From a virus: a stretch of 64,000 nucleotides of DNA. The stretch covers positions 45,552 through 109,551 of the IMG/VR virus record IMGVR_UViG_3300042351_000704; one strand, given 5' to 3'. A model generated the notes under the pieces. That model was not told the origin of the DNA. It saw only the letters and a program-made list of their open reading frames with translations, and made no database searches. How positions within the stretch are numbered: the stretch's first letter is position 1; the number at the start of each line of letters is the position of its first letter. The position numbers and the translations under genes were made by a program. Below, one piece after another: positions 1 through 64,000 of the stretch.

Positions 1-907
1 ACTGGCGGATAACCCGCTTGTTGGTGTAGGTGTACAAATGATCTATGATAATACCAATGAGATTATCTACATCAGTAAGAAAGATTACAAGCCAAAGGTT
101 AGTAACCTACTTTATGATGATAAAGGATTCTATTCTCTGGTAGGCACTGTAAAAACTTACCGTCCGTTTACCGATTCAACTGCATGGGAAGACGCCAGCT
201 GGACTGTATCATATGATCCAAAATCAAAGACCTGGATCAGCTACCATGACTGGAAACCTACGTTCCTGATACCTGGTAAGAATCATTTTATGAGTGTAAA
301 CCGTAACAGCATTTGGAAACACAACATGCGTTGCGATCTGTTCTGTAACTACTACGGTGTTGACTATCCGTTTGAAGTGGAGTTTATTTCTTCTACCGGA
401 CAGCAAACGACTTCTCTTAGAAACATTGAGTTCCTGCTGGAAGCATACAAGTATCATAACAGCTGTGCAGATAAGTTCCATGTACTGGATGAAAACTTTG
501 ACCAGGCTATTGTCTATAACTCTGAGCAGATCTCCGGACTACTGGAGCTGAACTTAAAGAGCAAGACTAATCCGGTGTCGATGTTAAACTTCCCGCAAGT
601 GGGACCACAGTCTATCAAGATCCTATACGCAAAAGAAGAACAGAAGTACAGGTTTAACCAGTTCTGGGATATTACCAAGAACCGTGGAGAGTTCAGTGCA
701 ACAACCAATGTACCAATGTTTAATACCAGGGCTAACGGATATGAGTTCCCGATTAACCCTCAGTATGTAAACTATCAAAAGTCACCACTTGAGCATAAGA
801 AGTTTCGTCATAACGTGAACCGTGTATTACTCCGTAAACTGAAGAGTGCAGACGTGAAGCTACTATTCAAACTATCTAACCAGAAAATATTACAATCACC
901 GAGGTAA
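1..907 (+). CDS. Probable tail muzzle protein, C-terminal part (5' end outside window)
   Basis: The frame is open from base 2, before the first ATG at 38, so the gene starts upstream and only about 301 C-terminal residues are visible. It includes a Trp/Asp-rich motif (SYDPKSKTWISYHDWKPTF, about residues 57-75 counted from the ATG at 38) which I associate with the muzzle (distal tail) protein of crAss-like phages. The position agrees: in that group the muzzle gene lies just ahead of the cargo and RNA polymerase genes. No enzyme motif is visible. Its stop overlaps the next start as TAATG, so the two are translationally linked. The muzzle identity rests on my memory of the motif and on gene order. 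The alternative is another tail or connector protein. Confidence 0.6.
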   Translation, partial: LADNPLVGVGVQMIYDNTNEIIYISKKDYKPKVSNLLYDDKGFYSLVGTVKTYRPFTDSTAWEDASWTVSYDPKSKTWISYHDWKPTFLIPGKNHFMSVNRNSIWKHNMRCDLFCNYYGVDYPFEVEFISSTGQQTTSLRNIEFLLEAYKYHNSCADKFHVLDENFDQAIVYNSEQISGLLELNLKSKTNPVSMLNFPQVGPQSIKILYAKEEQKYRFNQFWDITKNRGEFSATTNVPMFNTRANGYEFPINPQYVNYQKSPLEHKKFRHNVNRVLLRKLKSADVKLLFKLSNQKILQSPR

Positions 908-3900
908 TGAGTCAGTTCCTAAAATATATTACTAAGAAGATGCGTGGTGGTGGAGACATTGGTTCTTTGCCAGGTGTTCTTTCTTTGTCTGCTATCCAGC
1001 AAAAGATCAAGCTTGAAAAGGACATTAAAAATCAGAAGGCTAGAAATGCTCAGGCTACTATTTCTCAGTACATTCCAAAGCCTGGAGATCAGCAGAGAAT
1101 GAACAGAGCCAAAGATGCTTACCGTGCAGACCTTGCTAAGCCTTTAAACAGGGCAGCAGAGTCTCAGCTGGCAGCCAATGCCTGGAGCAACATTGTAAAG
1201 CCTATGCTGGAAATGGAAGGGATTGCATCTGGTGTTAGTGGTGTACGCAGTATGCTGGCTAAACCAAAGAGAATACCTACCAGTTTTTATTCTGATCCGG
1301 TGATTACTAGAGGACCTATTCCTAACCCATGGGATGGTAAAGGAATACGCGTGGAGATGGAAGGATCTTTAGACGTACCAGAAGGTATGATGCCTTATAT
1401 AGGTAGGGAAGAGTGGGTTCCGACTACACCTGCAGAAAAGGTGTGGGCATCTTTTTTTAACGGAAAGGCAAGACCTATTCCTCCTCCATATAAAAAACAA
1501 AAAGGTGGAGCTTATGTAGACTCTGTCTTTAATGCTCCAAATAATAAACAACTAGAATGGGTTCAAAGACTCTATCAAAAAAATGGTAAGAGTATTATGG
1601 TACCTGGACAAACTGAACCGTCTACACATTATATGGAAAGTGGTGATGGTCGTGTGTATCCAACTGTAGTAACAATGCCTGACGGTAGTTTAAAATATTT
1701 AGGTAAAGGTGCTTATGATTATGCAGACTCTACTAAAACTTACATAAAATTTCCAACAGATAATCAAGCCAAGTGGTTTGGTAAGAACTATAAAAAAGGA
1801 ACTGGTGTACTAGCTAAGAAAAAAGGCGGTCCTATAGTAGACCCTCGTGGTCAGTGGGCACATCCTGGAAAGGTTACACGTATACCAGGATCTGACATCA
1901 CTATGCAAGGTGTACCTTATCCTGTATTAGGTGTAGGCTCTAATGGTCAACAGCAAATGATGTATCCTGGTGAAAACTATGATTTTGGTGGTGCTGCGTA
2001 TGTAGATGAGTACCCAATGATGCAGTTTGGTGGTGGAACATTACTTGGTCCTTCTGGAATGATAATGTCACTAGCTTCTAAAGTTGCTAACTATTTTTCT
2101 AAACCAAAAAGTTCGGGAACTAATAAACGCATGACGACATATGGTCAAATGAATGATAGTTATGCTAATAGAAATAAAACTTTCTATGATAAGTGGCAAG
2201 CTAATGATGCAATAAAGTATGATAGTTCAGTGAACCCTATTAATTTAACTTCTGGTCGTTTTAGAGGAGCTAAGGTAGCACCAGGAATGATTAATGATAT
2301 AGTTAACGCAGCTAAAACTAATAATGTAGATCCATGGTTAATGTTATCTCTTGTAGGTAGAGAATCTACTTTTGGCGCAGACAAGGAGTATATTGACCAC
2401 AGAGAAGGTAATAAACAAGACTTAATTTCAGGTTGGAATGTAGCAGAAGATTATCAACCATATGAAGTAAATAGATACTTAGCTGATAAAAAAGTACCAG
2501 GTATTAAAGTAATTAAAAATAGTGATGGTTGGAGTTATGAAGTAGAAGATGAACAAGCTATAGAAAGTTATCTAAAAAGTAATCCCAAACTTATAGATGA
2601 TTATTATAAAAAATTAGCATCTACACCTGATCTTGGTAAACTAGATAGTTTTTCTCTTGCTGCTCAAAGGATTAAAAAGAAAGGGGTTAAGAATTACAAT
2701 CCCGGTGATCCTAGATATTCTTCTATGGTAAATGAAGATATGAATCTTTTAAAGAATGATGCTGCATTAAAAGCATACATGAAAACTCTAGGATATAGAC
2801 AAGGTGGAGAATTTGGTGGTGTTGTTAAGATGCAACGTGGTGGTAGATCTATGTTTGATCCTATATTTAAGGAGGATCCAAAGCTTAATAAAAACAGAGG
2901 TGATATAGCATCCTACTTTCCTCAGATACAAAGGATGAAGGATGAACCTAAGATAAAGGAGGCAATCGTTAAAGCTGATCAGAAAAGACAACAACAAATA
3001 CTTGCAGAGGCAGTTGCTATAGGTAATAAAAACAGAACCACTGTTAAACAAGATAATAGAACATCTAGAGAAAAAGAGATTGCTCAACAACAAGTTGTTA
3101 ATGCATACTTGAATGAAGCTAAAGGTAAGTCTCCTTTTGCTCAAACATTAAGTTCTTTCACACCAACAGGATATAATCCAGAGGCTAGTAAGATAGCCGC
3201 TGAAAACATAGGACAAATGACTCCTATGATGGGAGCCACTAGATTATTTAACACTGTAAGAGATCCTGAAAATAACCCTTATGGTATTGGTCAAGGGAAT
3301 GGATTTCTAGCAAATACATTAGGTACAATAGGATTACTTGGAGATGTTTTTGATGTAGGTGCTGTAGCTGCTCCTGGTGTAAAAGCTGCAGGTAATTATC
3401 TTACCCAACAAACACCTTTAAGAAATGCTCATAAGTTAAATCCTTATGCTTTAACTGATGATATGTTGTTTAACAAAGAAGGAGTTGTTAACAGACAAAT
3501 GTTTGGAGATGATGCTTACAACAGTTTTTTAAAATTTGGTCCTACTACTAGACCAGGTGTTCCAGAAATGGATAAGTTTATGGAATTTATTAAAGCACCT
3601 AGATCACAAATAAGATCTGCAAATGATGAGGTGTTTGAGGTTGTAAACACTATGGAAGATGGAGTATTTAAATATCCATATTTTCAAGAAGGTAGTCTTT
3701 GGTATACAGGACAGCAAAGAAATAATCTTGCTAAGGAATTAGGAAAAGAAAGAATTATAACAACTCCTAAGTCAGATATTTGGTTTGCACCAGCTGGAGA
3801 AGCTACATTAATGGGTGGTGATGATCTTGTTTCAAAAGGTTTAATAGATAGGTACTCAAAAGGAAGAAGAGTGTTGATACCAGGAACTGAGTACGCCAAA

Positions 3901-6171
3901 CCATCTAAGTATTCTGTATTTGAACCACATTGGTGGAAAGGTTATAAACAACTACAAAAAGATGGTGGTCAGATTTTAAATGACTATGATATAATGCAAT
4001 TAGGAGGTCAGTCTGCAAAGAAAAGTCCGTATTTTTTTATGAACTTAAATGATGACTTTACTACAATGCTTAAAAATAGAGACTATGTAAAAAGTGAGTA
4101 TAACAAGGGTATGGATTTTCATACTAAGTGGCTTAACTCGCCTATGTACAAGAGTATGATTAATGCATCTGATCCTGTCAATGCAAAAAATATTACTGAC
4201 CAACGTAAAGATCGTCTTTCTGCTGTGACTATGAAATACGTTGATGACCCATATAATAAAGCTGGAGCTTCTGCTGATCAATTAGGAAATATAGAAGTAT
4301 ACCCAGAAGGAATTGGTGCTAAAGGTATAGGTGTTCATGAGATCTCTCATGTAACAGATACAGGTCCAGGTCAAAATCTTATACCTACTAAAGATAGGAT
4401 TGATATATCAAGATATAGTCTTGCTTCAGAAAATATCCCAAAGTATAATGCTTATAAAGAGTATTTTAATTATGTTACTCGACCTTCAGAAACAAGAGCT
4501 AGGTTAAATGAAATACGCCAAGGAGCTTCTGAAAATAAATTATATGATCCATTTACTGAGAAAGTAAGTCCAGCTATATATAATAAACTTAAAAACTTCA
4601 AGTTTAATAGTACACCTGGTAGTGATCCTCTTCAACAATTAAGGTCTGCTTACAGTGATGAACAGATTTTACAAATGCTTAATAGTGTTTCTAAATTAAG
4701 TACTAATAAAAATAATGATATGCAAAACATGATGAATGATGGTGGAGAAATGATACGTAGAGCTGATGGCACATACTCTCGTAGAGGTCTATGGGACAAC
4801 ATACGTGCTAACAAAGGATCTGGCAAGAAGCCTACAAACGAAATGCTGGAACAAGAACGTAAGATCAAAGCTAAAGAAATGAAATACGGTGGTGGCACCA
4901 ACAATCCTGGCTTTGAAGCTTTGCCTGATTATGTACAGGCTAAGATCCTTTCTAACATGGGATATGGTGGAATGACCTATCCGTTTATGCAAAAAGGTGG
5001 TGAACCTGATGGATCTATGGCTCTTGGTCAAATAGATGCTGCTATGGATAAACTACAAAAGCTTCGTCAGTTTATACAACCGGATTCTGATCTCGAACCA
5101 TGGATAAGTTCTAAACTTACTATGATGGATGACTATGCAGATGCTGTTTCTGACTACATGATGTATAATCCAGATGCTGAACTAGATGAACTAGACCAAA
5201 TGAGAAATGGCGGATATGTTGTTACAAGAAGTGATGACCGTAAAGGAAAGACACATAAAGTGACCGGACCTGATGGTACTGTAAAATACTTTGGTGATTC
5301 TAAGCTGGGTCAGCACCCGGGTGATCCCGAAAGAAAAGAAGCATTCTATGCACGCCATAAAAAGAATCTGGATGGTAATCCATACTTCAGAGCGTTTGCA
5401 AGAGAGACATGGGCAGATGGTGGTGCTCTAGAATATGGTATGGGTGGAATGCCTTGCTATGAGTGTGGTGGCGCTATGTATAAAGAAGGTGGAATGTACG
5501 ACTGTCCTGATCAGGAAAAAGATCCTGTAACAGGTAAATGTAAAGCTGAGGTTGTTCGTGGTAGAGAAGCAAATGCAGCTAACAAAGCAGCTAATGCAGA
5601 CATGAACGCATGGGCTAAGCAAGTTGCTGCTATGGATAAAGAAGTTGCTAAACAGAATGCTGCTCAGTATGCAGGACAAAGAAGTTTTGATTATGACTGG
5701 ATGCAATCTCCTGTAGATAAAGCAGAGAAGAAAGCAGCCATTGCTCAATACAAACAATTTATTCAGCAGAACCCTAACGTATTTGTAGCAGATGATTCAT
5801 CCGGGGTTAGCCCAGAACAGAAGTATATCATTGCTTCTAAGCTTAAGCAAAAGTCAAGCACTCCAATGGGGTCCAAAGCATTTCAGCAAAAGTTTAACCA
5901 GGATGCACGCTTACTAGATCTTGGACGTATACAGTCTGACATTGTTCCTTTAATGGGTGGCTGGAGTGGAATTCAGAACTGGCTTTTTGGTAATAAAAAA
6001 TTCGGTGGCTACATAGGACAAGACGGAAAACGTCACATGTCTAAAACACCTACCTGGTCTGGTAATGCCGGTTATAAACAAGGCGGTCCGGTTATAGGAG
6101 AAGAGATGGAAGTAACTCCGGAGCAACTGGAACAACTTCGCGCACAAGGCTATGAATTTGAAATAATCTAA
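907..6171 (+). CDS. Giant cargo/ejection protein (1754 aa) with lytic transglycosylase-like, zincin and DUF5754-like modules and many MxxGG motifs
   Basis: Probably a capsid-packaged cargo protein ejected into the host. Seen: about 15 short Gly-Gly motifs (MQFGG, MQRGG, MQLGG, MNDGG, MKYGG, MGYGG, MQKGG, MRNGG) spaced along the chain. A lysozyme/transglycosylase-like helix with candidate catalytic Glu486 (GRESTFG) lies in about residues 455-640. A hydrophobic Gly/Ala stretch follows near 800-840. A zincin motif HEISH spans residues 1144-1148. A DUF5754-like segment (FGD...HPGDPERKEAFYARH) covers about 1434-1505, followed by a Cys-rich stretch. The end (GEEMEVTPEQLEQLRAQGY) looks like a conserved crAss-like cargo tail. 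Residues about 195-1280 use AT-rich codons unlike both flanks, which suggests inserted modules. Domain functions are inferred from motifs only. The start overlaps the previous stop. Confidence 0.75.
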   Translation: MSQFLKYITKKMRGGGDIGSLPGVLSLSAIQQKIKLEKDIKNQKARNAQATISQYIPKPGDQQRMNRAKDAYRADLAKPLNRAAESQLAANAWSNIVKPMLEMEGIASGVSGVRSMLAKPKRIPTSFYSDPVITRGPIPNPWDGKGIRVEMEGSLDVPEGMMPYIGREEWVPTTPAEKVWASFFNGKARPIPPPYKKQKGGAYVDSVFNAPNNKQLEWVQRLYQKNGKSIMVPGQTEPSTHYMESGDGRVYPTVVTMPDGSLKYLGKGAYDYADSTKTYIKFPTDNQAKWFGKNYKKGTGVLAKKKGGPIVDPRGQWAHPGKVTRIPGSDITMQGVPYPVLGVGSNGQQQMMYPGENYDFGGAAYVDEYPMMQFGGGTLLGPSGMIMSLASKVANYFSKPKSSGTNKRMTTYGQMNDSYANRNKTFYDKWQANDAIKYDSSVNPINLTSGRFRGAKVAPGMINDIVNAAKTNNVDPWLMLSLVGRESTFGADKEYIDHREGNKQDLISGWNVAEDYQPYEVNRYLADKKVPGIKVIKNSDGWSYEVEDEQAIESYLKSNPKLIDDYYKKLASTPDLGKLDSFSLAAQRIKKKGVKNYNPGDPRYSSMVNEDMNLLKNDAALKAYMKTLGYRQGGEFGGVVKMQRGGRSMFDPIFKEDPKLNKNRGDIASYFPQIQRMKDEPKIKEAIVKADQKRQQQILAEAVAIGNKNRTTVKQDNRTSREKEIAQQQVVNAYLNEAKGKSPFAQTLSSFTPTGYNPEASKIAAENIGQMTPMMGATRLFNTVRDPENNPYGIGQGNGFLANTLGTIGLLGDVFDVGAVAAPGVKAAGNYLTQQTPLRNAHKLNPYALTDDMLFNKEGVVNRQMFGDDAYNSFLKFGPTTRPGVPEMDKFMEFIKAPRSQIRSANDEVFEVVNTMEDGVFKYPYFQEGSLWYTGQQRNNLAKELGKERIITTPKSDIWFAPAGEATLMGGDDLVSKGLIDRYSKGRRVLIPGTEYAKPSKYSVFEPHWWKGYKQLQKDGGQILNDYDIMQLGGQSAKKSPYFFMNLNDDFTTMLKNRDYVKSEYNKGMDFHTKWLNSPMYKSMINASDPVNAKNITDQRKDRLSAVTMKYVDDPYNKAGASADQLGNIEVYPEGIGAKGIGVHEISHVTDTGPGQNLIPTKDRIDISRYSLASENIPKYNAYKEYFNYVTRPSETRARLNEIRQGASENKLYDPFTEKVSPAIYNKLKNFKFNSTPGSDPLQQLRSAYSDEQILQMLNSVSKLSTNKNNDMQNMMNDGGEMIRRADGTYSRRGLWDNIRANKGSGKKPTNEMLEQERKIKAKEMKYGGGTNNPGFEALPDYVQAKILSNMGYGGMTYPFMQKGGEPDGSMALGQIDAAMDKLQKLRQFIQPDSDLEPWISSKLTMMDDYADAVSDYMMYNPDAELDELDQMRNGGYVVTRSDDRKGKTHKVTGPDGTVKYFGDSKLGQHPGDPERKEAFYARHKKNLDGNPYFRAFARETWADGGALEYGMGGMPCYECGGAMYKEGGMYDCPDQEKDPVTGKCKAEVVRGREANAANKAANADMNAWAKQVAAMDKEVAKQNAAQYAGQRSFDYDWMQSPVDKAEKKAAIAQYKQFIQQNPNVFVADDSSGVSPEQKYIIASKLKQKSSTPMGSKAFQQKFNQDARLLDLGRIQSDIVPLMGGWSGIQNWLFGNKKFGGYIGQDGKRHMSKTPTWSGNAGYKQGGPVIGEEMEVTPEQLEQLRAQGYEFEII

Positions 6172-6174
6172 ACT

Positions 6175-9100
6175 ATGAGAATACGTATAACAAAGAAAGG
6201 GTTAGCTAGTTACCAGGGTGCCATTGGTTCAAGCCAGGTTGGTGATCCAAATGATGCATGGATTCGTAAGATCCTTGAATATGAAGCACAGAAAGGATCT
6301 GCTACAGGTAGTGGTTTGTCTAACTTTGGGTATAATAATTGGCAAAAGCTAGGTCATAAAAACCCTCCTCGTTCATTAGATGAAGCTGTAGAATTTTATA
6401 AACAAGACTTTCTTCCTAAAGTACAGCAGTATCCCATGGGTCTTCGTGAGCGTATGGGAGACTATATATTTAATACAGGTAGAAATCCTAATGACTTGCT
6501 TCTTTATAACGCAGGTAAGATTACACTAGATCAGTTAAATAGTCCAAGTACATTTACAAATGAGTGGAATCAGTTTGGTCCTGAGATTGAAAAACAGTAT
6601 AGTAAGCCTAGCTTTATTAATAGCTTAGATGCTAATAAAGAAAATGTTTATAAAACTACAGGAACTTATGATGCCCCTGATCCATTAGATCCTACAAAGA
6701 ACGTTAAGACTCGCTATTCTTTAGATAATCCTAATCCTGCTTTTACAGCTACTTGGCAAGGACGTACAAATATGTGGGGAAATTATTTAAACCCTAAAGC
6801 TACTACATTACCTACACGTAAACCTGTTACTAATCCTACTGCACCACAATCAATTAGTAGCAAAACATCATCTGCTGTTCTTCCACCTACTGCTACTGCT
6901 CAAACAATTGCAGGTGGGTTAAACAATGACCAGCTTATGTATGGAGCTAATCCATTTGTTGTAACACAAGCTGATACTGATATGGCTGACCTTGCATCAA
7001 ACAGTGCTGCGTCACCTATAACACCATCTCCTTCACTTCCTGCAATGAATATGACAGGGATGAATTATGCATGGACTAACTTTGGTCAGGCTCCTACAGT
7101 ACCTACACCACGTGTAACTACAGTGTCTCCAAGTGGTGCTAAGACAACTACCGGTAATGTTGGTAAACCAACCGTTCAGTATCAAACAAACAATAACGGT
7201 ACACCGGCTGCTCCTTTTAATGTGGTGCGACCGGGAAAAAAACCATCAAGATCTCCTTTTGACCTGGTAGACCTGGCTTTGCCTGTTGCCCGTTACTTTA
7301 ATGCAGAGGCTCAGGTGAAAGACGCACGTATTAAAGAAATGGAATCCCGTTTCAATACGCTGCAAGGTGCTCCTAAGTTTCGTGGCAACTTTACAATCAA
7401 CGAAGGTTTATTCAGACCTGATGACAGAGGTGTAAACGAAGGAATGTTTAGTAATGGATTTTACGCTCCTACCATGCAATATGGTGGAGATATGATAGAA
7501 GATACAACAATGAACTCTATGAAAATACGTATAACAGGTGCGCCACAGATGGCGTATGGCGGACAATCAAACTATGGTCTTGACTTAGGTCAGCGTAATG
7601 TGTATGAGAATATGCAGGACAGTCTTTCAGAAAACAGTTCTGAATCTATGTCTGAGCAATCTGAAGCATACGGACCTCATGTACTGGAAGCCGAAGGTGG
7701 TGAAACCATCCTGCGTCCGGACGGCACACATTTCAACATCTCAGGAGACAGACATCACTCAGGTGGTGTAAAGCTAAACCAGGACCAGGCTCCTTCAGGT
7801 TCATTTATATTTTCTGATACCAATAAGATGAAAATAAAAGATCCGGCTATACTGGCAAAGTTTGGCGTTGCCTATAAAAAAGGTGGCGTTACTCCGGCAC
7901 AGATTGCCAAGAAGTTTAAGCTGAATGATTTTAAAGCACGCCTGGAAGACCGCACCAGACAAACTGATTCTATCGGTATGAACTCTGATACCCAGATGAT
8001 GAAAAAGAACATGCGTTCACTGGCTGAACTGGCTATGATACAAGAAGCGATGAAAGGAGAACAAGCTCCTATGATCAGCCAGGCTATCCTGGGATCTTCT
8101 GAAATGGCATATGGCGGACATGTGATGCCTAAGTTCCAGGGAGCCAAAGGTTCTTCTACTGTAAAAGGTGGTCTGGGTGAATGGAGCGATGACTATGAAA
8201 CATTAAAGACATTACTGCAGGATCCTAAGAACGCAGGCCTAAGAAAGTCTATGTTCCAGAACTACCTGAAAGACTATTCTAAGTCTCCATTAAAGAATGA
8301 TCCAAAAGGAGAAGACAAGTTTATACAAAACTTCCTGGAAGCTCAGCGTCAGTTCATGGGTATCCGTGCTTCTTATGCTGATAAACCAGATCAGCTTACT
8401 TCAGAAGACTGGGATCGTACAGGTAAAAACAGACGTTACCAGGCAGAAGCTAAAAAGCTTGGATATACTCCTTTAGCAGAAACAGACATCAAACGTTTTC
8501 AGGGTGGTTACCGCGCACTTGCAAAAGCTTCCCGTAATCCTGAGTTCTTTGAGAACTTCTCTAAATACTTCAAGTTATCACCTATAGGTGTAAAAGATGA
8601 GGAGTATTTAGGTCAGCCTATTTCTAAAGATGATTCATGGGTAGGTAACACTACTCTGGGTCAGCTGGCTCAACTGCGTGATGTAAAACCTGGAGAGCAA
8701 CCAAAGCCTCGTTACATCTGTGATGCTAATGGTAAAATTGTTACCGTAGCAACAGGTGGTTACGCCACTGCAGATGAAGCACGTAAATATTGTCCTGAAA
8801 AGAAAAAACCAGGTTCTAAATATGTATGTATAGACGGACAGGTAATCACCACTGAATCAGGTGTAGGTTATGACACTCCGGAAGAAGCAGCACAAAACTG
8901 TGGTTCAGAGCAGGGTAAAGTACCTTTTGAATTCCTGGCTCCTGATAAGATGAACATGGCCTGGAAGTTTAATCGTGCCGTTCCAAATATCTATTTACCA
9001 GAGATGTATCAGTTACCTAGACGTCAGTATCCTCTGGCGCTCGATGATTGGTTTGCCCGTGTACAAAACAGACAATCCACATACAACACTGCTATGGACA

Positions 9101-9759
9101 CTGCAGCAAGAACTAACCAGTCTCAGGCTGTAGGATCTTTCCTTGCAGGACTGGTAGGCGCACAGGATGCAACTGATATTGCACAAGTAAACTCTGCTAA
9201 CCTGGATCGTGTAGACAGAAGACAATTAGTAGATATGGAAACAGATTTTAAAAATGATGTCTTCAACCTGGGTCAACGTCAGGAATACAGCAAAGGACTT
9301 GCAATTGCTCAACAGCAATTTGATAATGCACTTAACAAAGGTGTGGGAGATGCAATACAATCATTTGCTGATGCGTATGAAAACCGTGGTGATCTTTATG
9401 ACATCAACATGCGTGATCCGTATTTTTATCGTCATCCGGCTAACTACAAAACAATCTTCAAAGGTTCTACCGGAAACATTTTTAATGCTGGTACTATTGC
9501 TGGTATTGGTACTAATGGAGCTGGTGGGTTTTCAGGTGTTGGTGCTTCTGCTAATGCTGTTTACAAAGATATATATGATGGCTTGACAGATGTGAAAGAT
9601 GAAAAAGAGAGATCAGCATTTGCAAAACAGTTAGCAGCTAATTATATGGCTGGGTCTCGTCAGACTAATACTCGGTCTTACGATGCGTTTGGATTCCCAA
9701 GATCATCAAGTCGTAGATCATCTAGCTTAAACTTTTTTAACCAGGATGATGACCAGTAA
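6175..9759 (+). CDS. Second cargo/ejection protein (1194 aa) with N-terminal lysozyme-like module
   Basis: Residues about 25-160 resemble a glycoside hydrolase 108-type lysozyme: LEYEAQKG with candidate catalytic Glu35/Glu37, then YKQDFLPKV and a NTGRNP loop. A Thr/Pro-rich linker follows (about 215-350). At residue 449 the sequence restarts with MKIRIT, nearly repeating the true N-terminus MRIRIT at both protein and DNA level. It continues with the Gly-Gly motifs also seen in the preceding 1754-aa protein (MAYGGQ, YKKGGV, MAYGGH). Near 845-915 two tandem Cys-containing repeats occur. The C-terminal third is helical and Gln/Asn-rich. It sits 3 bp after the previous gene, so the two are probably co-expressed and co-packaged. 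Function in ejection and peptidoglycan penetration is inferred. Confidence 0.7.
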   Translation: MRIRITKKGLASYQGAIGSSQVGDPNDAWIRKILEYEAQKGSATGSGLSNFGYNNWQKLGHKNPPRSLDEAVEFYKQDFLPKVQQYPMGLRERMGDYIFNTGRNPNDLLLYNAGKITLDQLNSPSTFTNEWNQFGPEIEKQYSKPSFINSLDANKENVYKTTGTYDAPDPLDPTKNVKTRYSLDNPNPAFTATWQGRTNMWGNYLNPKATTLPTRKPVTNPTAPQSISSKTSSAVLPPTATAQTIAGGLNNDQLMYGANPFVVTQADTDMADLASNSAASPITPSPSLPAMNMTGMNYAWTNFGQAPTVPTPRVTTVSPSGAKTTTGNVGKPTVQYQTNNNGTPAAPFNVVRPGKKPSRSPFDLVDLALPVARYFNAEAQVKDARIKEMESRFNTLQGAPKFRGNFTINEGLFRPDDRGVNEGMFSNGFYAPTMQYGGDMIEDTTMNSMKIRITGAPQMAYGGQSNYGLDLGQRNVYENMQDSLSENSSESMSEQSEAYGPHVLEAEGGETILRPDGTHFNISGDRHHSGGVKLNQDQAPSGSFIFSDTNKMKIKDPAILAKFGVAYKKGGVTPAQIAKKFKLNDFKARLEDRTRQTDSIGMNSDTQMMKKNMRSLAELAMIQEAMKGEQAPMISQAILGSSEMAYGGHVMPKFQGAKGSSTVKGGLGEWSDDYETLKTLLQDPKNAGLRKSMFQNYLKDYSKSPLKNDPKGEDKFIQNFLEAQRQFMGIRASYADKPDQLTSEDWDRTGKNRRYQAEAKKLGYTPLAETDIKRFQGGYRALAKASRNPEFFENFSKYFKLSPIGVKDEEYLGQPISKDDSWVGNTTLGQLAQLRDVKPGEQPKPRYICDANGKIVTVATGGYATADEARKYCPEKKKPGSKYVCIDGQVITTESGVGYDTPEEAAQNCGSEQGKVPFEFLAPDKMNMAWKFNRAVPNIYLPEMYQLPRRQYPLALDDWFARVQNRQSTYNTAMDTAARTNQSQAVGSFLAGLVGAQDATDIAQVNSANLDRVDRRQLVDMETDFKNDVFNLGQRQEYSKGLAIAQQQFDNALNKGVGDAIQSFADAYENRGDLYDINMRDPYFYRHPANYKTIFKGSTGNIFNAGTIAGIGTNGAGGFSGVGASANAVYKDIYDGLTDVKDEKERSAFAKQLAANYMAGSRQTNTRSYDAFGFPRSSSRRSSSLNFFNQDDDQ
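8710..8910 (+). repeat. Tandem Cys-motif repeat within the 1194-aa cargo protein
   Basis: Two consecutive units of about 36 residues share the pattern (R/K)Y(I/V)C...G.(I/V).T....GY.T..EA...C. The first runs from RYICDANGK and the second from KYVCIDGQV. Each has one Cys near the start and one near the end, which suggests a small disulphide- or metal-stabilised hairpin present twice. DNA identity is low, so this is an old duplication. Confidence 0.7.
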
Positions 9760-9820
9760 ACCTGTTAAGTTTAGTTTTAAACTTACCAGATTTTAGTTTA
9801 TATTATATATGTAGTATCCT
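9760..9820 (+). promoter_or_regulatory. AT-rich gap with small hairpin; possible late promoter
   Basis: This is the longest gap in the giant-gene run (61 bp). It holds a 7-bp AT-only inverted repeat (TAAGTTT at 9766-9772 and AAACTTA at 9779-9785), then a very AT-rich stretch ending just before the CCTATG start at 9821. No clear Bacteroidota -33/-7 pair was found. It may be a late promoter read by the phage polymerase or a weak processing/terminator hairpin. Confidence 0.3.
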
Positions 9821-11260
9821 ATGGCAACATTTATACAAGGCGTTACTGATGTCTTCTCAGACAGGCTAAACTTCAAACCGGATTGGAACCGGGTTGAGCG
9901 TGGTCTTATGCTCAGAAGTGCCGCTTATACAGAAGGTGCACGTAAAGTGAAATCACTGTATGAATCTGTATTCCAGTCAGCAATGATGAGGGAAGGCAAT
10001 ATTCAGAGACGTGATAACTATCTCAAAGAAATATCCCAGGGTTTGAAGAATGCTTCTACGCTGGATCTATCTATTCTGCAAAATCAGGAGAACGCTATGC
10101 GTTTGTTTGAACCATTACAAAATGACAGACAGATCATTAAAGACATCCTGTGGACCCGTAACTACGGCAAGCAGATGAGTATGGCTGAAGAGATGAAAAC
10201 ATCCAACGATCCGGAGACCAGACGTAAGTACTGGAACACTGGTATGAAGTATTTACAATACCAGGCGGAAGACTTTCAAAAAGCAGATGACAACACCGCA
10301 CTTTCTATGGGAAGTGCACGCTACGTTCCTAACGTGGATCTGGTAACGCTTGCTAACAAGATGTACAAAGACATGGGTATCAGTGTTGAGCAGGACGTTA
10401 TGAAAGGTGGTTACATCTGGACCAAGAAGAACGGAGATCTGGCTATACCACTCACGCAGTCTATGGTAAATACAATGTTTGCCGGTGATCCTGCTATACA
10501 AGATATGTTCCGTGTACAAGCTTATGTACAACGTAAAGACTTTGTAAAAGAGAACGCTACCAAATACGGCAGTGAAGAAGCAGCAGAAAGATTTTATAAC
10601 AACGAGATCTTATCTACTGTGGGTGCTGCTCAGAAAGACCAGGTGATTAATGATTCTGAAGAAGTAAAAACACTCAGAGCCCGCAAAGCATCATGGGATA
10701 AAATAATCACTACCAGAGGTATTATACCGGATAGTGATGAGCATAAAAAATACCTGACTGATTTGGAGAAACTAAAAGAAGCTGAAAGAGCTGCTAACAT
10801 CAGTCGTGGTCAGGCTACAGTACTTACTACAGTGGACCCCAATAACCTAGACGATTTACGTACAGCTGCTGATGCTGCTGTTGTTATGGCAAGTTATTCT
10901 AGCACAGCTAACAAAATTGCTACTATGCTGGCTTATAAAGATGCCAGCGCCACTGCAAAAGCAGATCCGATTTACATGGCTAAGCTTAACAGCTCTCTTG
11001 CTCTAAACCGATCTATGGTGATGGAGAACATTCGTCACATCAATAAGATTGCTTTTATGGACGAGCAGTTAAAGAGAGGTATTAAACCAGGTAGTGGTGG
11101 TGACAAGGATAAAAAAGAAGACCAGAAAAAACAGATGCTTCAACTGGGTGAATCACTGTTTGGTAATAGTGGCATCAAACCATCCGGAACCCTGAGTGTT
11201 GGTGGTGGTGGTGGCTCACTTGATCAGCAGTTAGATGAATTTTTAGATAACGATGATTAA
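9821..11260 (+). CDS. Virion-associated protein of the RNA polymerase gene block (479 aa)
   Basis: I recognise no enzyme domain. The protein is mostly helical with many charged residues, and has a Gly-rich, acidic tail (a run of Gly near residue 460, then LDQQLDEFLDNDD). It holds one VMKGGY motif (about residues 192-197) reminiscent of the Gly-Gly motifs in the two preceding proteins. In crAss-like phages, genes of this size between the cargo and RNA polymerase genes encode virion proteins, so a packaged or ejected role is the best guess. The start at 9821 has the CCTATG context common here. Confidence 0.55.
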   Translation: MATFIQGVTDVFSDRLNFKPDWNRVERGLMLRSAAYTEGARKVKSLYESVFQSAMMREGNIQRRDNYLKEISQGLKNASTLDLSILQNQENAMRLFEPLQNDRQIIKDILWTRNYGKQMSMAEEMKTSNDPETRRKYWNTGMKYLQYQAEDFQKADDNTALSMGSARYVPNVDLVTLANKMYKDMGISVEQDVMKGGYIWTKKNGDLAIPLTQSMVNTMFAGDPAIQDMFRVQAYVQRKDFVKENATKYGSEEAAERFYNNEILSTVGAAQKDQVINDSEEVKTLRARKASWDKIITTRGIIPDSDEHKKYLTDLEKLKEAERAANISRGQATVLTTVDPNNLDDLRTAADAAVVMASYSSTANKIATMLAYKDASATAKADPIYMAKLNSSLALNRSMVMENIRHINKIAFMDEQLKRGIKPGSGGDKDKKEDQKKQMLQLGESLFGNSGIKPSGTLSVGGGGGSLDQQLDEFLDNDD

Positions 11261-11270
11261 TAAATACTAG

Positions 11271-12992
11271 ATGGAACTTATAGAAGAAACACAAACGGGG
11301 CCAGGGGATCCTGTCAAAGGAAGCACCAGTACAAAGGTGGACAACACCCCTTTGTTTCAAGCTAATACCAGCTATCTGCAAGATAAACGCAACGGCTACA
11401 ATCAGCAGTTGAGTAAGTTTATTACAGAAGCATTCCAAGCTTCTAGAACCTTACCAAAGGTAAATGGCAAACCTATTGCCAGTATAGATCAACTTCCAAC
11501 TCTTATAGATAAATACGGACATGACTTTTATGAACAGGCTAAATCAGTGCTGAGCAATCCTGACATCTCTGATGAGCAGGCTATGTTTCTCATTGCCCGT
11601 CAGAAAAAAGTAGATGATGCTTTTGCCTACACCGCACAGGCGAGTAAGGTTATGTATGATGATATTAAGAATGCAGCTTCTACTATGGATGCAAAGATGA
11701 AAGTGAATGGCTGGCATAGCTTAATACTTAGTCCGAATGGTCAGTTTAAAGGACCTACTCAGGCTAGAAAAGATATTGAAGCGTTCAAAGCTCAACAGAT
11801 GAAAGAGCAAATGGAAGCTTGGAGAAAAGCCAATCCTATGCCGGAAAGAGGACCACTGTATTGGCAACGTACAGATATGCCTAACCCTATGCAAGGTCAA
11901 ATAGCCTGGGTTGATGGTAAACCAGTTATGCTAGATAGCAGACCAAAAATGGCCAACAGTGTGGAAGGTTATCTAGAAAAACAACAATTGCAACAAAGTC
12001 AGGTGACAAGACAGCTACAAAACCTGAACTATGATGACATATACAAAAGAGTGTTGCAAGAATATAACAAGAACCCCAAGACCCGTAAGATCAAAGCTGC
12101 TGAAGAAAACATTTTCAACCAGAATGCGGGTGGTGCCAAAGCAACCTTACAACAGCAGGAGTACCGTTTTGACGTAGACAACTACGTTGATGAAGATGAG
12201 CGTGGTAACATGAAGCTCAAACCAGAAATGGAATACACAGTAGATCTGTTAAAAAACATTACAAAGGAAAACCCTAAGATATTGTTTGCAAAAGGGTCTA
12301 TCAATGATAATCCGGTAATTCCTAGTGGATCTGATGTGACATCTATGAAGATGGTACAGACTATGCTACAGGCTTTACAAGAAGATCTTTTAAATGTTAA
12401 CCGTACCAAAGGAAGTAAGAAACGCTTTGCTGGTAGCATTTCATTTGTACCTGTTGCAGGGGGAGATGAAAACTATCATGCTTATCATATACAACCTAAC
12501 AGTTCTTTCTTTGATGACTACATAGGTACCAAAGAAAACCCTGGTATTGCTCGTGGTCAGAACTTTATCAATAGTGGTATTACTGTGTTTGTTCCGGTAG
12601 AAGAAAGCGGAAAGATGAAGATAGGAGCTCAGTCAATAAAGGGCACTAAGATATCTCCTGTAGAAGGTATGATTGGTCTTAGTGAAGACAACAGCTTTTC
12701 AAGAAGAGTGGATGACGCCATGGAGTATAAGATCAGCCTGGACAAAAATGCTAACCAATATGTTATCAGTGGTAACATGGTAGTATATAATCCGGAGACA
12801 TCTAAGATGGATACAGTAGATATCAATAAACTTGGTTTACAGAGCCGCTATGATCTCACTGTAGATATTGATAATATCGATAAGCAACTATTCAAACTTT
12901 CTCTTAACAGGTTTCAGATAAACAGAGACCGTAAAAGAAAGCATTCAGAAATAAACGGGGTAAGAGATCCTAAACAGTTATCTGGAAATTAA
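11271..12992 (+). CDS. Virion-associated protein with N-terminal GPGDPVK motif (573 aa)
   Basis: A Gln/Lys-rich helical protein (residues about 150-280) with a more mixed C-terminal half. I do not recognise a family. Residues 10-16 read GPGDPVK, and the same heptapeptide recurs near the N-terminus of the next protein (residues 45-51 of the 1630-aa product), so the two share a short N-terminal signal or binding motif. It starts 10 bp after the 479-aa gene and ends 2 bp before the next. Gene position suggests a virion protein delivered with the RNA polymerase. That is inference from context only. Confidence 0.5.
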   Translation: MELIEETQTGPGDPVKGSTSTKVDNTPLFQANTSYLQDKRNGYNQQLSKFITEAFQASRTLPKVNGKPIASIDQLPTLIDKYGHDFYEQAKSVLSNPDISDEQAMFLIARQKKVDDAFAYTAQASKVMYDDIKNAASTMDAKMKVNGWHSLILSPNGQFKGPTQARKDIEAFKAQQMKEQMEAWRKANPMPERGPLYWQRTDMPNPMQGQIAWVDGKPVMLDSRPKMANSVEGYLEKQQLQQSQVTRQLQNLNYDDIYKRVLQEYNKNPKTRKIKAAEENIFNQNAGGAKATLQQQEYRFDVDNYVDEDERGNMKLKPEMEYTVDLLKNITKENPKILFAKGSINDNPVIPSGSDVTSMKMVQTMLQALQEDLLNVNRTKGSKKRFAGSISFVPVAGGDENYHAYHIQPNSSFFDDYIGTKENPGIARGQNFINSGITVFVPVEESGKMKIGAQSIKGTKISPVEGMIGLSEDNSFSRRVDDAMEYKISLDKNANQYVISGNMVVYNPETSKMDTVDINKLGLQSRYDLTVDIDNIDKQLFKLSLNRFQINRDRKRKHSEINGVRDPKQLSGN

Positions 12993-12994
12993 TT

Positions 12995-15900
12995 ATGACA
13001 GAGCAAGCATTAAATACCGTTGACACTGAGTCAATCAATACTGGTTTTGATCTGGAGGGTATTAATGACCCGATGGATGCACTGGGCAACTTTGACCTGG
13101 AACAAATGGAACAGGCAGACGGAGGTGGTCCTGGAGATCCTGTAAAGAAAAAGCCTGTGACTATGGCTGATCTGAAAAAGGATTACCAGATCGATATGCA
13201 GCAATCTAAAATGTTAGCAGAGATTGGTATTCCTAAGATGGCTGATGAAAGCCGTAATAAGTTTCAGGCTGCCAGAGTAGTTGAGTTTGATGCCAAGAAA
13301 CTAAACGTAGACCGTTACCTCGGTTATGGTAAAGAAACTTTTAATAAGGTGGGATTCTCTCCCTTTATAGATAACGAAGCAAAGTTTAATCAGAACACTA
13401 CGATCTGGCAGGACTTCGGTCGTATGAGTAGTGTGTTTGGAGCACTGGCCTATGAAGGTGGTGTATCAGGCTACCGATCTATTGGTGGCATGTTAAGTGG
13501 AGATAGTTTTTTTACTCCTGATGATGAGACAGCAGAAAACTTTGCGCGTTTGCAAAGTATTGGTATGTCTACCAAAGGAGGTATTAGCGCATTTGCCAAC
13601 AACTTTGCGTTGAACTCTGCTTATACAGTGGGGATTGGTATGAGCATTATAGCAGAAGAAGCTGCTCTTTTTGGTGCTACTGTATTGACAGAAGGTGCTA
13701 TGGGTGGTCTTGCTGCCATGAGAACATCAGCCAACGCAGCGCGTATGGGTAGAGCTTTGAAGCAAGCATTCAATACCAACGCTGTACAAAATATAGCCAC
13801 TGGAGGAATGCAACTGGCTAAATCACTATCTAAAGTGGGTGATGCAAAAAATTTCTACACTGCTGTAAAAACAGGAGCTACTACATTTGGTAAAGGAACT
13901 CTTCAATTTATCAATCCACTCACCCGTACAGTAGATGATCTCACTGACATTGCCAGAGGTAGTGCCAGTGTACGTAACATGAGCAACCTGGCAAAAGCCA
14001 AACAAACCTTTGGTTCTTTTTATCGTGATGTACGTGATACCAACCTGGCCCTTTCTGAATCAAAACTTGAGGGTGGTAGTGCAAAAATAGATAAGGTGAA
14101 CGAACTGCTGGCCCGTTATGAAAACGAAAACGGACGTCCTGCAGAAGGTAAAGATCTGGAAATGATCTACAAGCAGGCAGACGATACCGGACATGGTGTT
14201 ACGGCTGTTAACTTTCCTATTATATATATGACCAACCGTGTGGTGCTTGATGGTCTGTTTAAGTTCCGTGGATTAAAAACCCTGGATGAAGCAGGTACAC
14301 TGGCTACCAAAGGAATTGGTTTTAAAAAAGGCGTAGGCTTCTACGATGACCTGGGTAAAAGCTGGTTAAAGAATGGTGCCAAAAGCCTGCTTAAGCCGAA
14401 AGCTTACATCGGAATGGGTGTAGGTTATATCAGAAGAAACCTGATGGAAGGTGTGCAGGAAAACTTGCAGAACGTTACATCAGATGCAGTGGGTGCTTAC
14501 TATGATGGTGTATACAAAGATCGTACGTTAGGTGGATTTGAATATGCAGCCGGTCATGCATGGAACGCACTGGGTAAAGAAGTCACTTCTCTACGCGGAC
14601 TGGAAACCTTTGCATCCGGATTTTTAATGGGAGGTTTTATGGGTAAAGCCCAGAATCTTTTCTTAAAAGACGTACCGGGTATATATTACCGTGTTGGACA
14701 GCCTACCAAGTATGCAGAATACAAAGCAAACAAAGCAAAGACTAGACAAGAAGCAATTGCTGGTCTGAATGAACTATACAACAACCCGATGAAATATTTT
14801 AACTCCCGTAACGAAAGTGCGGTAGTACAAAAGCATACATCGGATGTAATGAACCAGGCAGAAGTTGAGGGTGACGCCAAGACATTCCAGGATGCTAAAG
14901 ACTTAAAGATGTTTGATCACATCTTTACTGCCCTGGATAACGGCACCTATGATAATTTACTAGGTGCTTACAAGGAACTATCTAAGATGGATTCCAAAGA
15001 CCTGGCTAATTTCCTGGGTATACCTGAAAGTGAAAAGTCGTCTGAGAAACTGCAGGAGATTCTGGGTCGTGCCGAGCAGATTAAAGAACGCTACGAAACT
15101 ATCAGCTCTCAGTTTAAAAACCCATTCACACCTACCAAACTTAAAAGAGGCACTCCTGAATTCACCAGGGAAGCTATTGCATTCAGAGCTTTTGAAAGTG
15201 CCAAGAAAACAGCAATTGCTTCACAGTACAACTTTGACAGAGCGCTGGAGAGAATGAATGGCCTGTATGATAACCTGGCTTCTGATCGTCCTATTGCCAA
15301 ATCATCTGCTTCTGATATCACTACCCTGACAAACATGGGTATTTTAGATGATGAGATCAGTTTGCTGGATAAAGAGATTAAGTCTTATGATGGCAGCTCT
15401 GATAAAAAACAACAGGAGCTGGTTGATCAAAAGAAAGAAAAGCTGGACAGGCTGATGGACTACAGAGACAAACTCCGTACGCACCTGGAAAATGCTAGCC
15501 AGGCAGAAACAGAAGAGGATGGTCAGATCAAGATTAACTTTGCACAAGACACAGTGGATCCGTTAAAGGAAAGTTACAAAGCTTACCTGCGTCATATTGC
15601 AAAGGTGAATGAAGACTACATGTTTAACGACAAGGTAGATGATTCATTTGCTAAACTACTAGACTACTATGGTCTGAATCAGGATGCAGCCAATTACAGC
15701 AAGGTGGTAAATACACTGCTGGATCCAACCAATCTATATAAACATGCAGAACAGTTGAACGCAAGATTTACTGATCTGTTTACCAACAAAGAAGCAGACA
15801 TCAACGATCGCGTAGAATCTGCACAGCGTATGATGGAAATGTCTGAGTTGGTAAAAGCTTTAGCTGCTCAGGGTGTCATGCTTGAACCTGCAGAACTCGA

Positions 15901-17887
15901 AGAGTTTGTAAAATCAGGTAAGAGACCTACTACATTTATTGATGCAGCTACACTAAAAGACCTGGAGCCTGGCAGCCAAAAGTTTATTGCAGCACAGGCT
16001 ATCATGAATATTGATCAGGAGATTACTACTCCAGATGTTACACCTGCTACGGAAACTGCCCCTGCTAGTACAGCAGCTGCACCAACCGCTGCTCCTGTGG
16101 AAGCTTCTGCATCCAATATAGATGTAGGCATAGAGCCTGAGTTACAGATCAAGCTGGAGGATGCGTTTAACCAGTTCGTAGAAGAGACCGGTTCAGAGAT
16201 GACTTTTGAGGACTTTGTAAAAGTATCACCAAGAGCAGCGCGTATCAAAACAGCATTCAATAAAGGTAAAGCCCCGGCTACCAAAACTACTACTGCTCCT
16301 GTTACAGAAACAACGCCTGCAGCTGCAGAGCCTGTAGCCGCTGATACAGAGGCTGATACACAGTTTGGAGAGAATATGTTAAGTGATTTAAAAAAGCTTA
16401 ACGATGATTTACAGCAAGGTGATACACAAGAAGAACAACCTGCTTCTACACCAGAAGCTCCTGTAAACTTAAATGCAGAGTTGGTAAAGACGTTAACAGA
16501 AGAAAGAGATCAAAAGCTTTCAGATCTAATGCCTCTCTACGCTACAGCTAGAAAGACTATGATGCAACTAGGGGATGAGGCTTTAGATCCAGAAGACCGT
16601 AATATTTTAGCAGATCCTGTTAAGTATTTAGAAGGTCGCATTGCACAAGGGGAATATAGCTTACAGCTAGATATAGATAAGTTAAAAGCACTTGATACTA
16701 ATAATCCTGATAATGCTAAGGAAGCTGAAAACTTACAACGTGATATTGATACAGAAAAAATTGTTTTAGAAAAGACAAACATTAAACTTGAAAAGATAAA
16801 AGCTGTAGTAGCTGAGTATAATGATAAGATGAGTAGAATAGGAGAAACTTCTGTTGCTACTACACCTACTCAAACAACTTCTGTAGAAATATCTTCTAAC
16901 GCCAAAGGTTTAGCTGCTGCTCTTACTAACCCAACCGAGCTGGCTAAAAAGAAAGGAAACTTAACAGCGTCTTATCCTGTAACTGTACGTGGAAAAGAAT
17001 ATGCTGATGCAGAGGCTGCTTACCAGGCGCTGAAAGGAACTGCTACCAAAGATGATGGTCCGAACAGCACCTACAATCTGATGGTGGAAATCTTGAAAGC
17101 TAAGCTAGAGCAACACCCTAGGCTTGTATCAGAAATAGATAAAGCTGGTGGTGAAAGCTGGTTGTCAAAAGCTACGCACCAACCTACTAATAAAAACACG
17201 GTTTGGGAAACAGGCGGTAAGAACTGGTTTATAAAAGCTCTTACAGAGGCGTATACTAGCACTAAAGAAACTCAGACTGTAGAAACAGCACCAACTGCTG
17301 CACAAAAAACTGGTGTCCAAACGGCCCAGGATCTAATAGATTCCGTATCTTCTATTAGGGACCTTCCTGACCTTAACAGAGCAGACAGCGGACCGGTTAC
17401 TATTGACCTGATAGAGCTAGTTTCTACCGGCCAAGTGAAGAGCAAGGACATCGTACCAATGCTTGTAAAAAAGCGTGCTGAACTTCTTAAGAACATTTCC
17501 CCAAGCGATCTACAAAAAGGTGATATTGTTACATTTGTAGACGGTAGAAAAGGCTTTGTAAAATCTGTTAGCCCTACAGAAGTCAGCGTAAAAATAGCAG
17601 GCTCCCCTTCAGGTGTTGCGGAGGTAATTTCCAGCCAAGCACTATCTTCTTCTATAGCAAATGTTGAACCCGGCAAAGCAATCTCAATGGAACCAACACC
17701 AGACATTGAAGTGACTCCTCAAGACAATACCGAGGTGAAAGCTTCTCAAGATACAAAGAGTGCCTTTACAGAAAACTCTGCTGCTGTAAAAGAAGCAGGA
17801 GACAAAGCTGCTAAGGCCGCAGGTACAGATAACCTGCAGAATCTAAATAACCTCATTCAGAACATAGGATGTAAAACAGGTAACTAA
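12995..17887 (+). CDS. Giant virion protein (1630 aa) with C-terminal YbiA/NADAR-like domain
   Basis: The N-terminal region carries the GPGDPVK motif (45-51). A hydrophobic stretch about 196-240 could insert in or cross a membrane. Residues about 560-1000 are long charged helices, and about 1010-1130 is an Ala/Pro/Thr-rich linker. Residues about 1305-1425 match the YbiA/NADAR pattern: YPVTVRGKEY, then DAEAAYQALK (Glu1340), LKAKLEQHPRL and TVWETGGKNW (Trp1404). YbiA-family proteins cleave N-glycosidic bonds, and NADAR domains are linked to ADP-ribose chemistry. Residues about 1500-1550 (KGDIVTFVDGRKGFVKSV) look like a small KOW/SH3-type barrel. The gene sits directly before the RNA polymerase gene, so it is probably co-packaged. 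The NADAR call is by motif and its activity is unproven. Confidence 0.65.
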   Translation: MTEQALNTVDTESINTGFDLEGINDPMDALGNFDLEQMEQADGGGPGDPVKKKPVTMADLKKDYQIDMQQSKMLAEIGIPKMADESRNKFQAARVVEFDAKKLNVDRYLGYGKETFNKVGFSPFIDNEAKFNQNTTIWQDFGRMSSVFGALAYEGGVSGYRSIGGMLSGDSFFTPDDETAENFARLQSIGMSTKGGISAFANNFALNSAYTVGIGMSIIAEEAALFGATVLTEGAMGGLAAMRTSANAARMGRALKQAFNTNAVQNIATGGMQLAKSLSKVGDAKNFYTAVKTGATTFGKGTLQFINPLTRTVDDLTDIARGSASVRNMSNLAKAKQTFGSFYRDVRDTNLALSESKLEGGSAKIDKVNELLARYENENGRPAEGKDLEMIYKQADDTGHGVTAVNFPIIYMTNRVVLDGLFKFRGLKTLDEAGTLATKGIGFKKGVGFYDDLGKSWLKNGAKSLLKPKAYIGMGVGYIRRNLMEGVQENLQNVTSDAVGAYYDGVYKDRTLGGFEYAAGHAWNALGKEVTSLRGLETFASGFLMGGFMGKAQNLFLKDVPGIYYRVGQPTKYAEYKANKAKTRQEAIAGLNELYNNPMKYFNSRNESAVVQKHTSDVMNQAEVEGDAKTFQDAKDLKMFDHIFTALDNGTYDNLLGAYKELSKMDSKDLANFLGIPESEKSSEKLQEILGRAEQIKERYETISSQFKNPFTPTKLKRGTPEFTREAIAFRAFESAKKTAIASQYNFDRALERMNGLYDNLASDRPIAKSSASDITTLTNMGILDDEISLLDKEIKSYDGSSDKKQQELVDQKKEKLDRLMDYRDKLRTHLENASQAETEEDGQIKINFAQDTVDPLKESYKAYLRHIAKVNEDYMFNDKVDDSFAKLLDYYGLNQDAANYSKVVNTLLDPTNLYKHAEQLNARFTDLFTNKEADINDRVESAQRMMEMSELVKALAAQGVMLEPAELEEFVKSGKRPTTFIDAATLKDLEPGSQKFIAAQAIMNIDQEITTPDVTPATETAPASTAAAPTAAPVEASASNIDVGIEPELQIKLEDAFNQFVEETGSEMTFEDFVKVSPRAARIKTAFNKGKAPATKTTTAPVTETTPAAAEPVAADTEADTQFGENMLSDLKKLNDDLQQGDTQEEQPASTPEAPVNLNAELVKTLTEERDQKLSDLMPLYATARKTMMQLGDEALDPEDRNILADPVKYLEGRIAQGEYSLQLDIDKLKALDTNNPDNAKEAENLQRDIDTEKIVLEKTNIKLEKIKAVVAEYNDKMSRIGETSVATTPTQTTSVEISSNAKGLAAALTNPTELAKKKGNLTASYPVTVRGKEYADAEAAYQALKGTATKDDGPNSTYNLMVEILKAKLEQHPRLVSEIDKAGGESWLSKATHQPTNKNTVWETGGKNWFIKALTEAYTSTKETQTVETAPTAAQKTGVQTAQDLIDSVSSIRDLPDLNRADSGPVTIDLIELVSTGQVKSKDIVPMLVKKRAELLKNISPSDLQKGDIVTFVDGRKGFVKSVSPTEVSVKIAGSPSGVAEVISSQALSSSIANVEPGKAISMEPTPDIEVTPQDNTEVKASQDTKSAFTENSAAVKEAGDKAAKAAGTDNLQNLNNLIQNIGCKTGN

Positions 17888-17889
17888 AC

Positions 17890-20800
17890 ATGGCTTGTAG
17901 ATTATCAGAAGATCAAATATCCGCATTATTCGGAGCTGTTCACGGTGACGTGATTGCTTCTAAGAACCGTGACGATAAGTTTAATGCATTACAAGCTATC
18001 AGAGACTTGTACAAAAAGTTAGTGGACGCTGGTGCCGAACCAGTAAATGCCCTAGATTATATCCAGCATATGCCTAGTATGCTATTGCTTAGCTATGCAA
18101 TGTTTGAAGACAGCAAAGCGCACATGCGTAAAAGCCAGGTGAACCTTTCTGAGCTGGATCAAATGGATGCAGACTTTACAGCCGATATACAAAACGTTGC
18201 CAAGTTCATCATGCCCGCTCAAGCCGGAGCTGAACTGGTAAAAGAGATCATAGAAGAAACTAATCCGTCTACCGGTGTACAACCTACCGAGGTGTATACA
18301 CAAGTAGAAGACCTGGACATACAAAAGAAAAAAGAGTTCTATCAATCAGAAACTTCTTTTGTGGCAGCTCCTGAAACAGCGCTGGCTGTATTTAACCAGG
18401 AAGCTAAAAACTATGATGGTGCTACCGCTGAACAAAACATCCCGGACCCTGATCCTATCAAGCGTGCTTACTATGCTGTGGTAAGAAAGCTGAACAACCT
18501 GATGAGCCAGTACAATCGCGAAACAGCGGACAACCTGACCCTGGGTAATGTAACCGGTATTTATTACAGACTGGTACCTGCCAGCAAGGTTGAATTTGAA
18601 GACCTGCAGCAATCAGATAAAGATTACTACTCTAAAGACGATAACCCGAACGCTCCGTTTGCAAAGACTTCCCAGCAAAAGATGGAAGCCCGCACTACAG
18701 GAGATGAAACCTATCTGGTATTCACCGACAAGGAAGGTAACATCCTTCGCTTCAATGAAGAAGGTGTACCGGTAGATAAGGCAAGTGGTGGTATGGTGGC
18801 ATACGGTAAACTCCGTAGACCTTACACACCAGCCAGAACCAACGAGGCTAAAGGCCAGGTGGCCGGTCAACGTATGGTGGGTCGTGTACAAACTGTCAAT
18901 GACCTTGTTCGTAAAGGACTGGGTACAATGGAAGAGCTTACCAAAGAGCGTGAGCAGGAAATGGACATCTTACAAAAGTCCAGAGAGTATGTGGTAAACA
19001 ATCCGGATGAAGTGTTACTGTTCTCTGTTATACCAGGTAAGAACGGTTACATAAAAGAAGACTTTTCTGCACCTAATCCTATCAGCTCTATCGAGCTCAC
19101 TGATGGCTTCAAACCGTTTGTTTCTAACCAGGATGCTGGTACACTGATTAAAGGTGGCGTATACTTCACTGTTCCTGGCTACGAGTTTCCATTACTGATC
19201 CGCAGACCAAAGTTTCAAAACATTCCGAACCTGGTAGATAACCTGGCGGATATGCTTTTTGGTTCAGAGGCTTCTAATAATGACAAGATCAAAACCGTTA
19301 AGCAGTTTACTTTTTCTAATGATACCAACGTGTATGAAGTAGAAGGCAAGCTGATGTTCAAACAAAACGGTAAAGAGCTGGAGGTAACACCAGAAAACAA
19401 AGAGGCGTTTATCAATACGCTGAATGGTCAAACCATTAACATCAATAAAGACCTGGTTGGTACAACGATTAACATGCCTGTCAACATGGACGGCAAGGTG
19501 ACTTTGCAACCAGAGCGTTACAATAACTTTTTATCAGATAACTTCTTTACGTTCCTGGCTAAAAACGATGATGGTAAGATTGTTAGCCTGAATGCATATA
19601 ATGTAATTGCTCCAACCGAGCAAACACAAACCAAGTTATTTGGTGAGGTGGCAACACCTGAAACCACTGCAAAAGAGTCTGCTTTAGAACAAGCTACTCC
19701 TTCTGATAACAGCATTGCTGATTTTAAGAGTTTACTGGAAAGCACAGACTTCAGTTTAAAGAAGTCTATGATGCTGGATAGCACCGCTACTCAGGAGCAG
19801 ATTGATGCTGCAGAGAAATGGTACAACAGTTCTCCTTACAGTAAGGTGGTGCCGTTTAGCGTTATGTTCAATGTAGTGAACTCAAATGCACTGGCTGAAT
19901 TCACAGTATCGGGCATTACACTTTACTCCGGATCTAACTTTACAGATCTTTACCACGAAGCATGGCACGCGTTTTCTCAGATGTTCTTAACCAAGGACCA
20001 GAAGAAAGCGTTGTACAACGAAGCACGTAAACTTACCGGCAGCTTCAAAACAGTAAGCGGGCAAACAGTTAAATATAGTGCTGCTTCTGACATGCAACTT
20101 GAAGAGTTTATGGCAGAAGATGTACGTAAGTATATTCTGTCTGATCGTCAGAACGTAATCAACGGACGCCCGGTACGTAATACATTATTCAGAAAGATCT
20201 TTACTTTTTTAAAGCAACTATTCAGCGGGTATAGTTTAAAAGACATTGCTGCTGACCGTACGGCTGTAAAAGGCATACAGGAGCTTTATGATAAGTTTTA
20301 TGTAGGTAATGTCAATGACTATACTCCTTCTATCAGGAACGTACAATTTGGTATTCTTAACAAAGGGGTAGAAGCGTTAGACACTGCTACAGACCAATCA
20401 CTGAACTACCAGGATTCTATGACCATGGTAGAAACCATTGACTCATTGATGGCATCGATTATCTCTGATGCAGGCAAGAGTGTGGGTTCTATATTTACCC
20501 GCCCTGAACTGATGGGTCCTTTATACAAGACCATAAAGAGTAAGTTACAGGATATAAAAAACAATACACCTGCTGAACAAGCCAATGTAAATCGTATCCT
20601 GGACTTTGCTTTAGCTAACTGGGGAGATTTCTCTAAGGTGGCTAATGGCGAAGAAGCTACTGGTATGATTGCTTTCCATAAGAAGAGAAGCTCTTACTTC
20701 ACGTTTGAAGACAGGATGGCTGAGATGGATGGCTTTGACCAGAAAGAAAATGAGCAGGCTGCAGACCAAAAAGATGCAGACAACCCACTGGCTAAAACCG

Positions 20801-23800
20801 AGCAGGAGCTTCGTGAAGATTATGGAGCCAATGTATTTGAACGTAAGGGTAATGAACTCTCTGTACGTGAACTGGCTTCTAATGAAATAGTATACTTAAT
20901 CAAGAGTCTGCCTCAGCTGGACAAGCAAGGTAAGCCGGTGCTGAATGCACTGGGTGTACCAAAGCTAGTAGACTTCAACAGGACCTGGGGTATTGTGATC
21001 AACACCGTAGCCGGTTCTAATACCACTAACCAGATGTATGGTAAGTTACTGGACGCAGCAACGCGTTTCCCGGAACTAAAAACATTGGTGGCACGCTTAG
21101 GTAATCCAATGGATTATAAAGAGACCAAGCACTGGCCTTATATGAAAATGTGGATTAACTTCTTCAGAGACTTCTCTGTATACCGTGTACCGGTGAAAGA
21201 GGGACGTTTAATCAACAGCGATGGTAAGTTCCGTTTTGAGTTCAGTGAAGTGAACCCGCAGTTCCGCCAGGTAGAAAAAACCTTTGGCGCACAGTTTCAG
21301 TCACAGACTAACAATCCATATGTAACCAAGTCTGCAGCAGGTAATCAACTGAACACTGTAAAGGTGATGCAGGATTTCCCGTACAGTCAGATCTTTGGTA
21401 AAGACTATACAATCATCAACCAGGATAAAGCCATGGACTTTTTAAAAGCCATTGGTCTATACATGACAGATAACGGAGCGATCAGAGAGCAGATTGAAAA
21501 GAACTACAGTGCTGTAAGCTATTTACACAAAGCTGTAAAAGACATGGCAGCAAAAAAGACCATGCCGTCTAATCCGGTGGAAGCTTTACGTAAAGTGGAA
21601 GCTACCAGCATCAGACGTTTGCTTACAATAGAAGCTGCCGACAGTGGTAAGTATTCTAACAATGCGGTGTTGAACGTAAACGGTGATGTAATCTTTGATC
21701 TGAGCTTAAATAACTCTATCACTAAACTGCTGAATGATCTGAACGATGCTTCTAAAGATTATTCTATGATGCAGTTACCACACCTGCAGCACCTGGACTA
21801 CCGCAGAAACCCGTTTGCTAAATACTCTATCTGGTTAAACTCCATGTTCAGTATTCCGAGCGGCAAGATGGTAGATCAGAAAAATATCAACCAGCGTATC
21901 AAGACAGATACTAACTATGCCAGCGGCATGGTAACGCTTGACATTGTAAACCTGGATGGTATTAAAAGTGTACAGGAAAGAATTGCAGGTGGTCAGTCTG
22001 TAGAAGCTGGTATTAAAACTACCAACCTGGATCCGGTATCTAAGTTTATACTGGACCTGCACACCATGTTATCTCAAGGTGTGATGGAACTTCCAAGACA
22101 TGCTTCTAAGTCTACAGCTTATGGAGTGTCTGTTTCCAAGATTAACAGTCCGTTTAACACAGACAAGACTCGTCATTTATATATCAGTCCTGGTCATTTT
22201 GCAGACAAGACCCGTGGTTTAACGTATACAGTAGACCTGATGTTACCAAAGATCGCTGCTGAAATGGAGCGTATCGCTATGGTAAACCAGGGCGTGGGTG
22301 CCAACATTCCAGGCTTTAATCAGCGTGGTAAAGAGTTCATGATGTTTGATGACATCTTAAGTGATGCTACCAAGACTGAACTGAAAGGTATGGTAAGTGC
22401 AGATGATTCACTTTCTCCAATCAGTACACCTGAGATCAAGCAAAAGATTACTGCAGATATCCAAAGCTATTTAAACAAACTGGTTACTGAAAACACCAAT
22501 CTGTTTAATGAGATGCCTTTCATCTCTGACGAACTGTTACATAGCTCAAGAGATGGCAAGAGTGATATTGCTTCTTACATCCGTAAAGATCTGGGAATAG
22601 CGGTGGGTGATGATCAGCAGGCAATGCTTCGTGATGTAGCTATCAAAGCTTTCACTGTAAACGCCTTGATACATAACATGGAAACCATCTCTGTACTATA
22701 CGGAGACCTAGCCATGTATAACCATGATAAAGAAGAGTTCCACAAGCGTAATGCTGCGATCGGTTCTACCGGTAGAATCTTTGCCAGCGATGAAGCGGTA
22801 AACCAGTTTATTGATAACTTGGGTGGCGCGTATGCCCGTAAGATTGGAGCTAACCAAAGAAGCTTTGATGGTGTGCTTAGAAGCGTGGTGTTCAAAGACA
22901 ACAACGTTTCTTCCGTATACTACAATGAATACCTGGAAGCACTCACCGGTAAATATGGTGCAGAGAAAGCAGCCAGCATTCTAAAGCCATACAAGAAGAT
23001 GACTGAAGGAGATGCACAAGGGTGGATCACCTTTGACTCTTACAGAAAACTTTCTTTGTTAGAGGGAGCCTGGTCAGAAAAGCAAAACGAACTTTACAAT
23101 AAAGTGGTAGCCGGAGAACAGATCGATCCTTCAGAGATCAGTGAGTTTTTTCCTACCAAGAAGTTTCAGTATGCAGGACCTGTAAAAACAGATAAGCTGC
23201 ATGTACAGGCGTTTCATAAGTTCTCTTTAGTGCCACTTGTACCAAGCCTGGTGAAAGGAACCAACATGGAAACCCTTCATGATAACCTGACCAAGCAAGG
23301 AGTAGACTACGCCCTGTTTGAATCAGGATCTAAGATGGCCACCCTGACCGCTAACGGTACACCGGATTCTTTATACGAGAACGATGACTATACAAACAGA
23401 AACATCAAACCTTGGAATGAGGGAGATGCTACCTATACACCGAATGATGTGTTCATTCAGTATTTAAAAGATCAGGTGGATATTCAATCTACTTGGAAGA
23501 ACAAGACTATCTTTTCTACCCAGCTTCGTAAGCTTATTATCAATGACACATTCAAGCAAGGAATGGCATTGGCAGGTTTTGAAGGCTTGGTAAAAGATTT
23601 TGAGGGCTTATTGGACACCCTGCAGGAGAATAAGAAAAAAGAACTTTTGAAGGAAGTAGGCTGGACAGAAAATGCTTCTGGTGAATTAAGTGGAAGTGTA
23701 AAGAACCTAATGGAGTTTGTGATACGTGAAATGGAGCGTCTGGAATTACCAGAGCATGACATTGACTACGTACGTGAAGGTGTTCAGAACGGTACGTTTA

Positions 23801-26800
23801 CTGACCTGAGCTTTTCACTAAATGCAGAGATGATCGAGAAGATGCTTAACAACATTGTAGTGAAGCGTCTGGTAAAACAAAAGATGAACGGTGAGCAGTT
23901 AGTACAAGTATCTGGTGCTGGTTTTGAAAGGCCAGGTTTTGTAAAAGCTACCGAAGAAGATGCTGTAAAGTATGGTACAAACGATTTACCTACATACCGT
24001 CCAGGTAAAGGCAAAGATGGTAAGACATCTGCCATGAAAGTAAAGATCTCTATGAAAGGAGATTACTACAAGCTTCTGAACCTCAAGCATAATGACGGTG
24101 AAAAGATTGGAACCAGAGAGCGTCTTAATGAAATGATCAAAGACGATCAGTGGTTGGATAAAAGCGATCACCGTAAGATGATTACGATGGTGGGGGTACG
24201 TATTCCGGTACAGGGATTAAACTCTATGGAGTTTATGGAAGTGTATGAATTCCTGCCTGAAGAAGCCGGATCTATTATCATACCACCTGCTGAGATTGTT
24301 GCCAAGAGTGGATCTGACTTTGATATTGATAAGCTCACTATATTCCAACCGAACATCAAGACGGCTAAAGACGGTGTGCCTTCATTCATTAGTGCCAACA
24401 ACACCAAGGGTACAGAAAACAAGATCATTGAAAAGATCCGTGAGATTCTGGAGCACCCAGATAACTTTGATGCCCTCATTCGTCCAAACGATACTGACCT
24501 GGTAAAAGGTGTGGCAGATGAACTGGCTGGTGAAAACATCCAAGGCTATGATCCACTAGCTGTAAAGACCGGTGAGAAACGCAGTGGTAAGGGGAAACAA
24601 GTAATTTCCCCGACACGTGTACTGGAGCCAAGATATAATCTATATAAACACGAAAGTAATAACGTAGGTAAAAAGACTTTAGGTATTGGTGCGGTGGATA
24701 ATGCTTACTCTTCTATATTTAAAAGAGTTGGTGCACGCCTTGAGAAGTCATACACTCATTATAAGAGAGAAGATGGACAGATCAACTTTGAAAAAGAACC
24801 ACAGATCCGTCCTATTAATATTCGCATGGATCATAACACCATGACAGAATCAGGTAAAGAGTACATCTCTTTATCAGATATCAATACTGTTACCATGGAT
24901 AAGGTGAGTGACCTGATTGGTCAGCTCATGAACGGATGGGTGGATATTGAAAAAGATGCCTGGATCTTTAACATCAACGGTAACAACGTTGCCGGACCGG
25001 TGCTGTTATTCTTACTCGAAACTGGTGTAGACTTTAAGACCGCTGCTTATTTTGTATCACAGCCTTTAGTGGTTGACTACATTAAAGAAATCTACAAGGT
25101 GGAAAGCCCGTTTTATAATGCGGCTAATCCTTCCAGTCCGGTGGATTCAGAAAAAGGTCTGAGGAAGTTCAACGTAAAGAAAGATTTCTATATCAAATAT
25201 CAGATGGGTGCCCTGACTAAAAAGGGTAACCTAAACAATGAATTGTTGTATGGTGCTATAGAAGACTATAACAAAAACCGTACGTACGATGTAGCATCTT
25301 TACAAAAAGTAATCAAGTCTAAAGACAGGGACAGTGATGACGCGATTGCCGGACTCCTGCACTTTATAGAACTAGAAGAGCTTACTAAGCAGTTGACTAA
25401 TATCAAGCTTACCGTGAACGTAGATACAGCTCCTTCTAAGAGTCTGTTTGCTGCTACTGAGCGTTTGGATAAGATTGAAGGACTAGAGTATGTTGATGCC
25501 GTACCGAAGAGTACGATCAATAATATCCTGACAGATTCTCCAATTAGTTCATTCCTGGTACAAAAGTTCCAGCTGGCTATCTTAAAGCCACTGATGAAGC
25601 TCAGAGGAGATGTAGAGGTAAATGCATTCTTGTTAAGAAAGATACAGGCCCGTAACTATACCAGAGCGTTTGCAACTGCAGAGAAGTTTGTAGCTGCTTT
25701 CCACAACGACCTTCCGTTATACATGATGCAGAACTACCTGAAAAGTGTAGATCTTAAAAACTTAAAAGAGTACAAAGGACTTGCTATTGAGCAGGCTGTA
25801 CCAGTGAAGGGAGTTACACTCAGACAAGGTGCTTTTGTAAGAGACGGAGTGATGTATGTAGATATGGCTCAGATTGAAGATGATTTTGAAAACAATCATT
25901 ACACTGGTCCTGTATACAAATCACAAGGACTGGCTACGCTGGACCCGGGAACATTTAGCATGGGTACCAAATTCCAGAACCTGCAGGAGTATGCACACTT
26001 TGTAATAGAGCGTGAGTATCTAAGATCTGTTACTCCGGTGGGTAATGCATCCAGGGAAGTGTATGAGCAAAAGATCGCTAATCGTTCTTTAGAGCGTACG
26101 TTTAACTTTTATCACATGTTAAAAGCACCGGGTGTAAGTATTGCTGACCAGTTCCTGGACATCAAAACTAAATACGGTAAAGAGCTGACTGACCAGTACA
26201 TGATTTTCTCAGAACTTGGATATGTCAACGAAGGTGCTAAAGTAGATGAAGAAGGTAATGTATCTCAGGGTAACAACAAAAAGCTCAGAACTTTAAAGCT
26301 GAACTCTGCCCGCCTGGATACAGATTTGATCAATGTACTGCATGAAAACCTGGTGCGTCTGGCAGATCCTATGACCGTAAAGGTGGACAACCCTGCACAA
26401 AATGCGGAGATTAGTAAGTTCTTTAACCGCATGATCATAGCAGAATATTTAAGAGCAGGTATCACCAAGAGTGGAGACAACCTGGCTAAGATCCTGCCAA
26501 AAGAAACTTTACTGAAGCTGATGGCAGAGCCGTTACAAGAGCTGTCAAACAAGCAAAATAAAACAGAGCTGCTCGATCAGTACTATGATCAGTTCATAAG
26601 TCTTTGGGATTCAAAGAATTCTAGCACTCGTTTAAAGTATCGTAACTACCTGAAGCGTTCTGATATGGAAGGAACCTCACCGGCAACAGTGCGTACACTG
26701 GAAGATGTGGTAGAAGGAGAAGGTCTGAACGTAAATGCACAAGACCTGATGGTGTATCCTGCATTACCAGGAGGAGCTAGTGCTACTAAGATGCTGGCTA

Positions 26801-27228
26801 ATAATAACAACATCATGTTTGTATATCCAAACTTCAAGGATACTATGGGTATCTCTGCTAAGATGGATAAGGCAGACAACACGATCGCTTTCCCGCTGAC
26901 TACAGATGGCAAGACTGCACTTACAGATGAGAACTTTGAAGAGAATGCCAAGAAGATTAATGACGCTATTACAGCCATAGAAACTCAGTTTGAAAATGGC
27001 AACGAGGTAGCGTTTCCAGAAGCAGGTATTACCATGGTAAATGGCAAAGATCTGCTGGAAAATGCACCACGTACCAAGAGTTATATGGCTACTGAATTAT
27101 ACAAAAGATTAAACTACCTCACTCCAGGTATGCAGTATGACGCTAATGTGCGTACTGAACTGCAGAAGAACCAGGAAATCACCGATGAACAGGTGGAGGA
27201 GTTTATGAGAAAATGCTTTGGAGAATAA
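17890..27228 (+). CDS. Giant single-chain virion RNA polymerase (3112 aa) with zincin module
   Basis: Probably transcribes early phage genes after ejection from the virion. The key evidence is SGSDFDIDKL with Asp2143, Asp2145 and Asp2147, the DxDxD metal-binding signature of double-psi beta-barrel RNA polymerases as in crAss-like phages. It is preceded by RIPVQGLNSMEF and SIIIPPAEIVAK. About 330 residues earlier, HKFSLVPL (Lys1777) and FESGSKMA (Lys1815) fit the lysine-bearing partner barrel. Residues 689-693 are HEAWH, a zincin metallopeptidase motif followed by an EEFMAED segment. Length exceeds the roughly 2200 aa I recall for the studied crAss-like enzyme, so there are extra N- and C-terminal parts. 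It starts 2 bp after the preceding stop. Assignment of the second barrel is less certain than the DxDxD motif. Confidence 0.85.
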   Translation: MACRLSEDQISALFGAVHGDVIASKNRDDKFNALQAIRDLYKKLVDAGAEPVNALDYIQHMPSMLLLSYAMFEDSKAHMRKSQVNLSELDQMDADFTADIQNVAKFIMPAQAGAELVKEIIEETNPSTGVQPTEVYTQVEDLDIQKKKEFYQSETSFVAAPETALAVFNQEAKNYDGATAEQNIPDPDPIKRAYYAVVRKLNNLMSQYNRETADNLTLGNVTGIYYRLVPASKVEFEDLQQSDKDYYSKDDNPNAPFAKTSQQKMEARTTGDETYLVFTDKEGNILRFNEEGVPVDKASGGMVAYGKLRRPYTPARTNEAKGQVAGQRMVGRVQTVNDLVRKGLGTMEELTKEREQEMDILQKSREYVVNNPDEVLLFSVIPGKNGYIKEDFSAPNPISSIELTDGFKPFVSNQDAGTLIKGGVYFTVPGYEFPLLIRRPKFQNIPNLVDNLADMLFGSEASNNDKIKTVKQFTFSNDTNVYEVEGKLMFKQNGKELEVTPENKEAFINTLNGQTININKDLVGTTINMPVNMDGKVTLQPERYNNFLSDNFFTFLAKNDDGKIVSLNAYNVIAPTEQTQTKLFGEVATPETTAKESALEQATPSDNSIADFKSLLESTDFSLKKSMMLDSTATQEQIDAAEKWYNSSPYSKVVPFSVMFNVVNSNALAEFTVSGITLYSGSNFTDLYHEAWHAFSQMFLTKDQKKALYNEARKLTGSFKTVSGQTVKYSAASDMQLEEFMAEDVRKYILSDRQNVINGRPVRNTLFRKIFTFLKQLFSGYSLKDIAADRTAVKGIQELYDKFYVGNVNDYTPSIRNVQFGILNKGVEALDTATDQSLNYQDSMTMVETIDSLMASIISDAGKSVGSIFTRPELMGPLYKTIKSKLQDIKNNTPAEQANVNRILDFALANWGDFSKVANGEEATGMIAFHKKRSSYFTFEDRMAEMDGFDQKENEQAADQKDADNPLAKTEQELREDYGANVFERKGNELSVRELASNEIVYLIKSLPQLDKQGKPVLNALGVPKLVDFNRTWGIVINTVAGSNTTNQMYGKLLDAATRFPELKTLVARLGNPMDYKETKHWPYMKMWINFFRDFSVYRVPVKEGRLINSDGKFRFEFSEVNPQFRQVEKTFGAQFQSQTNNPYVTKSAAGNQLNTVKVMQDFPYSQIFGKDYTIINQDKAMDFLKAIGLYMTDNGAIREQIEKNYSAVSYLHKAVKDMAAKKTMPSNPVEALRKVEATSIRRLLTIEAADSGKYSNNAVLNVNGDVIFDLSLNNSITKLLNDLNDASKDYSMMQLPHLQHLDYRRNPFAKYSIWLNSMFSIPSGKMVDQKNINQRIKTDTNYASGMVTLDIVNLDGIKSVQERIAGGQSVEAGIKTTNLDPVSKFILDLHTMLSQGVMELPRHASKSTAYGVSVSKINSPFNTDKTRHLYISPGHFADKTRGLTYTVDLMLPKIAAEMERIAMVNQGVGANIPGFNQRGKEFMMFDDILSDATKTELKGMVSADDSLSPISTPEIKQKITADIQSYLNKLVTENTNLFNEMPFISDELLHSSRDGKSDIASYIRKDLGIAVGDDQQAMLRDVAIKAFTVNALIHNMETISVLYGDLAMYNHDKEEFHKRNAAIGSTGRIFASDEAVNQFIDNLGGAYARKIGANQRSFDGVLRSVVFKDNNVSSVYYNEYLEALTGKYGAEKAASILKPYKKMTEGDAQGWITFDSYRKLSLLEGAWSEKQNELYNKVVAGEQIDPSEISEFFPTKKFQYAGPVKTDKLHVQAFHKFSLVPLVPSLVKGTNMETLHDNLTKQGVDYALFESGSKMATLTANGTPDSLYENDDYTNRNIKPWNEGDATYTPNDVFIQYLKDQVDIQSTWKNKTIFSTQLRKLIINDTFKQGMALAGFEGLVKDFEGLLDTLQENKKKELLKEVGWTENASGELSGSVKNLMEFVIREMERLELPEHDIDYVREGVQNGTFTDLSFSLNAEMIEKMLNNIVVKRLVKQKMNGEQLVQVSGAGFERPGFVKATEEDAVKYGTNDLPTYRPGKGKDGKTSAMKVKISMKGDYYKLLNLKHNDGEKIGTRERLNEMIKDDQWLDKSDHRKMITMVGVRIPVQGLNSMEFMEVYEFLPEEAGSIIIPPAEIVAKSGSDFDIDKLTIFQPNIKTAKDGVPSFISANNTKGTENKIIEKIREILEHPDNFDALIRPNDTDLVKGVADELAGENIQGYDPLAVKTGEKRSGKGKQVISPTRVLEPRYNLYKHESNNVGKKTLGIGAVDNAYSSIFKRVGARLEKSYTHYKREDGQINFEKEPQIRPINIRMDHNTMTESGKEYISLSDINTVTMDKVSDLIGQLMNGWVDIEKDAWIFNINGNNVAGPVLLFLLETGVDFKTAAYFVSQPLVVDYIKEIYKVESPFYNAANPSSPVDSEKGLRKFNVKKDFYIKYQMGALTKKGNLNNELLYGAIEDYNKNRTYDVASLQKVIKSKDRDSDDAIAGLLHFIELEELTKQLTNIKLTVNVDTAPSKSLFAATERLDKIEGLEYVDAVPKSTINNILTDSPISSFLVQKFQLAILKPLMKLRGDVEVNAFLLRKIQARNYTRAFATAEKFVAAFHNDLPLYMMQNYLKSVDLKNLKEYKGLAIEQAVPVKGVTLRQGAFVRDGVMYVDMAQIEDDFENNHYTGPVYKSQGLATLDPGTFSMGTKFQNLQEYAHFVIEREYLRSVTPVGNASREVYEQKIANRSLERTFNFYHMLKAPGVSIADQFLDIKTKYGKELTDQYMIFSELGYVNEGAKVDEEGNVSQGNNKKLRTLKLNSARLDTDLINVLHENLVRLADPMTVKVDNPAQNAEISKFFNRMIIAEYLRAGITKSGDNLAKILPKETLLKLMAEPLQELSNKQNKTELLDQYYDQFISLWDSKNSSTRLKYRNYLKRSDMEGTSPATVRTLEDVVEGEGLNVNAQDLMVYPALPGGASATKMLANNNNIMFVYPNFKDTMGISAKMDKADNTIAFPLTTDGKTALTDENFEENAKKINDAITAIETQFENGNEVAFPEAGITMVNGKDLLENAPRTKSYMATELYKRLNYLTPGMQYDANVRTELQKNQEITDEQVEEFMRKCFGE

Positions 27229-27244
27229 ATAAAGAACATACCCT

Positions 27245-30200
27245 ATGTTAACATGCCCTAACAAAAGCTCGGCAGAGTGGAAACTATTAGTCAATGAAGT
27301 GGGAGAAAGAGAAGCTTTCAGAGCCTATCTCGCTAAAGGAGATGGATCGATTCCTACTGTCCCTATGATGGAAATACCTACCGAGCAGGAACAAAAGACC
27401 CAGATAGGTCAGAACATTGCGCGTGCTATGGCAGATACTATAGCGCAGAACATGGGTATTCCCTATAGCCTGGTAACACCTGTACAGGCAGCTGATTTAA
27501 CCAAAGACTCTACCAATCCGTGGAAAGGAGAAAAAGCATTCTTCTTTAACGGCAAGGTGTATTTTACAGAAGGTGGTTTTACTACAGAAAATGTGCTGCA
27601 TGAATATGCTCACCCGATGGTTGCAGCGGTGGCTATCCAAAACCCTACGTTGTTTAATAACTTATACAAGCAATTAGAATCTACACCAGAAGGTGCTAGC
27701 ATTATACAAGAAGTAAAAGATTTATACCCGGAGGCGGAAACTACACCTGGTAAGATACAGGAAGAAGCGCTGGTAAGAGCCTTAAGTGCACAGGCACAAA
27801 ATAAGATCAATGGTGTAAAGAGCTCTACAGGCTTTACTGATTTTTTAAATAAGCTGGTGTTTGCATTTAAGCAACTGTTACGTAAAGTGTTTGGTACAAC
27901 CGTAAAGGTGGAGAAGCTTTCTACAGATACAACACTGAGCGAGCTGGCAGAAATGCTTAGAGGAGATAAGTTTGATATTCCTACAGATATTATTTCAGAG
28001 CAGGACTATGTAGATTACCTGCGTGACATCAGCAACTTTACCAAAGAACTAAACAATGTGGAGTTTAGTGGCATTTCTTCTTCTGTAAGACGTTTCTATG
28101 ATGTAGTAACTAACCATATCAGGCGTATACAGGAAAACAAGAACTACACAGAAGCCCGTAAGTTCCTGGTAGATGAAACAGGACGCGGTCAGTTACAGGA
28201 ATTAAAAGCTACACTCTCTAACTCAGAGATCGATCAGCGTTTGGCTGAGATCTTTGACCAGGTAACCCTGGATGCTAAAACTACACAAAGCTTTGTACAC
28301 TCTATTCTGCGTTTACAAAAGCTGACTGATAGTATATTCAATCATACCAAAGAGCTGGCTAAGCAAGGCTCCTCTAAAGAGGTGATCGGTAATATATTTT
28401 ATTACGACATGTTGGTGCGTAACTGGAACAAGTACATCAGTGAGACTGTGGATCACCTGAGTGACAAAGGTCTTAACCCGAACTCGGAGTTTGGTCGTGT
28501 GCTTTCCGGTATTCAAAACACTATCGCTCAAACAGACCGTACGATCTCTAAGATTTATGCAGACAATGTCAATGATGTGATATATGAATCACTGGAGCCG
28601 CTTGCAAAAGACATAGACCGTTACTTTAGTGAATACATTACACAACTGGAAGCCAAGAATGCAGATCCTAAAAAGATTGCTGAAGTGAAAGACCAGTATG
28701 AAAAAATGAAAATTACCAAGGATAAGCTCAAAGACATGATCAGTGGTAAGCTAGGTGATACTAACCAGTACTCTGCTTTACTTGAAGCTTACACCAACTC
28801 TCCCGATCCGGTGATTGGTGGTTTTGCTATGTTTATTAAGAATGCGTACAATGATGTAGACACACAGGCTCAGCGTAACATGAATGACTTTGCCCGTGAC
28901 CTGGAGCCGTTACTAATGGCAGCAGGATACAGCCGTACTAATTATAGTAAGCTGATGTCAAAGCTTGTCACTACAGAGAAAGTACCTTATATAGATGAGA
29001 AAGGAAACTTTGCTACCCGTGAAGTGTTTGCCTTTAAAGATAAGTTTAATGACTTCACTTCAGAGAGTGCCGAGTTAAAGCATAAGCTTGACCTGGCAAT
29101 TGATAATGGAGACACTGCACTGGCAGATCAACTGCTTCGTGATATGCGTAAGTTGCGCAGGGACTACTTCCACCAGGAATATGTACCGGCTTACTACGAG
29201 CGTGAGAAGATCTATGACTCTGAAATCGGTCGTGAAACGTTTAGGCGTAAGCAAACAATCTTAAACAAAGTGGCTGAACTGGATGCACAGAGTTATGATG
29301 ATGATTCCCTGGATGAGATTGCAGAAGAGAAAAAACTTTTATGGAGAGAGTATGCTCAGCTTGCTAGTCTCACTGACCTGAATGGTAATCAAAAGCAGGG
29401 TCGTGAACTGGAGATAGCCAAGACAGAAAAAGAATATAGAAAAGCCAGCCGTGAGTTTTTTGAATGGGTGCCTATTAAGGGTTTATTTGAATCTAACCTC
29501 AGACGTTTTGAACAAGGACTGGTAGATAATAATATTGATCCTGCTTCTGATGAATACAAAGAGAAGCGTGATAAGTGGATCAAGAATAACACCGTGATTG
29601 CTTATACACAAGAGTTCTTTGAAGAGCGTAACCAGGTGCTGGAAGACCTGAAAGAACTAATGAGCGGACTGAGCGATCAGATCCGTAGTGCTGTGGATTC
29701 TTCTGAAGAAATGGAAGCAATGCTGGATATTGCTACAGGATTTCGTGACCAGGATGGTCAGGTGATTGGTACCGATATATCAGAAACTAGTAAAGAAAAA
29801 GTAAGAAAGCTGCAGAAAGCTACTATTGATAAGCGTAACTCAATGGCAGGCTTTAGTGGTCTGACCAGGGAAGAGATGGATGAACTCAGCGGTTATTTCC
29901 AAAAGATTGTAGCCAGGGAAAAACTTACAGCCGAAGAGCGTAACCGTATGGATGAGTTGATGGAGCGTAAAAGTAACCTAGGTGTAGATAAATTTACCAA
30001 AACAGAAATGCAGGCATTGTATGCCAAGCTGGGTGGTTTACAAAGTAAGGAAGCAACAGACTACTATGTAGATATTGTAAACAACTACATGGAAAAGATT
30101 GGTCAGCCGTTAATAGATAATGAATCAGCTGGTAATCTTTTACAGCCAGAACTATATGTCAAGCTGTTTAGTGAAAGTCCGGAGTTTGAGCAGTGGTTTA

Positions 30201-32530
30201 AAGAAAACCATATTGCCAAAGAAGTATATGATAGCGCTAAGGGTACAACAAAAATGACGTATGAGCGTCTGTTTATCTGGAACCGTACGCGTCCTAATAA
30301 CGAAGATCATTATGAAAAGATCACACTCTCTGATGGAGAAGTGGTGATGGGTAAACCAAACAATTCTTACTTCTACCGTTCTGTAAAAAAAGAACACCGT
30401 ACCGAGCGTAAGGTGGGGGTTACTGTAGACAACCGTGGTAACTGGTTACCAAAAACACTTGAAGAAGGAGCGGTAGATGATAAATATTACAACCAGGATT
30501 ATGAAAAGCTACGCAGGGAAGACCCGGCTGCTTTTGCTGTACTGGAGAAGATGAAAGAATACCACCTGAAGTTCCAGGAAGGGTTTGCTAAAGAGAGTAA
30601 ACTGTACATGCAGATACCTCGTTACCGTAAACCTTCTTTAGAAACACTAAAGAGTGGTGGAGTGACAAGTAAATGGGAAGAGTGGTCTACGCGTGTCAAG
30701 CAATTCTTTACTAAAGCACCCGATGATGTACAGGATGGATTAAACTTCAAGCCTGAGCAGCTGATATATGCTGACATGTTTGATGAAGAGATCAACAAGG
30801 TTCCTATAACAGGACTTTATGCGCTGGACCAAAGTCAGGTGAGTATGAACATTGCTGACAGTATGTTGCGTTATATGCACTCTGGTCTGAAGCAGCGTAA
30901 ACTAATTGAGCTAAATCCGATGGCACAAGCTTTAAAGAAAGCAGTGAGCAGCCCGGACAGTGCGATTAAGGACATGACCAAGATTAACAAGTGGCAGTAT
31001 CAGAACACAGGTATAAAGAGTCATCTTACCAAAAAAGGTATGAGCGTAAGAGCAAAAGCTATCAATAATTTATACGAGCGTGAATTTGAGGGCAAGGCCC
31101 TAGCAGGTATGTTCAGTGACTCTCCTGGAATTCAGAAGTTCATTAGCGGTCTTTTAAAAATGTCAAGCAGTGCTATGTTCGCGTTGAACATTTTACCGAG
31201 TGCTGTTAAGAACCGCCAGTCTGCTATTGTGCAGTTACAGAATGAAGCAACTGCAGGCAGATATATAAACTGGAATTCATACCTGCGTGGTAAAGGTCGT
31301 GCTGTATCTATGATGGCGGCTTACTCGTTCCAGTTATATAAGACAGGTAACCGCAGCATGGATGTACAACTTTTGCAGGTATTTGATCCTACACAGGATA
31401 TATTAAAGTCAACCTTTGGTGATGCACACGCCAGCGATATGGGTGGCCAGTTTGGTCGCTCGGTAGCTGCAGATGCGGCAAGCCTTGGGTTTTTAATGTC
31501 TACTCGTAAGTTCTTAGAAGTAGAATCAGTAGTGGAACTCTTTAGTGGTATGATGCATCACGTAAAAGTGGAGCAAACTATTAACGATGAGACTAACGAG
31601 ATCCGTTATATTGATGCGTTTGAAGTAGTCAATGGCCAGCTGGAACTCAAAGCTGGTATTGATAAAGAGTGGGCACCAGGTGGTGCAAAATTCAACGAGT
31701 TTAAAAATCGTGTACATGAACTGGGCAACCGTCTGTATGGTACCTATGCACGTATGGATCAGCCGGAAGCGCAGCGTTACGTTGCATTCAAAGTGGCCTC
31801 TTTCTTGAAGCGTTTCTTTACCTCTATGTTAATGAACCGTCTGGGCGCTACCCGTGGTAGTGCAGCTTTAGGTGGTGTAAGCACTGGTTATTACAGATCG
31901 GTATTACAAGTAGCTAAAGGCTTTGCTAAGTACGGGGTGAAGAACTACTACTGGATGAGTGATGAACAACGTTCGAATCTGCTAAAGTTCACTTCTGACA
32001 TGGCTCACCAGATGGCGCTGTTGTTTATACTGACTGCTGTGTTTGGATACAACGACAGTGATCCGGACCGTTTTGAAAAAATGAGACAGCGTAGTGGAGC
32101 ACTAAATGAAGAAGACTTTAACCTGCAAGGTTGGTTATTCAACCATGGACTGGTGGCAACACTGGGTACACTAACGGAAACAGAAACCTTTGGTAGCTGG
32201 AGTCCGGTGACTATGGGTGCTGATGGTGATCTAGATGTTGCAATCCTGGGACGTAACTGGAAAACACTAAAGAATACAGCCGGCCAGATGCTTGATCCTA
32301 GAACACTGTATGCTACAACGATTAAAAGACAACTGGAACTCTTAGGTCACGTGAGTCAGTTTATTGATGATGATCCTGCAGGCTTTTACAAGAAAGATGC
32401 TGGTCCTTACTGGTTCCAGAAAGAAGGATCTCCTAAGTTCTTAAATGATGCGGGTGGTATTTTAGGCTTCACCGGATCGCAAGTGGATCCAGTGAAGGCA
32501 CTAAAAGGTATGGAATTGGGCCGTAGATAA
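27245..32530 (+). CDS. Giant virion protein downstream of RNA polymerase (1761 aa) with N-terminal zincin
   Basis: It starts with CPNKSSAEWKLLVNEVGE, an N-terminal motif I associate with ejected phage proteins that carry a zincin. The zincin follows: VLHEYAHPMVAA with His119-Glu120 and His123. Long charged helices fill about 250-1000. The C-terminal third has hydrophobic stretches (SSAMFALNILPSAV and MALLFILTAVFGY) that could associate with membrane. Proteins in this position in crAss-like phages are co-packaged with the polymerase. If the zinc site is active it could cleave host or cargo proteins. It ends directly against the convergent - strand genes, with a 0-bp gap and no obvious terminator hairpin between them. 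Confidence 0.65.
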   Translation: MLTCPNKSSAEWKLLVNEVGEREAFRAYLAKGDGSIPTVPMMEIPTEQEQKTQIGQNIARAMADTIAQNMGIPYSLVTPVQAADLTKDSTNPWKGEKAFFFNGKVYFTEGGFTTENVLHEYAHPMVAAVAIQNPTLFNNLYKQLESTPEGASIIQEVKDLYPEAETTPGKIQEEALVRALSAQAQNKINGVKSSTGFTDFLNKLVFAFKQLLRKVFGTTVKVEKLSTDTTLSELAEMLRGDKFDIPTDIISEQDYVDYLRDISNFTKELNNVEFSGISSSVRRFYDVVTNHIRRIQENKNYTEARKFLVDETGRGQLQELKATLSNSEIDQRLAEIFDQVTLDAKTTQSFVHSILRLQKLTDSIFNHTKELAKQGSSKEVIGNIFYYDMLVRNWNKYISETVDHLSDKGLNPNSEFGRVLSGIQNTIAQTDRTISKIYADNVNDVIYESLEPLAKDIDRYFSEYITQLEAKNADPKKIAEVKDQYEKMKITKDKLKDMISGKLGDTNQYSALLEAYTNSPDPVIGGFAMFIKNAYNDVDTQAQRNMNDFARDLEPLLMAAGYSRTNYSKLMSKLVTTEKVPYIDEKGNFATREVFAFKDKFNDFTSESAELKHKLDLAIDNGDTALADQLLRDMRKLRRDYFHQEYVPAYYEREKIYDSEIGRETFRRKQTILNKVAELDAQSYDDDSLDEIAEEKKLLWREYAQLASLTDLNGNQKQGRELEIAKTEKEYRKASREFFEWVPIKGLFESNLRRFEQGLVDNNIDPASDEYKEKRDKWIKNNTVIAYTQEFFEERNQVLEDLKELMSGLSDQIRSAVDSSEEMEAMLDIATGFRDQDGQVIGTDISETSKEKVRKLQKATIDKRNSMAGFSGLTREEMDELSGYFQKIVAREKLTAEERNRMDELMERKSNLGVDKFTKTEMQALYAKLGGLQSKEATDYYVDIVNNYMEKIGQPLIDNESAGNLLQPELYVKLFSESPEFEQWFKENHIAKEVYDSAKGTTKMTYERLFIWNRTRPNNEDHYEKITLSDGEVVMGKPNNSYFYRSVKKEHRTERKVGVTVDNRGNWLPKTLEEGAVDDKYYNQDYEKLRREDPAAFAVLEKMKEYHLKFQEGFAKESKLYMQIPRYRKPSLETLKSGGVTSKWEEWSTRVKQFFTKAPDDVQDGLNFKPEQLIYADMFDEEINKVPITGLYALDQSQVSMNIADSMLRYMHSGLKQRKLIELNPMAQALKKAVSSPDSAIKDMTKINKWQYQNTGIKSHLTKKGMSVRAKAINNLYEREFEGKALAGMFSDSPGIQKFISGLLKMSSSAMFALNILPSAVKNRQSAIVQLQNEATAGRYINWNSYLRGKGRAVSMMAAYSFQLYKTGNRSMDVQLLQVFDPTQDILKSTFGDAHASDMGGQFGRSVAADAASLGFLMSTRKFLEVESVVELFSGMMHHVKVEQTINDETNEIRYIDAFEVVNGQLELKAGIDKEWAPGGAKFNEFKNRVHELGNRLYGTYARMDQPEAQRYVAFKVASFLKRFFTSMLMNRLGATRGSAALGGVSTGYYRSVLQVAKGFAKYGVKNYYWMSDEQRSNLLKFTSDMAHQMALLFILTAVFGYNDSDPDRFEKMRQRSGALNEEDFNLQGWLFNHGLVATLGTLTETETFGSWSPVTMGADGDLDVAILGRNWKTLKNTAGQMLDPRTLYATTIKRQLELLGHVSQFIDDDPAGFYKKDAGPYWFQKEGSPKFLNDAGGILGFTGSQVDPVKALKGMELGRR

Positions 32531-32698
32531 TTATGGTTTACTGATATGGGTTAAGTCCAGGGTGATGAATATCAATCCCAGGCGTAACCTGGTAAAAGGT
32601 AACCATGTGTTTTTCTTTACTTCTACTTCTCCAGTGTCTACCATGACACCAAACAATACTTCTGATTTACTAATCAGGGTTAACTTGAATTCAAACAT
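32531..32698 (-). CDS. Small protein of unknown function (55 aa)
   Basis: Last gene of the - strand module. The start MFEFKLTLISK at 32698 has the CTATG context and lies 7 bp after the preceding gene's stop. A longer reading from 32737 would overlap that gene. The peptide alternates hydrophobic and polar residues (beta-rich) and has no recognisable motif. An overlapping + strand ORF (32562-32831) was judged a shadow. Confidence 0.5.
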   Translation of the reverse strand: MFEFKLTLISKSEVLFGVMVDTGEVEVKKNTWLPFTRLRLGLIFITLDLTHISKP

Positions 32699-32705
32699 AG
32701 AGGGA

Positions 32706-33137
32706 TTATTTATCAGTGGTGAAGGGATGTTTGCCAATATAGCAATCTTCGTCCCAGCCCATGTGTTTTTTAAAACCGTTTATAAAACTGTGAATGTTAG
32801 CTGCACCCACTGGGTTATGGCTATGCACTGAAACTCTTTTCAACACCAGATTGTTTTTCTGGATATGATCTACTAAGAACCGGGCCGAGTCGAGTCCGGT
32901 TTTTTCTTTATAAGACTCGTAGTCCGGGATCTGATACCCCTTCTGTGCAAGCTGGTTGAAGTAATCATCTACGTGTTCTTTTCCCAGGTCGTGATCAAAC
33001 GAGATGAGATCCGGGATAGAGTTTTGCGTAATGTAATCAACGAACTCCTGATGGTTACGTACAACCACCCAAGGATCGTATCCCGGAATAGTGTCCGTAG
33101 GTGTACGTACATCGTCAAGGTAAAGCGCTGTTTTCAT
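32706..33137 (-). CDS. Cyclic-phosphate-processing receiver-like protein (cPRD family)
   Basis: The pattern LYLDDVRTP, then DLISFDHDLG and later VSVHSHNPVGAANI matches the receiver-like family found near RNA repair genes and predicted to act on cyclic phosphate ends of RNA. The paired acidic residues (LDD and DHD) and the HSHNP segment are visible. About 143 aa, normal for the family. The start MKTALYLDD at 33137 overlaps the upstream stop as ATGA, so an upstream in-frame start is unlikely. No RNA ligase is seen nearby. Function by family resemblance only. Confidence 0.7.
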   Translation of the reverse strand: MKTALYLDDVRTPTDTIPGYDPWVVVRNHQEFVDYITQNSIPDLISFDHDLGKEHVDDYFNQLAQKGYQIPDYESYKEKTGLDSARFLVDHIQKNNLVLKRVSVHSHNPVGAANIHSFINGFKKHMGWDEDCYIGKHPFTTDK

Positions 33138-33544
33138 GGTTTTTGTTTTAGTTGAGAGATCTCGTTCATACAAGCAGACAGTTCTGTTTGCATAAAAGAA
33201 ATCTTGTTAACAAGACTGGCAATCAGCTGCTCTTGTTGTTCTCTATGTTCTAAAAGTTTATAAAACACTTCAATATTAGCCATCATAGATACAGTGCTGC
33301 CATGCTTTCCTGTAATGGGCTGACCTCCTATATAAACAGTTGTTTCTGTAGTTACACCACCAATAAGCTGGTTATAAATATTTATTTTTTGAAGTCCGTT
33401 TACTAGAGAATAATCTGTAACATGATGAGGTACCAGTACGCTACGTACTTCCAGGTTATCTGAAAGCCATGCAGTCATTTCATCATGCAGGAAGAACCGG
33501 GGCTTCTGATCCGCTGTCCGGTCTTTGAGTATTTCTGTTATCAT
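33134..33544 (-). CDS. Hypothetical protein with C-terminal coiled coil (136 aa)
   Basis: No family recognised. The C-terminal 45 residues (LEHREQQEQLIASLVNKI onward) form a likely coiled coil. The middle is beta-rich with Gly turns. The start at 33544 has the AACCTATG context typical of this strand. It overlaps the end of the preceding DUF5522 gene by 62 bp and ends in an ATGA overlap with the next gene. Confidence 0.55.
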   Translation of the reverse strand: MITEILKDRTADQKPRFFLHDEMTAWLSDNLEVRSVLVPHHVTDYSLVNGLQKINIYNQLIGGVTTETTVYIGGQPITGKHGSTVSMMANIEVFYKLLEHREQQEQLIASLVNKISFMQTELSACMNEISQLKQKP

Positions 33545-33707
33545 AGGTTGGATTTAAAATAGTGTTACCGTGTGTAGCACGCGGTTCATAGGGACAGTGT
33601 CTGCAGCCATTGCCACAGCAGCTGCCCCTGTTAATATGAAACTCCGGTGTGAAGATCACCCGGTCACCGTCTATATAATAGTCTTTGTTAAGCTCAATTG
33701 GTTTCAT
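33483..33707 (-). CDS. DUF5522-like Cys-rich small protein (74 aa)
   Basis: Contains YYIDGDRVIFTPEFHINRG followed by CCGNGCRHCPY, the hallmark of DUF5522, a small protein common in Bacteroidota and their phages. The cluster of four cysteines probably binds zinc or a cluster. The start MKPIELNKDYY at 33707 is chosen because it precedes the conserved domain. It overlaps the end of the HAD gene by 14 bp. Role unknown. Confidence 0.65.
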   Translation of the reverse strand: MKPIELNKDYYIDGDRVIFTPEFHINRGSCCGNGCRHCPYEPRATHGNTILNPTYDNRNTQRPDSGSEAPVLPA

Positions 33708-34155
33708 CTGAAGGAATTTCTGCCCCAAGCCAGATCTGGATGAGACGTTCACACTTTTGTTTCCATGAGTTGCTTTCTACCTGAATCATAGGTACTGAAC
33801 AATCGTTGGTTTTGGCGTGAGAAAACTCTTCAGGGTTGTCATCAAGATGCCAGGTAAACTTTGTTCCTTTTAGGTAAGTCCACTTCCAGTCCATACACGT
33901 AAAACGTACATGGTGCTTAGGTATACCTAGCTTTTCTGCCACACCCCATACATTGAAGTTGGGGTCTCCGTCATGACGGTCATAGATTTCTGCCCACTCT
34001 GCATCAGGAAACTTGTGGATCCACTTATGCATGTGGTTTGCATCGTAACGTGTGGTGACGATCCACACTTCTATACCTCGTTTGATGAGTTCTTTAGCGT
34101 ACTCCTGGACATGTTCGTGTTCCAGGGTGCCGTCAAAATCGAATGATACTTTCAT
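33694..34155 (-). CDS. HAD-superfamily phosphatase-like protein (153 aa)
   Basis: SFDFDGTLEHEH gives the HAD motif I (DxDGT). IVTTRYD is motif II-like and WHLDDNPEEF gives the acidic motif IV. This predicts a phosphate-ester hydrolase, possibly on nucleotides or nucleic acid ends, near a cPRD gene and a dNMP kinase. The size fits a minimal HAD fold with a small cap. The start AACCTATG at 34155 overlaps the stop of a tiny membrane-peptide gene. Substrate cannot be told from sequence. Confidence 0.75.
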   Translation of the reverse strand: MKVSFDFDGTLEHEHVQEYAKELIKRGIEVWIVTTRYDANHMHKWIHKFPDAEWAEIYDRHDGDPNFNVWGVAEKLGIPKHHVRFTCMDWKWTYLKGTKFTWHLDDNPEEFSHAKTNDCSVPMIQVESNSWKQKCERLIQIWLGAEIPSDETN

Positions 34156-34256
34156 AGGTTATCGGATATAAGATTAAGCAACCACCTCCATAAGCAGTAA
34201 GTGATTGTAAAGATGAGTGTCCAGGTCAGGATAAAGGACCAGTTATACTTTTTCAT
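34152..34256 (-). CDS. Tiny membrane peptide (34 aa)
   Basis: The reading starts MKKYNWSFILTWTLIFTITY and continues Cys-Leu-Trp-Arg-Trp to Asn-Leu-stop: a short positive N-terminus, then one Trp-rich transmembrane helix. It fills the apparent gap between neighbours, overlapping the upstream gene by 14 bp and the downstream ATG as ATGA. That tight fit is the main support. Function unknown; a membrane-acting host-takeover or exclusion peptide is possible. Confidence 0.55.
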   Translation of the reverse strand: MKKYNWSFILTWTLIFTITYCLWRWLLNLISDNL

Positions 34257-34533
34257 CTTGGGTAAGGGTTAATTTCTTGTTACAGTGAGCAATTTGTTTA
34301 CGCTCAGTCTCTCCTAAAGCGCCAATGCGTGGGGCTATTTCTATTTGTAGCAACTTAGAAAAGGTCCTTCCTCTTCTTGCACAGGCGTGTTGCATAGCAG
34401 CAGGCGTTACTCCGAGTTTCACGCCTGCTCTTTTAAAGTTTTCAAATACGGCTATTAGCTTTTGTTGAGAGGGGTCGTAGATCTTTATACATGTGTCATC
34501 ATAGACCTGGTTAACACTGATCTTTTGCAGCAT
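34243..34533 (-). CDS. Small basic protein, possible DNA-binding (96 aa)
   Basis: The start MLQKISVNQVYDD at 34533 has the AACTATG context and lies 25 nt below a conserved promoter-like box. An earlier in-frame start (34587) would run through the promoter. FKRAGVKLGVTPAAMQHACARRG resembles a helix-turn-helix that recognises a target by a basic helix. The likely role is regulation, but no named family was recognised. Confidence 0.5.
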   Translation of the reverse strand: MLQKISVNQVYDDTCIKIYDPSQQKLIAVFENFKRAGVKLGVTPAAMQHACARRGRTFSKLLQIEIAPRIGALGETERKQIAHCNKKLTLTQDEKV

Positions 34534-34557
34534 AGTTTCAATAGGATTTGGAAAAAG

Positions 34558-34584
34558 TAAAGATATACAACTTGTAGAACTTGG
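34558..34584 (-). promoter_or_regulatory. Promoter/operator element (AAGTTCTAC ... TATCTTTA)
   Basis: On the - strand CCAAGTTCTACAA precedes TATCTTTA, which ends 25 nt before the ATG at 34533. The layout matches four other sites on this strand: an AAGTTCT box, then a TAnnTTT box, then a short leader. The box spacing here is longer than in the others, so this is the weakest member. Confidence 0.45.
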
Positions 34585-34601
34585 CAAAAATACTGGAGAG
34601 C

Positions 34602-34847
34602 TTATTTCTCCAGACTTTCGTAATAAAGCTTTCGCACTTTGATGCCGAGCTCCATGTCATTGGGAGTGGATCTTACTGTGTACATAGGTACCAGAAAGTG
34701 GGAAAGATGATCGAGCTCACCACTGGTAAGTCTATAACAGTTAATACATAACTGTCCGGCACCTTCAATGTAACCCACACGCAAATCAATGTGGGTTGTT
34801 TCATCATACGCAGTTTCAGCTGCGCACCTGATACATTTGTCTTTCAT
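34602..34847 (-). CDS. Small zinc-ribbon-like protein (81 aa)
   Basis: Two CxxC pairs (CIRC at residues 5-8 and CINC near residue 36) suggest a zinc knuckle or ribbon, as in many small phage regulators. The C-terminus is helical and charged. The start has a CCTATG context. The gene ends just ahead of the promoter element for the next gene. No named family recognised. Confidence 0.55.
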   Translation of the reverse strand: MKDKCIRCAAETAYDETTHIDLRVGYIEGAGQLCINCYRLTSGELDHLSHFLVPMYTVRSTPNDMELGIKVRKLYYESLEK

Positions 34848-34861
34848 AGGGGTATTGTTGG

Positions 34862-35086
34862 TTATTGGTTTCTATATCTTTGCTTTAGGTCTTCCCAGTA
34901 TCCATCTTCAAAGTTGTAGCGGTTACATACGTCAACCAGTTCAGGGTAGCCCAGTGCAATCTTTTCACGGTTCTTAGTGTCTAGTTTGAATATTGTGTTT
35001 ATAAGTGCGGACATACCGCTGCCAGCCATGCCTAGTTTATAGTGCATAAATGTTTCTTCTGCTGCTGTAAGTGTTTCTGTTGTCAT
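34862..35086 (-). CDS. Hypothetical protein (74 aa)
   Basis: No recognised motif. Acidic, mostly helical (AAEETFMHYKLGMAGSGM; the later half ends in a charged tail). The start MTTETLTAAEE at 35086 is preferred over a longer reading from 35122, because the latter overlaps the preceding phosphoesterase gene and lacks the usual start context. Confidence 0.5.
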   Translation of the reverse strand: MTTETLTAAEETFMHYKLGMAGSGMSALINTIFKLDTKNREKIALGYPELVDVCNRYNFEDGYWEDLKQRYRNQ

Positions 35087-35090
35087 AATG

Positions 35091-35783
35091 TTATAAGTTA
35101 AATTTGTTACCATAGGATACAAGTCCTAAATCAAAGCGACCATCAAATACGCAGGCTGCGTTAGAGAAAGCCGTGTTAGTGTGCGCAAACCGGGATATAC
35201 CCTGGTTGGTTTCTATAGTGTCCATGTTATGGATGTGTCCAAAGCATACAAGCTTCAGGTTGTCTTTTAGCTGCATGCATCTTTTATACAGTGATACATC
35301 TCCGCAGAACTCCAGCTGACCGTGCCTGTCATAAGAAAGATCACGGATGGTCTTTGGCGGACCATGTACTACCAGTACGTCTGTGTCATCTGGTACAGCT
35401 TGCCATACCTGGTGCATTTTGTCCCTGGCTTTCATAAAAGCCCACTGACCAAATGTTGGTGTAATAGGAGATCCGTAGAACTTGACACCTTCAATAGTAG
35501 CAGCTGCATTTTCCAGGTAGGTAATACCACGCTGGGCAAAGTCAGCAGGTGTAACTCTTCTTCTTTCTATAGAAGTGTCATGGTTACCGGCTACATAGAT
35601 CTTGTGCTTCACAGGAATCTGTTCATACCAGTTCATGAAGTTGATCACTTCCTGTTCGTTACGGATAACATCGTAGTAGTTGGAGCAGTCACCACTGTGT
35701 ACCACAACATCTACATCTTTGAACCTTTCTGGTTGTAAGTCATTGTGAAACCCGTGGGTGTCGGATAGGTGCAGGATTTTCAT
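35091..35783 (-). CDS. Calcineurin-like metallophosphoesterase (230 aa)
   Basis: All metal-binding motifs are visible in order: LSDTHG (DxH), VVHSGDC (GD), VAGNHD (GNHD), VVHGPP (H) and CFGHIH (GHxH). It therefore predicts a two-metal phosphoesterase, perhaps cleaving cyclic nucleotides, DNA or a nucleotide defence signal. Length is normal for stand-alone phage enzymes. The start AACCTATGAAAA at 35783 has the common context. Whether it cuts nucleic acid or small nucleotides cannot be told. Confidence 0.85.
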   Translation of the reverse strand: MKILHLSDTHGFHNDLQPERFKDVDVVVHSGDCSNYYDVIRNEQEVINFMNWYEQIPVKHKIYVAGNHDTSIERRRVTPADFAQRGITYLENAAATIEGVKFYGSPITPTFGQWAFMKARDKMHQVWQAVPDDTDVLVVHGPPKTIRDLSYDRHGQLEFCGDVSLYKRCMQLKDNLKLVCFGHIHNMDTIETNQGISRFAHTNTAFSNAACVFDGRFDLGLVSYGNKFNL

Positions 35784-35791
35784 AGGTTGTG

Positions 35792-36646
35792 TTAGAATAT
35801 ATACCGGATACCAGCCGGGTTAAAGAATTCACTGTACAGGTTGGTGAATTCCTGTATCATTTGTTTTTTCAGCTGCCACTGGTAACGTATATTATCCGGT
35901 GCATACTGAGAGTCTTTAGCTTCTTGTATCTCAGGACGCCATAATAGCTCTTGCACTTCAGCACTGTTGCGCTCGTGCTGCTGAATGTTGTGGGTCAAGA
36001 AGATGCACTCGCTTTTGGTTTCTATATCTGCAGCTTTAAGTTGTTCAAAGAGTTTGCGATATTCATCTAACCATCCTTCTGTATAGATAATAGGTGAGAA
36101 ATTAATATGCACTTCCATATACTGCTGCAGTCTTGGTATGCTTGCTATACGGTCTGCTATGCTGTCTGTACCTGGTTCTAATACATCAGAGTATATTTGA
36201 GGCATCAGGCTTACACGTATGCGGTGCTTGTCCGGATGTATTATAAATTTTTCAGTAGGACGGAACATTGTGGGATACTTAGTAGCAAAGGTGCTCTTGG
36301 CCATCTTGTGAGAATCAAACCAGTTAAATACCAGTTCCCAGTTATAGTGTTTACTCATCAGCGCTACATCGGTACTGCAGCCAATATCTATAGTGTAATA
36401 CTGCTCGTCACATTGATTGGGTACTTTAGGCCAGGGTTTATCTACCAGCCAGTTATAGACCGATGATAAAATATCAATTGTGTTTTCATTGACATACACC
36501 TTGTCGTGGTTGTATCTTCCTACATAGCAGTAGGATTTCATACAACCACCCAGGCACCCGTATATAAAGTTTGGACTGATAGCATCTGCTGATCGTCCGT
36601 TATCACGCGTAATGAGCGTTTTAGTTTTTTGTTTGATGATCTGCAT
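35792..36646 (-). CDS. Radical-SAM-like protein, spore photoproduct lyase type (284 aa)
   Basis: NFIYGCLGGCMKSYCYVGRY carries three cysteines that could ligate a 4Fe-4S cluster and looks like the entry of spore-photoproduct-lyase-like radical SAM enzymes. The spacing is C-x3-C-x4-C rather than the usual C-x3-C-x2-C. The rest is a plausible partial TIM barrel (IDIGCSTDVAL, EVHINFSPII). Such enzymes in phages may repair or modify DNA. It overlaps the preceding dNMP kinase gene by 26 bp. Substrate unknown. Confidence 0.65.
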   Translation of the reverse strand: MQIIKQKTKTLITRDNGRSADAISPNFIYGCLGGCMKSYCYVGRYNHDKVYVNENTIDILSSVYNWLVDKPWPKVPNQCDEQYYTIDIGCSTDVALMSKHYNWELVFNWFDSHKMAKSTFATKYPTMFRPTEKFIIHPDKHRIRVSLMPQIYSDVLEPGTDSIADRIASIPRLQQYMEVHINFSPIIYTEGWLDEYRKLFEQLKAADIETKSECIFLTHNIQQHERNSAEVQELLWRPEIQEAKDSQYAPDNIRYQWQLKKQMIQEFTNLYSEFFNPAGIRYIF

Positions 36647-37373
36647 GTGCTTCAGTTTGTAGTAAGCCCTCTTTTAACAGTATTTGTTTTACATCTTTAG
36701 TGAGCTTACTGATATCACCATCATTAATAATTGTGTAATCAAACATCCAGTGATCAAGTGCGGTTTCAGAAGGATGAGCGTTTACAGCTGTAACACCCGG
36801 ACGCCCTACACGTATCGTGATACCATTGGCATTCTTAACTGCATTTGCTTCATTAGGAAAACGTGTATCTGTAATGATCCAGTTTGAACAGTCCCATCCA
36901 TTAGGAGCACGATCTGCAGGAACACAGTTGTAGTCAGCCATAAGAGCATTGACCCAAGTGTTAGTGTGAAGACCTTCACGCAGGCCATCAGTACCTAGTT
37001 TCTGTAAGAAGTCTCTTACTATCATAGGAACAGATTCCATGTCTACTTTCTTTGGAAAGATTCCATCTTGGCGTTTACCCGGTTTCATCTTCAGGACGTT
37101 CCACTCAGGACCCAGATTGGTCTTCTTGAATTCTTGGTCTTCAAACTTTTCTACAGGAATTCCTGTAAGTAAAGAGGCTATAGTCTTGAGCTTCCCTGCC
37201 CATTTTTTTATGGCCCAGCCAGACTGTGCTTCTATCCACCACTGGTGATGAACATGGTCTTCTATAGTTTCTTCAAAGGTTATGCTTCCTGTGTTGTAAC
37301 AGTTCAGCAGTTGTATAATCTTTCCTACTGTGTCTTTACCAGACCCAGCGTATCCGGATACAGATATAATCAT
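36621..37373 (-). CDS. Deoxynucleoside monophosphate kinase-like P-loop protein (250 aa)
   Basis: Starts with IISVSGYAGSGKDTVGKI, a Walker A loop typical of phage dNMP kinases and adenylate-kinase-like enzymes. A later segment (WIITDTRFPNEANAV) matches the conserved core of phage dNMP kinases. It should phosphorylate dNMPs to feed phage DNA synthesis. The start overlaps the upstream stop as ATGA and the end overlaps the radical SAM gene. Exact base specificity is not readable. Confidence 0.75.
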   Translation of the reverse strand: MIISVSGYAGSGKDTVGKIIQLLNCYNTGSITFEETIEDHVHHQWWIEAQSGWAIKKWAGKLKTIASLLTGIPVEKFEDQEFKKTNLGPEWNVLKMKPGKRQDGIFPKKVDMESVPMIVRDFLQKLGTDGLREGLHTNTWVNALMADYNCVPADRAPNGWDCSNWIITDTRFPNEANAVKNANGITIRVGRPGVTAVNAHPSETALDHWMFDYTIINDGDISKLTKDVKQILLKEGLLQTEAHADHQTKN

Positions 37374-37684
37374 AAGTTAGGGTTTATACCTTCTTTCAGG
37401 CAGTTAACAATACGTTCGTGACCGGCTTTGGCTTCGTTCCATGTAGTATAGCGCCACATGTCGTTATCATACTCGCCACCAAAGATCATAGTCTCAAATA
37501 GCAAGGGCTGTCCATCCGGATCCCAGTTGTGATCTAGTTGTATAAACACGGTTGATACTCTGATATCGTTTACAGTGTTATCACCGACTCTTCTGTTTTC
37601 ATCTGTGCAGTCTTCATAGCTGGGGTAAGTGCCTTCAGGCAGTTGTTCTGTGGTTTTATCATCGTTAATTTTATACCAGTTCAT
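37370..37684 (-). CDS. Hypothetical acidic protein (104 aa)
   Basis: No family recognised. Acidic and beta-rich, with a Trp/Tyr-rich part (FGGEYDNDMWRYTTWNEAKA) and a helical tail. Both ends are ATGA overlaps with neighbours (start at 37684, stop at 37370), which strongly supports translation in a polycistronic message. Function unknown. Confidence 0.55.
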   Translation of the reverse strand: MNWYKINDDKTTEQLPEGTYPSYEDCTDENRRVGDNTVNDIRVSTVFIQLDHNWDPDGQPLLFETMIFGGEYDNDMWRYTTWNEAKAGHERIVNCLKEGINPNL

Positions 37685-38040
37685 TGGTCATTGGTTTTTT
37701 CATTAGGAAAAGGAAGCCCATTGGCTTTCCAGGCTGCGGCTTGTTCTTTAGTCAGTACAAGACCTTCAGTGGATCTTATGCGTTGTAGGTGTTGTTTTTC
37801 TATAGTGAGCTGTGAAATGGCAGTTGAACTACTGGTCAGATGGTATCCTTTACAGAGCTTACAGTAATAGTGTCTGCACTGGTCAGGCTTCCCGCTGCGT
37901 CTTTTGATACGCTTGAGAGTGGTGCTTTCATAAGCGTTTTTCTTATACTTGATTCTAAGAATGGCTTGTCTTGCATCACCGGGAGTTTGATACCTTGTCT
38001 TACCAGATGCATTGCATTTACTAATCGGTAGCGGGTCCAT
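37681..38040 (-). CDS. Basic zinc-finger-like protein (119 aa)
   Basis: The central segment CRHYYCKLCKGYHLTS has the Cys/His pattern of a small zinc finger common in Bacteroidota phage proteins. The N-terminal half is Lys/Arg-rich, so nucleic-acid binding is likely. The C-terminal part has an EQAAAWKANGLPFP segment. It overlaps its upstream neighbour by 20 bp and its downstream neighbour as ATGA. Role unknown. Confidence 0.55.
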   Translation of the reverse strand: MDPLPISKCNASGKTRYQTPGDARQAILRIKYKKNAYESTTLKRIKRRSGKPDQCRHYYCKLCKGYHLTSSSTAISQLTIEKQHLQRIRSTEGLVLTKEQAAAWKANGLPFPNEKTNDQ

Positions 38041-38374
38041 ACTTGTTATTGATATGTGTTTCGATCATGTCTGTTACTTCCTGCAGGTCTTCTTCAGGTA
38101 GTGCGTAAAGCTGTTCTGTTATTACCATCAGGTAAACCAAGTCAGTTTTATCCAATGCCTTCTTAACATCCAGTACCATTTGACTGTCACCAAGCAGACC
38201 ACAGATGTGATCGATTGCTACTTTTACTTTTAACAGGGCGTTGTTTATGGCATACTTCTGTTTTTGTGTGGTGGCAGCTCTGGCATAGTCAAGTCTTACT
38301 TCCATGCATTTCATGTGCTGCAGCAGGTTCATAAACAATTCACCTATGGTGTCTTTGCTTAGTTCTTGGGACAT
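38021..38374 (-). CDS. Hypothetical helical protein (117 aa)
   Basis: No recognised family. Almost entirely helical and acidic at the C-terminus (ALPEEDLQEVTDMIETHI). The start at 38374 lies 14 bp below a strong hairpin that separates it from the 277-aa gene, so it may sit in a separately controlled part of the message. Function unknown. Confidence 0.5.
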   Translation of the reverse strand: MSQELSKDTIGELFMNLLQHMKCMEVRLDYARAATTQKQKYAINNALLKVKVAIDHICGLLGDSQMVLDVKKALDKTDLVYLMVITEQLYALPEEDLQEVTDMIETHINNKYGPATD

Positions 38375-38387
38375 ATGAGAATATTAA

Positions 38388-38411
38388 AGGGGAAGCTGTT
38401 ACACTTCCCCT
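38388..38411 (-). terminator. Hairpin terminator after the DUF932-like gene
   Basis: A perfect 8-bp GC-rich stem (AGGGGAAG with CTTCCCCT, 8-nt loop) follows the stop of the 277-aa gene on the - strand and is followed by a short T-rich stretch. The U-tract is weak, so it may be an attenuator or processing site rather than a full stop. Confidence 0.55.
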
Positions 38412-38419
38412 GATAATGA

Positions 38420-39253
38420 TTATAAGAAGGTCACTCCAAATGCATTCATTGGAGCTTCCACTTCTTCTTCTATAAAGAGAGCTTCTGTTTCTACTATCAC
38501 TTCTTCTTCCTGCTCTTCTTCCTGTACAGGCGTAATCAGCTGACCATATTCATTGATAAAGAAATCATGAACATGCTCGTGATCCTGCAAGAAACTGGAA
38601 GGGTGTGATTCTTTTAGAGCAAGGGTAATGTGATTGTACATGGCCCATGCACTGTCGGGGTGACAGTTGTACTGGTGAGACGGTTTATCTAACTCACGCT
38701 TTACAATACCCACTTGTGTAAGAGTAAGGATCTCCTGTTCTGCAAACAAGCGTCCCAGAATAGTTCCTTTTTCTTTGGTTGTTAAGTGAACATTCTTAAG
38801 CAGGGTTTTATCTTCTACCAGTCTGTTGAAATACTGCTTTGCATTTCCAATCTGTTCCTGGATAGAGATCTCAGCATCGTACAAAGCTGAACCGGTGTGT
38901 TTACGCACGAAACTTCCCATGTCACCTCTTACCACTCCGTTCATGCATACAAATACATGACCGCCAACAGCACACTTGAAACGCATGCTTTTGTTGTAAG
39001 AGTTGGACCAGGCAAACATGAGCCCCATGTCGGGATCATTACCAAAGTCGAGGTGATAAATACCTTGTGCAATCTGACCGTCCATGCTGCACTTGTATAA
39101 CTCGGTCTTCACTTGAAAACCGGATGCTACTAATTCTTTCTTAGTAGCGTCTATAACATGCCCGTGAGGGATAACTGTATATGTCTTCCCGTGTTGGGGA
39201 AGCGCTGTCTGCCTGATATGCTGTTCGGTAACAAATGATGTTTTAACTGGCAT
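38420..39253 (-). CDS. DUF932-like protein (277 aa)
   Basis: The middle (FAWSNSYNKSMRFKCAVGG then HVFVCMNGVV) resembles DUF932 and related phage/plasmid proteins in which a Ser-Tyr-Asn motif is followed by a Val-Cys-x-Asn-Gly motif. The tail is strongly acidic (run of Glu near 245-265). Function of the family is unknown, but it often lies beside replication genes, as here next to the DNA polymerase. The start is in a CATATG context. The call is by resemblance only. Confidence 0.5.
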   Translation of the reverse strand: MPVKTSFVTEQHIRQTALPQHGKTYTVIPHGHVIDATKKELVASGFQVKTELYKCSMDGQIAQGIYHLDFGNDPDMGLMFAWSNSYNKSMRFKCAVGGHVFVCMNGVVRGDMGSFVRKHTGSALYDAEISIQEQIGNAKQYFNRLVEDKTLLKNVHLTTKEKGTILGRLFAEQEILTLTQVGIVKRELDKPSHQYNCHPDSAWAMYNHITLALKESHPSSFLQDHEHVHDFFINEYGQLITPVQEEEQEEEVIVETEALFIEEEVEAPMNAFGVTFL

Positions 39254-39262
39254 ATGATTGGT

Positions 39263-41203
39263 TTAAAAAAGTAATAATTGTGTAAAGGATTTGGGTCTGA
39301 TTTTCTCAATACCCTCTATCTGCTTGTTGATCTCTTCCAGATAGTAAGTGAAGTTGATGTCGTACTGATCAATAGGGATTGCAGGATCCAGTTTGTTGAC
39401 CACGGTTTGTAACCACTGGCCACTCTCTACCTGGATCTCCCGTCCATCCGGATGACGCTTGACAATCTTGCCGCCACTGTTAGATATGAAGTAGCGTACA
39501 ATCTTTTGCAAACGGGTAAGATTAAACACACCTTCATTTAGTTCAGCGTTGTAAAGCTTCCATTCTCCTTTAGACTTGACACCGGCACAATAATCATGTA
39601 CATCTGTGTTGTCTCTGAGAAAGTCTTCCGGTTCCACTCCGTTTACAAAGTAGGCGTAGATGGCTTTTGGAATAATCAGAAAGCTCTTGTTCTTATGGAA
39701 CATGGCTACTTTCTTTTTCTCCAGGTCTTCCCATTCGAAAGCACCTTTGCACTTTACCTTGTCTTTTTTGGAGATGGCTATGTAGTTGTTGACATCACGA
39801 ATGATCATTTTCTTATACTCATCATGCTCCAGGGATAGCTTGGTAAGCTTCTCCCAGTCAGAACATATCTTCATATAAGTATCTACACACTCTGATGGAA
39901 TCATCATCTCCAGGCCGTCCGTGTTCTGCATCAGCGGTACTGCTGCAGGGATGGCCAGGGTGAGCATTTCATAGAGCATAGTCAGTAACAGTTGTCCGTT
40001 TACAGTGATCTGCATGGTCATCTTTGGATCATACAGAAAACTATTCTCGTCACCTGTCAAACCATAGGTAGAGTTTAGAATGATCTTGTATACGTAGTTC
40101 TTAGGATCGGTCTTAGGTATCTTCTTTCTTTCTTCAAAGAACCACTCGTACAGTTCCAGGAACTCTTTTTGTGGAAGATGTTCCGGGGCAAAGCCGTTCT
40201 TGATAGCCAGGTTAGGGTAGAAGCTGGTAACGTCAGAGGTCATAATAGTCCATCCTGGTTTTGCTTCATACACACCGGCTTCACGGGCTCCGTGAATACC
40301 ACCTAGTCCGTAGTCTGTTTTGACACCCCTGTAATCAACGCGGTACTTGAATCCATCTTTAGTGGATGTAATTACGGTTTTACGGAAGTAGTCGATCATT
40401 TTCTGAAACTCCGGTGTCTGGAACTGGACATAATCCAGGATGCAGTCACCCAGCACAATGTGTGTACGAGGGGTACGCAAACGTTTGAGTTCTGCTTTTT
40501 CTATACCAGTCTTTTGTTCCAGGAAATAAAGGAACAGTTCTTTAGATATCCTGGGCTCTGATGCAGAGTAGAGGTCAATGCCGTATTCTTTGGTAAGCAC
40601 CTGACGAAGACGGATCTGTTCTTTGCTATGCTCCAGGATCTGCTTGGTGCTCATGACGTCATTGATACAATAACTGATCACGTCACGCAGGTCCTGCGGG
40701 TTTTGGATGGGTTCAAAGTGGGGATGTGGCATCTCTTCCACGTTTTCCCAATCCATGGCATACTGTACCCATTTAAGAGAGCTGCTCTTGGCTTTGTTAT
40801 CCCAGTGATTCATCCTAAACAGATCAATCTGCCGGATCCACAACTTGTAGGGAGCATAGTCCAGGAACTCACCTCTGTTCTTTTTAGAGATGACCTCTTG
40901 AGCATAGGCATAGATCTTCTCCGCGATCAGTTCACCAGACATCTTTACCAACACAGGTTGGTTCTTCATTACATGCTGGGTGATCTGCGCGTCAAAGTCC
41001 AGACCGTTATAAGAAATGTGCCATTGATTCTTGGCTCTGCATTCAGCCAGAAAACTGCAGAAGGCTACGATGTCATTCTGATCCTTGTTGATCACAAAGA
41101 CCCGTTTGACGTTATCATCTTTGTAATGGACAAACACCGCAACAAACGTGTTGCAGATAGTTTCATAATCCATTACCCAGTGAATTGGTGGCTGTGCTGT
41201 CAT
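39263..41203 (-). CDS. Family B DNA polymerase with 3'-5' exonuclease (646 aa)
   Basis: Replicative polymerase. Exonuclease motif I is VMDYETICNTF (Asp/Glu pair). ISYNGLDFDAQI fits Exo II. Palm motif A is SDVTSFYPNLAI, the helix motif KIILNSTYGLTG fits motif B, and MQNTDGLEMM is motif C with Asn in place of the usual first Asp (normally DTD). The KxxKxKGAFEWE-like segment follows. Length is compact, as in crAss-like and protein-primed-like polymerases. The start MTAQPPIHWV at 41203 has the ATTATG context. A longer TTG-initiated reading from 41242 would run into the terminator. No terminal-protein gene was recognised, so priming is probably by the phage primase. Confidence 0.9.
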   Translation of the reverse strand: MTAQPPIHWVMDYETICNTFVAVFVHYKDDNVKRVFVINKDQNDIVAFCSFLAECRAKNQWHISYNGLDFDAQITQHVMKNQPVLVKMSGELIAEKIYAYAQEVISKKNRGEFLDYAPYKLWIRQIDLFRMNHWDNKAKSSSLKWVQYAMDWENVEEMPHPHFEPIQNPQDLRDVISYCINDVMSTKQILEHSKEQIRLRQVLTKEYGIDLYSASEPRISKELFLYFLEQKTGIEKAELKRLRTPRTHIVLGDCILDYVQFQTPEFQKMIDYFRKTVITSTKDGFKYRVDYRGVKTDYGLGGIHGAREAGVYEAKPGWTIMTSDVTSFYPNLAIKNGFAPEHLPQKEFLELYEWFFEERKKIPKTDPKNYVYKIILNSTYGLTGDENSFLYDPKMTMQITVNGQLLLTMLYEMLTLAIPAAVPLMQNTDGLEMMIPSECVDTYMKICSDWEKLTKLSLEHDEYKKMIIRDVNNYIAISKKDKVKCKGAFEWEDLEKKKVAMFHKNKSFLIIPKAIYAYFVNGVEPEDFLRDNTDVHDYCAGVKSKGEWKLYNAELNEGVFNLTRLQKIVRYFISNSGGKIVKRHPDGREIQVESGQWLQTVVNKLDPAIPIDQYDINFTYYLEEINKQIEGIEKIRPKSFTQLLLF

Positions 41204-41245
41204 AATGTACGTGTTCAGTTTAGCTGTTCCCCCTTGGTTCAAGAG

Positions 41246-41273
41246 AAAAAAAAAGGCAGCGTAAACTGCCTTT
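41246..41273 (-). terminator. Rho-independent terminator before the DNA polymerase gene
   Basis: On the - strand an 8-bp stem (AAAGGCAG with CTGCCTTT, 6-nt loop) is followed directly by a run of nine T residues. This is a textbook intrinsic terminator placed after the 135-aa gene, so the polymerase gene probably depends on read-through or on its own start. Confidence 0.8.
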
Positions 41274-41301
41274 CTTAGTTGGTTTTCATAGAATCGGTTG
41301 A

Positions 41302-41709
41302 TTAAACCGTGATAATCTTGCCAGCAGTAGTGTCAATAACATTACTTGCTGACAGGTATTGGTTGTAGTCAAATGTATCTGCGTTGATAGCAAGTACATC
41401 TATAACCGCTTTGATCTCTTCTGGAAGATCCAGGTAGTACTCATAGTAAGTCTCTAAGATTTTACGCTCTTCTGCGTAATCTTTACCGTTAGTACGTTTA
41501 CCGACCTTCATCGGTTTTACATCACCAAAGTCGTCCAGCTTGGCAACCATATGCATACTCTGCTTCTTTTCCTTACCGATAAGTGCAAGTACTTTAGAAT
41601 CAGGGTCGTATATAGCTTCGTTATATGGACTCTCAGGCGTTACCGGGATGAGCTTGAAAGTCTTTTTCTGACCCCAGCTACCGGTGATTAACATCATTGT
41701 TTTTGTCAT
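41302..41709 (-). CDS. Hypothetical protein (135 aa), strongly expressed unit
   Basis: No recognised family. The N-terminal half is beta-rich (TMMLITGSWGQKKTFKLIPV), the middle is Lys-rich and the C-terminal half acidic. It has its own promoter-like element 23 nt upstream and an intrinsic terminator downstream, so it is a single-gene transcription unit. That is unusual in this packed module and hints at high or separately timed expression. Confidence 0.55.
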   Translation of the reverse strand: MTKTMMLITGSWGQKKTFKLIPVTPESPYNEAIYDPDSKVLALIGKEKKQSMHMVAKLDDFGDVKPMKVGKRTNGKDYAEERKILETYYEYYLDLPEEIKAVIDVLAINADTFDYNQYLSASNVIDTTAGKIITV

Positions 41710-41724
41710 GGGTTTGTTGGATTG

Positions 41725-41747
41725 AGTTCTACAAAGTTAGAGAACTT
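41725..41747 (-). promoter_or_regulatory. Promoter/operator element (AAGTTCTC TAACTTTG TAGAACT)
   Basis: On the - strand AAGTTCTC is followed at once by TAACTTTG, a match to the Bacteroidota TAnnTTTG -7 box, and then by TAGAACT, the inverse of the first box. The -7-like box lies 23 nt before the ATG at 41709. The inverted flanks suggest a repressor or activator site over the promoter. It overlaps the end of the preceding gene. Confidence 0.6.
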
Positions 41748-42297
41748 TCTTCAAGTTCTCCAAATGTTCTACAGGTATTTTTAAAGTTTCTTTCTCCAGG
41801 TCACAGGGATCGCACAGTTCTCCTACCTGTGTAAGCAGTTCAGGTTCTATACCAAGGAGCTTGGCATAAACATCTACATACTTTTCCGGGTATAAATAAG
41901 AGTCGATGTACTTGTACTCTGAGCTCTGCTCTCCGTAATACTGCTTGATAGCACGCTTCAGGGGATTAGTAAACTTGGAGTAGTGACCCATGATAAAGTT
42001 GAACCAGTCATTCTGGTATCCTGAATAATCGAAGGTGTATACACTGTAATCTTCTACATGCACGATCTTTTCAAACAACGGGTTGGTTATCAACAGTTGT
42101 TGTTCAAAGCTTCTGAATCCTTCTGAGTTGTCTTCTTTAAATGTGCAAACCAGTTTCATATCCTCGGGGTTGATCAGCCCCTCCAGCGCGATGTACGTGC
42201 CGGAAGGAGCATGGACCGAAGTCCGCTTGATCCCCAGTGCCGGATATAGAAACGATCTTGATTTCTGAAAGTACTTCGTATACAAACTATCTATCAT
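41737..42297 (-). CDS. Hypothetical protein conserved-looking in replication module (186 aa)
   Basis: No family recognised. It is rich in Tyr and Phe, with a central aromatic stretch (SVYTFDYSGYQNDWFNFIMG). It lies between the nuclease gene and the small 135-aa gene. The start context is AATCAATG at 42297, weaker than most. Its 3' end carries the promoter of the next gene. Function unknown. Confidence 0.5.
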   Translation of the reverse strand: MIDSLYTKYFQKSRSFLYPALGIKRTSVHAPSGTYIALEGLINPEDMKLVCTFKEDNSEGFRSFEQQLLITNPLFEKIVHVEDYSVYTFDYSGYQNDWFNFIMGHYSKFTNPLKRAIKQYYGEQSSEYKYIDSYLYPEKYVDVYAKLLGIEPELLTQVGELCDPCDLEKETLKIPVEHLENLKKVL

Positions 42298-42308
42298 TGA
42301 TTACCATT

Positions 42309-43352
42309 TTATAGAGCAGCCAGACCTTTTGCAAATTGGTAAGGCAGCTCAAAGCTTCTATTAGTGTAATGCCAATCGGCAATGTCTAGTGTTTCTTTAA
42401 ATCGTTCCATCCAGCTGTTAAGCGTACTCTCCTTTACAGGATAAGCATACGTCTGGAAGAAACGGTCAATTACTACAAAGTGAAACTTGTAGTTGTATCC
42501 ATTTTTGAGCAGATCACCATACTGAAGAGCAACCAGGATTGAGTATACGGCTGCCTGCATCCAGTAAGAGTAATACTCTACTGATTCTGCAAAGTCCTTC
42601 AGATCTTTAGAAGTTGTCTTGATATCATTTACGTAGATGATTTTGTTGTCATGATCTATTACGATGTTATCAATGATGCCTTTTAATCCAAAGGAACGGT
42701 TAGCCAGATCACTCTGGAAGAAACATTCGTTGATTACTTCCAGGTTGTCAAACTCGGTGCTGTTAGTACCAATGAGCTGGCAGATCTGCTTGTTAGTCTT
42801 GATCAGGTCCACTGCGTTCTTACAGAACTCAAATGTTTCCTGGTCAATAAGTACCTTGGATCCTTTGCTCTTCAAGAACTGAAAGCAGTTCTCGGTTTCT
42901 GTAGACAGCACTTTGTCCAGGCGCTGCTGGTCAGTCTTTAAACTTTGGTGGTAGTTGATCTCTTTCATCACGTCCAGGATTTCGTCCTGTAGATCTGAGA
43001 GTTTTTCTACACCAAGAGCATCATAAGATGCACGGTTGTTTTGAAACTGTGCGTGCACCTTGTCAATCACTGTACGCAGCGTACCGGTAGGAAGGTTAGC
43101 CGGAGAGACCACGAACTGGTCTTTGAACTTTTCTTCTTCCAGTAACAAAGCATGAATGATTTTGCCCTGCACCAGGTGGGTGTCCAGGCGTTCTTCCTTC
43201 ATACCCATTACATAGAGCTGATAAAATACAGCCGGGCTATACAGCAGCTTGTTTAAAGAGCTGTAACTGAAATAGAACTTCTTATCATAGAAGTCCTTTT
43301 CTATAAACTTGACTGACTCTTCCATCAGTTCTTCAAATAATACTTCACTCAT
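42309..43352 (-). CDS. PD-(D/E)XK nuclease, Cas4/RecB-like (347 aa)
   Basis: YFSYSSLNKLLYSPAVFYQ at the N-terminus and QGKIIHALLLEE give the entry typical of PD-(D/E)XK exonucleases. The catalytic core is GIIDNIVID followed by IIYVNDIKTT (about residues 225-245), with Asp...Asp-x-Lys as the metal site. It probably resects or processes DNA for recombination-dependent replication, together with the Sak4-like ATPase. No CxxC cluster site is obvious. Crassvirales replication modules carry a similar enzyme. Confidence 0.8.
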   Translation of the reverse strand: MSEVLFEELMEESVKFIEKDFYDKKFYFSYSSLNKLLYSPAVFYQLYVMGMKEERLDTHLVQGKIIHALLLEEEKFKDQFVVSPANLPTGTLRTVIDKVHAQFQNNRASYDALGVEKLSDLQDEILDVMKEINYHQSLKTDQQRLDKVLSTETENCFQFLKSKGSKVLIDQETFEFCKNAVDLIKTNKQICQLIGTNSTEFDNLEVINECFFQSDLANRSFGLKGIIDNIVIDHDNKIIYVNDIKTTSKDLKDFAESVEYYSYWMQAAVYSILVALQYGDLLKNGYNYKFHFVVIDRFFQTYAYPVKESTLNSWMERFKETLDIADWHYTNRSFELPYQFAKGLAAL

Positions 43353-43355
43353 GTT

Positions 43356-43601
43356 TTAGGATTTTGGTTTCCACACACCTTCCAGGGTAAGAAAGTGCTG
43401 GATGCGTTTGGCCGTAGCCTGGTCGTATGTAAGGGCTTCTGTCATTTCTATAAAGTGATAGAGCTCTTCTATTTTTTCCTTGTCATCCGCTGCTGTGTTT
43501 TTTTCCATAGCGTTTGCTACTCTTTCAAGCTGACGTGCTATTTCAGGCAGCGTATGTTGTATAAGTTTTTGACCCATTACGGTCTCATGTAGTTCCGGCA
43601 T
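43356..43601 (-). CDS. Hypothetical helical protein (81 aa)
   Basis: Two helices with heptad-like spacing (LPEIARQLERVANAMEK and KIEELYHFIEMTEALTY), suggesting a small coiled-coil or helix-bundle adaptor. It sits 3 bp upstream of the nuclease gene, so it may be a partner of it. No family recognised. Start context not distinctive. Confidence 0.5.
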   Translation of the reverse strand: MPELHETVMGQKLIQHTLPEIARQLERVANAMEKNTAADDKEKIEELYHFIEMTEALTYDQATAKRIQHFLTLEGVWKPKS

Positions 43602-43604
43602 GTG

Positions 43605-43871
43605 TTATGGATTTAGCGGGTTAGTACCATCTTCATTGAGTGGCAGTTCTTCTATGTCATCGTACCAGATCTGGAGAGAGCCCAGTTCTTGTTCACATAG
43701 CTCTGCATCAAAAGTCTCTATAATAACACCAAGACCATCATCGGTCTGCTTGATTTCTACATCAAGTTTACCAACTCTGACCCACAGTGTACCGGTGTCG
43801 GGTTTTAGTGATAGAGTAAAGTCTGGACCACCTTCGTTATACTCTGTTATTTTAAAGGGTAAGTACTCCAT
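43605..43871 (-). CDS. Hypothetical acidic protein (88 aa)
   Basis: Beta-rich and acidic (PDFTLSLKPDTGTLWVRVGK; VIIETFDAELCEQELG). No family recognised. I place the start at MEYLPFKITEYNEGG (43871). MTRKQKQKKMEYL (43898) is equally possible, and the longest reading would overlap the HNH gene by over 100 bp. Either way it overlaps the HNH gene end. Confidence 0.5.
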   Translation of the reverse strand: MEYLPFKITEYNEGGPDFTLSLKPDTGTLWVRVGKLDVEIKQTDDGLGVIIETFDAELCEQELGSLQIWYDDIEELPLNEDGTNPLNP

Positions 43872-44256
43872 TTTTTTCTGCTTTTGTTTTCTTGTCATGG
43901 CAGGTGCAGCATAACACCTGCAGGTTGTCTTGCTCACAGAAAAGTCGTTCAATAAAACCGGGTAAATCATTTGCACAGTTCAGAGAACCGGCTGGTATGA
44001 TGTGGTCTACGTTGATCTTCTTTTCCGGGAAATATGCTTTACATTCAGCACAGAGATACTCGTACTGTTGTCTCTTATTAGGACCTTTATATTTTCTGCG
44101 TGCGGCCATCTTTGCCTGCGTGATAGGTTTCCACCAGCGGGACTTCTGGCGCAGTGCAGACCGGATAAAACTCCAGAAAGCAGACTCGGTCATAGTGCCT
44201 GCGTTACGGGTTTTGGCAACTCTGGGTTTCTTGGGAGCGGTAGTTTTCCTAGGCAT
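43852..44256 (-). CDS. HNH endonuclease (134 aa)
   Basis: CAECKAYFPEKKINVDHIIP gives the zinc CxxC pair and the DH of the HNH core. NLQVLCCTCHDKKTKAE supplies the asparagine, the second Cys pair and the final His. The N-terminus is very basic (PRKTTAPKKPRVAKTR), as expected for DNA binding. It may be a homing-type or packaging-type nuclease; within a replication module either recombination or host DNA attack is possible. It starts 19 nt below a clear promoter/operator copy. Confidence 0.85.
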   Translation of the reverse strand: MPRKTTAPKKPRVAKTRNAGTMTESAFWSFIRSALRQKSRWWKPITQAKMAARRKYKGPNKRQQYEYLCAECKAYFPEKKINVDHIIPAGSLNCANDLPGFIERLFCEQDNLQVLCCTCHDKKTKAEKNGVLTL

Positions 44257-44267
44257 ATTGTAGATTA

Positions 44268-44293
44268 AGGTCTACAAATATACTGTAGAACTT
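44268..44293 (-). promoter_or_regulatory. Promoter/operator element (AAGTTCTACAG TATATTTG TAGACCT)
   Basis: On the - strand AAGTTCTACAG, then TATATTTG (an exact TAnnTTTG match), then TAGACCT, which is nearly the inverse of the first box. The -7-like box lies 19 nt before the HNH start at 44256. The first 14 bases are identical to the + facing copy at 49912-49925. It overlaps the primase stop codon. Confidence 0.65.
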
Positions 44294-45278
44294 ATGAGTT
44301 CTCTAACTTTTTATTCAACAAGGGTACCAGGCGCAGGAATACCTGCTTGGCACCAAAGTCTTTAATAGAGTCAGATGGATCTTTACTCATAGGTAATACA
44401 CAGGTTTCTACATCGGGATAGGTTTCCCTGTACTTTTCCATGGCTTTGATACCGGGCTCATCGTAGTCAAACAGGATCACCACCTTTTGATAGTCTTTGA
44501 TGTACTGCTGCATGAGCTCTTTACGAATGACAGAGTTTTCTGAGTCCGGGGCTATAACATCCATAGAAAGCTTTAGGCTTTTTAGTGCCATGATGTCTTT
44601 TAGGGATGATGTGATAACCAGGAACTTATGACCTTTAAGCTGTTCAGAACCTTGTACATAGTCGCTGATCTTCAGGAACTTTTTGTCTACGGTCTTGGGC
44701 TGATAGATCTTATAGAGCGTCCCATCCTTTTTAAAATAGCCATATAGGTAGTTACCGGTGATGGTCAGTGAATTGACTTTACCATCCACGTCCTTTTCGA
44801 GGGTGTAATTCTCTAATGGACGGACATTGTACTCGTCCAGTAAACGAGACCCGATGTTAAACTGGGTCCAGAAGTACTGATCTTTAGTATTCCAGGATCG
44901 GAACACGTACTGTGATATCTTATACTTGCTAGCTTGTTTGAATTCCTGCACATCATACCCGCCATTGTTATGTAGTACATAGTCGTTATACTTTTCTATA
45001 ACCGTATTACAAGTTTTGTGATACGGCATTTGAGTAATCTCTTTGACCAGGTCAATGGCAGAGCCCTGTTTACCAGACGAGAAGTCTTTATACTTATAAG
45101 TATTCTTGCTTGCGTCATAGTAGATGCACATAGATGGGGTACGTTCCTTTGCGTTGAACATACTCTTGATCTTGACATCCTGACCGCTCAGCTTTTCTTT
45201 AAGTTTACAATAGTGTTCAAAGATCCAGGAGACAGGAACATCCTTGACATCGTGCACCAGATTTTTAGTTGTAAACAT
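44292..45278 (-). CDS. DnaG-like primase with Toprim domain (328 aa)
   Basis: The N-terminal part (FNAKERTPSMCIYYDASKNT then KYKDFSSGKQGSAIDLV) keeps the shape of a primase zinc domain but without its cysteines. The Toprim region (about 205-315) has VITSSLKDIMALKSL and VVILFDYDEPGIKAMEK. DYDEPG is the acidic DxD motif. The usual catalytic Glu of Toprim motif I seems replaced (TSSLKD), as I recall for related Bacteroidota phage primases. It should make primers for the family B polymerase with the SF4 helicase. It follows a terminator after the SSB-like gene. Confidence 0.8.
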   Translation of the reverse strand: MFTTKNLVHDVKDVPVSWIFEHYCKLKEKLSGQDVKIKSMFNAKERTPSMCIYYDASKNTYKYKDFSSGKQGSAIDLVKEITQMPYHKTCNTVIEKYNDYVLHNNGGYDVQEFKQASKYKISQYVFRSWNTKDQYFWTQFNIGSRLLDEYNVRPLENYTLEKDVDGKVNSLTITGNYLYGYFKKDGTLYKIYQPKTVDKKFLKISDYVQGSEQLKGHKFLVITSSLKDIMALKSLKLSMDVIAPDSENSVIRKELMQQYIKDYQKVVILFDYDEPGIKAMEKYRETYPDVETCVLPMSKDPSDSIKDFGAKQVFLRLVPLLNKKLENS

Positions 45279-45303
45279 GATCTACGGGTTAAGTGTGTAA
45301 AAA

Positions 45304-45329
45304 AATGGGGGAGAGTAGAAACCCTCCCC
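45304..45329 (-). terminator. Terminator hairpin after the SSB-like gene
   Basis: On the - strand GGGGAGG...CTCCCC forms a GC-rich 6-bp stem with a 10-nt loop, followed by CATTTTTTT. It lies between the SSB-like gene and the primase gene and would reduce expression of the genes below the SSB-like one. Confidence 0.65.
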
Positions 45330-45370
45330 GCTATTCTCATTTTTTACAGATCTACTTGTAAAAGAGTTTC

Positions 45371-45985
45371 TTACATGTCAAAGTCATTGTTGACAGGCTC
45401 AAAGCTTCCCACCGGCTTTGCAGATGCAAGCGGCTTAAAGTGGTAAGGATTGTTTTTGTCAAACTTTTCAAGCTTGGCTTCATCAACAGAGCAGAACTTG
45501 TACTTCGGTAGCGCCAGCTTTAAGATGGTCTTACCGTTGTATTCTTCTTCCTTACCGTTTAAGAACCAGTAAGCATCGTGACCTTTTAACAGGTTCACTG
45601 CCTGAGCAACCCAGTCTTCCAGTGAAGAAGCCTGTATGTTGTCTACAGCGTCACGAAGACCGATCTCTTGTGCGATCACCAGGATCTTGTACATGATCTC
45701 GTTCTTAGTAGCATTGGTTTCTGCGTGCTGATCTGTCCAGATCGTTGCAGTTACACGGGCGGACAAGCCTTTGAACTTTGGACCATCCTGGTCATTTTTG
45801 TCTATACTCCATCCTTCAAAATCAGGAATAGCCGGGCCTTCTAATACAAGCTCCAAACTCTTCTTGTCTCCATTCTTGGATGTTCTTACTTGCCCGCTGA
45901 AGATGTGGGCATACACTACACCTGGTTGGAATGATTTTTGATTTCCACCACCAGTTTTTACTTCTTGTCCTTTTGTACTGAACAT
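45371..45985 (-). CDS. Probable single-stranded DNA-binding protein (204 aa)
   Basis: Sequence is beta-rich at the start (SFQPGVVYAHIFSGQVRTSK), with a C-terminal acidic tip (EPVNNDFDM) like the tail of SSB proteins that recruits partners. It lies between the Sak4-like ATPase and the primase, a typical place for SSB, and has its own strong terminator, fitting high expression. No OB-fold signature can be proven by eye. The start has the AACCTATG context. Confidence 0.6.
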   Translation of the reverse strand: MFSTKGQEVKTGGGNQKSFQPGVVYAHIFSGQVRTSKNGDKKSLELVLEGPAIPDFEGWSIDKNDQDGPKFKGLSARVTATIWTDQHAETNATKNEIMYKILVIAQEIGLRDAVDNIQASSLEDWVAQAVNLLKGHDAYWFLNGKEEEYNGKTILKLALPKYKFCSVDEAKLEKFDKNNPYHFKPLASAKPVGSFEPVNNDFDM

Positions 45986-46017
45986 AGGTTGTTATTTAAA
46001 AATTAATATGTGAGGGG

Positions 46018-46701
46018 TTAGTTTTCGTAAGCAAGGATTGATTGTCTTACCAGCTCCAGATCGTTGACAATCTCGAAGTCAGGGAACATATCCTTGGGTG
46101 CCTTGCAGGTGTTTTCACCATTGTTGCGGGTTTCAAAAACGTGGCGGATGTTACCGTCCTTGTCTTTTTTCACTTTGCCAAATAATACCACGGAGAACAA
46201 GCCTTCTAGTGTGAGCTTTTCGTCCACCATTTTACCGATGGTTTTAGCTTTGAACTTGCGCTTGCCTTCCATGTCAGTGGATTCTTCTGCATGGGTTAAA
46301 AAGAATACCATCAGATCATCTCTGAGGTCTTTAGGCATACGAGCGATGCGGGCCAGATGGGCACCGATCTGCGTAAACTTCTCATAGCCTTTCTCGTCTA
46401 CACGGTCAAAGAACTCAAAAGAGCTCATATACTGAAAGTCATCAATAATGAGGTTCTTGATCTCTTTGCGTTTTTCATTTACATACTTAATGCATGCCTC
46501 TATATTCTGAGGAGAGTTTCCATAGTACATATTACCCTGGGGATTGTCTTTACCCCAGATTGTATACTTCTTCTTCCATCCCTTGAAGGGGAGGGCTTTA
46601 TTAGCTACATTGATAATGAATGTTTCTGCCGGATTCAGGTTTTCAATTGCTGTGGATTTACCTGCACCGGATTCTGCGATCACGAGGATTCCGTTTGCCA
46701 T
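46018..46701 (-). CDS. Sak4-like RecA-fold ATPase (227 aa)
   Basis: GILVIAESGAGKSTAIENL is the Walker A loop and KNLIIDDFQYMSSFEF the Walker B. VFFLTHAEES is the sensor-like strand. Size and arrangement match phage Sak4-type single-strand annealing/recombination ATPases. It probably promotes strand annealing with the SSB-like protein encoded next to it and the PD-(D/E)XK nuclease. A gene gap of 2 bp links it to the gene before it. Confidence 0.75.
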   Translation of the reverse strand: MANGILVIAESGAGKSTAIENLNPAETFIINVANKALPFKGWKKKYTIWGKDNPQGNMYYGNSPQNIEACIKYVNEKRKEIKNLIIDDFQYMSSFEFFDRVDEKGYEKFTQIGAHLARIARMPKDLRDDLMVFFLTHAEESTDMEGKRKFKAKTIGKMVDEKLTLEGLFSVVLFGKVKKDKDGNIRHVFETRNNGENTCKAPKDMFPDFEIVNDLELVRQSILAYEN

Positions 46702-46703
46702 AG

Positions 46704-47336
46704 TTAAAATGGAGGTTTATTGTTCTGGGTAACGAGTCTGTTAACCCAGTCTTTTGAACTGACAGGCTGCCTGGTCTGAATCGCGATGTAGTCTCTAAGG
46801 GTCATTTCTGAATAGGGTACATCAGGCTCAGCTACCGGGGCCTGTGGTTTAGAAGTAAAGAGCTGCTGAGGTTTTGGTTCAACCGGTGCTGTATTCTTAG
46901 AAAAGAATCGGTCGTTGCTGAGAACGGCTGAGTCTTTAGAGATAGCTACCGATTGCGCGTTAACAAGCCTGAGCTCGTCTACGGGAACTAGATAGGATGT
47001 TCCTTTCTCGTTCATCTCATACTCTTCTTCAAAGTTGTCGTTACGGGCAATCCGATACACTTTGCGGTCGTTTTCCATTGGATCTAAATCCCTGGTGACC
47101 AGTTCAAAGAAAAATCCTTTGTCCTTCTTGAACTCTGAAGCAAACACTCCTACGACATAGCGTCCATGACGGTCGTAGAAAGCCATCTTCATGTTGAAGT
47201 CCAACGGTGAAATACCCAGGTCACCGATCAGCGGCATATGGTATGCACGGATCTGATCAAGCTTCTGTTTCTTCCATTCTTTGGGGTTGCCGTACCTGTC
47301 TACTTCGGGTTGTTGTAGTACGTTTTCGTTTGACAT
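46704..47336 (-). CDS. Hypothetical replication-module protein (210 aa)
   Basis: The start MSNENVLQQPEVDRYG at 47336 is chosen because the longer reading from 47441 overlaps the helicase gene. The N-terminal half is mixed alpha/beta (MAFYDRHGRYVVGVFASEF); the C-terminal part is a Pro/Lys/Gln linker ending in a short helical region (YSEMTLRDYIAIQTR), like a tail that docks to a partner. Lies between helicase and Sak4-like ATPase, so a helicase loader or replication accessory role is possible. No family recognised. Confidence 0.5.
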   Translation of the reverse strand: MSNENVLQQPEVDRYGNPKEWKKQKLDQIRAYHMPLIGDLGISPLDFNMKMAFYDRHGRYVVGVFASEFKKDKGFFFELVTRDLDPMENDRKVYRIARNDNFEEEYEMNEKGTSYLVPVDELRLVNAQSVAISKDSAVLSNDRFFSKNTAPVEPKPQQLFTSKPQAPVAEPDVPYSEMTLRDYIAIQTRQPVSSKDWVNRLVTQNNKPPF

Positions 47337-47349
47337 TGTACGTTGATTT

Positions 47350-48423
47350 TTAAAGTTCTTCTCCAACATCAGCCGATATAGGTCTGCGTCCTCCGTTACC
47401 GGAAGGATTACCAGATGCACGGCTTTGATTAAATGGCACATAGTTGGAGCCTCCTTGTGCCATCTGTGGTTCTACGGTCTCAATCATGCGCTGCCTGTTA
47501 AACTCCGCATCAAAGAACAGGACGTTGTCGTCACTGCCTCCGTTACGGGCTTTTAAGATGTGCAGGAAGATCTGGTTCTTGTGCGTGATCCATTTCTTGG
47601 GACCGTAAAGATTGATGTTAGCTCTGAAGGGACGGTTAACAGCGACCACCATGTCTGAAGATTGCATCAGGGCGTCACCGCCAAAGATGTCACCGGACGT
47701 GGGATAGTTTGCCACCTGACCCGGATGGGTGCGGGAAGCTTCTTCCATAGTGCGGTTCATCTGTGTAATCATCAGTACGATGATAGGTAGTTCGTTCTTA
47801 AGCTGCATCAGCATTTCCGCTGTGTTGTATAAGACATCAAACTTGTCCTTGTCACCGGTTCCTTTCTTGATCAGCCAGCTGTGATCAATCGTTACCACCA
47901 TGGGTTTTGCTCCCATAGCTTCGTAGTAATACCGGATGGCCTTTTCTATTTCCGGTACAGGGATAGGCTTCTTAATAAGCTTACGCTGCACACCGGTCTT
48001 TTCCAGGGCCACTGTATCTGCCAGATGTTTTTGCATTTGTCCGTATACAAAATCATCCAGTTGTTTATAAGAGCTGAGGACATGGTTGTAATCCATGGCC
48101 ACTTCAGCTGCAAACTGACGCGCTGCATACTGTTTGTCACCCATCTCAAACTGGAACTCCAGGATAGAAAAATCCTGGTCAGGATTGTGAAGGCGTGACT
48201 CCCTCAGTATCTGGGAGACTATCATGGTCTTACCGGAACCAGGTCTAGCTCCAATAGTGAGCATCGATCCCCATTCCAGTCCACCTATACCGGCATAATT
48301 CAGCCCGGTCCAGGGAGTCTTGAAAGACTTTACCCGGCCTGTTCTGCGGTCGTCTATATAACGGAGACCTTCTGCAAGGACCTCCGACATGTTTTTTGCC
48401 CCATAGGGCATAGTTGTACTCAT
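47350..48423 (-). CDS. SF4 replicative helicase, DnaB-like (357 aa)
   Basis: SMLTIGARPGSGKTMIVSQI is Walker A; MVVTIDHSWLIKKG holds the Walker B aspartate; VLMITQMNRTMEEASRTHP carries the Q-loop typical of SF4; and an arginine-containing LHILKARNGG segment fits the arginine finger. It lacks the N-terminal primase-interacting domain of full DnaB, like many compact phage helicases. The start overlaps the upstream stop as ATGA. An internal ATG four codons later also has good context. Confidence 0.85.
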   Translation of the reverse strand: MSTTMPYGAKNMSEVLAEGLRYIDDRRTGRVKSFKTPWTGLNYAGIGGLEWGSMLTIGARPGSGKTMIVSQILRESRLHNPDQDFSILEFQFEMGDKQYAARQFAAEVAMDYNHVLSSYKQLDDFVYGQMQKHLADTVALEKTGVQRKLIKKPIPVPEIEKAIRYYYEAMGAKPMVVTIDHSWLIKKGTGDKDKFDVLYNTAEMLMQLKNELPIIVLMITQMNRTMEEASRTHPGQVANYPTSGDIFGGDALMQSSDMVVAVNRPFRANINLYGPKKWITHKNQIFLHILKARNGGSDDNVLFFDAEFNRQRMIETVEPQMAQGGSNYVPFNQSRASGNPSGNGGRRPISADVGEEL

Positions 48424-48626
48424 AGCTCTCGGTTAAAAACCTTCTCTATAATAGTCTCTGCCGAGGCGATGCTTTCCTGGCAGCCCATATAGTAGGCCTT
48501 GTTCATCATTTGTTCTATCGCTTGTGAAAAACCGTTCAGCTTTATGATCCGTAGATCATCGCTGCCGGGTAGAGCTACGGTCACCTGTTCAAACAAATCT
48601 TTAACGTCCTGTTCGTGAAGGGTCAT
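48420..48626 (-). CDS. Hypothetical helical protein (68 aa)
   Basis: Two helices, acidic (TLHEQDVKDLFEQVTVALPG; IEQMMNKAYYMGCQESIAS). No family recognised. It starts 22 nt below a promoter/operator copy at 48643-48663 and its stop overlaps the helicase start as ATGA, so it leads the helicase transcript. A small helicase partner is possible. Confidence 0.5.
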   Translation of the reverse strand: MTLHEQDVKDLFEQVTVALPGSDDLRIIKLNGFSQAIEQMMNKAYYMGCQESIASAETIIEKVFNREL

Positions 48627-48807
48627 CTAGTCTCAATTTTTGGATTGTAAATATAGAGAACTTCATGCATAAAACAACAGTAAGTTCTATAAAAATATAT
48701 CTTACAGCTGATACCTCTACAATTAAGTTATCTATAATAACCCAGGTTACCAAAGAAAATAGCAGGCTGATGATTAGCCGGTGTATACCTTTTTCTGTAC
48801 GTGACAT
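48601..48807 (-). CDS. Small membrane protein (68 aa)
   Basis: Two hydrophobic segments (LIISLLFSLVTWVIIDNLIV and YIFIELTVVLCMKFSIF) with a basic start and an Arg-rich tail. The ATG at 48807 lies 3 nt after the stop of the preceding gene. The 3' end overlaps the next gene by 26 bp and contains that gene's promoter element. A + strand ORF over the same bases was judged a shadow. Function unknown. Confidence 0.5.
   Translation of the reverse strand: MSRTEKGIHRLIISLLFSLVTWVIIDNLIVEVSAVRYIFIELTVVLCMKFSIFTIQKLRLDDPSRTGR
48643..48663 (-). promoter_or_regulatory. Promoter/operator element (AAGTTCTC TATATTTA)
   Basis: On the - strand AAGTTCTC is followed directly by TATATTTA, one base from the TAnnTTTG box, 22 nt before the ATG at 48626. 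Layout matches the copy at 41725-41747 (AAGTTCTC with no gap). It lies inside the coding end of the small membrane protein gene. Confidence 0.55.
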
Positions 48808-48810
48808 TCA

Positions 48811-49404
48811 TTACGGGTTAAAAGGTTGTTCTTTAAAGACGATATCTGGATCGTCCTGAAGCAGCTGACAGTAATCTGCCAGGGTAGACTTTACAGTCTT
48901 GGTTTTAGGGTCGGTCTTTTGTATAAAGTAAGAGCTGGTGGCCATAAACTTAAGGTTATCCTTAAGCTTGATAAACTTGTAATAGTTAGTGGCTTCATGG
49001 ATCAGGGGCCAGTCAAAGTTTGGATAGGCTTTAAAGAACCAGATAAACTTGATCTTGAGCTCCTCGATGTTCTGGCGCGCCACTTCACCTGTAGGCAGTA
49101 ACCCTGTAGGGAAGATGTCACGGTAAGTCTTTATCTGTTGTAAGAAATCATCACCGAGTACATCAGTAGTCACTTTCTTCTTAGTCTTAACCAGGAAGGT
49201 TTCAAAATCATCCAGTACTGTGAGTGCCTGCTCGGTAACAATACCTTCCGGACTCAACAGTCCCAGGGATTTAGCCAGTGCTCGCTCTGCATCTATGTCT
49301 ATAATGGGGGAAGGAGCTATACGGTTCCTGGTGCAATCAAGAAAGTAAAGCATGTTGGGACTCATCTGGTACTTGATAAGCGACTTCCAAAGCTGGTGAC
49401 TCAT
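48811..49404 (-). CDS. Hypothetical replication-module protein (197 aa)
   Basis: No family recognised. Alpha-helical, Lys-rich, with a central aromatic part (LKIKFIWFFKAYPNFDWPL). It follows the DnaA-like gene, overlapping it by 68 bp if it starts at 49404 (AAACCATG context) or by 29 bp if it starts at the internal MSPNMLYFLDC (49365). A partner of the DnaA-like protein is suggested by position only. Confidence 0.5.
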   Translation of the reverse strand: MSHQLWKSLIKYQMSPNMLYFLDCTRNRIAPSPIIDIDAERALAKSLGLLSPEGIVTEQALTVLDDFETFLVKTKKKVTTDVLGDDFLQQIKTYRDIFPTGLLPTGEVARQNIEELKIKFIWFFKAYPNFDWPLIHEATNYYKFIKLKDNLKFMATSSYFIQKTDPKTKTVKSTLADYCQLLQDDPDIVFKEQPFNP

Positions 49405-49834
49405 GGTTTTGTTTTATATAGGTGAGGATACTGTAATACTTCTCGCGGAAGCTGTCTGATGTTTCCATCAGGATACCAAACATGTGGATGTTGTGCACGA
49501 TTGTGGTGTGATCCCGGCCACCTAAGAATTCACCTACTCTTTCACAAGTGTACTTCATGGTGCGGGCAATGTACACGAACATCATACGCAGTTCTACCAA
49601 ATCCCTTTTCCGTGACTTGCTGCCCAAAGGGACTTTTTTGCCAAACCGGACGGGTAAAAAGGAGTCAAAGTATGACTCTAAAGTCTCAAGACTCATCAGT
49701 GGAATTCCATACTCATCCACCGTAATCTTGGTTAACACAATGGGGTCATAGCCCATTTTTAGCCTGAACTTGTTCTTAAACTCAACGATGAGCTTCTTTT
49801 CCAAGGTCGAGGCATAGATTGCGGATTCTATCAT
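49337..49834 (-). CDS. DnaA domain IV-like protein (165 aa)
   Basis: The stretch RKRDLVELRMMFVYIARTM and, close to it, GEFLGGRDHTTIVHNI are the DNA-binding helix-turn-helix and signature of domain IV of the replication initiator DnaA. No AAA+ domain is present, so it is a stand-alone DNA-binding domain, perhaps binding DnaA boxes to start phage replication or to block host initiation. First gene of the long - strand module, 24 nt below a promoter-like box. Confidence 0.8.
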   Translation of the reverse strand: MIESAIYASTLEKKLIVEFKNKFRLKMGYDPIVLTKITVDEYGIPLMSLETLESYFDSFLPVRFGKKVPLGSKSRKRDLVELRMMFVYIARTMKYTCERVGEFLGGRDHTTIVHNIHMFGILMETSDSFREKYYSILTYIKQNHESPALEVAYQVPDESQHALLS

Positions 49835-49857
49835 ATACCTGAGATTATTTACTTGTG

Positions 49858-49879
49858 CAAATGTATTGAAAGTTCTACA
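49858..49879 (-). promoter_or_regulatory. Divergent control region, - facing promoter (TACATTTG)
   Basis: On the - strand TACATTTG (a TAnnTTTG match) lies 24 nt before the DnaA-like start at 49834, directly below TGTAGAACTTT, the inverse of the AAGTTCTACA box. It should drive the entire replication module. The surrounding 122 bp is AT-rich and has three copies of the box in total. Confidence 0.6.
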
Positions 49880-49911
49880 AAAAGTAGTATATTATATTGT
49901 AGAGTGTTTAG

Positions 49912-49930
49912 AAGTTCTACAGTATTTTTT
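49912..49930 (+). promoter_or_regulatory. Divergent control region, + facing promoter (AAGTTCTACAG TATTTTTT)
   Basis: AAGTTCTACAGTAT is identical over 14 bases to the HNH promoter on the other strand, then TTTTTTC replaces ATTTG. It lies 27 nt before the ATG at 49957 and should drive the adhesin/lysis/exported-protein block. With the - facing copy this makes a two-way switch between modules. Confidence 0.55.
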
Positions 49931-49956
49931 CTTTATATATCCTAACCTTACTTGCC

Positions 49957-50691
49957 ATGGCAAAAAAGTTTTACGCCCAGACAGACGCCCTAGGTTTCCC
50001 TATTCCGGGTACCATGATGTCACATATAGAAGTTCCTGTAGTTGATAACATATTGGAAATCACTACAAATATGCATCTTCCAGCTCATCCTGGGGGTCTT
50101 AGATACTACATACGCCTGGACGAGAAAGGGGCTATTTTACCTAATAGCCTGTTTATTCACTTTGATGTGATTGATCAGTCAGATGTAGTTAGCCTGCAAC
50201 AACCAAATGTAGTAATCTACACAGTTGGCCAGTCAGCATTGGGTGGTGTAATAGCCTACATTTTACAGCCAGGTGATGCTGGATATGATCCTAATGTACA
50301 GCACGGTTTGGTAACTACCAGTGGGAATGTGGATACCGGAGCTATATGGGGTTGTGTTGGAACTGCTATTCCTGGCGCTGCTGGTACAGCTATAGGAACT
50401 GGTTACCAAAATACACTGGACATAGTAGCTGGATGTAATTTTCCTTTTAGTGCAGCTGCCATCTGTAATGATTTAGACGAAGGTGGTTATACAGACTGGT
50501 TCTTACCTAGTAAAGATGAATTAAACAAGCTATACCTTAACAGAACACCTATCGGTGGCTTTGTTTCTTTCTACTTAAGTTCTACAGAAGCTGGTGATGA
50601 TACAGCGTGGGGTCAAAACTTTACCAATGGTGTACAGTTTGGCTATCCAAAAGATCAACCAATGTTTGTAAGAGCAATTAGAACTTACTAA
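49957..50691 (+). CDS. DUF1566 (Lcl-type) adhesin-like protein (244 aa)
   Basis: The C-terminal part has the DUF1566 signature: GYDPNVQHGLVTTS, then ICNDLDEGGYTDWFLPSKDE and a final AWGQNFTNGVQ and VRAIRTY. This lectin-like fold is widespread in bacterial surface proteins and in phage tail fibre or receptor-binding proteins. The N-terminal 100 residues (AKKFYAQTDALGFPIPG) look like a virion attachment part. It leads the + block, so it may be a host-recognition protein. No collagen-like or chaperone part was seen. Confidence 0.7.
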   Translation: MAKKFYAQTDALGFPIPGTMMSHIEVPVVDNILEITTNMHLPAHPGGLRYYIRLDEKGAILPNSLFIHFDVIDQSDVVSLQQPNVVIYTVGQSALGGVIAYILQPGDAGYDPNVQHGLVTTSGNVDTGAIWGCVGTAIPGAAGTAIGTGYQNTLDIVAGCNFPFSAAAICNDLDEGGYTDWFLPSKDELNKLYLNRTPIGGFVSFYLSSTEAGDDTAWGQNFTNGVQFGYPKDQPMFVRAIRTY

Positions 50692-50707
50692 ACCCACCTT
50701 CTAAGCA

Positions 50708-51031
50708 ATGGCATCACCACTTTTAGACAAGATCAAACTCTATTTGTTTCCTGGTCTGGCTTCTTTATTAGGGCTACTGATCTGGACTGCGGTGAACGAT
50801 GTAAAACAAGAACTAAAAGCTGTACGTGAGGACATGAAAATCCTGATGGCACAGTCTAACATAGATAAGACACGTATCGATAACCTTGAACGTGTGGTAT
50901 ATGGGAACATGACGACCAACCGTCTTCCTGAAAAAAAGCCTGCAGCCCAACCTGCATTCCTGCAGATCATCGCGGTAAAGCCCGAAGATCGCATCAGCCC
51001 TCAAGCAGATCCTGCTAAAAGAGCACTTTAA
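50708..51031 (+). CDS. Membrane-anchored coiled-coil protein (107 aa)
   Basis: One N-terminal transmembrane helix (LYLFPGLASLLGLLIWTAV), then a coiled coil (VKQELKAVREDMKILMAQ) and a Pro-rich tail. This is the layout of Rz-like spanins or small holin partners, and it sits in the lysis cassette. No lipobox. Which role it has cannot be told. Confidence 0.55.
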   Translation: MASPLLDKIKLYLFPGLASLLGLLIWTAVNDVKQELKAVREDMKILMAQSNIDKTRIDNLERVVYGNMTTNRLPEKKPAAQPAFLQIIAVKPEDRISPQADPAKRAL

Positions 51032-51042
51032 AAAATCAACAT

Positions 51043-51297
51043 ATGACCTTTAAACAATGGGTCCTCGACTTGTTAAAAGACGAGAGGGGGGCCACATCTA
51101 TCAAACCGGTAGTGGCTTTGGCGTGTACTATATTTCTTTGTCTCGCCCTTGTTGCAAACGCTTTTAACCGCACAGGTATATCACCATCTGACGCTTTGGT
51201 AGATGCCGTGATGTATGTATGTATCGCAGCCATGATTGGAGACACCGGTGATAAGTTCTCCTTACGTAAAAAACAAGAAAAACCTGAAGATGAATAG
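51043..51297 (+). CDS. Probable holin (84 aa)
   Basis: Two hydrophobic helices (VVALACTIFLCLALVANAF and LVDAVMYVCIAAMIGDTG) and a Lys/Glu-rich tail (LRKKQEKPEDE) match a class II holin. It is two genes upstream of the GH19 endolysin with a spanin-like gene between, so it fits a lysis cassette. The start is CATATG, and its end overlaps the next start by 8 bp. Confidence 0.65.
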   Translation: MTFKQWVLDLLKDERGATSIKPVVALACTIFLCLALVANAFNRTGISPSDALVDAVMYVCIAAMIGDTGDKFSLRKKQEKPEDE

Positions 51298-51916
51298 AGT
51301 AATAACCATCATCGTGATTGCTGTTGCAGTCATATTCTTCTTACAGCAAAACGGCTGTAATCCGATGAAGAACTACGGTCCTCCGAAGAGTGACACCATT
51401 ACGGTGCACGATACTGCGTGGAAGATCCACGACAGTTTGATATTCAGAAAGGTCGAGGTGTTAAAGACACTGCCGCCTATTCATGATACACTTCCGCCAC
51501 AGCTGATACCGGATACAAACTATGCTAAGCTTAAAGCTCAGTATGAGCATTTGTTAAACCAGCTTTATGCTATGAATATCTCTATAGATACCCTCAAGCT
51601 GGATACGATCGGTTGGGTTGCTATTACAGACACTGTAGAGCAAAACAAGATCAAAACTCGTTCTTATAAATATAACTACAAGGTTCCTACTATCACCAAG
51701 ACGACCACTATTACACACTATGCTGCTCCTAAAAGACAGATGTATGTAGGTGGAGGTATTGACATGAACTCTACCCTGGGTGTAAATGGCGTACACGGTG
51801 GTTTCCTGTATAAGAACAGGAAGGACCAAATTTTTGGACTAAACATCGGTACCACTGTAAATGGCGGTATCAATTACGGCTTCCAATCATATTGGAAGAT
51901 CAAACTAAAACAATAA
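51290..51916 (+). CDS. Spanin-like anchored protein (208 aa)
   Basis: The start MNRVITIIVIAVAVIF at 51290 gives one signal/anchor helix and an early Cys (QQNGC), which is a weak lipobox candidate. The middle repeats Asp-Thr motifs (HDTAWKIHDS, IPDTNYAKLK) and a coiled-coil part; the end is Gly/Tyr-rich with beta-barrel-like strands (MYVGGGIDMNSTLGVNG). This is the DUF6808-like architecture I associate with Bacteroidota phage spanin or envelope proteins. It overlaps the holin end. Role inferred. Confidence 0.5.
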   Translation: MNRVITIIVIAVAVIFFLQQNGCNPMKNYGPPKSDTITVHDTAWKIHDSLIFRKVEVLKTLPPIHDTLPPQLIPDTNYAKLKAQYEHLLNQLYAMNISIDTLKLDTIGWVAITDTVEQNKIKTRSYKYNYKVPTITKTTTITHYAAPKRQMYVGGGIDMNSTLGVNGVHGGFLYKNRKDQIFGLNIGTTVNGGINYGFQSYWKIKLKQ

Positions 51917-51918
51917 CT

Positions 51919-52206
51919 ATGAAAAAGATCATTGCTATCATTACAAAAATCGTTGCTACTGTAAAGAGCATCGTTGCTATCGTAAAAAAAGCATTAGGAC
52001 TGGTAAAAACCATCACTCCTGAACAAAAGAAAGAAGCTGAAACCATTGTCAAAGATGTTATCAAAGCAGTGGAAGAAGTAAAAGTTAAGCAAGCTGAAGC
52101 TCCTGTTGCACCTAAAGGCAACTTGATACCACTTGAAAGTGCTCCTGCAGCTCCTAAAAAGAAAAAGAAGTACTACAAGCCAAAGGCTAAGAGTAACTCT
52201 CTGTAA
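51919..52206 (+). CDS. Small Lys-rich amphipathic protein (95 aa)
   Basis: The start MKKIIAIITKIVATVKS is chosen as the first ATG after the preceding stop. The first 40 residues are an Ile/Lys-rich amphipathic or membrane helix, followed by an acidic/basic helix and a Lys-rich tail (KKKKKYYKPKAKS). In the lysis cassette it might be a membrane-disrupting peptide or a DNA-binding protein. No family recognised. Confidence 0.45.
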   Translation: MKKIIAIITKIVATVKSIVAIVKKALGLVKTITPEQKKEAETIVKDVIKAVEEVKVKQAEAPVAPKGNLIPLESAPAAPKKKKKYYKPKAKSNSL

Positions 52207-52220
52207 TAAACTTATACTAT

Positions 52221-52838
52221 ATGAATATTGATCGACTAAAGGGACATGTCCCTGACTCTATTATTGCACAAATACCCGGAGTGATGGAGAAGTTTGGTGT
52301 GAACACACCGCTACGACTTTCACACTTCCTGGCACAGTGTGGCCATGAGTCTGGTGGCTTTAGAGTGTTCTCTGAAAACCTGAACTACTCGGCTAAAGGC
52401 CTGGTAGGCATCTTTAAAAAATACTTTAAGCGTGCAGACGGCACTGTAGATGAGCCAAAAGCTGCAGCGTATGCGCGTCAGCCTATTAAAATAGCAAACC
52501 TGGTGTATGGTAACCGTATGGGTAATGGTCCGGAATCATCTGGTGATGGTTACAAATACCGTGGTCGCGGAGCAATCCAGCTGACTGGTAAAAGTAACTA
52601 TACAGCTTTCTTTAAAGCGGCAGGACTTCCACCGGAAACCAATCCGGATGTAGTGAGTACACAGTATGCTTTGTTATCTGCTGCCTGGTTCTGGAGCAGC
52701 AACGGTTTGAATAAACTGGCTGATGGTGGCGCCACTGATGCAGTGGTAACATCTATTACTAAAAGAGTGAACGGTGGCACCATTGGTTTGCCGGACCGTA
52801 TTAAGCACTTTAAAGAATACCACGCATTACTCGTATAA
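52221..52838 (+). CDS. GH19 endolysin (205 aa)
   Basis: CGHESGGF with Glu43 as catalytic acid and ENLNYSAKGL with Glu52, then KYRGRGAIQLTGKSNY, the core of GH19 lysozymes/chitinases. It should cut peptidoglycan at the end of the cycle. No signal peptide, so export relies on the holin. Standard length for a single-domain enzyme. It has the TATATG start context. Confidence 0.9.
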   Translation: MNIDRLKGHVPDSIIAQIPGVMEKFGVNTPLRLSHFLAQCGHESGGFRVFSENLNYSAKGLVGIFKKYFKRADGTVDEPKAAAYARQPIKIANLVYGNRMGNGPESSGDGYKYRGRGAIQLTGKSNYTAFFKAAGLPPETNPDVVSTQYALLSAAWFWSSNGLNKLADGGATDAVVTSITKRVNGGTIGLPDRIKHFKEYHALLV

Positions 52839-52858
52839 CCCTATAAAACATAAAACCA

Positions 52859-52987
52859 ATGGCTGTTAAAAAATCTACAACAGGATCACGTAAAGTTTCC
52901 TTTGGGAAACGAAAAGGAGGCAAGGCTAAAAAGTCTAGCGGACCTAAAGACAAGCCTGTGAAAAAGTATCAAGGACAAGGAAGATAA
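52859..52987 (+). CDS. Small basic protein (42 aa)
   Basis: Reading starts MAVKKSTTGSRKVSFGKR and ends KKYQGQGR before TAA: 13 Lys and 4 Arg of 42 residues, no hydrophobic core, so it is likely to bind nucleic acid or be a virion decoration. The context ACCAATGG is not the usual one. It fills the gap between endolysin and the next gene. I recall similar KYxGQGR tails on small proteins of Bacteroidota phages. Confidence 0.5.
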   Translation: MAVKKSTTGSRKVSFGKRKGGKAKKSSGPKDKPVKKYQGQGR

Positions 52988-53017
52988 TATCTTCCTTTTC
53001 TTTTAATATATAACTCT

Positions 53018-53650
53018 ATGACACTGATTAATCGTATAAAAGAAAAACTGGTACTGATCCCAATCTACCTGGCTCTCACCTGGGTAATACTGGCTGTAAT
53101 ATTCCAGATGTTTATGGTTGGACTTCATTTTGCAGGTCAGGAAGAAACCATCCGCACTATTGTAAACTGGTTTGACTGGAAGTTTGACGGACGTTTTAAG
53201 AACTCTCCCGGTAATATTTGGTACGAAGAGCCTAAAGTGATTCATGTAGGCAGTGTCACTAACGCTGTGGTGGTAGGTCCACTTACCGGCAATCGCAAGC
53301 TAGAGTTTGGTGTGAAGAATGTAATAGAAGAAGTGCTGCAGGATAAAGAATATAACCTGGACAGTACAGCTTCTATGAAACTTACAGCAGAGATTATCTA
53401 CCTGGATGTATTAAAGACAGAGTCAAGTTTTTCTGTGATACATAAAAACAAAGAGTCTGTTGTTATCAGATTAAGGGGTCAATTACTCAAAGATGGTAAG
53501 GTAAAAAAGAAAGCTACCGTTGAAGAGTCTGCAGATGAGATCTCTTTGAGTACACTCGCCATTGACCAGGGCGGTAAGTTCAACCAGCAGAACCTGAGCT
53601 CTGCATTAAAAAAAGCTTCAGAATCTTTAGTTAACAAGTTGATCAACTAA
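53018..53650 (+). CDS. Inner-membrane-anchored protein (210 aa)
   Basis: One N-terminal transmembrane helix (IPIYLALTWVILAVIFQMF), then a soluble alpha/beta domain facing the periplasm (VVVGPLTGNRKLEFGVKN...IYLDVLKTES). The domain's beta pattern and the final LVNKLIN helix are reminiscent of YajG/CsgG-type small domains. It leads a block of exported proteins, so it may anchor or feed them. No family named with confidence. Confidence 0.45.
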   Translation: MTLINRIKEKLVLIPIYLALTWVILAVIFQMFMVGLHFAGQEETIRTIVNWFDWKFDGRFKNSPGNIWYEEPKVIHVGSVTNAVVVGPLTGNRKLEFGVKNVIEEVLQDKEYNLDSTASMKLTAEIIYLDVLKTESSFSVIHKNKESVVIRLRGQLLKDGKVKKKATVEESADEISLSTLAIDQGGKFNQQNLSSALKKASESLVNKLIN

Positions 53651-53651
53651 T

Positions 53652-55760
53652 ATGAAAAGAACGTTCTTATTTCTACTGATCTTACTCAGTGTGACTATGT
53701 CATCTTTTGCCCAGATTAAGTTCAGGGCTTTATCGTCTGTAGGGGGTGTTACACTTGCTAGAGGAGGAGAGTTTGACTATATTATTCAAGCCAATGGTAA
53801 TGGTAACACTAGTACTCGTCAGTTATTATTTGATGTACAGTATGATAAAGACAACTTTGAAATTGTTTCTGTCAATCATACCGGTACAGGAGGAAATGGT
53901 GGCGTGCTTCCTCAAAACTCTAACCCACAAATTTCCTGGACCAACTACCCGTTGTATAATTTTGTAACTTCTGCACAGAACACCACTGCTAATGGTACTA
54001 CTAACTACCAGTTTGCTAACTATAATTATTCTACAAGCAATGTGTATGCCATCTTAAGAGCTACACTTACCTGGTCTACTAACAGTGGTATGCCTTATAC
54101 AGGTTATGACCGCATGATTGTTATTAAGTTCAGACTAAGAGCTAATTCTACAGCTTTCAGTTTTAATCCGATCAGATTAAACTTTGTAGCAGGCTGGACC
54201 GGAGCTGGTCAGTGGGATAATACTATTATGGAAAGTCCATTATCTACATCTGTTATAATGAACCAAAACTTTGGTAAGTATATCAGCGCCAAGGTGGACC
54301 TGAACACAAACCTTTTTAATCTTTCTAATGTAAGAGTATCTTTTAGAGATACTGCTACCAATACAGGCGTGATATTCCCTGTTACTTCTACAGGAGAAGT
54401 AGATATCAACCAGTCTCAACTGGCTGCCAATAAAGTGTATGACATCACAGTTATGCATGAGCTGGATAAGCTTTACACTATATACAATAATGCAATTACT
54501 ATATCAGATTTTACAACGTCTCAATCAGAGTTTACTTCTATGGGTCTTGATGGCTCAAAAGGTGTAACACTCAAGACTGGTCAGTCCCTATATGCTGCAG
54601 ATATCAACAGGAATAGGTCATTGGATGGTGGAGATCTTCCACGTTTACTGTCACAAGTGACGGGTATTGATACTTTGATAACACTACCTGCGGGATATGT
54701 TGCCGGCAGTGGCGGATTTATGAGTCTTCCTACCTGGCTTGGTACAGATGCTATAACAACTGCAGGACAAGTAGAGTGGTGTGTAATTACACCAAACGCT
54801 TATGGACAGGGAGTGAGCCGTATCCAGGTAGATATGAGAGAGTTTAACGGAACAGGTGTAACACCTGCTGATATAAAAAGTATACAGTTATTTGACATCT
54901 TTTCTGGTGTTGTAGAGTTTATGAGCAATGATGCTACATGGGCTACTTATAAGGTGGTGAGTAACTTATCTAAAGCCACTGATGGATCTTCTGTGAACTT
55001 ATCAAACATACGTAACATCAACGGTTCTTCTGATTATGGCTTACAGGCAGAGTTTACATTTAATACTTCTCCTGGTGCTTCATGGAACTCGATCACTACC
55101 TCTAACTGGAAGAACATCACTGCACCAAAAGTATTTTACAGAACAGGTGCACTTGGAACTAATCAGTTCCTGGACCTGAAATATTTATTATGGGGTGATG
55201 TGAACAGATCACACTCTTCTCAAGTGGTAGTAAGCAGCGCTGGTACAAATACTGTACAGACTAATGCTGCAGTGAGTATGCAAACAAATACTGCATTCAG
55301 AAATGAAGCGTCTTTATACGTGAATAATCCTGGACCAGTGAGTGAATCGATCGATGTAAATCTTACTAATCTTACAGTAACATCAAACAGTGTTGAGATA
55401 CCGGTGAGTGTAGATCCAAAAGGAGCTTTAGTAAGTGGATTACAGTTTGAGTTTACGTTTGATCCTGCTAAGATAAAATTTGAAGAGCTTCTAGCTAACG
55501 TACCTAATACATGGTATGTATTTGCCAGCTGTAAAGACGGACGTGTAAAGTTTGGAGCATTGGATCAGAACAAGACTACAAGTCTGTCTACTACTACAGT
55601 GCCGTTCAAGTTAAAGTTCTCAACTATTGGAGAGGGTGTAAACATTATTACATCTGTAAAAGTATCTGCACTGATGGACGCCAGTGATGCCAAAGGCAAT
55701 CAGCTGGGTATGAATCTGAACACTACACAAATCAAGTTAACCGGTTATAATAATTTCTAA
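53652..55760 (+). CDS. Secreted cohesin/dockerin-like protein (702 aa)
   Basis: A clear Sec signal peptide (KRTFLFLLILLSVTMSSFA, cleavage before Gln21). Residues about 25-190 and about 565-700 look like cohesin-type beta sandwiches (DVQYDKDNFEIVSV; LQFEFTFDPAKIKFEELL). Between them lies a dockerin-like calcium motif (YAADINRNRSLDGGDLPRLL, about 313-332) and a shorter second one (WGDVNRS). Proteins of this type bind partners on the cell surface in Bacteroidota. A phage copy with its own signal peptide should act on the outside or in the envelope of the infected cell. It starts right after the preceding stop. Confidence 0.65.
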   Translation: MKRTFLFLLILLSVTMSSFAQIKFRALSSVGGVTLARGGEFDYIIQANGNGNTSTRQLLFDVQYDKDNFEIVSVNHTGTGGNGGVLPQNSNPQISWTNYPLYNFVTSAQNTTANGTTNYQFANYNYSTSNVYAILRATLTWSTNSGMPYTGYDRMIVIKFRLRANSTAFSFNPIRLNFVAGWTGAGQWDNTIMESPLSTSVIMNQNFGKYISAKVDLNTNLFNLSNVRVSFRDTATNTGVIFPVTSTGEVDINQSQLAANKVYDITVMHELDKLYTIYNNAITISDFTTSQSEFTSMGLDGSKGVTLKTGQSLYAADINRNRSLDGGDLPRLLSQVTGIDTLITLPAGYVAGSGGFMSLPTWLGTDAITTAGQVEWCVITPNAYGQGVSRIQVDMREFNGTGVTPADIKSIQLFDIFSGVVEFMSNDATWATYKVVSNLSKATDGSSVNLSNIRNINGSSDYGLQAEFTFNTSPGASWNSITTSNWKNITAPKVFYRTGALGTNQFLDLKYLLWGDVNRSHSSQVVVSSAGTNTVQTNAAVSMQTNTAFRNEASLYVNNPGPVSESIDVNLTNLTVTSNSVEIPVSVDPKGALVSGLQFEFTFDPAKIKFEELLANVPNTWYVFASCKDGRVKFGALDQNKTTSLSTTTVPFKLKFSTIGEGVNIITSVKVSALMDASDAKGNQLGMNLNTTQIKLTGYNNF

Positions 55761-55764
55761 GACT

Positions 55765-56139
55765 ATGAAAGAAACAAGCAAACTACTACTGATCTATTTG
55801 TTCTGTATCGTATTAGCCATCATTGCGTGCACTAAGATCGCTATGGAACCCGCACCAGTGATTGACCTGGGTGTACAGTCTACATCTACAGGTATCAAGA
55901 CTATTGTACAAACTGGAAACACTTTGGATGTAGAGTTTACAACTACACCAGGTGCAAAGTATTCTGTACAAGTGGTGCCTTTTGGAAAAGAAGAACCTGT
56001 TAAGAAAGAAGGCTTCACTGCAGTGAGTGAAATTACAAAGAAGTCTTATGACCTGTCTGCGTTACCAAAGCGTGACTATGATTTTGTCTTTATAGACATC
56101 AATGGTAAAGAAGTAAAATATCCTATAGTTATTAAATAA
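55765..56139 (+). CDS. Lipoprotein (124 aa)
   Basis: A hydrophobic leader (LLLIYLFCIVLAIIACTKIA) ends in a lipobox-like IIAC, so lipid attachment at Cys22 is likely. The mature part is beta-rich (YSVQVVPFGKEEPVKKEGF), like a small Ig-like or carboxypeptidase-regulatory fold. It lies between the cohesin-like protein and membrane genes and could anchor the former. No family recognised. Confidence 0.6.
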   Translation: MKETSKLLLIYLFCIVLAIIACTKIAMEPAPVIDLGVQSTSTGIKTIVQTGNTLDVEFTTTPGAKYSVQVVPFGKEEPVKKEGFTAVSEITKKSYDLSALPKRDYDFVFIDINGKEVKYPIVIK

Positions 56140-56154
56140 TAAAAACAACACACT

Positions 56155-56460
56155 ATGTCAGAAGAACAAGCAAGCACCGGTGGTTCTTTAAAGAACATTC
56201 TCATCGGTTTAGTATCAACCGTCACCCTAGGTGTGGGTGGATGGTTTACCAGTAAACTTACTGGTGAAGACGAAAAAGAAGCAGCTCCTGCTGCCGCGGC
56301 TCCTGTAATCAACATTACCAACTCTAACCAACAAGCACAGCAAGCTGCTGCAGGTGGTAAGACCGTTATCATCAAGGAAAAAGAAGTTGCAGCTAAACCA
56401 GCTCCAGCTAAAGTTAAAAAAGACGGTGATGAGTTTAAAGAAGAAGCCCCTAAATGGTAA
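56155..56460 (+). CDS. Single-pass membrane protein with Ala/Lys-rich tail (101 aa)
   Basis: One helix (ILIGLVSTVTLGVGGWFTS), then a Pro/Ala/Lys/Glu tail (EAAPAAAAPVINI; KEKEVAAKPAPAKVKKDG). It resembles small TonB- or spanin-like proteins whose tail spans the periplasm. Function unknown. Start in the CACTATG context. Confidence 0.45.
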   Translation: MSEEQASTGGSLKNILIGLVSTVTLGVGGWFTSKLTGEDEKEAAPAAAAPVINITNSNQQAQQAAAGGKTVIIKEKEVAAKPAPAKVKKDGDEFKEEAPKW

Positions 56461-56463
56461 GTT

Positions 56464-56571
56464 ATGGCAAATGCTAAGAAGAAAAAAAGAGCCATGCGAT
56501 CGATCCGCTCAGGCCGTAAGACGACAGCTCAGATTAAGAAAAACCAGGAAATATTAAAAACTTATGAGTAA
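56464..56571 (+). CDS. Tiny basic protein (35 aa)
   Basis: Reads MANAKKKKRAMRSIRSGRK and ends LKTYE before TAA; about 13 Lys/Arg in 35 residues, so nucleic-acid binding is likely. Start GTTATGG; the end overlaps the next start (ATGAGTAA) by 8 bp, which supports translation. Confidence 0.5.
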   Translation: MANAKKKKRAMRSIRSGRKTTAQIKKNQEILKTYE

Positions 56572-57163
56572 TCAAGAACCAAACACAGGCTTCAGGGAAC
56601 TCCTGAATGCCATGATGCAAAGACGTTGGTACATCACTGCAGGTGTACTCGGTGGATTTATACTAATTATTGCAGGAATCTTTACAGCTGTATCCAATAA
56701 CGCCACTATGGCGGGTGAATGGAAAGAGTTGTTAATGCTTTTACTGGGTGCCTTTATTGGCTCTTACGGTAAGATCATTGACTACTGGTTCTCTGATACA
56801 GATAAAGATAAGATGCTGGTACAGAAGATGGATGAAGAAGATGGAGTTTCTATGGGTCATACTAATGACATGAAAGAAACTAACAGACCTTTTACACCAA
56901 TTGTACCGGATGCTTTTGTTGCCGGAGCACAAGCTGCCCGTGAACTGGCTGTTGTAGAAAACAAACAACGCTATGACCTGCAAAAAGATGAGCAGGAACA
57001 CAGACAAATTCTTGAAGCTGACCAACAAGAACACGAACAAGAAATGGAAAAGCTGGAATTTGAACACCAGGAGCACCGTCAGTGCGAACATGTATGGGGT
57101 GACTCAGATCATGATGGTGAACTTGAATGCCAGAAATGTGGTAGGATTAAAGATCCGCACTAA
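56564..57163 (+). CDS. Membrane protein with coiled coil and C-terminal zinc ribbon (199 aa)
   Basis: Two hydrophobic helices (YITAGVLGGFILIIAGIFTA; LLMLLLGAFIGSYGKIIDYW) as in a holin-like protein, then a Glu/Gln-rich coiled coil (DEQEHRQILEADQQEHEQE) and a Cys/His end (CEHVWGD...CQKCGRIKDPH) fitting a zinc ribbon. An unusual combination: the ribbon would face the cytoplasm or periplasm next to the membrane. A role in lysis timing or as a docking site is possible. Confidence 0.5.
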   Translation: MSNQEPNTGFRELLNAMMQRRWYITAGVLGGFILIIAGIFTAVSNNATMAGEWKELLMLLLGAFIGSYGKIIDYWFSDTDKDKMLVQKMDEEDGVSMGHTNDMKETNRPFTPIVPDAFVAGAQAARELAVVENKQRYDLQKDEQEHRQILEADQQEHEQEMEKLEFEHQEHRQCEHVWGDSDHDGELECQKCGRIKDPH

Positions 57164-57194
57164 TTGTTAACGTAACCCTTCTACATGGACACTG

Positions 57195-57413
57195 ATGACC
57201 AAAAGAAACAGACTAAAACTATTACGTTCCTGTCGGGATGCCAGCTTAATGGCTGCCATGTTCTTCCTGCCGCTGGGGTACGATCTCTTGTTCAAGACGC
57301 TTTTAGATTACACTGGGAGCTTCTGGGCCACCGATATCATATTCTACTCGCTGTCAGGGGTGTTCTGGCTGTCCTACTTCTTGCTGTCCAGATATTTAAA
57401 ACCTAAGACATGA
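57195..57413 (+). CDS. Small two-helix membrane protein (72 aa)
   Basis: Basic start (TKRNRLKLLRSCRDASLM), then two hydrophobic helices (AAMFFLPLGYDLLF and IIFYSLSGVFWLSYFLL). The stop overlaps the next start as ATGA, supporting this frame over the competing frame at 57185-57406. Function unknown. Confidence 0.5.
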   Translation: MTKRNRLKLLRSCRDASLMAAMFFLPLGYDLLFKTLLDYTGSFWATDIIFYSLSGVFWLSYFLLSRYLKPKT

Positions 57414-58138
57414 AAAAATTCTTATTGATACTGCTGTTTATAACGCTGATGCTTATCAACGGGATAAATGCACAGCAGATTGCGGCTACCAAGACAGAGC
57501 AGTATAAAGCCAGCTTTGAAAAAGCTATTGACATTTCACAGTTCCTGGACTATGATGGTCCACAGATTCCTGTGCAGATACTCAAGTGCGGTATATCAGA
57601 TGAGATGTATGAACTCTATCCGGAGCTCAAAGAGAAACGAGTAGGCCTTGGTGTGGCCAATATTTCTATGGAATATTTAGAGAACCTAAACAGGTTCAAG
57701 TTTACAGAAGATAAAACAGAGATCAAGAACCGTATGGTAAAACAGTTCCAGGCATCACAAGCCGGGATCTCCGAGAACAAATTAGATGGACGTGGCAAGA
57801 TCAACCTTGCCAAGTACTTTGTTACTATAGAATGTTATGATTACTCTGTATCAGAAGATGAAACGATTTCACTTAAGGATGGTACAAAGCAACTCATGGT
57901 TACGCGTATTGGTTTACAGGTCAGATTCACTGATGCTGAAACTGGTGTGGTGTTTTCAGGTTCTGGTCTTGGCGATGCAAAAACTACGAAAGAAGTAGCC
58001 GGCATCACCTCTGACGCTACCCTGGACCCGGTTAAGTTTAACCAGTCTACTATCTCCATTGCTACAAAAAAAGCTCTTGACATAGCGTGCGCCAGGATCC
58101 TGGATCGCATGATCAAGAAAGGAATCTTTACGAAGTAA
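57410..58138 (+). CDS. CsgG-like exported protein (242 aa)
   Basis: Sec signal peptide (KKFLLILLFITLMLINGINA, cleaved before Gln). The mature part fits the CsgG/curli secretion family: an alpha/beta domain with SMEYLENLNRFKFTED, then KYFVTIECYDYSVSE and the hallmark VRFTDAETGVVFSGSGLGD and a closing ALDIACARILDRM helix. CsgG forms a lipoprotein pore in the outer membrane, but no lipobox Cys follows the leader here. It may act as a periplasmic ring or a variant pore. It is followed at once (TAATG) by a barrel-like outer-membrane protein gene. Confidence 0.6.
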   Translation: MKKFLLILLFITLMLINGINAQQIAATKTEQYKASFEKAIDISQFLDYDGPQIPVQILKCGISDEMYELYPELKEKRVGLGVANISMEYLENLNRFKFTEDKTEIKNRMVKQFQASQAGISENKLDGRGKINLAKYFVTIECYDYSVSEDETISLKDGTKQLMVTRIGLQVRFTDAETGVVFSGSGLGDAKTTKEVAGITSDATLDPVKFNQSTISIATKKALDIACARILDRMIKKGIFTK

Positions 58139-59421
58139 TGTGGAGGGGCCTATGTGTTGTTTTGTTCATATTATTTTCTAGCGCTTATGCTAACGGCCAG
58201 GTCATTGTACAAACGTTCACAGACCCTTGTACTAAAACAGTTTCTACGTTTACAATCCCTCTTACTGGCAGCACTGTCATTATTTTTTACAATAAGTCTA
58301 GGACTTTTACTGCTGCTGATGTACAGTCTGGTGAATTTACTAGGTGGATCAATCAGGTGTATGAAGACTACCGCAAATTATCTCCGTGTTCTGTGGCTCA
58401 AGCTGCAGCTACTAGCACTCAAATTACAGCCACTGCTGTATCTGCTGCAGTAAGTTCAGCAGCCAGTGCCGCTGCGTCAACAGCAGCCGCTTCTGCAGCG
58501 TCTTCTGCTGCTTCCAGTGCTGCCTCATCGGCAGCCAGCTCTGCGGGCAGTTCTGCCGCAAGTTCAGCTTCTTCCTCCGCCAGTAGCTCTGCCGCTAGTT
58601 CAAGCAATTCTCAAGGATCGAGCTCAGAGTCTAGCAGCAGCAGCTCTAGCAGCGGGGAAAGTTCTTCAAGTTCAGAGTCTTCTTCAAGTTCAGACTCTAA
58701 GAGTGAATCTAAAAGTGAAAGTAAGTCAGAGTCTAAGAGCTCTTCTAAAGGCTCTTCTAAAGGGGGTGGTAGGGCAGCTGCCCGTGTAAACCCAATATTG
58801 TTTAATTCCGACTTTACAGGGGGTCAATCCCTGGACAAGTCTGTGAATGTTATTGCTACGTTTGGAATGTCCCAGTCATCTATGACCGGACAGTCATCCT
58901 GGGGTGTAACCGGGATGGTATGGAGTAACCTGCAACAGTTTGCACTGAGCTCCAGGTATACTAAAATGAATTTTCAGGAAGGTAAACTACAGAGCATCTC
59001 CAACTGGGGTGCTACGGTTGCTTCCGCCTTTGGGAGCCATTTTGGCTTTATTACTTATGCCTACATTTATCCCAACAAGTGGGGTGTAGCTGGTGTCAAC
59101 ACTACAATATCTGTTGCCAAGGCTGAAGACGAGTATAGTGTTACTAACTCTATGCTTTTTTTCTTTACCAAGTCTTTTCCTATTAATAAAAAGCTCAGTA
59201 TTTCTCCGGATATCTACATGTCCGGAAGTCCGCTTACGTATCTGACTAAACAGCGAGCATTTGTGGAGTCTCCTGACATGGGATTCATGACAGGTGCTGC
59301 TGTAGATTATGCACTGACTAAGCGGTTTAAGTTTAACATAGGTGTCCGGACCAGTATCTCTACTAATCCGGACTTACCCATATTAATTTTTGGTGTCATA
59401 GGCTCTAAGATGAACCTATAA
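58138..59421 (+). CDS. Outer-membrane barrel-like protein with Ser/Ala-rich linker (427 aa)
   Basis: The start at 58138 (TAATG overlap with the preceding stop) gives a signal peptide (CVVLFILFSSAYANG). A small N-terminal domain bounded by two Cys follows. Residues about 100-215 are a low-complexity linker: Ala/Ser-rich, then Ser/Glu/Lys-rich. The C-terminal 210 residues have alternating strands (SLDKSVNVIATFGMSQ; LSISPDIYMSGSPLTY; FKFNIGVRTSIST) that fit an outer-membrane beta-barrel. A longer start at 58087 would overlap the upstream gene by 52 bp and break the signal peptide. Possibly a phage-made cell-surface protein. Confidence 0.55.
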   Translation: MWRGLCVVLFILFSSAYANGQVIVQTFTDPCTKTVSTFTIPLTGSTVIIFYNKSRTFTAADVQSGEFTRWINQVYEDYRKLSPCSVAQAAATSTQITATAVSAAVSSAASAAASTAAASAASSAASSAASSAASSAGSSAASSASSSASSSAASSSNSQGSSSESSSSSSSSGESSSSSESSSSSDSKSESKSESKSESKSSSKGSSKGGGRAAARVNPILFNSDFTGGQSLDKSVNVIATFGMSQSSMTGQSSWGVTGMVWSNLQQFALSSRYTKMNFQEGKLQSISNWGATVASAFGSHFGFITYAYIYPNKWGVAGVNTTISVAKAEDEYSVTNSMLFFFTKSFPINKKLSISPDIYMSGSPLTYLTKQRAFVESPDMGFMTGAAVDYALTKRFKFNIGVRTSISTNPDLPILIFGVIGSKMNL

Positions 59422-59730
59422 CTATTTTATTCTCCACACTCTTCTCTCTCCATTTAGCTGCATACGTGATGTCAGCGTAAACCCTGGTCTTATGCGTGCA
59501 AATTGCTTTGCTGCATAATGTAGGGTGTTGGGTTTCTTTGCAACAGGGTCTTTAGATGGTACAATAAAACTGTCTCCTGGCTTCATTATCTCAAAGGGGA
59601 ACTTGTCTCTCAATGACGATAAACGTATGCCAGTAATTTCTACGCCATGCTCTACAAGATATGCCCAGTTCTTACTGGATTTTGCAGAGCCATTGTTGTT
59701 TTTGGGTGTTCTTTTTTTTGGTGTATTCAT
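59422..59730 (-). CDS. Small nucleic-acid-associated-looking protein (102 aa)
   Basis: Basic N-terminus (NTPKKRTPKNNNGSAKSSK). PGDSFIVPSKD, then AAKQFARIRPGFTLTSRM and GERRVWRIK match a small phage protein family that I recall in many phages but cannot name with certainty. It ends directly against the convergent + gene. An overlapping + ORF (59525-59782) was rejected. Confidence 0.55.
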   Translation of the reverse strand: MNTPKKRTPKNNNGSAKSSKNWAYLVEHGVEITGIRLSSLRDKFPFEIMKPGDSFIVPSKDPVAKKPNTLHYAAKQFARIRPGFTLTSRMQLNGERRVWRIK

Positions 59731-59801
59731 ACTGTATTTTTTGATGGCTCAATATAAAATGCATCCTGAAAACACCCCATAAAACCTTTTTTGCAGGTAA
59801 T

Positions 59802-59823
59802 TAGGTAACGAGTTGGTTACCTA
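59802..59823 (-). terminator. Hairpin at the end of the VWA gene
   Basis: A perfect 8-bp inverted repeat (TAGGTAAC with GTTACCTA, 6-nt loop) overlaps the TAG stop of the VWA gene on the - strand. No good U-tract follows, so it is a weak terminator or a protein-binding palindrome. The rest of the gap 59731-59820 is AT-rich, with nothing else clear. Confidence 0.45.
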
Positions 59824-61326
59824 GACAGCTTTTCCATCTAACCCTACTTGATATATACGTGATCCGTTAAATATGATACATTGTCCTTTATCCATGTACT
59901 TCTCGTCAAAGGAGTTAAACCTTGCTCCTTCTACACCAATAAAGAATGCTTTTTCTGAGTAGATGCTGCAATGATCTTCTGCATCAGTAATCACTAAAGC
60001 GTTGTTACCTATAAGTTCAATGTTACGTACTGCGTTGTCAATAGTTGTACCGCCACCACAATCTATCATAGAGATAGATATCAGGTCGTTGCGGTATTTC
60101 TTAACGCGTGTATCAAACAAGTAGACATCGTTTAGCATGTCCAGTTGTTTTAGTTTAGCAACCATAGACTTAGCAAAATCTATCTTGGAGATATACCTGT
60201 CTTCTGTATTCACTACACCACAGCTGCTGGACATAGATCCTGATACATCTATATAGACATCGATCTTGCCCACATACTTGTAGTCTTTGATCTGGATGTC
60301 TTCTAAAAATATCGTACGTAGCTTGGGATGCAGTAGTATATAATCTTCAAGTCCGGAAACATCCTGGGAGTTAAGCAGATCATCATAGATGGTTTCTTTG
60401 CGTGCAGAAAAATATGCAGCACTCTTGTCCAAAAGCTTTTGTAACTTTTCTTTGAGTGAACCCATAGAGATATTAATACGCTCGAGTCTTTCAGCAACTT
60501 TTCGGAAATAATCCGGAGAGAGCTTTGCAGGTTGACCGCTACCACCTTTATAGGAGTCTTCAAAAAGTTTTTCCTGGGTTTCTTTATCAACGTGCTGGTC
60601 CATCATATTACAGGTATCCTGTGCATCTTTCATAGCTTTATCCAGCATGTTCTTGCTCAGCTGATTGTTGAGCATTTTATCCATGGCATTGTCGATATCG
60701 TCTTGGTTGAACTGATTATCGTCACCACCACCCAGACCGTTCTGCATTTGCTGATGAGCTTCCGGATCAATGTATTCCATCATGGTCATCTGCATCATGT
60801 AGTAGAGCATCATCTGTTTGGTAAAGATGGCGCTTTTTAGGTTGGACCCTTCAGACATAATCTTACCTACAGGATTGTTAGCTTTCTCTAGGAACTTGTA
60901 ACGCGTATTGTTTTTATCAGTACGCTCTTCAAATTCAAGCTTGTCGATCTTGTTGTAATACATCTTGTGAATGTCATACTTCATGTGCTCAGGAAACTTT
61001 CTATAGTTCTGTTGCAGCTTGGTATGAAATGCATTCATGTCAGGTTTTTTATCCTGGTCTAGTTTATCAAAAGCTGTACTGCGGGCAAACCGGTTGTAGT
61101 ATTCTTTGATAGACTCCATGCTGTAGATCTCTTTATTCACAATGCTTGAGATCTTGGTCTCATCTATGTAATGGATGTATGGCTTGATAAGATCTGCTTT
61201 TTTATAAAAGTTCAGCTTACCAAACAAACCACCATCATCGGCTTTATAGTGTGATTGTATTTCACCCTTCTTGACTTTCTCAAGGATGGTGTATACGTTT
61301 TTATATTGTTTGCTTTTAGCAGCCAT
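59821..61326 (-). CDS. VWA-domain protein partnered with MoxR ATPase (501 aa)
   Basis: The C-terminal domain (about 350-490) holds the MIDAS metal site: VYIDVSGSMSSS (DxSxS), then DCGGGTTIDNAV with the Thr, and NALVITDAEDH with the Asp. The N-terminal 340 residues are helical with Lys/Asp-rich stretches. It is the next gene but a hairpin apart from the MoxR AAA+ gene. This MoxR/VWA pair is known as a chaperone-like module (RavA/ViaA, CobS/CobT) that remodels protein complexes. The target in a phage is unknown. Confidence 0.8.
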   Translation of the reverse strand: MAAKSKQYKNVYTILEKVKKGEIQSHYKADDGGLFGKLNFYKKADLIKPYIHYIDETKISSIVNKEIYSMESIKEYYNRFARSTAFDKLDQDKKPDMNAFHTKLQQNYRKFPEHMKYDIHKMYYNKIDKLEFEERTDKNNTRYKFLEKANNPVGKIMSEGSNLKSAIFTKQMMLYYMMQMTMMEYIDPEAHQQMQNGLGGGDDNQFNQDDIDNAMDKMLNNQLSKNMLDKAMKDAQDTCNMMDQHVDKETQEKLFEDSYKGGSGQPAKLSPDYFRKVAERLERINISMGSLKEKLQKLLDKSAAYFSARKETIYDDLLNSQDVSGLEDYILLHPKLRTIFLEDIQIKDYKYVGKIDVYIDVSGSMSSSCGVVNTEDRYISKIDFAKSMVAKLKQLDMLNDVYLFDTRVKKYRNDLISISMIDCGGGTTIDNAVRNIELIGNNALVITDAEDHCSIYSEKAFFIGVEGARFNSFDEKYMDKGQCIIFNGSRIYQVGLDGKAV

Positions 61327-61337
61327 ATACTTGATTT

Positions 61338-61372
61338 AAAAAGATGACCGGAGTGTTTAGTTCCGGTCATCT
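61338..61372 (-). terminator. Strong intrinsic terminator after the MoxR gene
   Basis: On the - strand an 11-bp perfect stem (AGATGACCGGA with TCCGGTCATCT, 9-nt loop) is followed by TTTTTAAA. This is the best terminator in the window, and it separates the MoxR gene from the VWA gene, so the two may be made in different amounts. Confidence 0.8.
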
Positions 61373-61379
61373 GTGTTAT

Positions 61380-62975
61380 TTAGAATGTTGCTTCAACTGG
61401 CATATCTGATACAACAGATTCTGCAATCATCTGGTCAAACTCTTCTGAAGTTTGATAGTCTTTACGTGCAGGGTGAGTAGAGATGATGTACTGCATGCTC
61501 ATTTCGATTTCTTCCACCTGTCCTTCGTCCATCATATTGCGTGATGTATACGTGTTGATCAGGCTTTCGATCTCAGCTACTGCCAGCTCGAGCTGTTCGT
61601 TGCTGGTGTAAGAATGTAACATCTCCACTTTGCTCATCACAGTCTTTACTTCCGGTGACATCAGTTTATTCTGAAGCTCTGAACCTGCGTTCTGAGAGAT
61701 CATGATCTGTGCTGTCTTTACAAGGGCTTTGTCTGTTGATACATCCCAGATGTAGCTCACTGCTTTGGTAAGCGTTGGTACAAATGTTAGAGTACGGTCA
61801 GAGCTGTGCTGGTAACCCACTTCTAAATACTTTTCCAGCTTGTTGGTTGGTATCTCTACAGCATTGATTTCTGTTTTGGTAGGAATGCCAATCTTGTAGC
61901 TTTCTTTGTATTCGCGTGCACCTTTGTTGTAGTACTTAACTAACTCACCGGCAGATACACGGTTTACAGTGTGTTTCAGCATGAAGCGGTCCCAGAAAGG
62001 AGAGTTTGCTTCTTCTTTAGGAATCTCGTTACAGGTAGCAACAAAAAGCTTCCACTTACATGGGATTTTGTTTTTACCGTTGAAGAGAAACTTCTCGTTC
62101 ATAACACCAAGCATGGCATTACGGATAGCAGAGCTTGCTTTGTCCACCTCGTTGATGATAACGATCTCTGCATCGGCAATCGGTGCATGGATCTCATACT
62201 GGTTCTCGGTGAATAGTTTGTCAAGAGCAGGCATACCCTTGATCTCAGATGCCTTGGTACCTTCATCGGTCTCAAGGATATATATTTTGTTGTTAAAATC
62301 TGCAGCAGACATTTTACCGTCTCTGTTCAACCAGGCTTTTGCATAGTCGAGTACTGATTTGGTTTTAGCAACCCCGGGCTGACCCACTAATAATAATGGC
62401 AGACCGGTACTCTCTGCAAGAGCAAGCATCTTAAATACTTCTTCCTTGTTGATCAAAGAGGTGTCAATACTACGCACTTCCTGTGCTGATTTCTTGTTGA
62501 TTGTCTTAACTTTAGACATGTTCTGATTGAGTTTAAAAGTTTGTGGAGAGTTTTCTGCAGGCATGGGCCTGATAACGAGTTTGAAAGATTCACAAGCAAT
62601 AAACCCGCTGTGAAAGCTGGTATGTTTATTGCCGTTTTCTATATAAGATTTGGTATTACCGATATGAGGGTGCACTTTGACGCCAGCAACGCCTGGATAA
62701 TACATACCCAGTTCAGTGACAGTGGCCTGTATACCGATTTCGTCCTGGCCGCAACCAGAACCGCTTTTGACTACTTCCACTATGTCTCCCACTTCAAATG
62801 GGTTTATCTTTATCATAGTAGAAGAAAGATTAAGTGGTTGAAAGGGTACTTTGGCCCGGACCCATCGCTGTACACCATTAGAAGTTGCAACAATTTCCCA
62901 AGGCATTCCATCATTGCCGTTCATACGTGTACCTACCGGATAACTGGTAGCACTTGCTGTTGGTGATGGTCTCAT
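61380..62975 (-). CDS. MoxR-type AAA+ ATPase with N-terminal extension (531 aa)
   Basis: Walker A LLLVGQPGVAKTKSVLDY (about residues 190-207), Walker B IVIINEVDKASSAIRNA (about 267-283) and sensor FVATCNEIPKEE give an AAA+ ATPase of the MoxR/GvpN/CobS group. About 150 residues come before it, containing YPVGTRMNGNDGMPWEIV and a barrel-like MIKINPFEVGDIVEVVKSGS, which are unusual for MoxR and may bind a substrate. The start at 62975 follows the upstream stop directly (TAGTATG); the longer reading from 63110 overlaps that gene. The partner is the VWA protein downstream. Confidence 0.8.
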   Translation of the reverse strand: MRPSPTASATSYPVGTRMNGNDGMPWEIVATSNGVQRWVRAKVPFQPLNLSSTMIKINPFEVGDIVEVVKSGSGCGQDEIGIQATVTELGMYYPGVAGVKVHPHIGNTKSYIENGNKHTSFHSGFIACESFKLVIRPMPAENSPQTFKLNQNMSKVKTINKKSAQEVRSIDTSLINKEEVFKMLALAESTGLPLLLVGQPGVAKTKSVLDYAKAWLNRDGKMSAADFNNKIYILETDEGTKASEIKGMPALDKLFTENQYEIHAPIADAEIVIINEVDKASSAIRNAMLGVMNEKFLFNGKNKIPCKWKLFVATCNEIPKEEANSPFWDRFMLKHTVNRVSAGELVKYYNKGAREYKESYKIGIPTKTEINAVEIPTNKLEKYLEVGYQHSSDRTLTFVPTLTKAVSYIWDVSTDKALVKTAQIMISQNAGSELQNKLMSPEVKTVMSKVEMLHSYTSNEQLELAVAEIESLINTYTSRNMMDEGQVEEIEMSMQYIISTHPARKDYQTSEEFDQMIAESVVSDMPVEATF

Positions 62976-62976
62976 A

Positions 62977-63324
62977 CTAGAGGTTTGCGAAGGCTGCGAA
63001 TGAATCAGTTTCCACTTCTGTTGTGTTGTGCTCCACAGGTAATAATTGTTCAGGTGTATTATTCCCTGACCCTTGAGGTGCGGGTTGGCTGGTTTCCAAA
63101 GTGGTTTCATTTTTTGTGTCGTCTATGATTACAAATACTCTTGCTGTAGTTTCCAGGTCTCTTAGAGCCGGGTGTTTACGGATGGTGTTGATTTGTATAT
63201 CAGACGCCAAATACTTTTCCTGAATAGAGCCAAAGCCCAGATCGTCCTTCTTAAACCAGGTATAGCCGGTTGCTAATAATTCTTTTATCGTTGTTACGCC
63301 CAGTTGTACTTGTTCTACTGCCAT
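62977..63324 (-). CDS. Hypothetical acidic protein (115 aa)
   Basis: The start MAVEQVQLGVTTIKELL at 63324 avoids overlap with the UDG gene. The N-terminal half (LLATGYTWFKKDDLGFGSIQ, then IQINTIRKHPALRDLE) is compact and could be a small winged-helix-like domain. The C-terminal part is a disordered acidic tail ending FAAFANL, like a docking tail. No family recognised. Confidence 0.5.
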   Translation of the reverse strand: MAVEQVQLGVTTIKELLATGYTWFKKDDLGFGSIQEKYLASDIQINTIRKHPALRDLETTARVFVIIDDTKNETTLETSQPAPQGSGNNTPEQLLPVEHNTTEVETDSFAAFANL

Positions 63325-63346
63325 AATAATAGATTTTGTGAGTGTG

Positions 63347-64000
63347 TTACCACTCGATTTTAAACTGAGGACCGTTGTTTTGAGAAATGATTCTGTTGGC
63401 CTCGTTAAACAGATCATTGCAATCCCACATGCTTTTGGTGTAGGCTGCACTTGCAGGGTGTGAAGCTTTGAGTATATAATGACTTTGGTTGATACAACTT
63501 TCGATCTCCTGGGCTTTTTGTCCCAGTAAAACGAATATCAGTCCGGAGTTAGTGAAGTTCAAGATGTCAATAACATACATGATAAAGTCATTCCAGATGT
63601 CGTAGTGTGACCCCACCTTGTCTACCTGGCAAGTCAATGCTTTGTTCAGCATTAAAATGCCCTGGTTGGACCAGCGCTGCAGGTTTGGATCCATATGTGT
63701 AGGATACTCCTGGTATACTGTATGCTCGATAGCTTCAAACATCTTTTGCAAACTGGGTTGCACCTTGGTTCCTTTACTGCAGGAAAAAGCAATACCATCT
63801 GCTACGTCCAGGTAAGGATAAGGATCCTGACCTATCATGACGATACGCAGTTTGTCTACCGGGCACTCTTCAAATGCACGGAACACGTCTCTTAGTGGAG
63901 GAGTGAAACGTTTACCAGCTTCCCGCTCATTGTAGAGTGCTTCCAGGATCTGGTCAAAATGCGTGCTGTTGATAAAGGAACGGAGCTTGGTAGCCCAGCC
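63347..64000 (-). CDS. ung: Uracil-DNA glycosylase, family 1 (5' end outside window)
   Basis: IVMIGQDPYPYLDVADGIAF is the UDG catalytic loop (GQDPY with the water-activating Asp), MLNKALTC follows, VLLGQKAQEIE is the central strand, and KASHPASAAY is the HPSP-like leucine loop region. The reading frame stays open to the window end, and residues upstream (GWATKLRSFINST) match the expected N-terminal part, so about 217 residues are visible and the true start is outside. It removes uracil from DNA, protecting phage replication. Some Bacteroidota phages carry it. Confidence 0.9.
   Translation of the reverse strand, partial: GWATKLRSFINSTHFDQILEALYNEREAGKRFTPPLRDVFRAFEECPVDKLRIVMIGQDPYPYLDVADGIAFSCSKGTKVQPSLQKMFEAIEHTVYQEYPTHMDPNLQRWSNQGILMLNKALTCQVDKVGSHYDIWNDFIMYVIDILNFTNSGLIFVLLGQKAQEIESCINQSHYILKASHPASAAYTKSMWDCNDLFNEANRIISQNNGPQFKIEW

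Follow-up and report, generated by a model that had tools for sequence, protein, structure and literature searches.

A recurrent cassette in Bacteroidota phages combining predicted CsgG-fold and FapF-like proteins with variable adhesin-type payloads

Phage-borne CsgG has been described in partial curli operons of the pelagimyophage HTVC008M and the methylophage Melnitz (PMC7029224, PMC9004378). Aggregation, or 'sibling capture', was raised as a use for the pelagimyophage curli (PMC7029224), and the Melnitz CsgG was proposed to act as a gated secretin or pinholin; clumping was not seen with Melnitz (PMC9004378). These papers give CsgA and CsgB equivalents as missing or unrecognised in the HTVC008M-type operon. 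By eye, two exported proteins adjoining CsgG in HTVC008M (L203; 4872-5558 and 6639-7964) have curlin-like N...Q repeats, one with a PA14-like front. Two further systems are relevant: FapF, built from an N-terminal coiled coil, a disordered linker and a plugged 12-strand barrel (PMC5557850), and Llp of phage T5, a lipoprotein that blocks the receptor (PMC9586334).

Here we analyse a window of 64,000 nucleotides at the end of an IMG/VR virus record 109.5 kb long, in which eight co-directional plus-strand genes (A to H, 53018-59421) lie downstream of an endolysin gene. Like the HTVC008M and Melnitz operons, this cassette places a predicted outer-membrane protein of the CsgG fold within a short phage operon. 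The HTVC008M protein is recognised by Pfam as CsgG (1.8e-54), carries a lipobox and is accompanied by CsgF and curlin-type genes; the cassette lacks lipobox, CsgF and curlin repeats, and instead has a FapF-like barrel, a YajG-like paralogue, membrane proteins and a cohesin/lectin payload. Compared with curli secretion (CsgG, type VIII), the fold of G is alike, but the cassette has no CsgA, CsgB, CsgE or CsgF and no lipid anchor, and membrane hairpins are not evident in a comparison by eye. Two features set it apart from the CsgG system: the missing lipid anchor and the missing CsgF/curlin partners, neither CsgF nor curlin subunits being found among the B-slot proteins or the gene families around G. 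The barrel protein H shares the FapF order of N-domain, disordered linker and 12-strand barrel (with the side of the membrane predicted), but its linker is longer and Ser-rich and its sequence does not match FapF; among the neighbours scanned, no fapA-E gene and no C39 protease FapD was recognised.

The isolated Flavobacterium phage vB_FspM_immuto carries the same cassette as gp013-gp019, comprising lectin and cohesin proteins, D, G (52%), H and A, annotated only as hypothetical, lectin or cohesin domain-containing. It differs in gene order, in a T9SS tail on the cohesin protein and in being T4-like. Cellulosome-type scaffolds likewise hold cohesin and dockerin-like modules in one locus, but the cassette has no enzymes and any pairing between its modules is putative. 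T5 Llp is a works-like analogue, a single small lipoprotein without export apparatus or demonstrated homology. Our literature search found no paper on phage proteins with T9SS sorting domains or on cohesin/CsgG phage cassettes; we found no earlier description of the cassette as a unit, phage-borne CsgG and CsgF being already known from pelagimyophages and Melnitz.

Carrier phage and gene run

Terminase and capsid matches suggest a crAss-like phage of Bacteroidota. The terminase resembles those of crAss-like phages over ~90% of its length at ~25% identity; the capsid gives weak matches to cr6_1, cr10_1 and others, the fullest being to a Leptolyngbya phage, and a Gp23 capsid was not found. Searching public phages for sequence nearly identical to the window's first 25 kb returned no match. 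Positions 907-32530 encode a run of giant proteins (1754, 1194, 1630, 3112 and 1761 aa), with no PHROG match at 0.001 among those scanned.

The cassette belongs to a single plus-strand series (49957-59421) whose gaps do not exceed 31 bases, except for 103 bases before E. The product of its first gene (49957-50691) has an Lcl_C domain at 2.6e-8, slightly below the cut-off, and a C terminus matching phrog_4245, making a lectin-like protein or fibre tip possible. Lysis-type genes stand in the order one-TM protein, holin-like, spanin-like and endolysin, with A to H next. The holin-like two-TM protein (51043-51297, plus strand), so called from size and topology only, belongs to a family that lies inside the cassette in other phages. 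A one-TM periplasmic protein (51290-51916, plus strand) with no family name is a spanin candidate from its sequence and its position before the endolysin (52221-52838, plus strand; PHROG endolysin 1.1e-70, Glyco_hydro_19). All three are treated as associated genes and not as core.

A sequence-only reading had described the block as at least four exported and four membrane proteins, one a lipoprotein, with several overlapping stops and starts. Its gene positions are correct, and so is the count: B, C, G and H are exported and A, D, E and F are membrane proteins, with signal peptides and membrane segments called from sequence without a trained predictor. C has the lipobox IIAC. F and G overlap by 4 bases, G and H as TAATG, and A and B are spaced by 1 base. 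On the minus strand beyond H, 59821-61326 and 61380-63110 encode a MIDAS-containing (DVSGSMSS) protein and an AAA ATPase, a pair kept beside the cassette in close relatives.

Predicted export core

G (57410-58138, plus strand) is the most conserved member, exported with a predicted cleavage at NAQ/QIA. An AlphaFold2 model from 41 relatives (pLDDT 75.8) was compared with the PDB; the first 20 matches are all CsgG (best E 3.9e-7, with a moderate TM-score of about 0.47), followed by HpaA, GNA1162 and PelC. In a viral library, the model matched one protein annotated CsgG. The earlier label of CsgG-like is upheld by this model and by Pfam CsgG matches in 2 of the 41 relatives (best 1.8e-4), though the window protein itself has no Pfam CsgG match. 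A G profile found nothing useful among PDB sequences and gave no useful alignment to the single HTVC008M CsgG sequence, so the kinship of these two proteins rests on fold.

The lipidation signal of CsgG, a Cys at the mature N terminus, is absent from window G, and the AQ site is common to its relatives. Among these, a permissive lipobox pattern picked out 11 of 71, which we judged to be Cys residues within the hydrophobic core. Stretches equivalent to the CsgG transmembrane hairpins, matched by eye, are 20 and 25 residues long (versus 26 and 39), have no aromatics and are 35% and 24% charged. Because the lipidation site is lacking and the hairpin stretches are short and free of aromatics, G may be a periplasmic ring and not a pore; we consider a soluble periplasmic ring as likely as a pore.

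By profile-profile comparison, A (53018-53650, plus strand) is a remote relative of G (94% probability, E 9.3e-8), the two having a KFNQ...KKA motif in common. A carries an anchor at its N terminus and a domain resembling YajG/Lipoprotein_16, with Lipoprotein_16 matched by 13 of 32 relatives (Pfam, best 2.2e-6). One of the 32 matches TraT, a plasmid surface-exclusion lipoprotein, at 0.0019, a weak hit that agrees with an exclusion role.

H (58138-59421, plus strand) is exported (cleavage ANG/Q) and probably starts at the ATG at 58138, leaving a GTG at 58087 unused. Its AlphaFold2 model has an N-domain (about residues 22-81), a helix, a disordered Ser/Ala-rich linker (residues 107-214, about 58501-58779) and a barrel of twelve main strands (residues 220-426, about 58795-59415). 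The first 18 PDB matches are all FapF (best E 7.7e-8), with KdgM/NanC and autotransporter barrels next. The TM-score to FapF is moderate, about 0.36 of the query, and the match may reflect any 12-strand barrel. One relative matches the DUF5777 barrel family. Model, fold search and this match agree with the outer-membrane barrel claimed before.

The remaining membrane proteins are small. D (56155-56460, plus strand) has one TM segment and a conserved tail, ...DEFKEEAPKW. E (56564-57163, plus strand) has two TM segments, a hydrophilic tail and a Cys/His-rich end, and no clear family was found for it in Pfam or PHROG. Many relatives of E (for example L050:6166-6774) have DxDGDGxxDGxDxDGDG calcium-type repeats and a CxxC end; the repeats are absent from window E. 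F (57195-57413, plus strand) is a two-TM protein of 72 aa. Pfam and PHROG matches of D, E, F and the holin-like family to TssN (0.003-0.016) or Zot-like proteins (0.008) were weak and inconsistent, and we set them aside as transmembrane look-alikes.

Payload slot and recurrence among phages

B (53652-55760, plus strand) is a payload candidate, an exported protein of 702 aa with a signal peptide ending SSFA/Q, a dockerin-like loop, a C-terminal cohesin and the terminal motif IKLTGYNNF. B had been described as cohesin/dockerin-like. The cohesin (residues 580-690, 55389-55721, plus strand) is recognised by Pfam PF00963 at 25.8 bits against a gathering cut-off of 24.1; the dockerin part is a calcium-loop motif read from sequence, ADINRNRSLDGGDLPRLL (residues 316-333, 54597-54650, plus strand), with no Pfam Dockerin_1 (PF00404) match in window B. 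A PDB sequence search with B gave nothing useful, and tblastn with B found no match in named phages.

Across 62 B-slot proteins, Pfam finds Cohesin in 36 (E up to 0.01), Lectin_C in 16, the T9SS sorting domain Por_Secre_tail in 16, Laminin_G_3 in 4 and Dockerin_1 in 4 (best 2.2e-4); NCBIfam TIGR04183 is found in 15. Window B matches no NCBIfam family and has no C-terminal T9SS sorting domain. Counted by locus, the C terminus of B is IKLTGYNNF in 26, sorting-domain-like in 22 (by pattern), neither in 19 and both in none; G, H and D are kept whether or not the payload has a sorting domain. The lipoprotein C (55765-56139, plus strand; lipobox ...LAIIAC) has relatives in 26 loci, and a second lipoprotein family occurs in 12.

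In IMG/VR, relatives of G are found at 487 viral loci with one query and at 113 with the immuto protein. Around G in 71 non-redundant viral loci we find H in 70, D in 69, the B family in 68 (1 to 4 copies), A in 55 (and distantly in 11 more), the holin-like family in 46, E in 44 and an endolysin in 41. Every companion family is always on the same strand as G, except the endolysin (85%). The block had been put forward as something to look for in other phages, and its recurrence on one strand in 71 loci is beyond chance. Two layouts are seen, A-B-C-D-E-(h/F)-G-H in the window type and B(B)(B)-D-G-(E)-H-A in immuto, and cassette flanks vary between loci.

Carriers fall into different virion types, with a crAss-like terminase match in 9 of 36 cassette-bearing records, a T4-like Gp23 capsid in 18 and both in none. 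In a tree of G, the crAss-like sequences group together with support, next to four from T4-like phages, and a single transfer between the two phage types is enough to explain this. We considered several independent swaps; the tree needs only one change. Window G shares 81-88% protein identity with the T4-like loci L049, L051, L055 and L101, yet fourfold sites agree at only 28-35%, where chance gives 27%. Synonymous saturation at this protein identity points to an old divergence of G under very strong protein-level selection, and we rejected recent transfer as the sole cause of its conservation because fourfold sites are so near chance. At a terminase identity of about 30%, crAss-like phages have G proteins that are 84-89% identical, while B in these phages is 24-26% identical to window B.

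A tblastn search with G matched only immuto. For a cellular origin of the cassette, genome contigs were scanned with two short patterns, giving a single match, a phage-like piece in a Flavobacterium MAG. This 12.6 kb contig (L117) holds the cassette with an endolysin and an HNH-like gene, a 139-aa exported protein replacing H, and is probably phage DNA that binning assigned to a bacterial genome.

Possible roles in the infected cell

The block had been read as a phage-made surface or secretion apparatus. As anatomy this is well supported: the cassette combines a CsgG fold and a FapF-like barrel with lipoproteins and a payload of adhesin type, relatives carry T9SS sorting signals, and unrelated phages conserve it. 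At roughly even odds (about 0.5), we read it as a mobile cassette with which the phage re-equips the outer membrane of an infected Bacteroidota host through a constant export core and a variable adhesin payload. Gene content, predicted export, folds, conservation and payload domains are directly supported; from them we infer G and H as channel, B as cargo, the timing and the purpose. D would be an inner-membrane protein, A and G would lie either in the periplasm or at the outer membrane, and H would be in the outer membrane, its long flexible linker and N-domain probably facing the periplasm. G would dock on H as channel or anchor, and the core would export or anchor B-slot proteins (cohesin, dockerin, C-type lectin, laminin-G) and the lipoproteins C. 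B-slot proteins of other phages carry signals for the host type IX system; window B, with its IKLTGYNNF tail and no T9SS domain, presumably exits through the cassette's own G/H, a presumed route that counts against the export reading. The possible ring form of G and the moderate TM-scores of G and H weigh against it as well. The stronger claim of a new phage-encoded outer-membrane secretion system, in which a CsgG-fold ring and a FapF-like barrel export interchangeable cohesin/dockerin/lectin adhesins and pass between phages with unrelated virions, is possible and distinctly more tentative. Equally tentative, and drawn by analogy, is receptor masking, the use we think likeliest for displayed proteins: they would cover or alter phage receptors, keeping rivals out and sparing progeny from sticking to debris, much as T5 Llp reportedly blocks its receptor.

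The cassette would be expressed late in infection, alongside the lysis genes. Of 21 large contigs, 15 have an endolysin from the same family as the window's no more than 7.5 kb from G, in several different arrangements; placing a single endolysin at random would give 2.5, though related phages among the 21 are not independent. This proximity speaks for a late, envelope-directed role, although in immuto the cassette adjoins replication and nucleotide genes; it also fits a lysis role, and it does not choose between the uses suggested in the earlier reading, namely blocking superinfection, remodelling the surface, clumping and aiding release. Our main rival is a lysis device, which we hold to be somewhat unlikely: an outer-membrane step in which G, H and A assemble with the small membrane proteins into a complex, trans-envelope or pore-like, that would breach the outer membrane as the endolysin works, with B and C as scaffold or regulators. 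The holin-like family, often inside the cassette, the continuity of the window cassette with lysis genes in one operon and the role proposed for Melnitz CsgG all speak for it. Lectin, laminin-G and T9SS-tagged payloads hardly fit, the window phage is already equipped with an endolysin gene and with holin-like and spanin-like genes, and in immuto-type phages the cassette, next to genes for replication and nucleotide functions, is about 8 kb from the endolysin.

Adhesin-type domains, with matching cohesin and dockerin parts in one cassette, would also suit adhesive display, the exported cohesin, dockerin and lectin proteins binding infected cells together or fixing them to new hosts or particles, as was imagined for pelagimyophage curli. 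We think this unlikely given the Melnitz result and the lack of a curlin repeat family in the B slot. Sorting domains in 16 of the 62 slot proteins could instead mean that the chief effect of the cassette is to overload or divert the type IX secretion system of the host or the host's gliding adhesins; window-type cassettes lack such a domain, and the persistence of G, H and D with or without it on the payload makes this very unlikely. Phages can bear lectin-like domains on their tails, and the proteins might be virion or tail parts only resembling exported ones. Signal peptides, a lipobox and T9SS sorting domains on many members, together with a position away from capsid and tail genes in the window phage and among replication genes in T4-like immuto, render this the least probable reading.

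If the re-equipping reading is right, abundant freshwater Bacteroidota phages, crAss-like and T4-like, share a dedicated means of rebuilding the host outer surface, with G 81-89% identical across phages in which the terminases share about 30% identity or no recognisable relationship. The cassette would also begin to account for the hypothetical exported genes that stand in long series in these phages. Immuto, isolated on Flavobacterium sp. LMO8, makes roles in superinfection, aggregation and lysis directly testable. Beside the cassette at L055:10644-11246 and at 10 other loci, often adjoining H or B, is an exported DNA/RNA non-specific endonuclease (PF01223, 1.2e-19), which could attack phage DNA on its way in through the periplasm, or DNA from debris.
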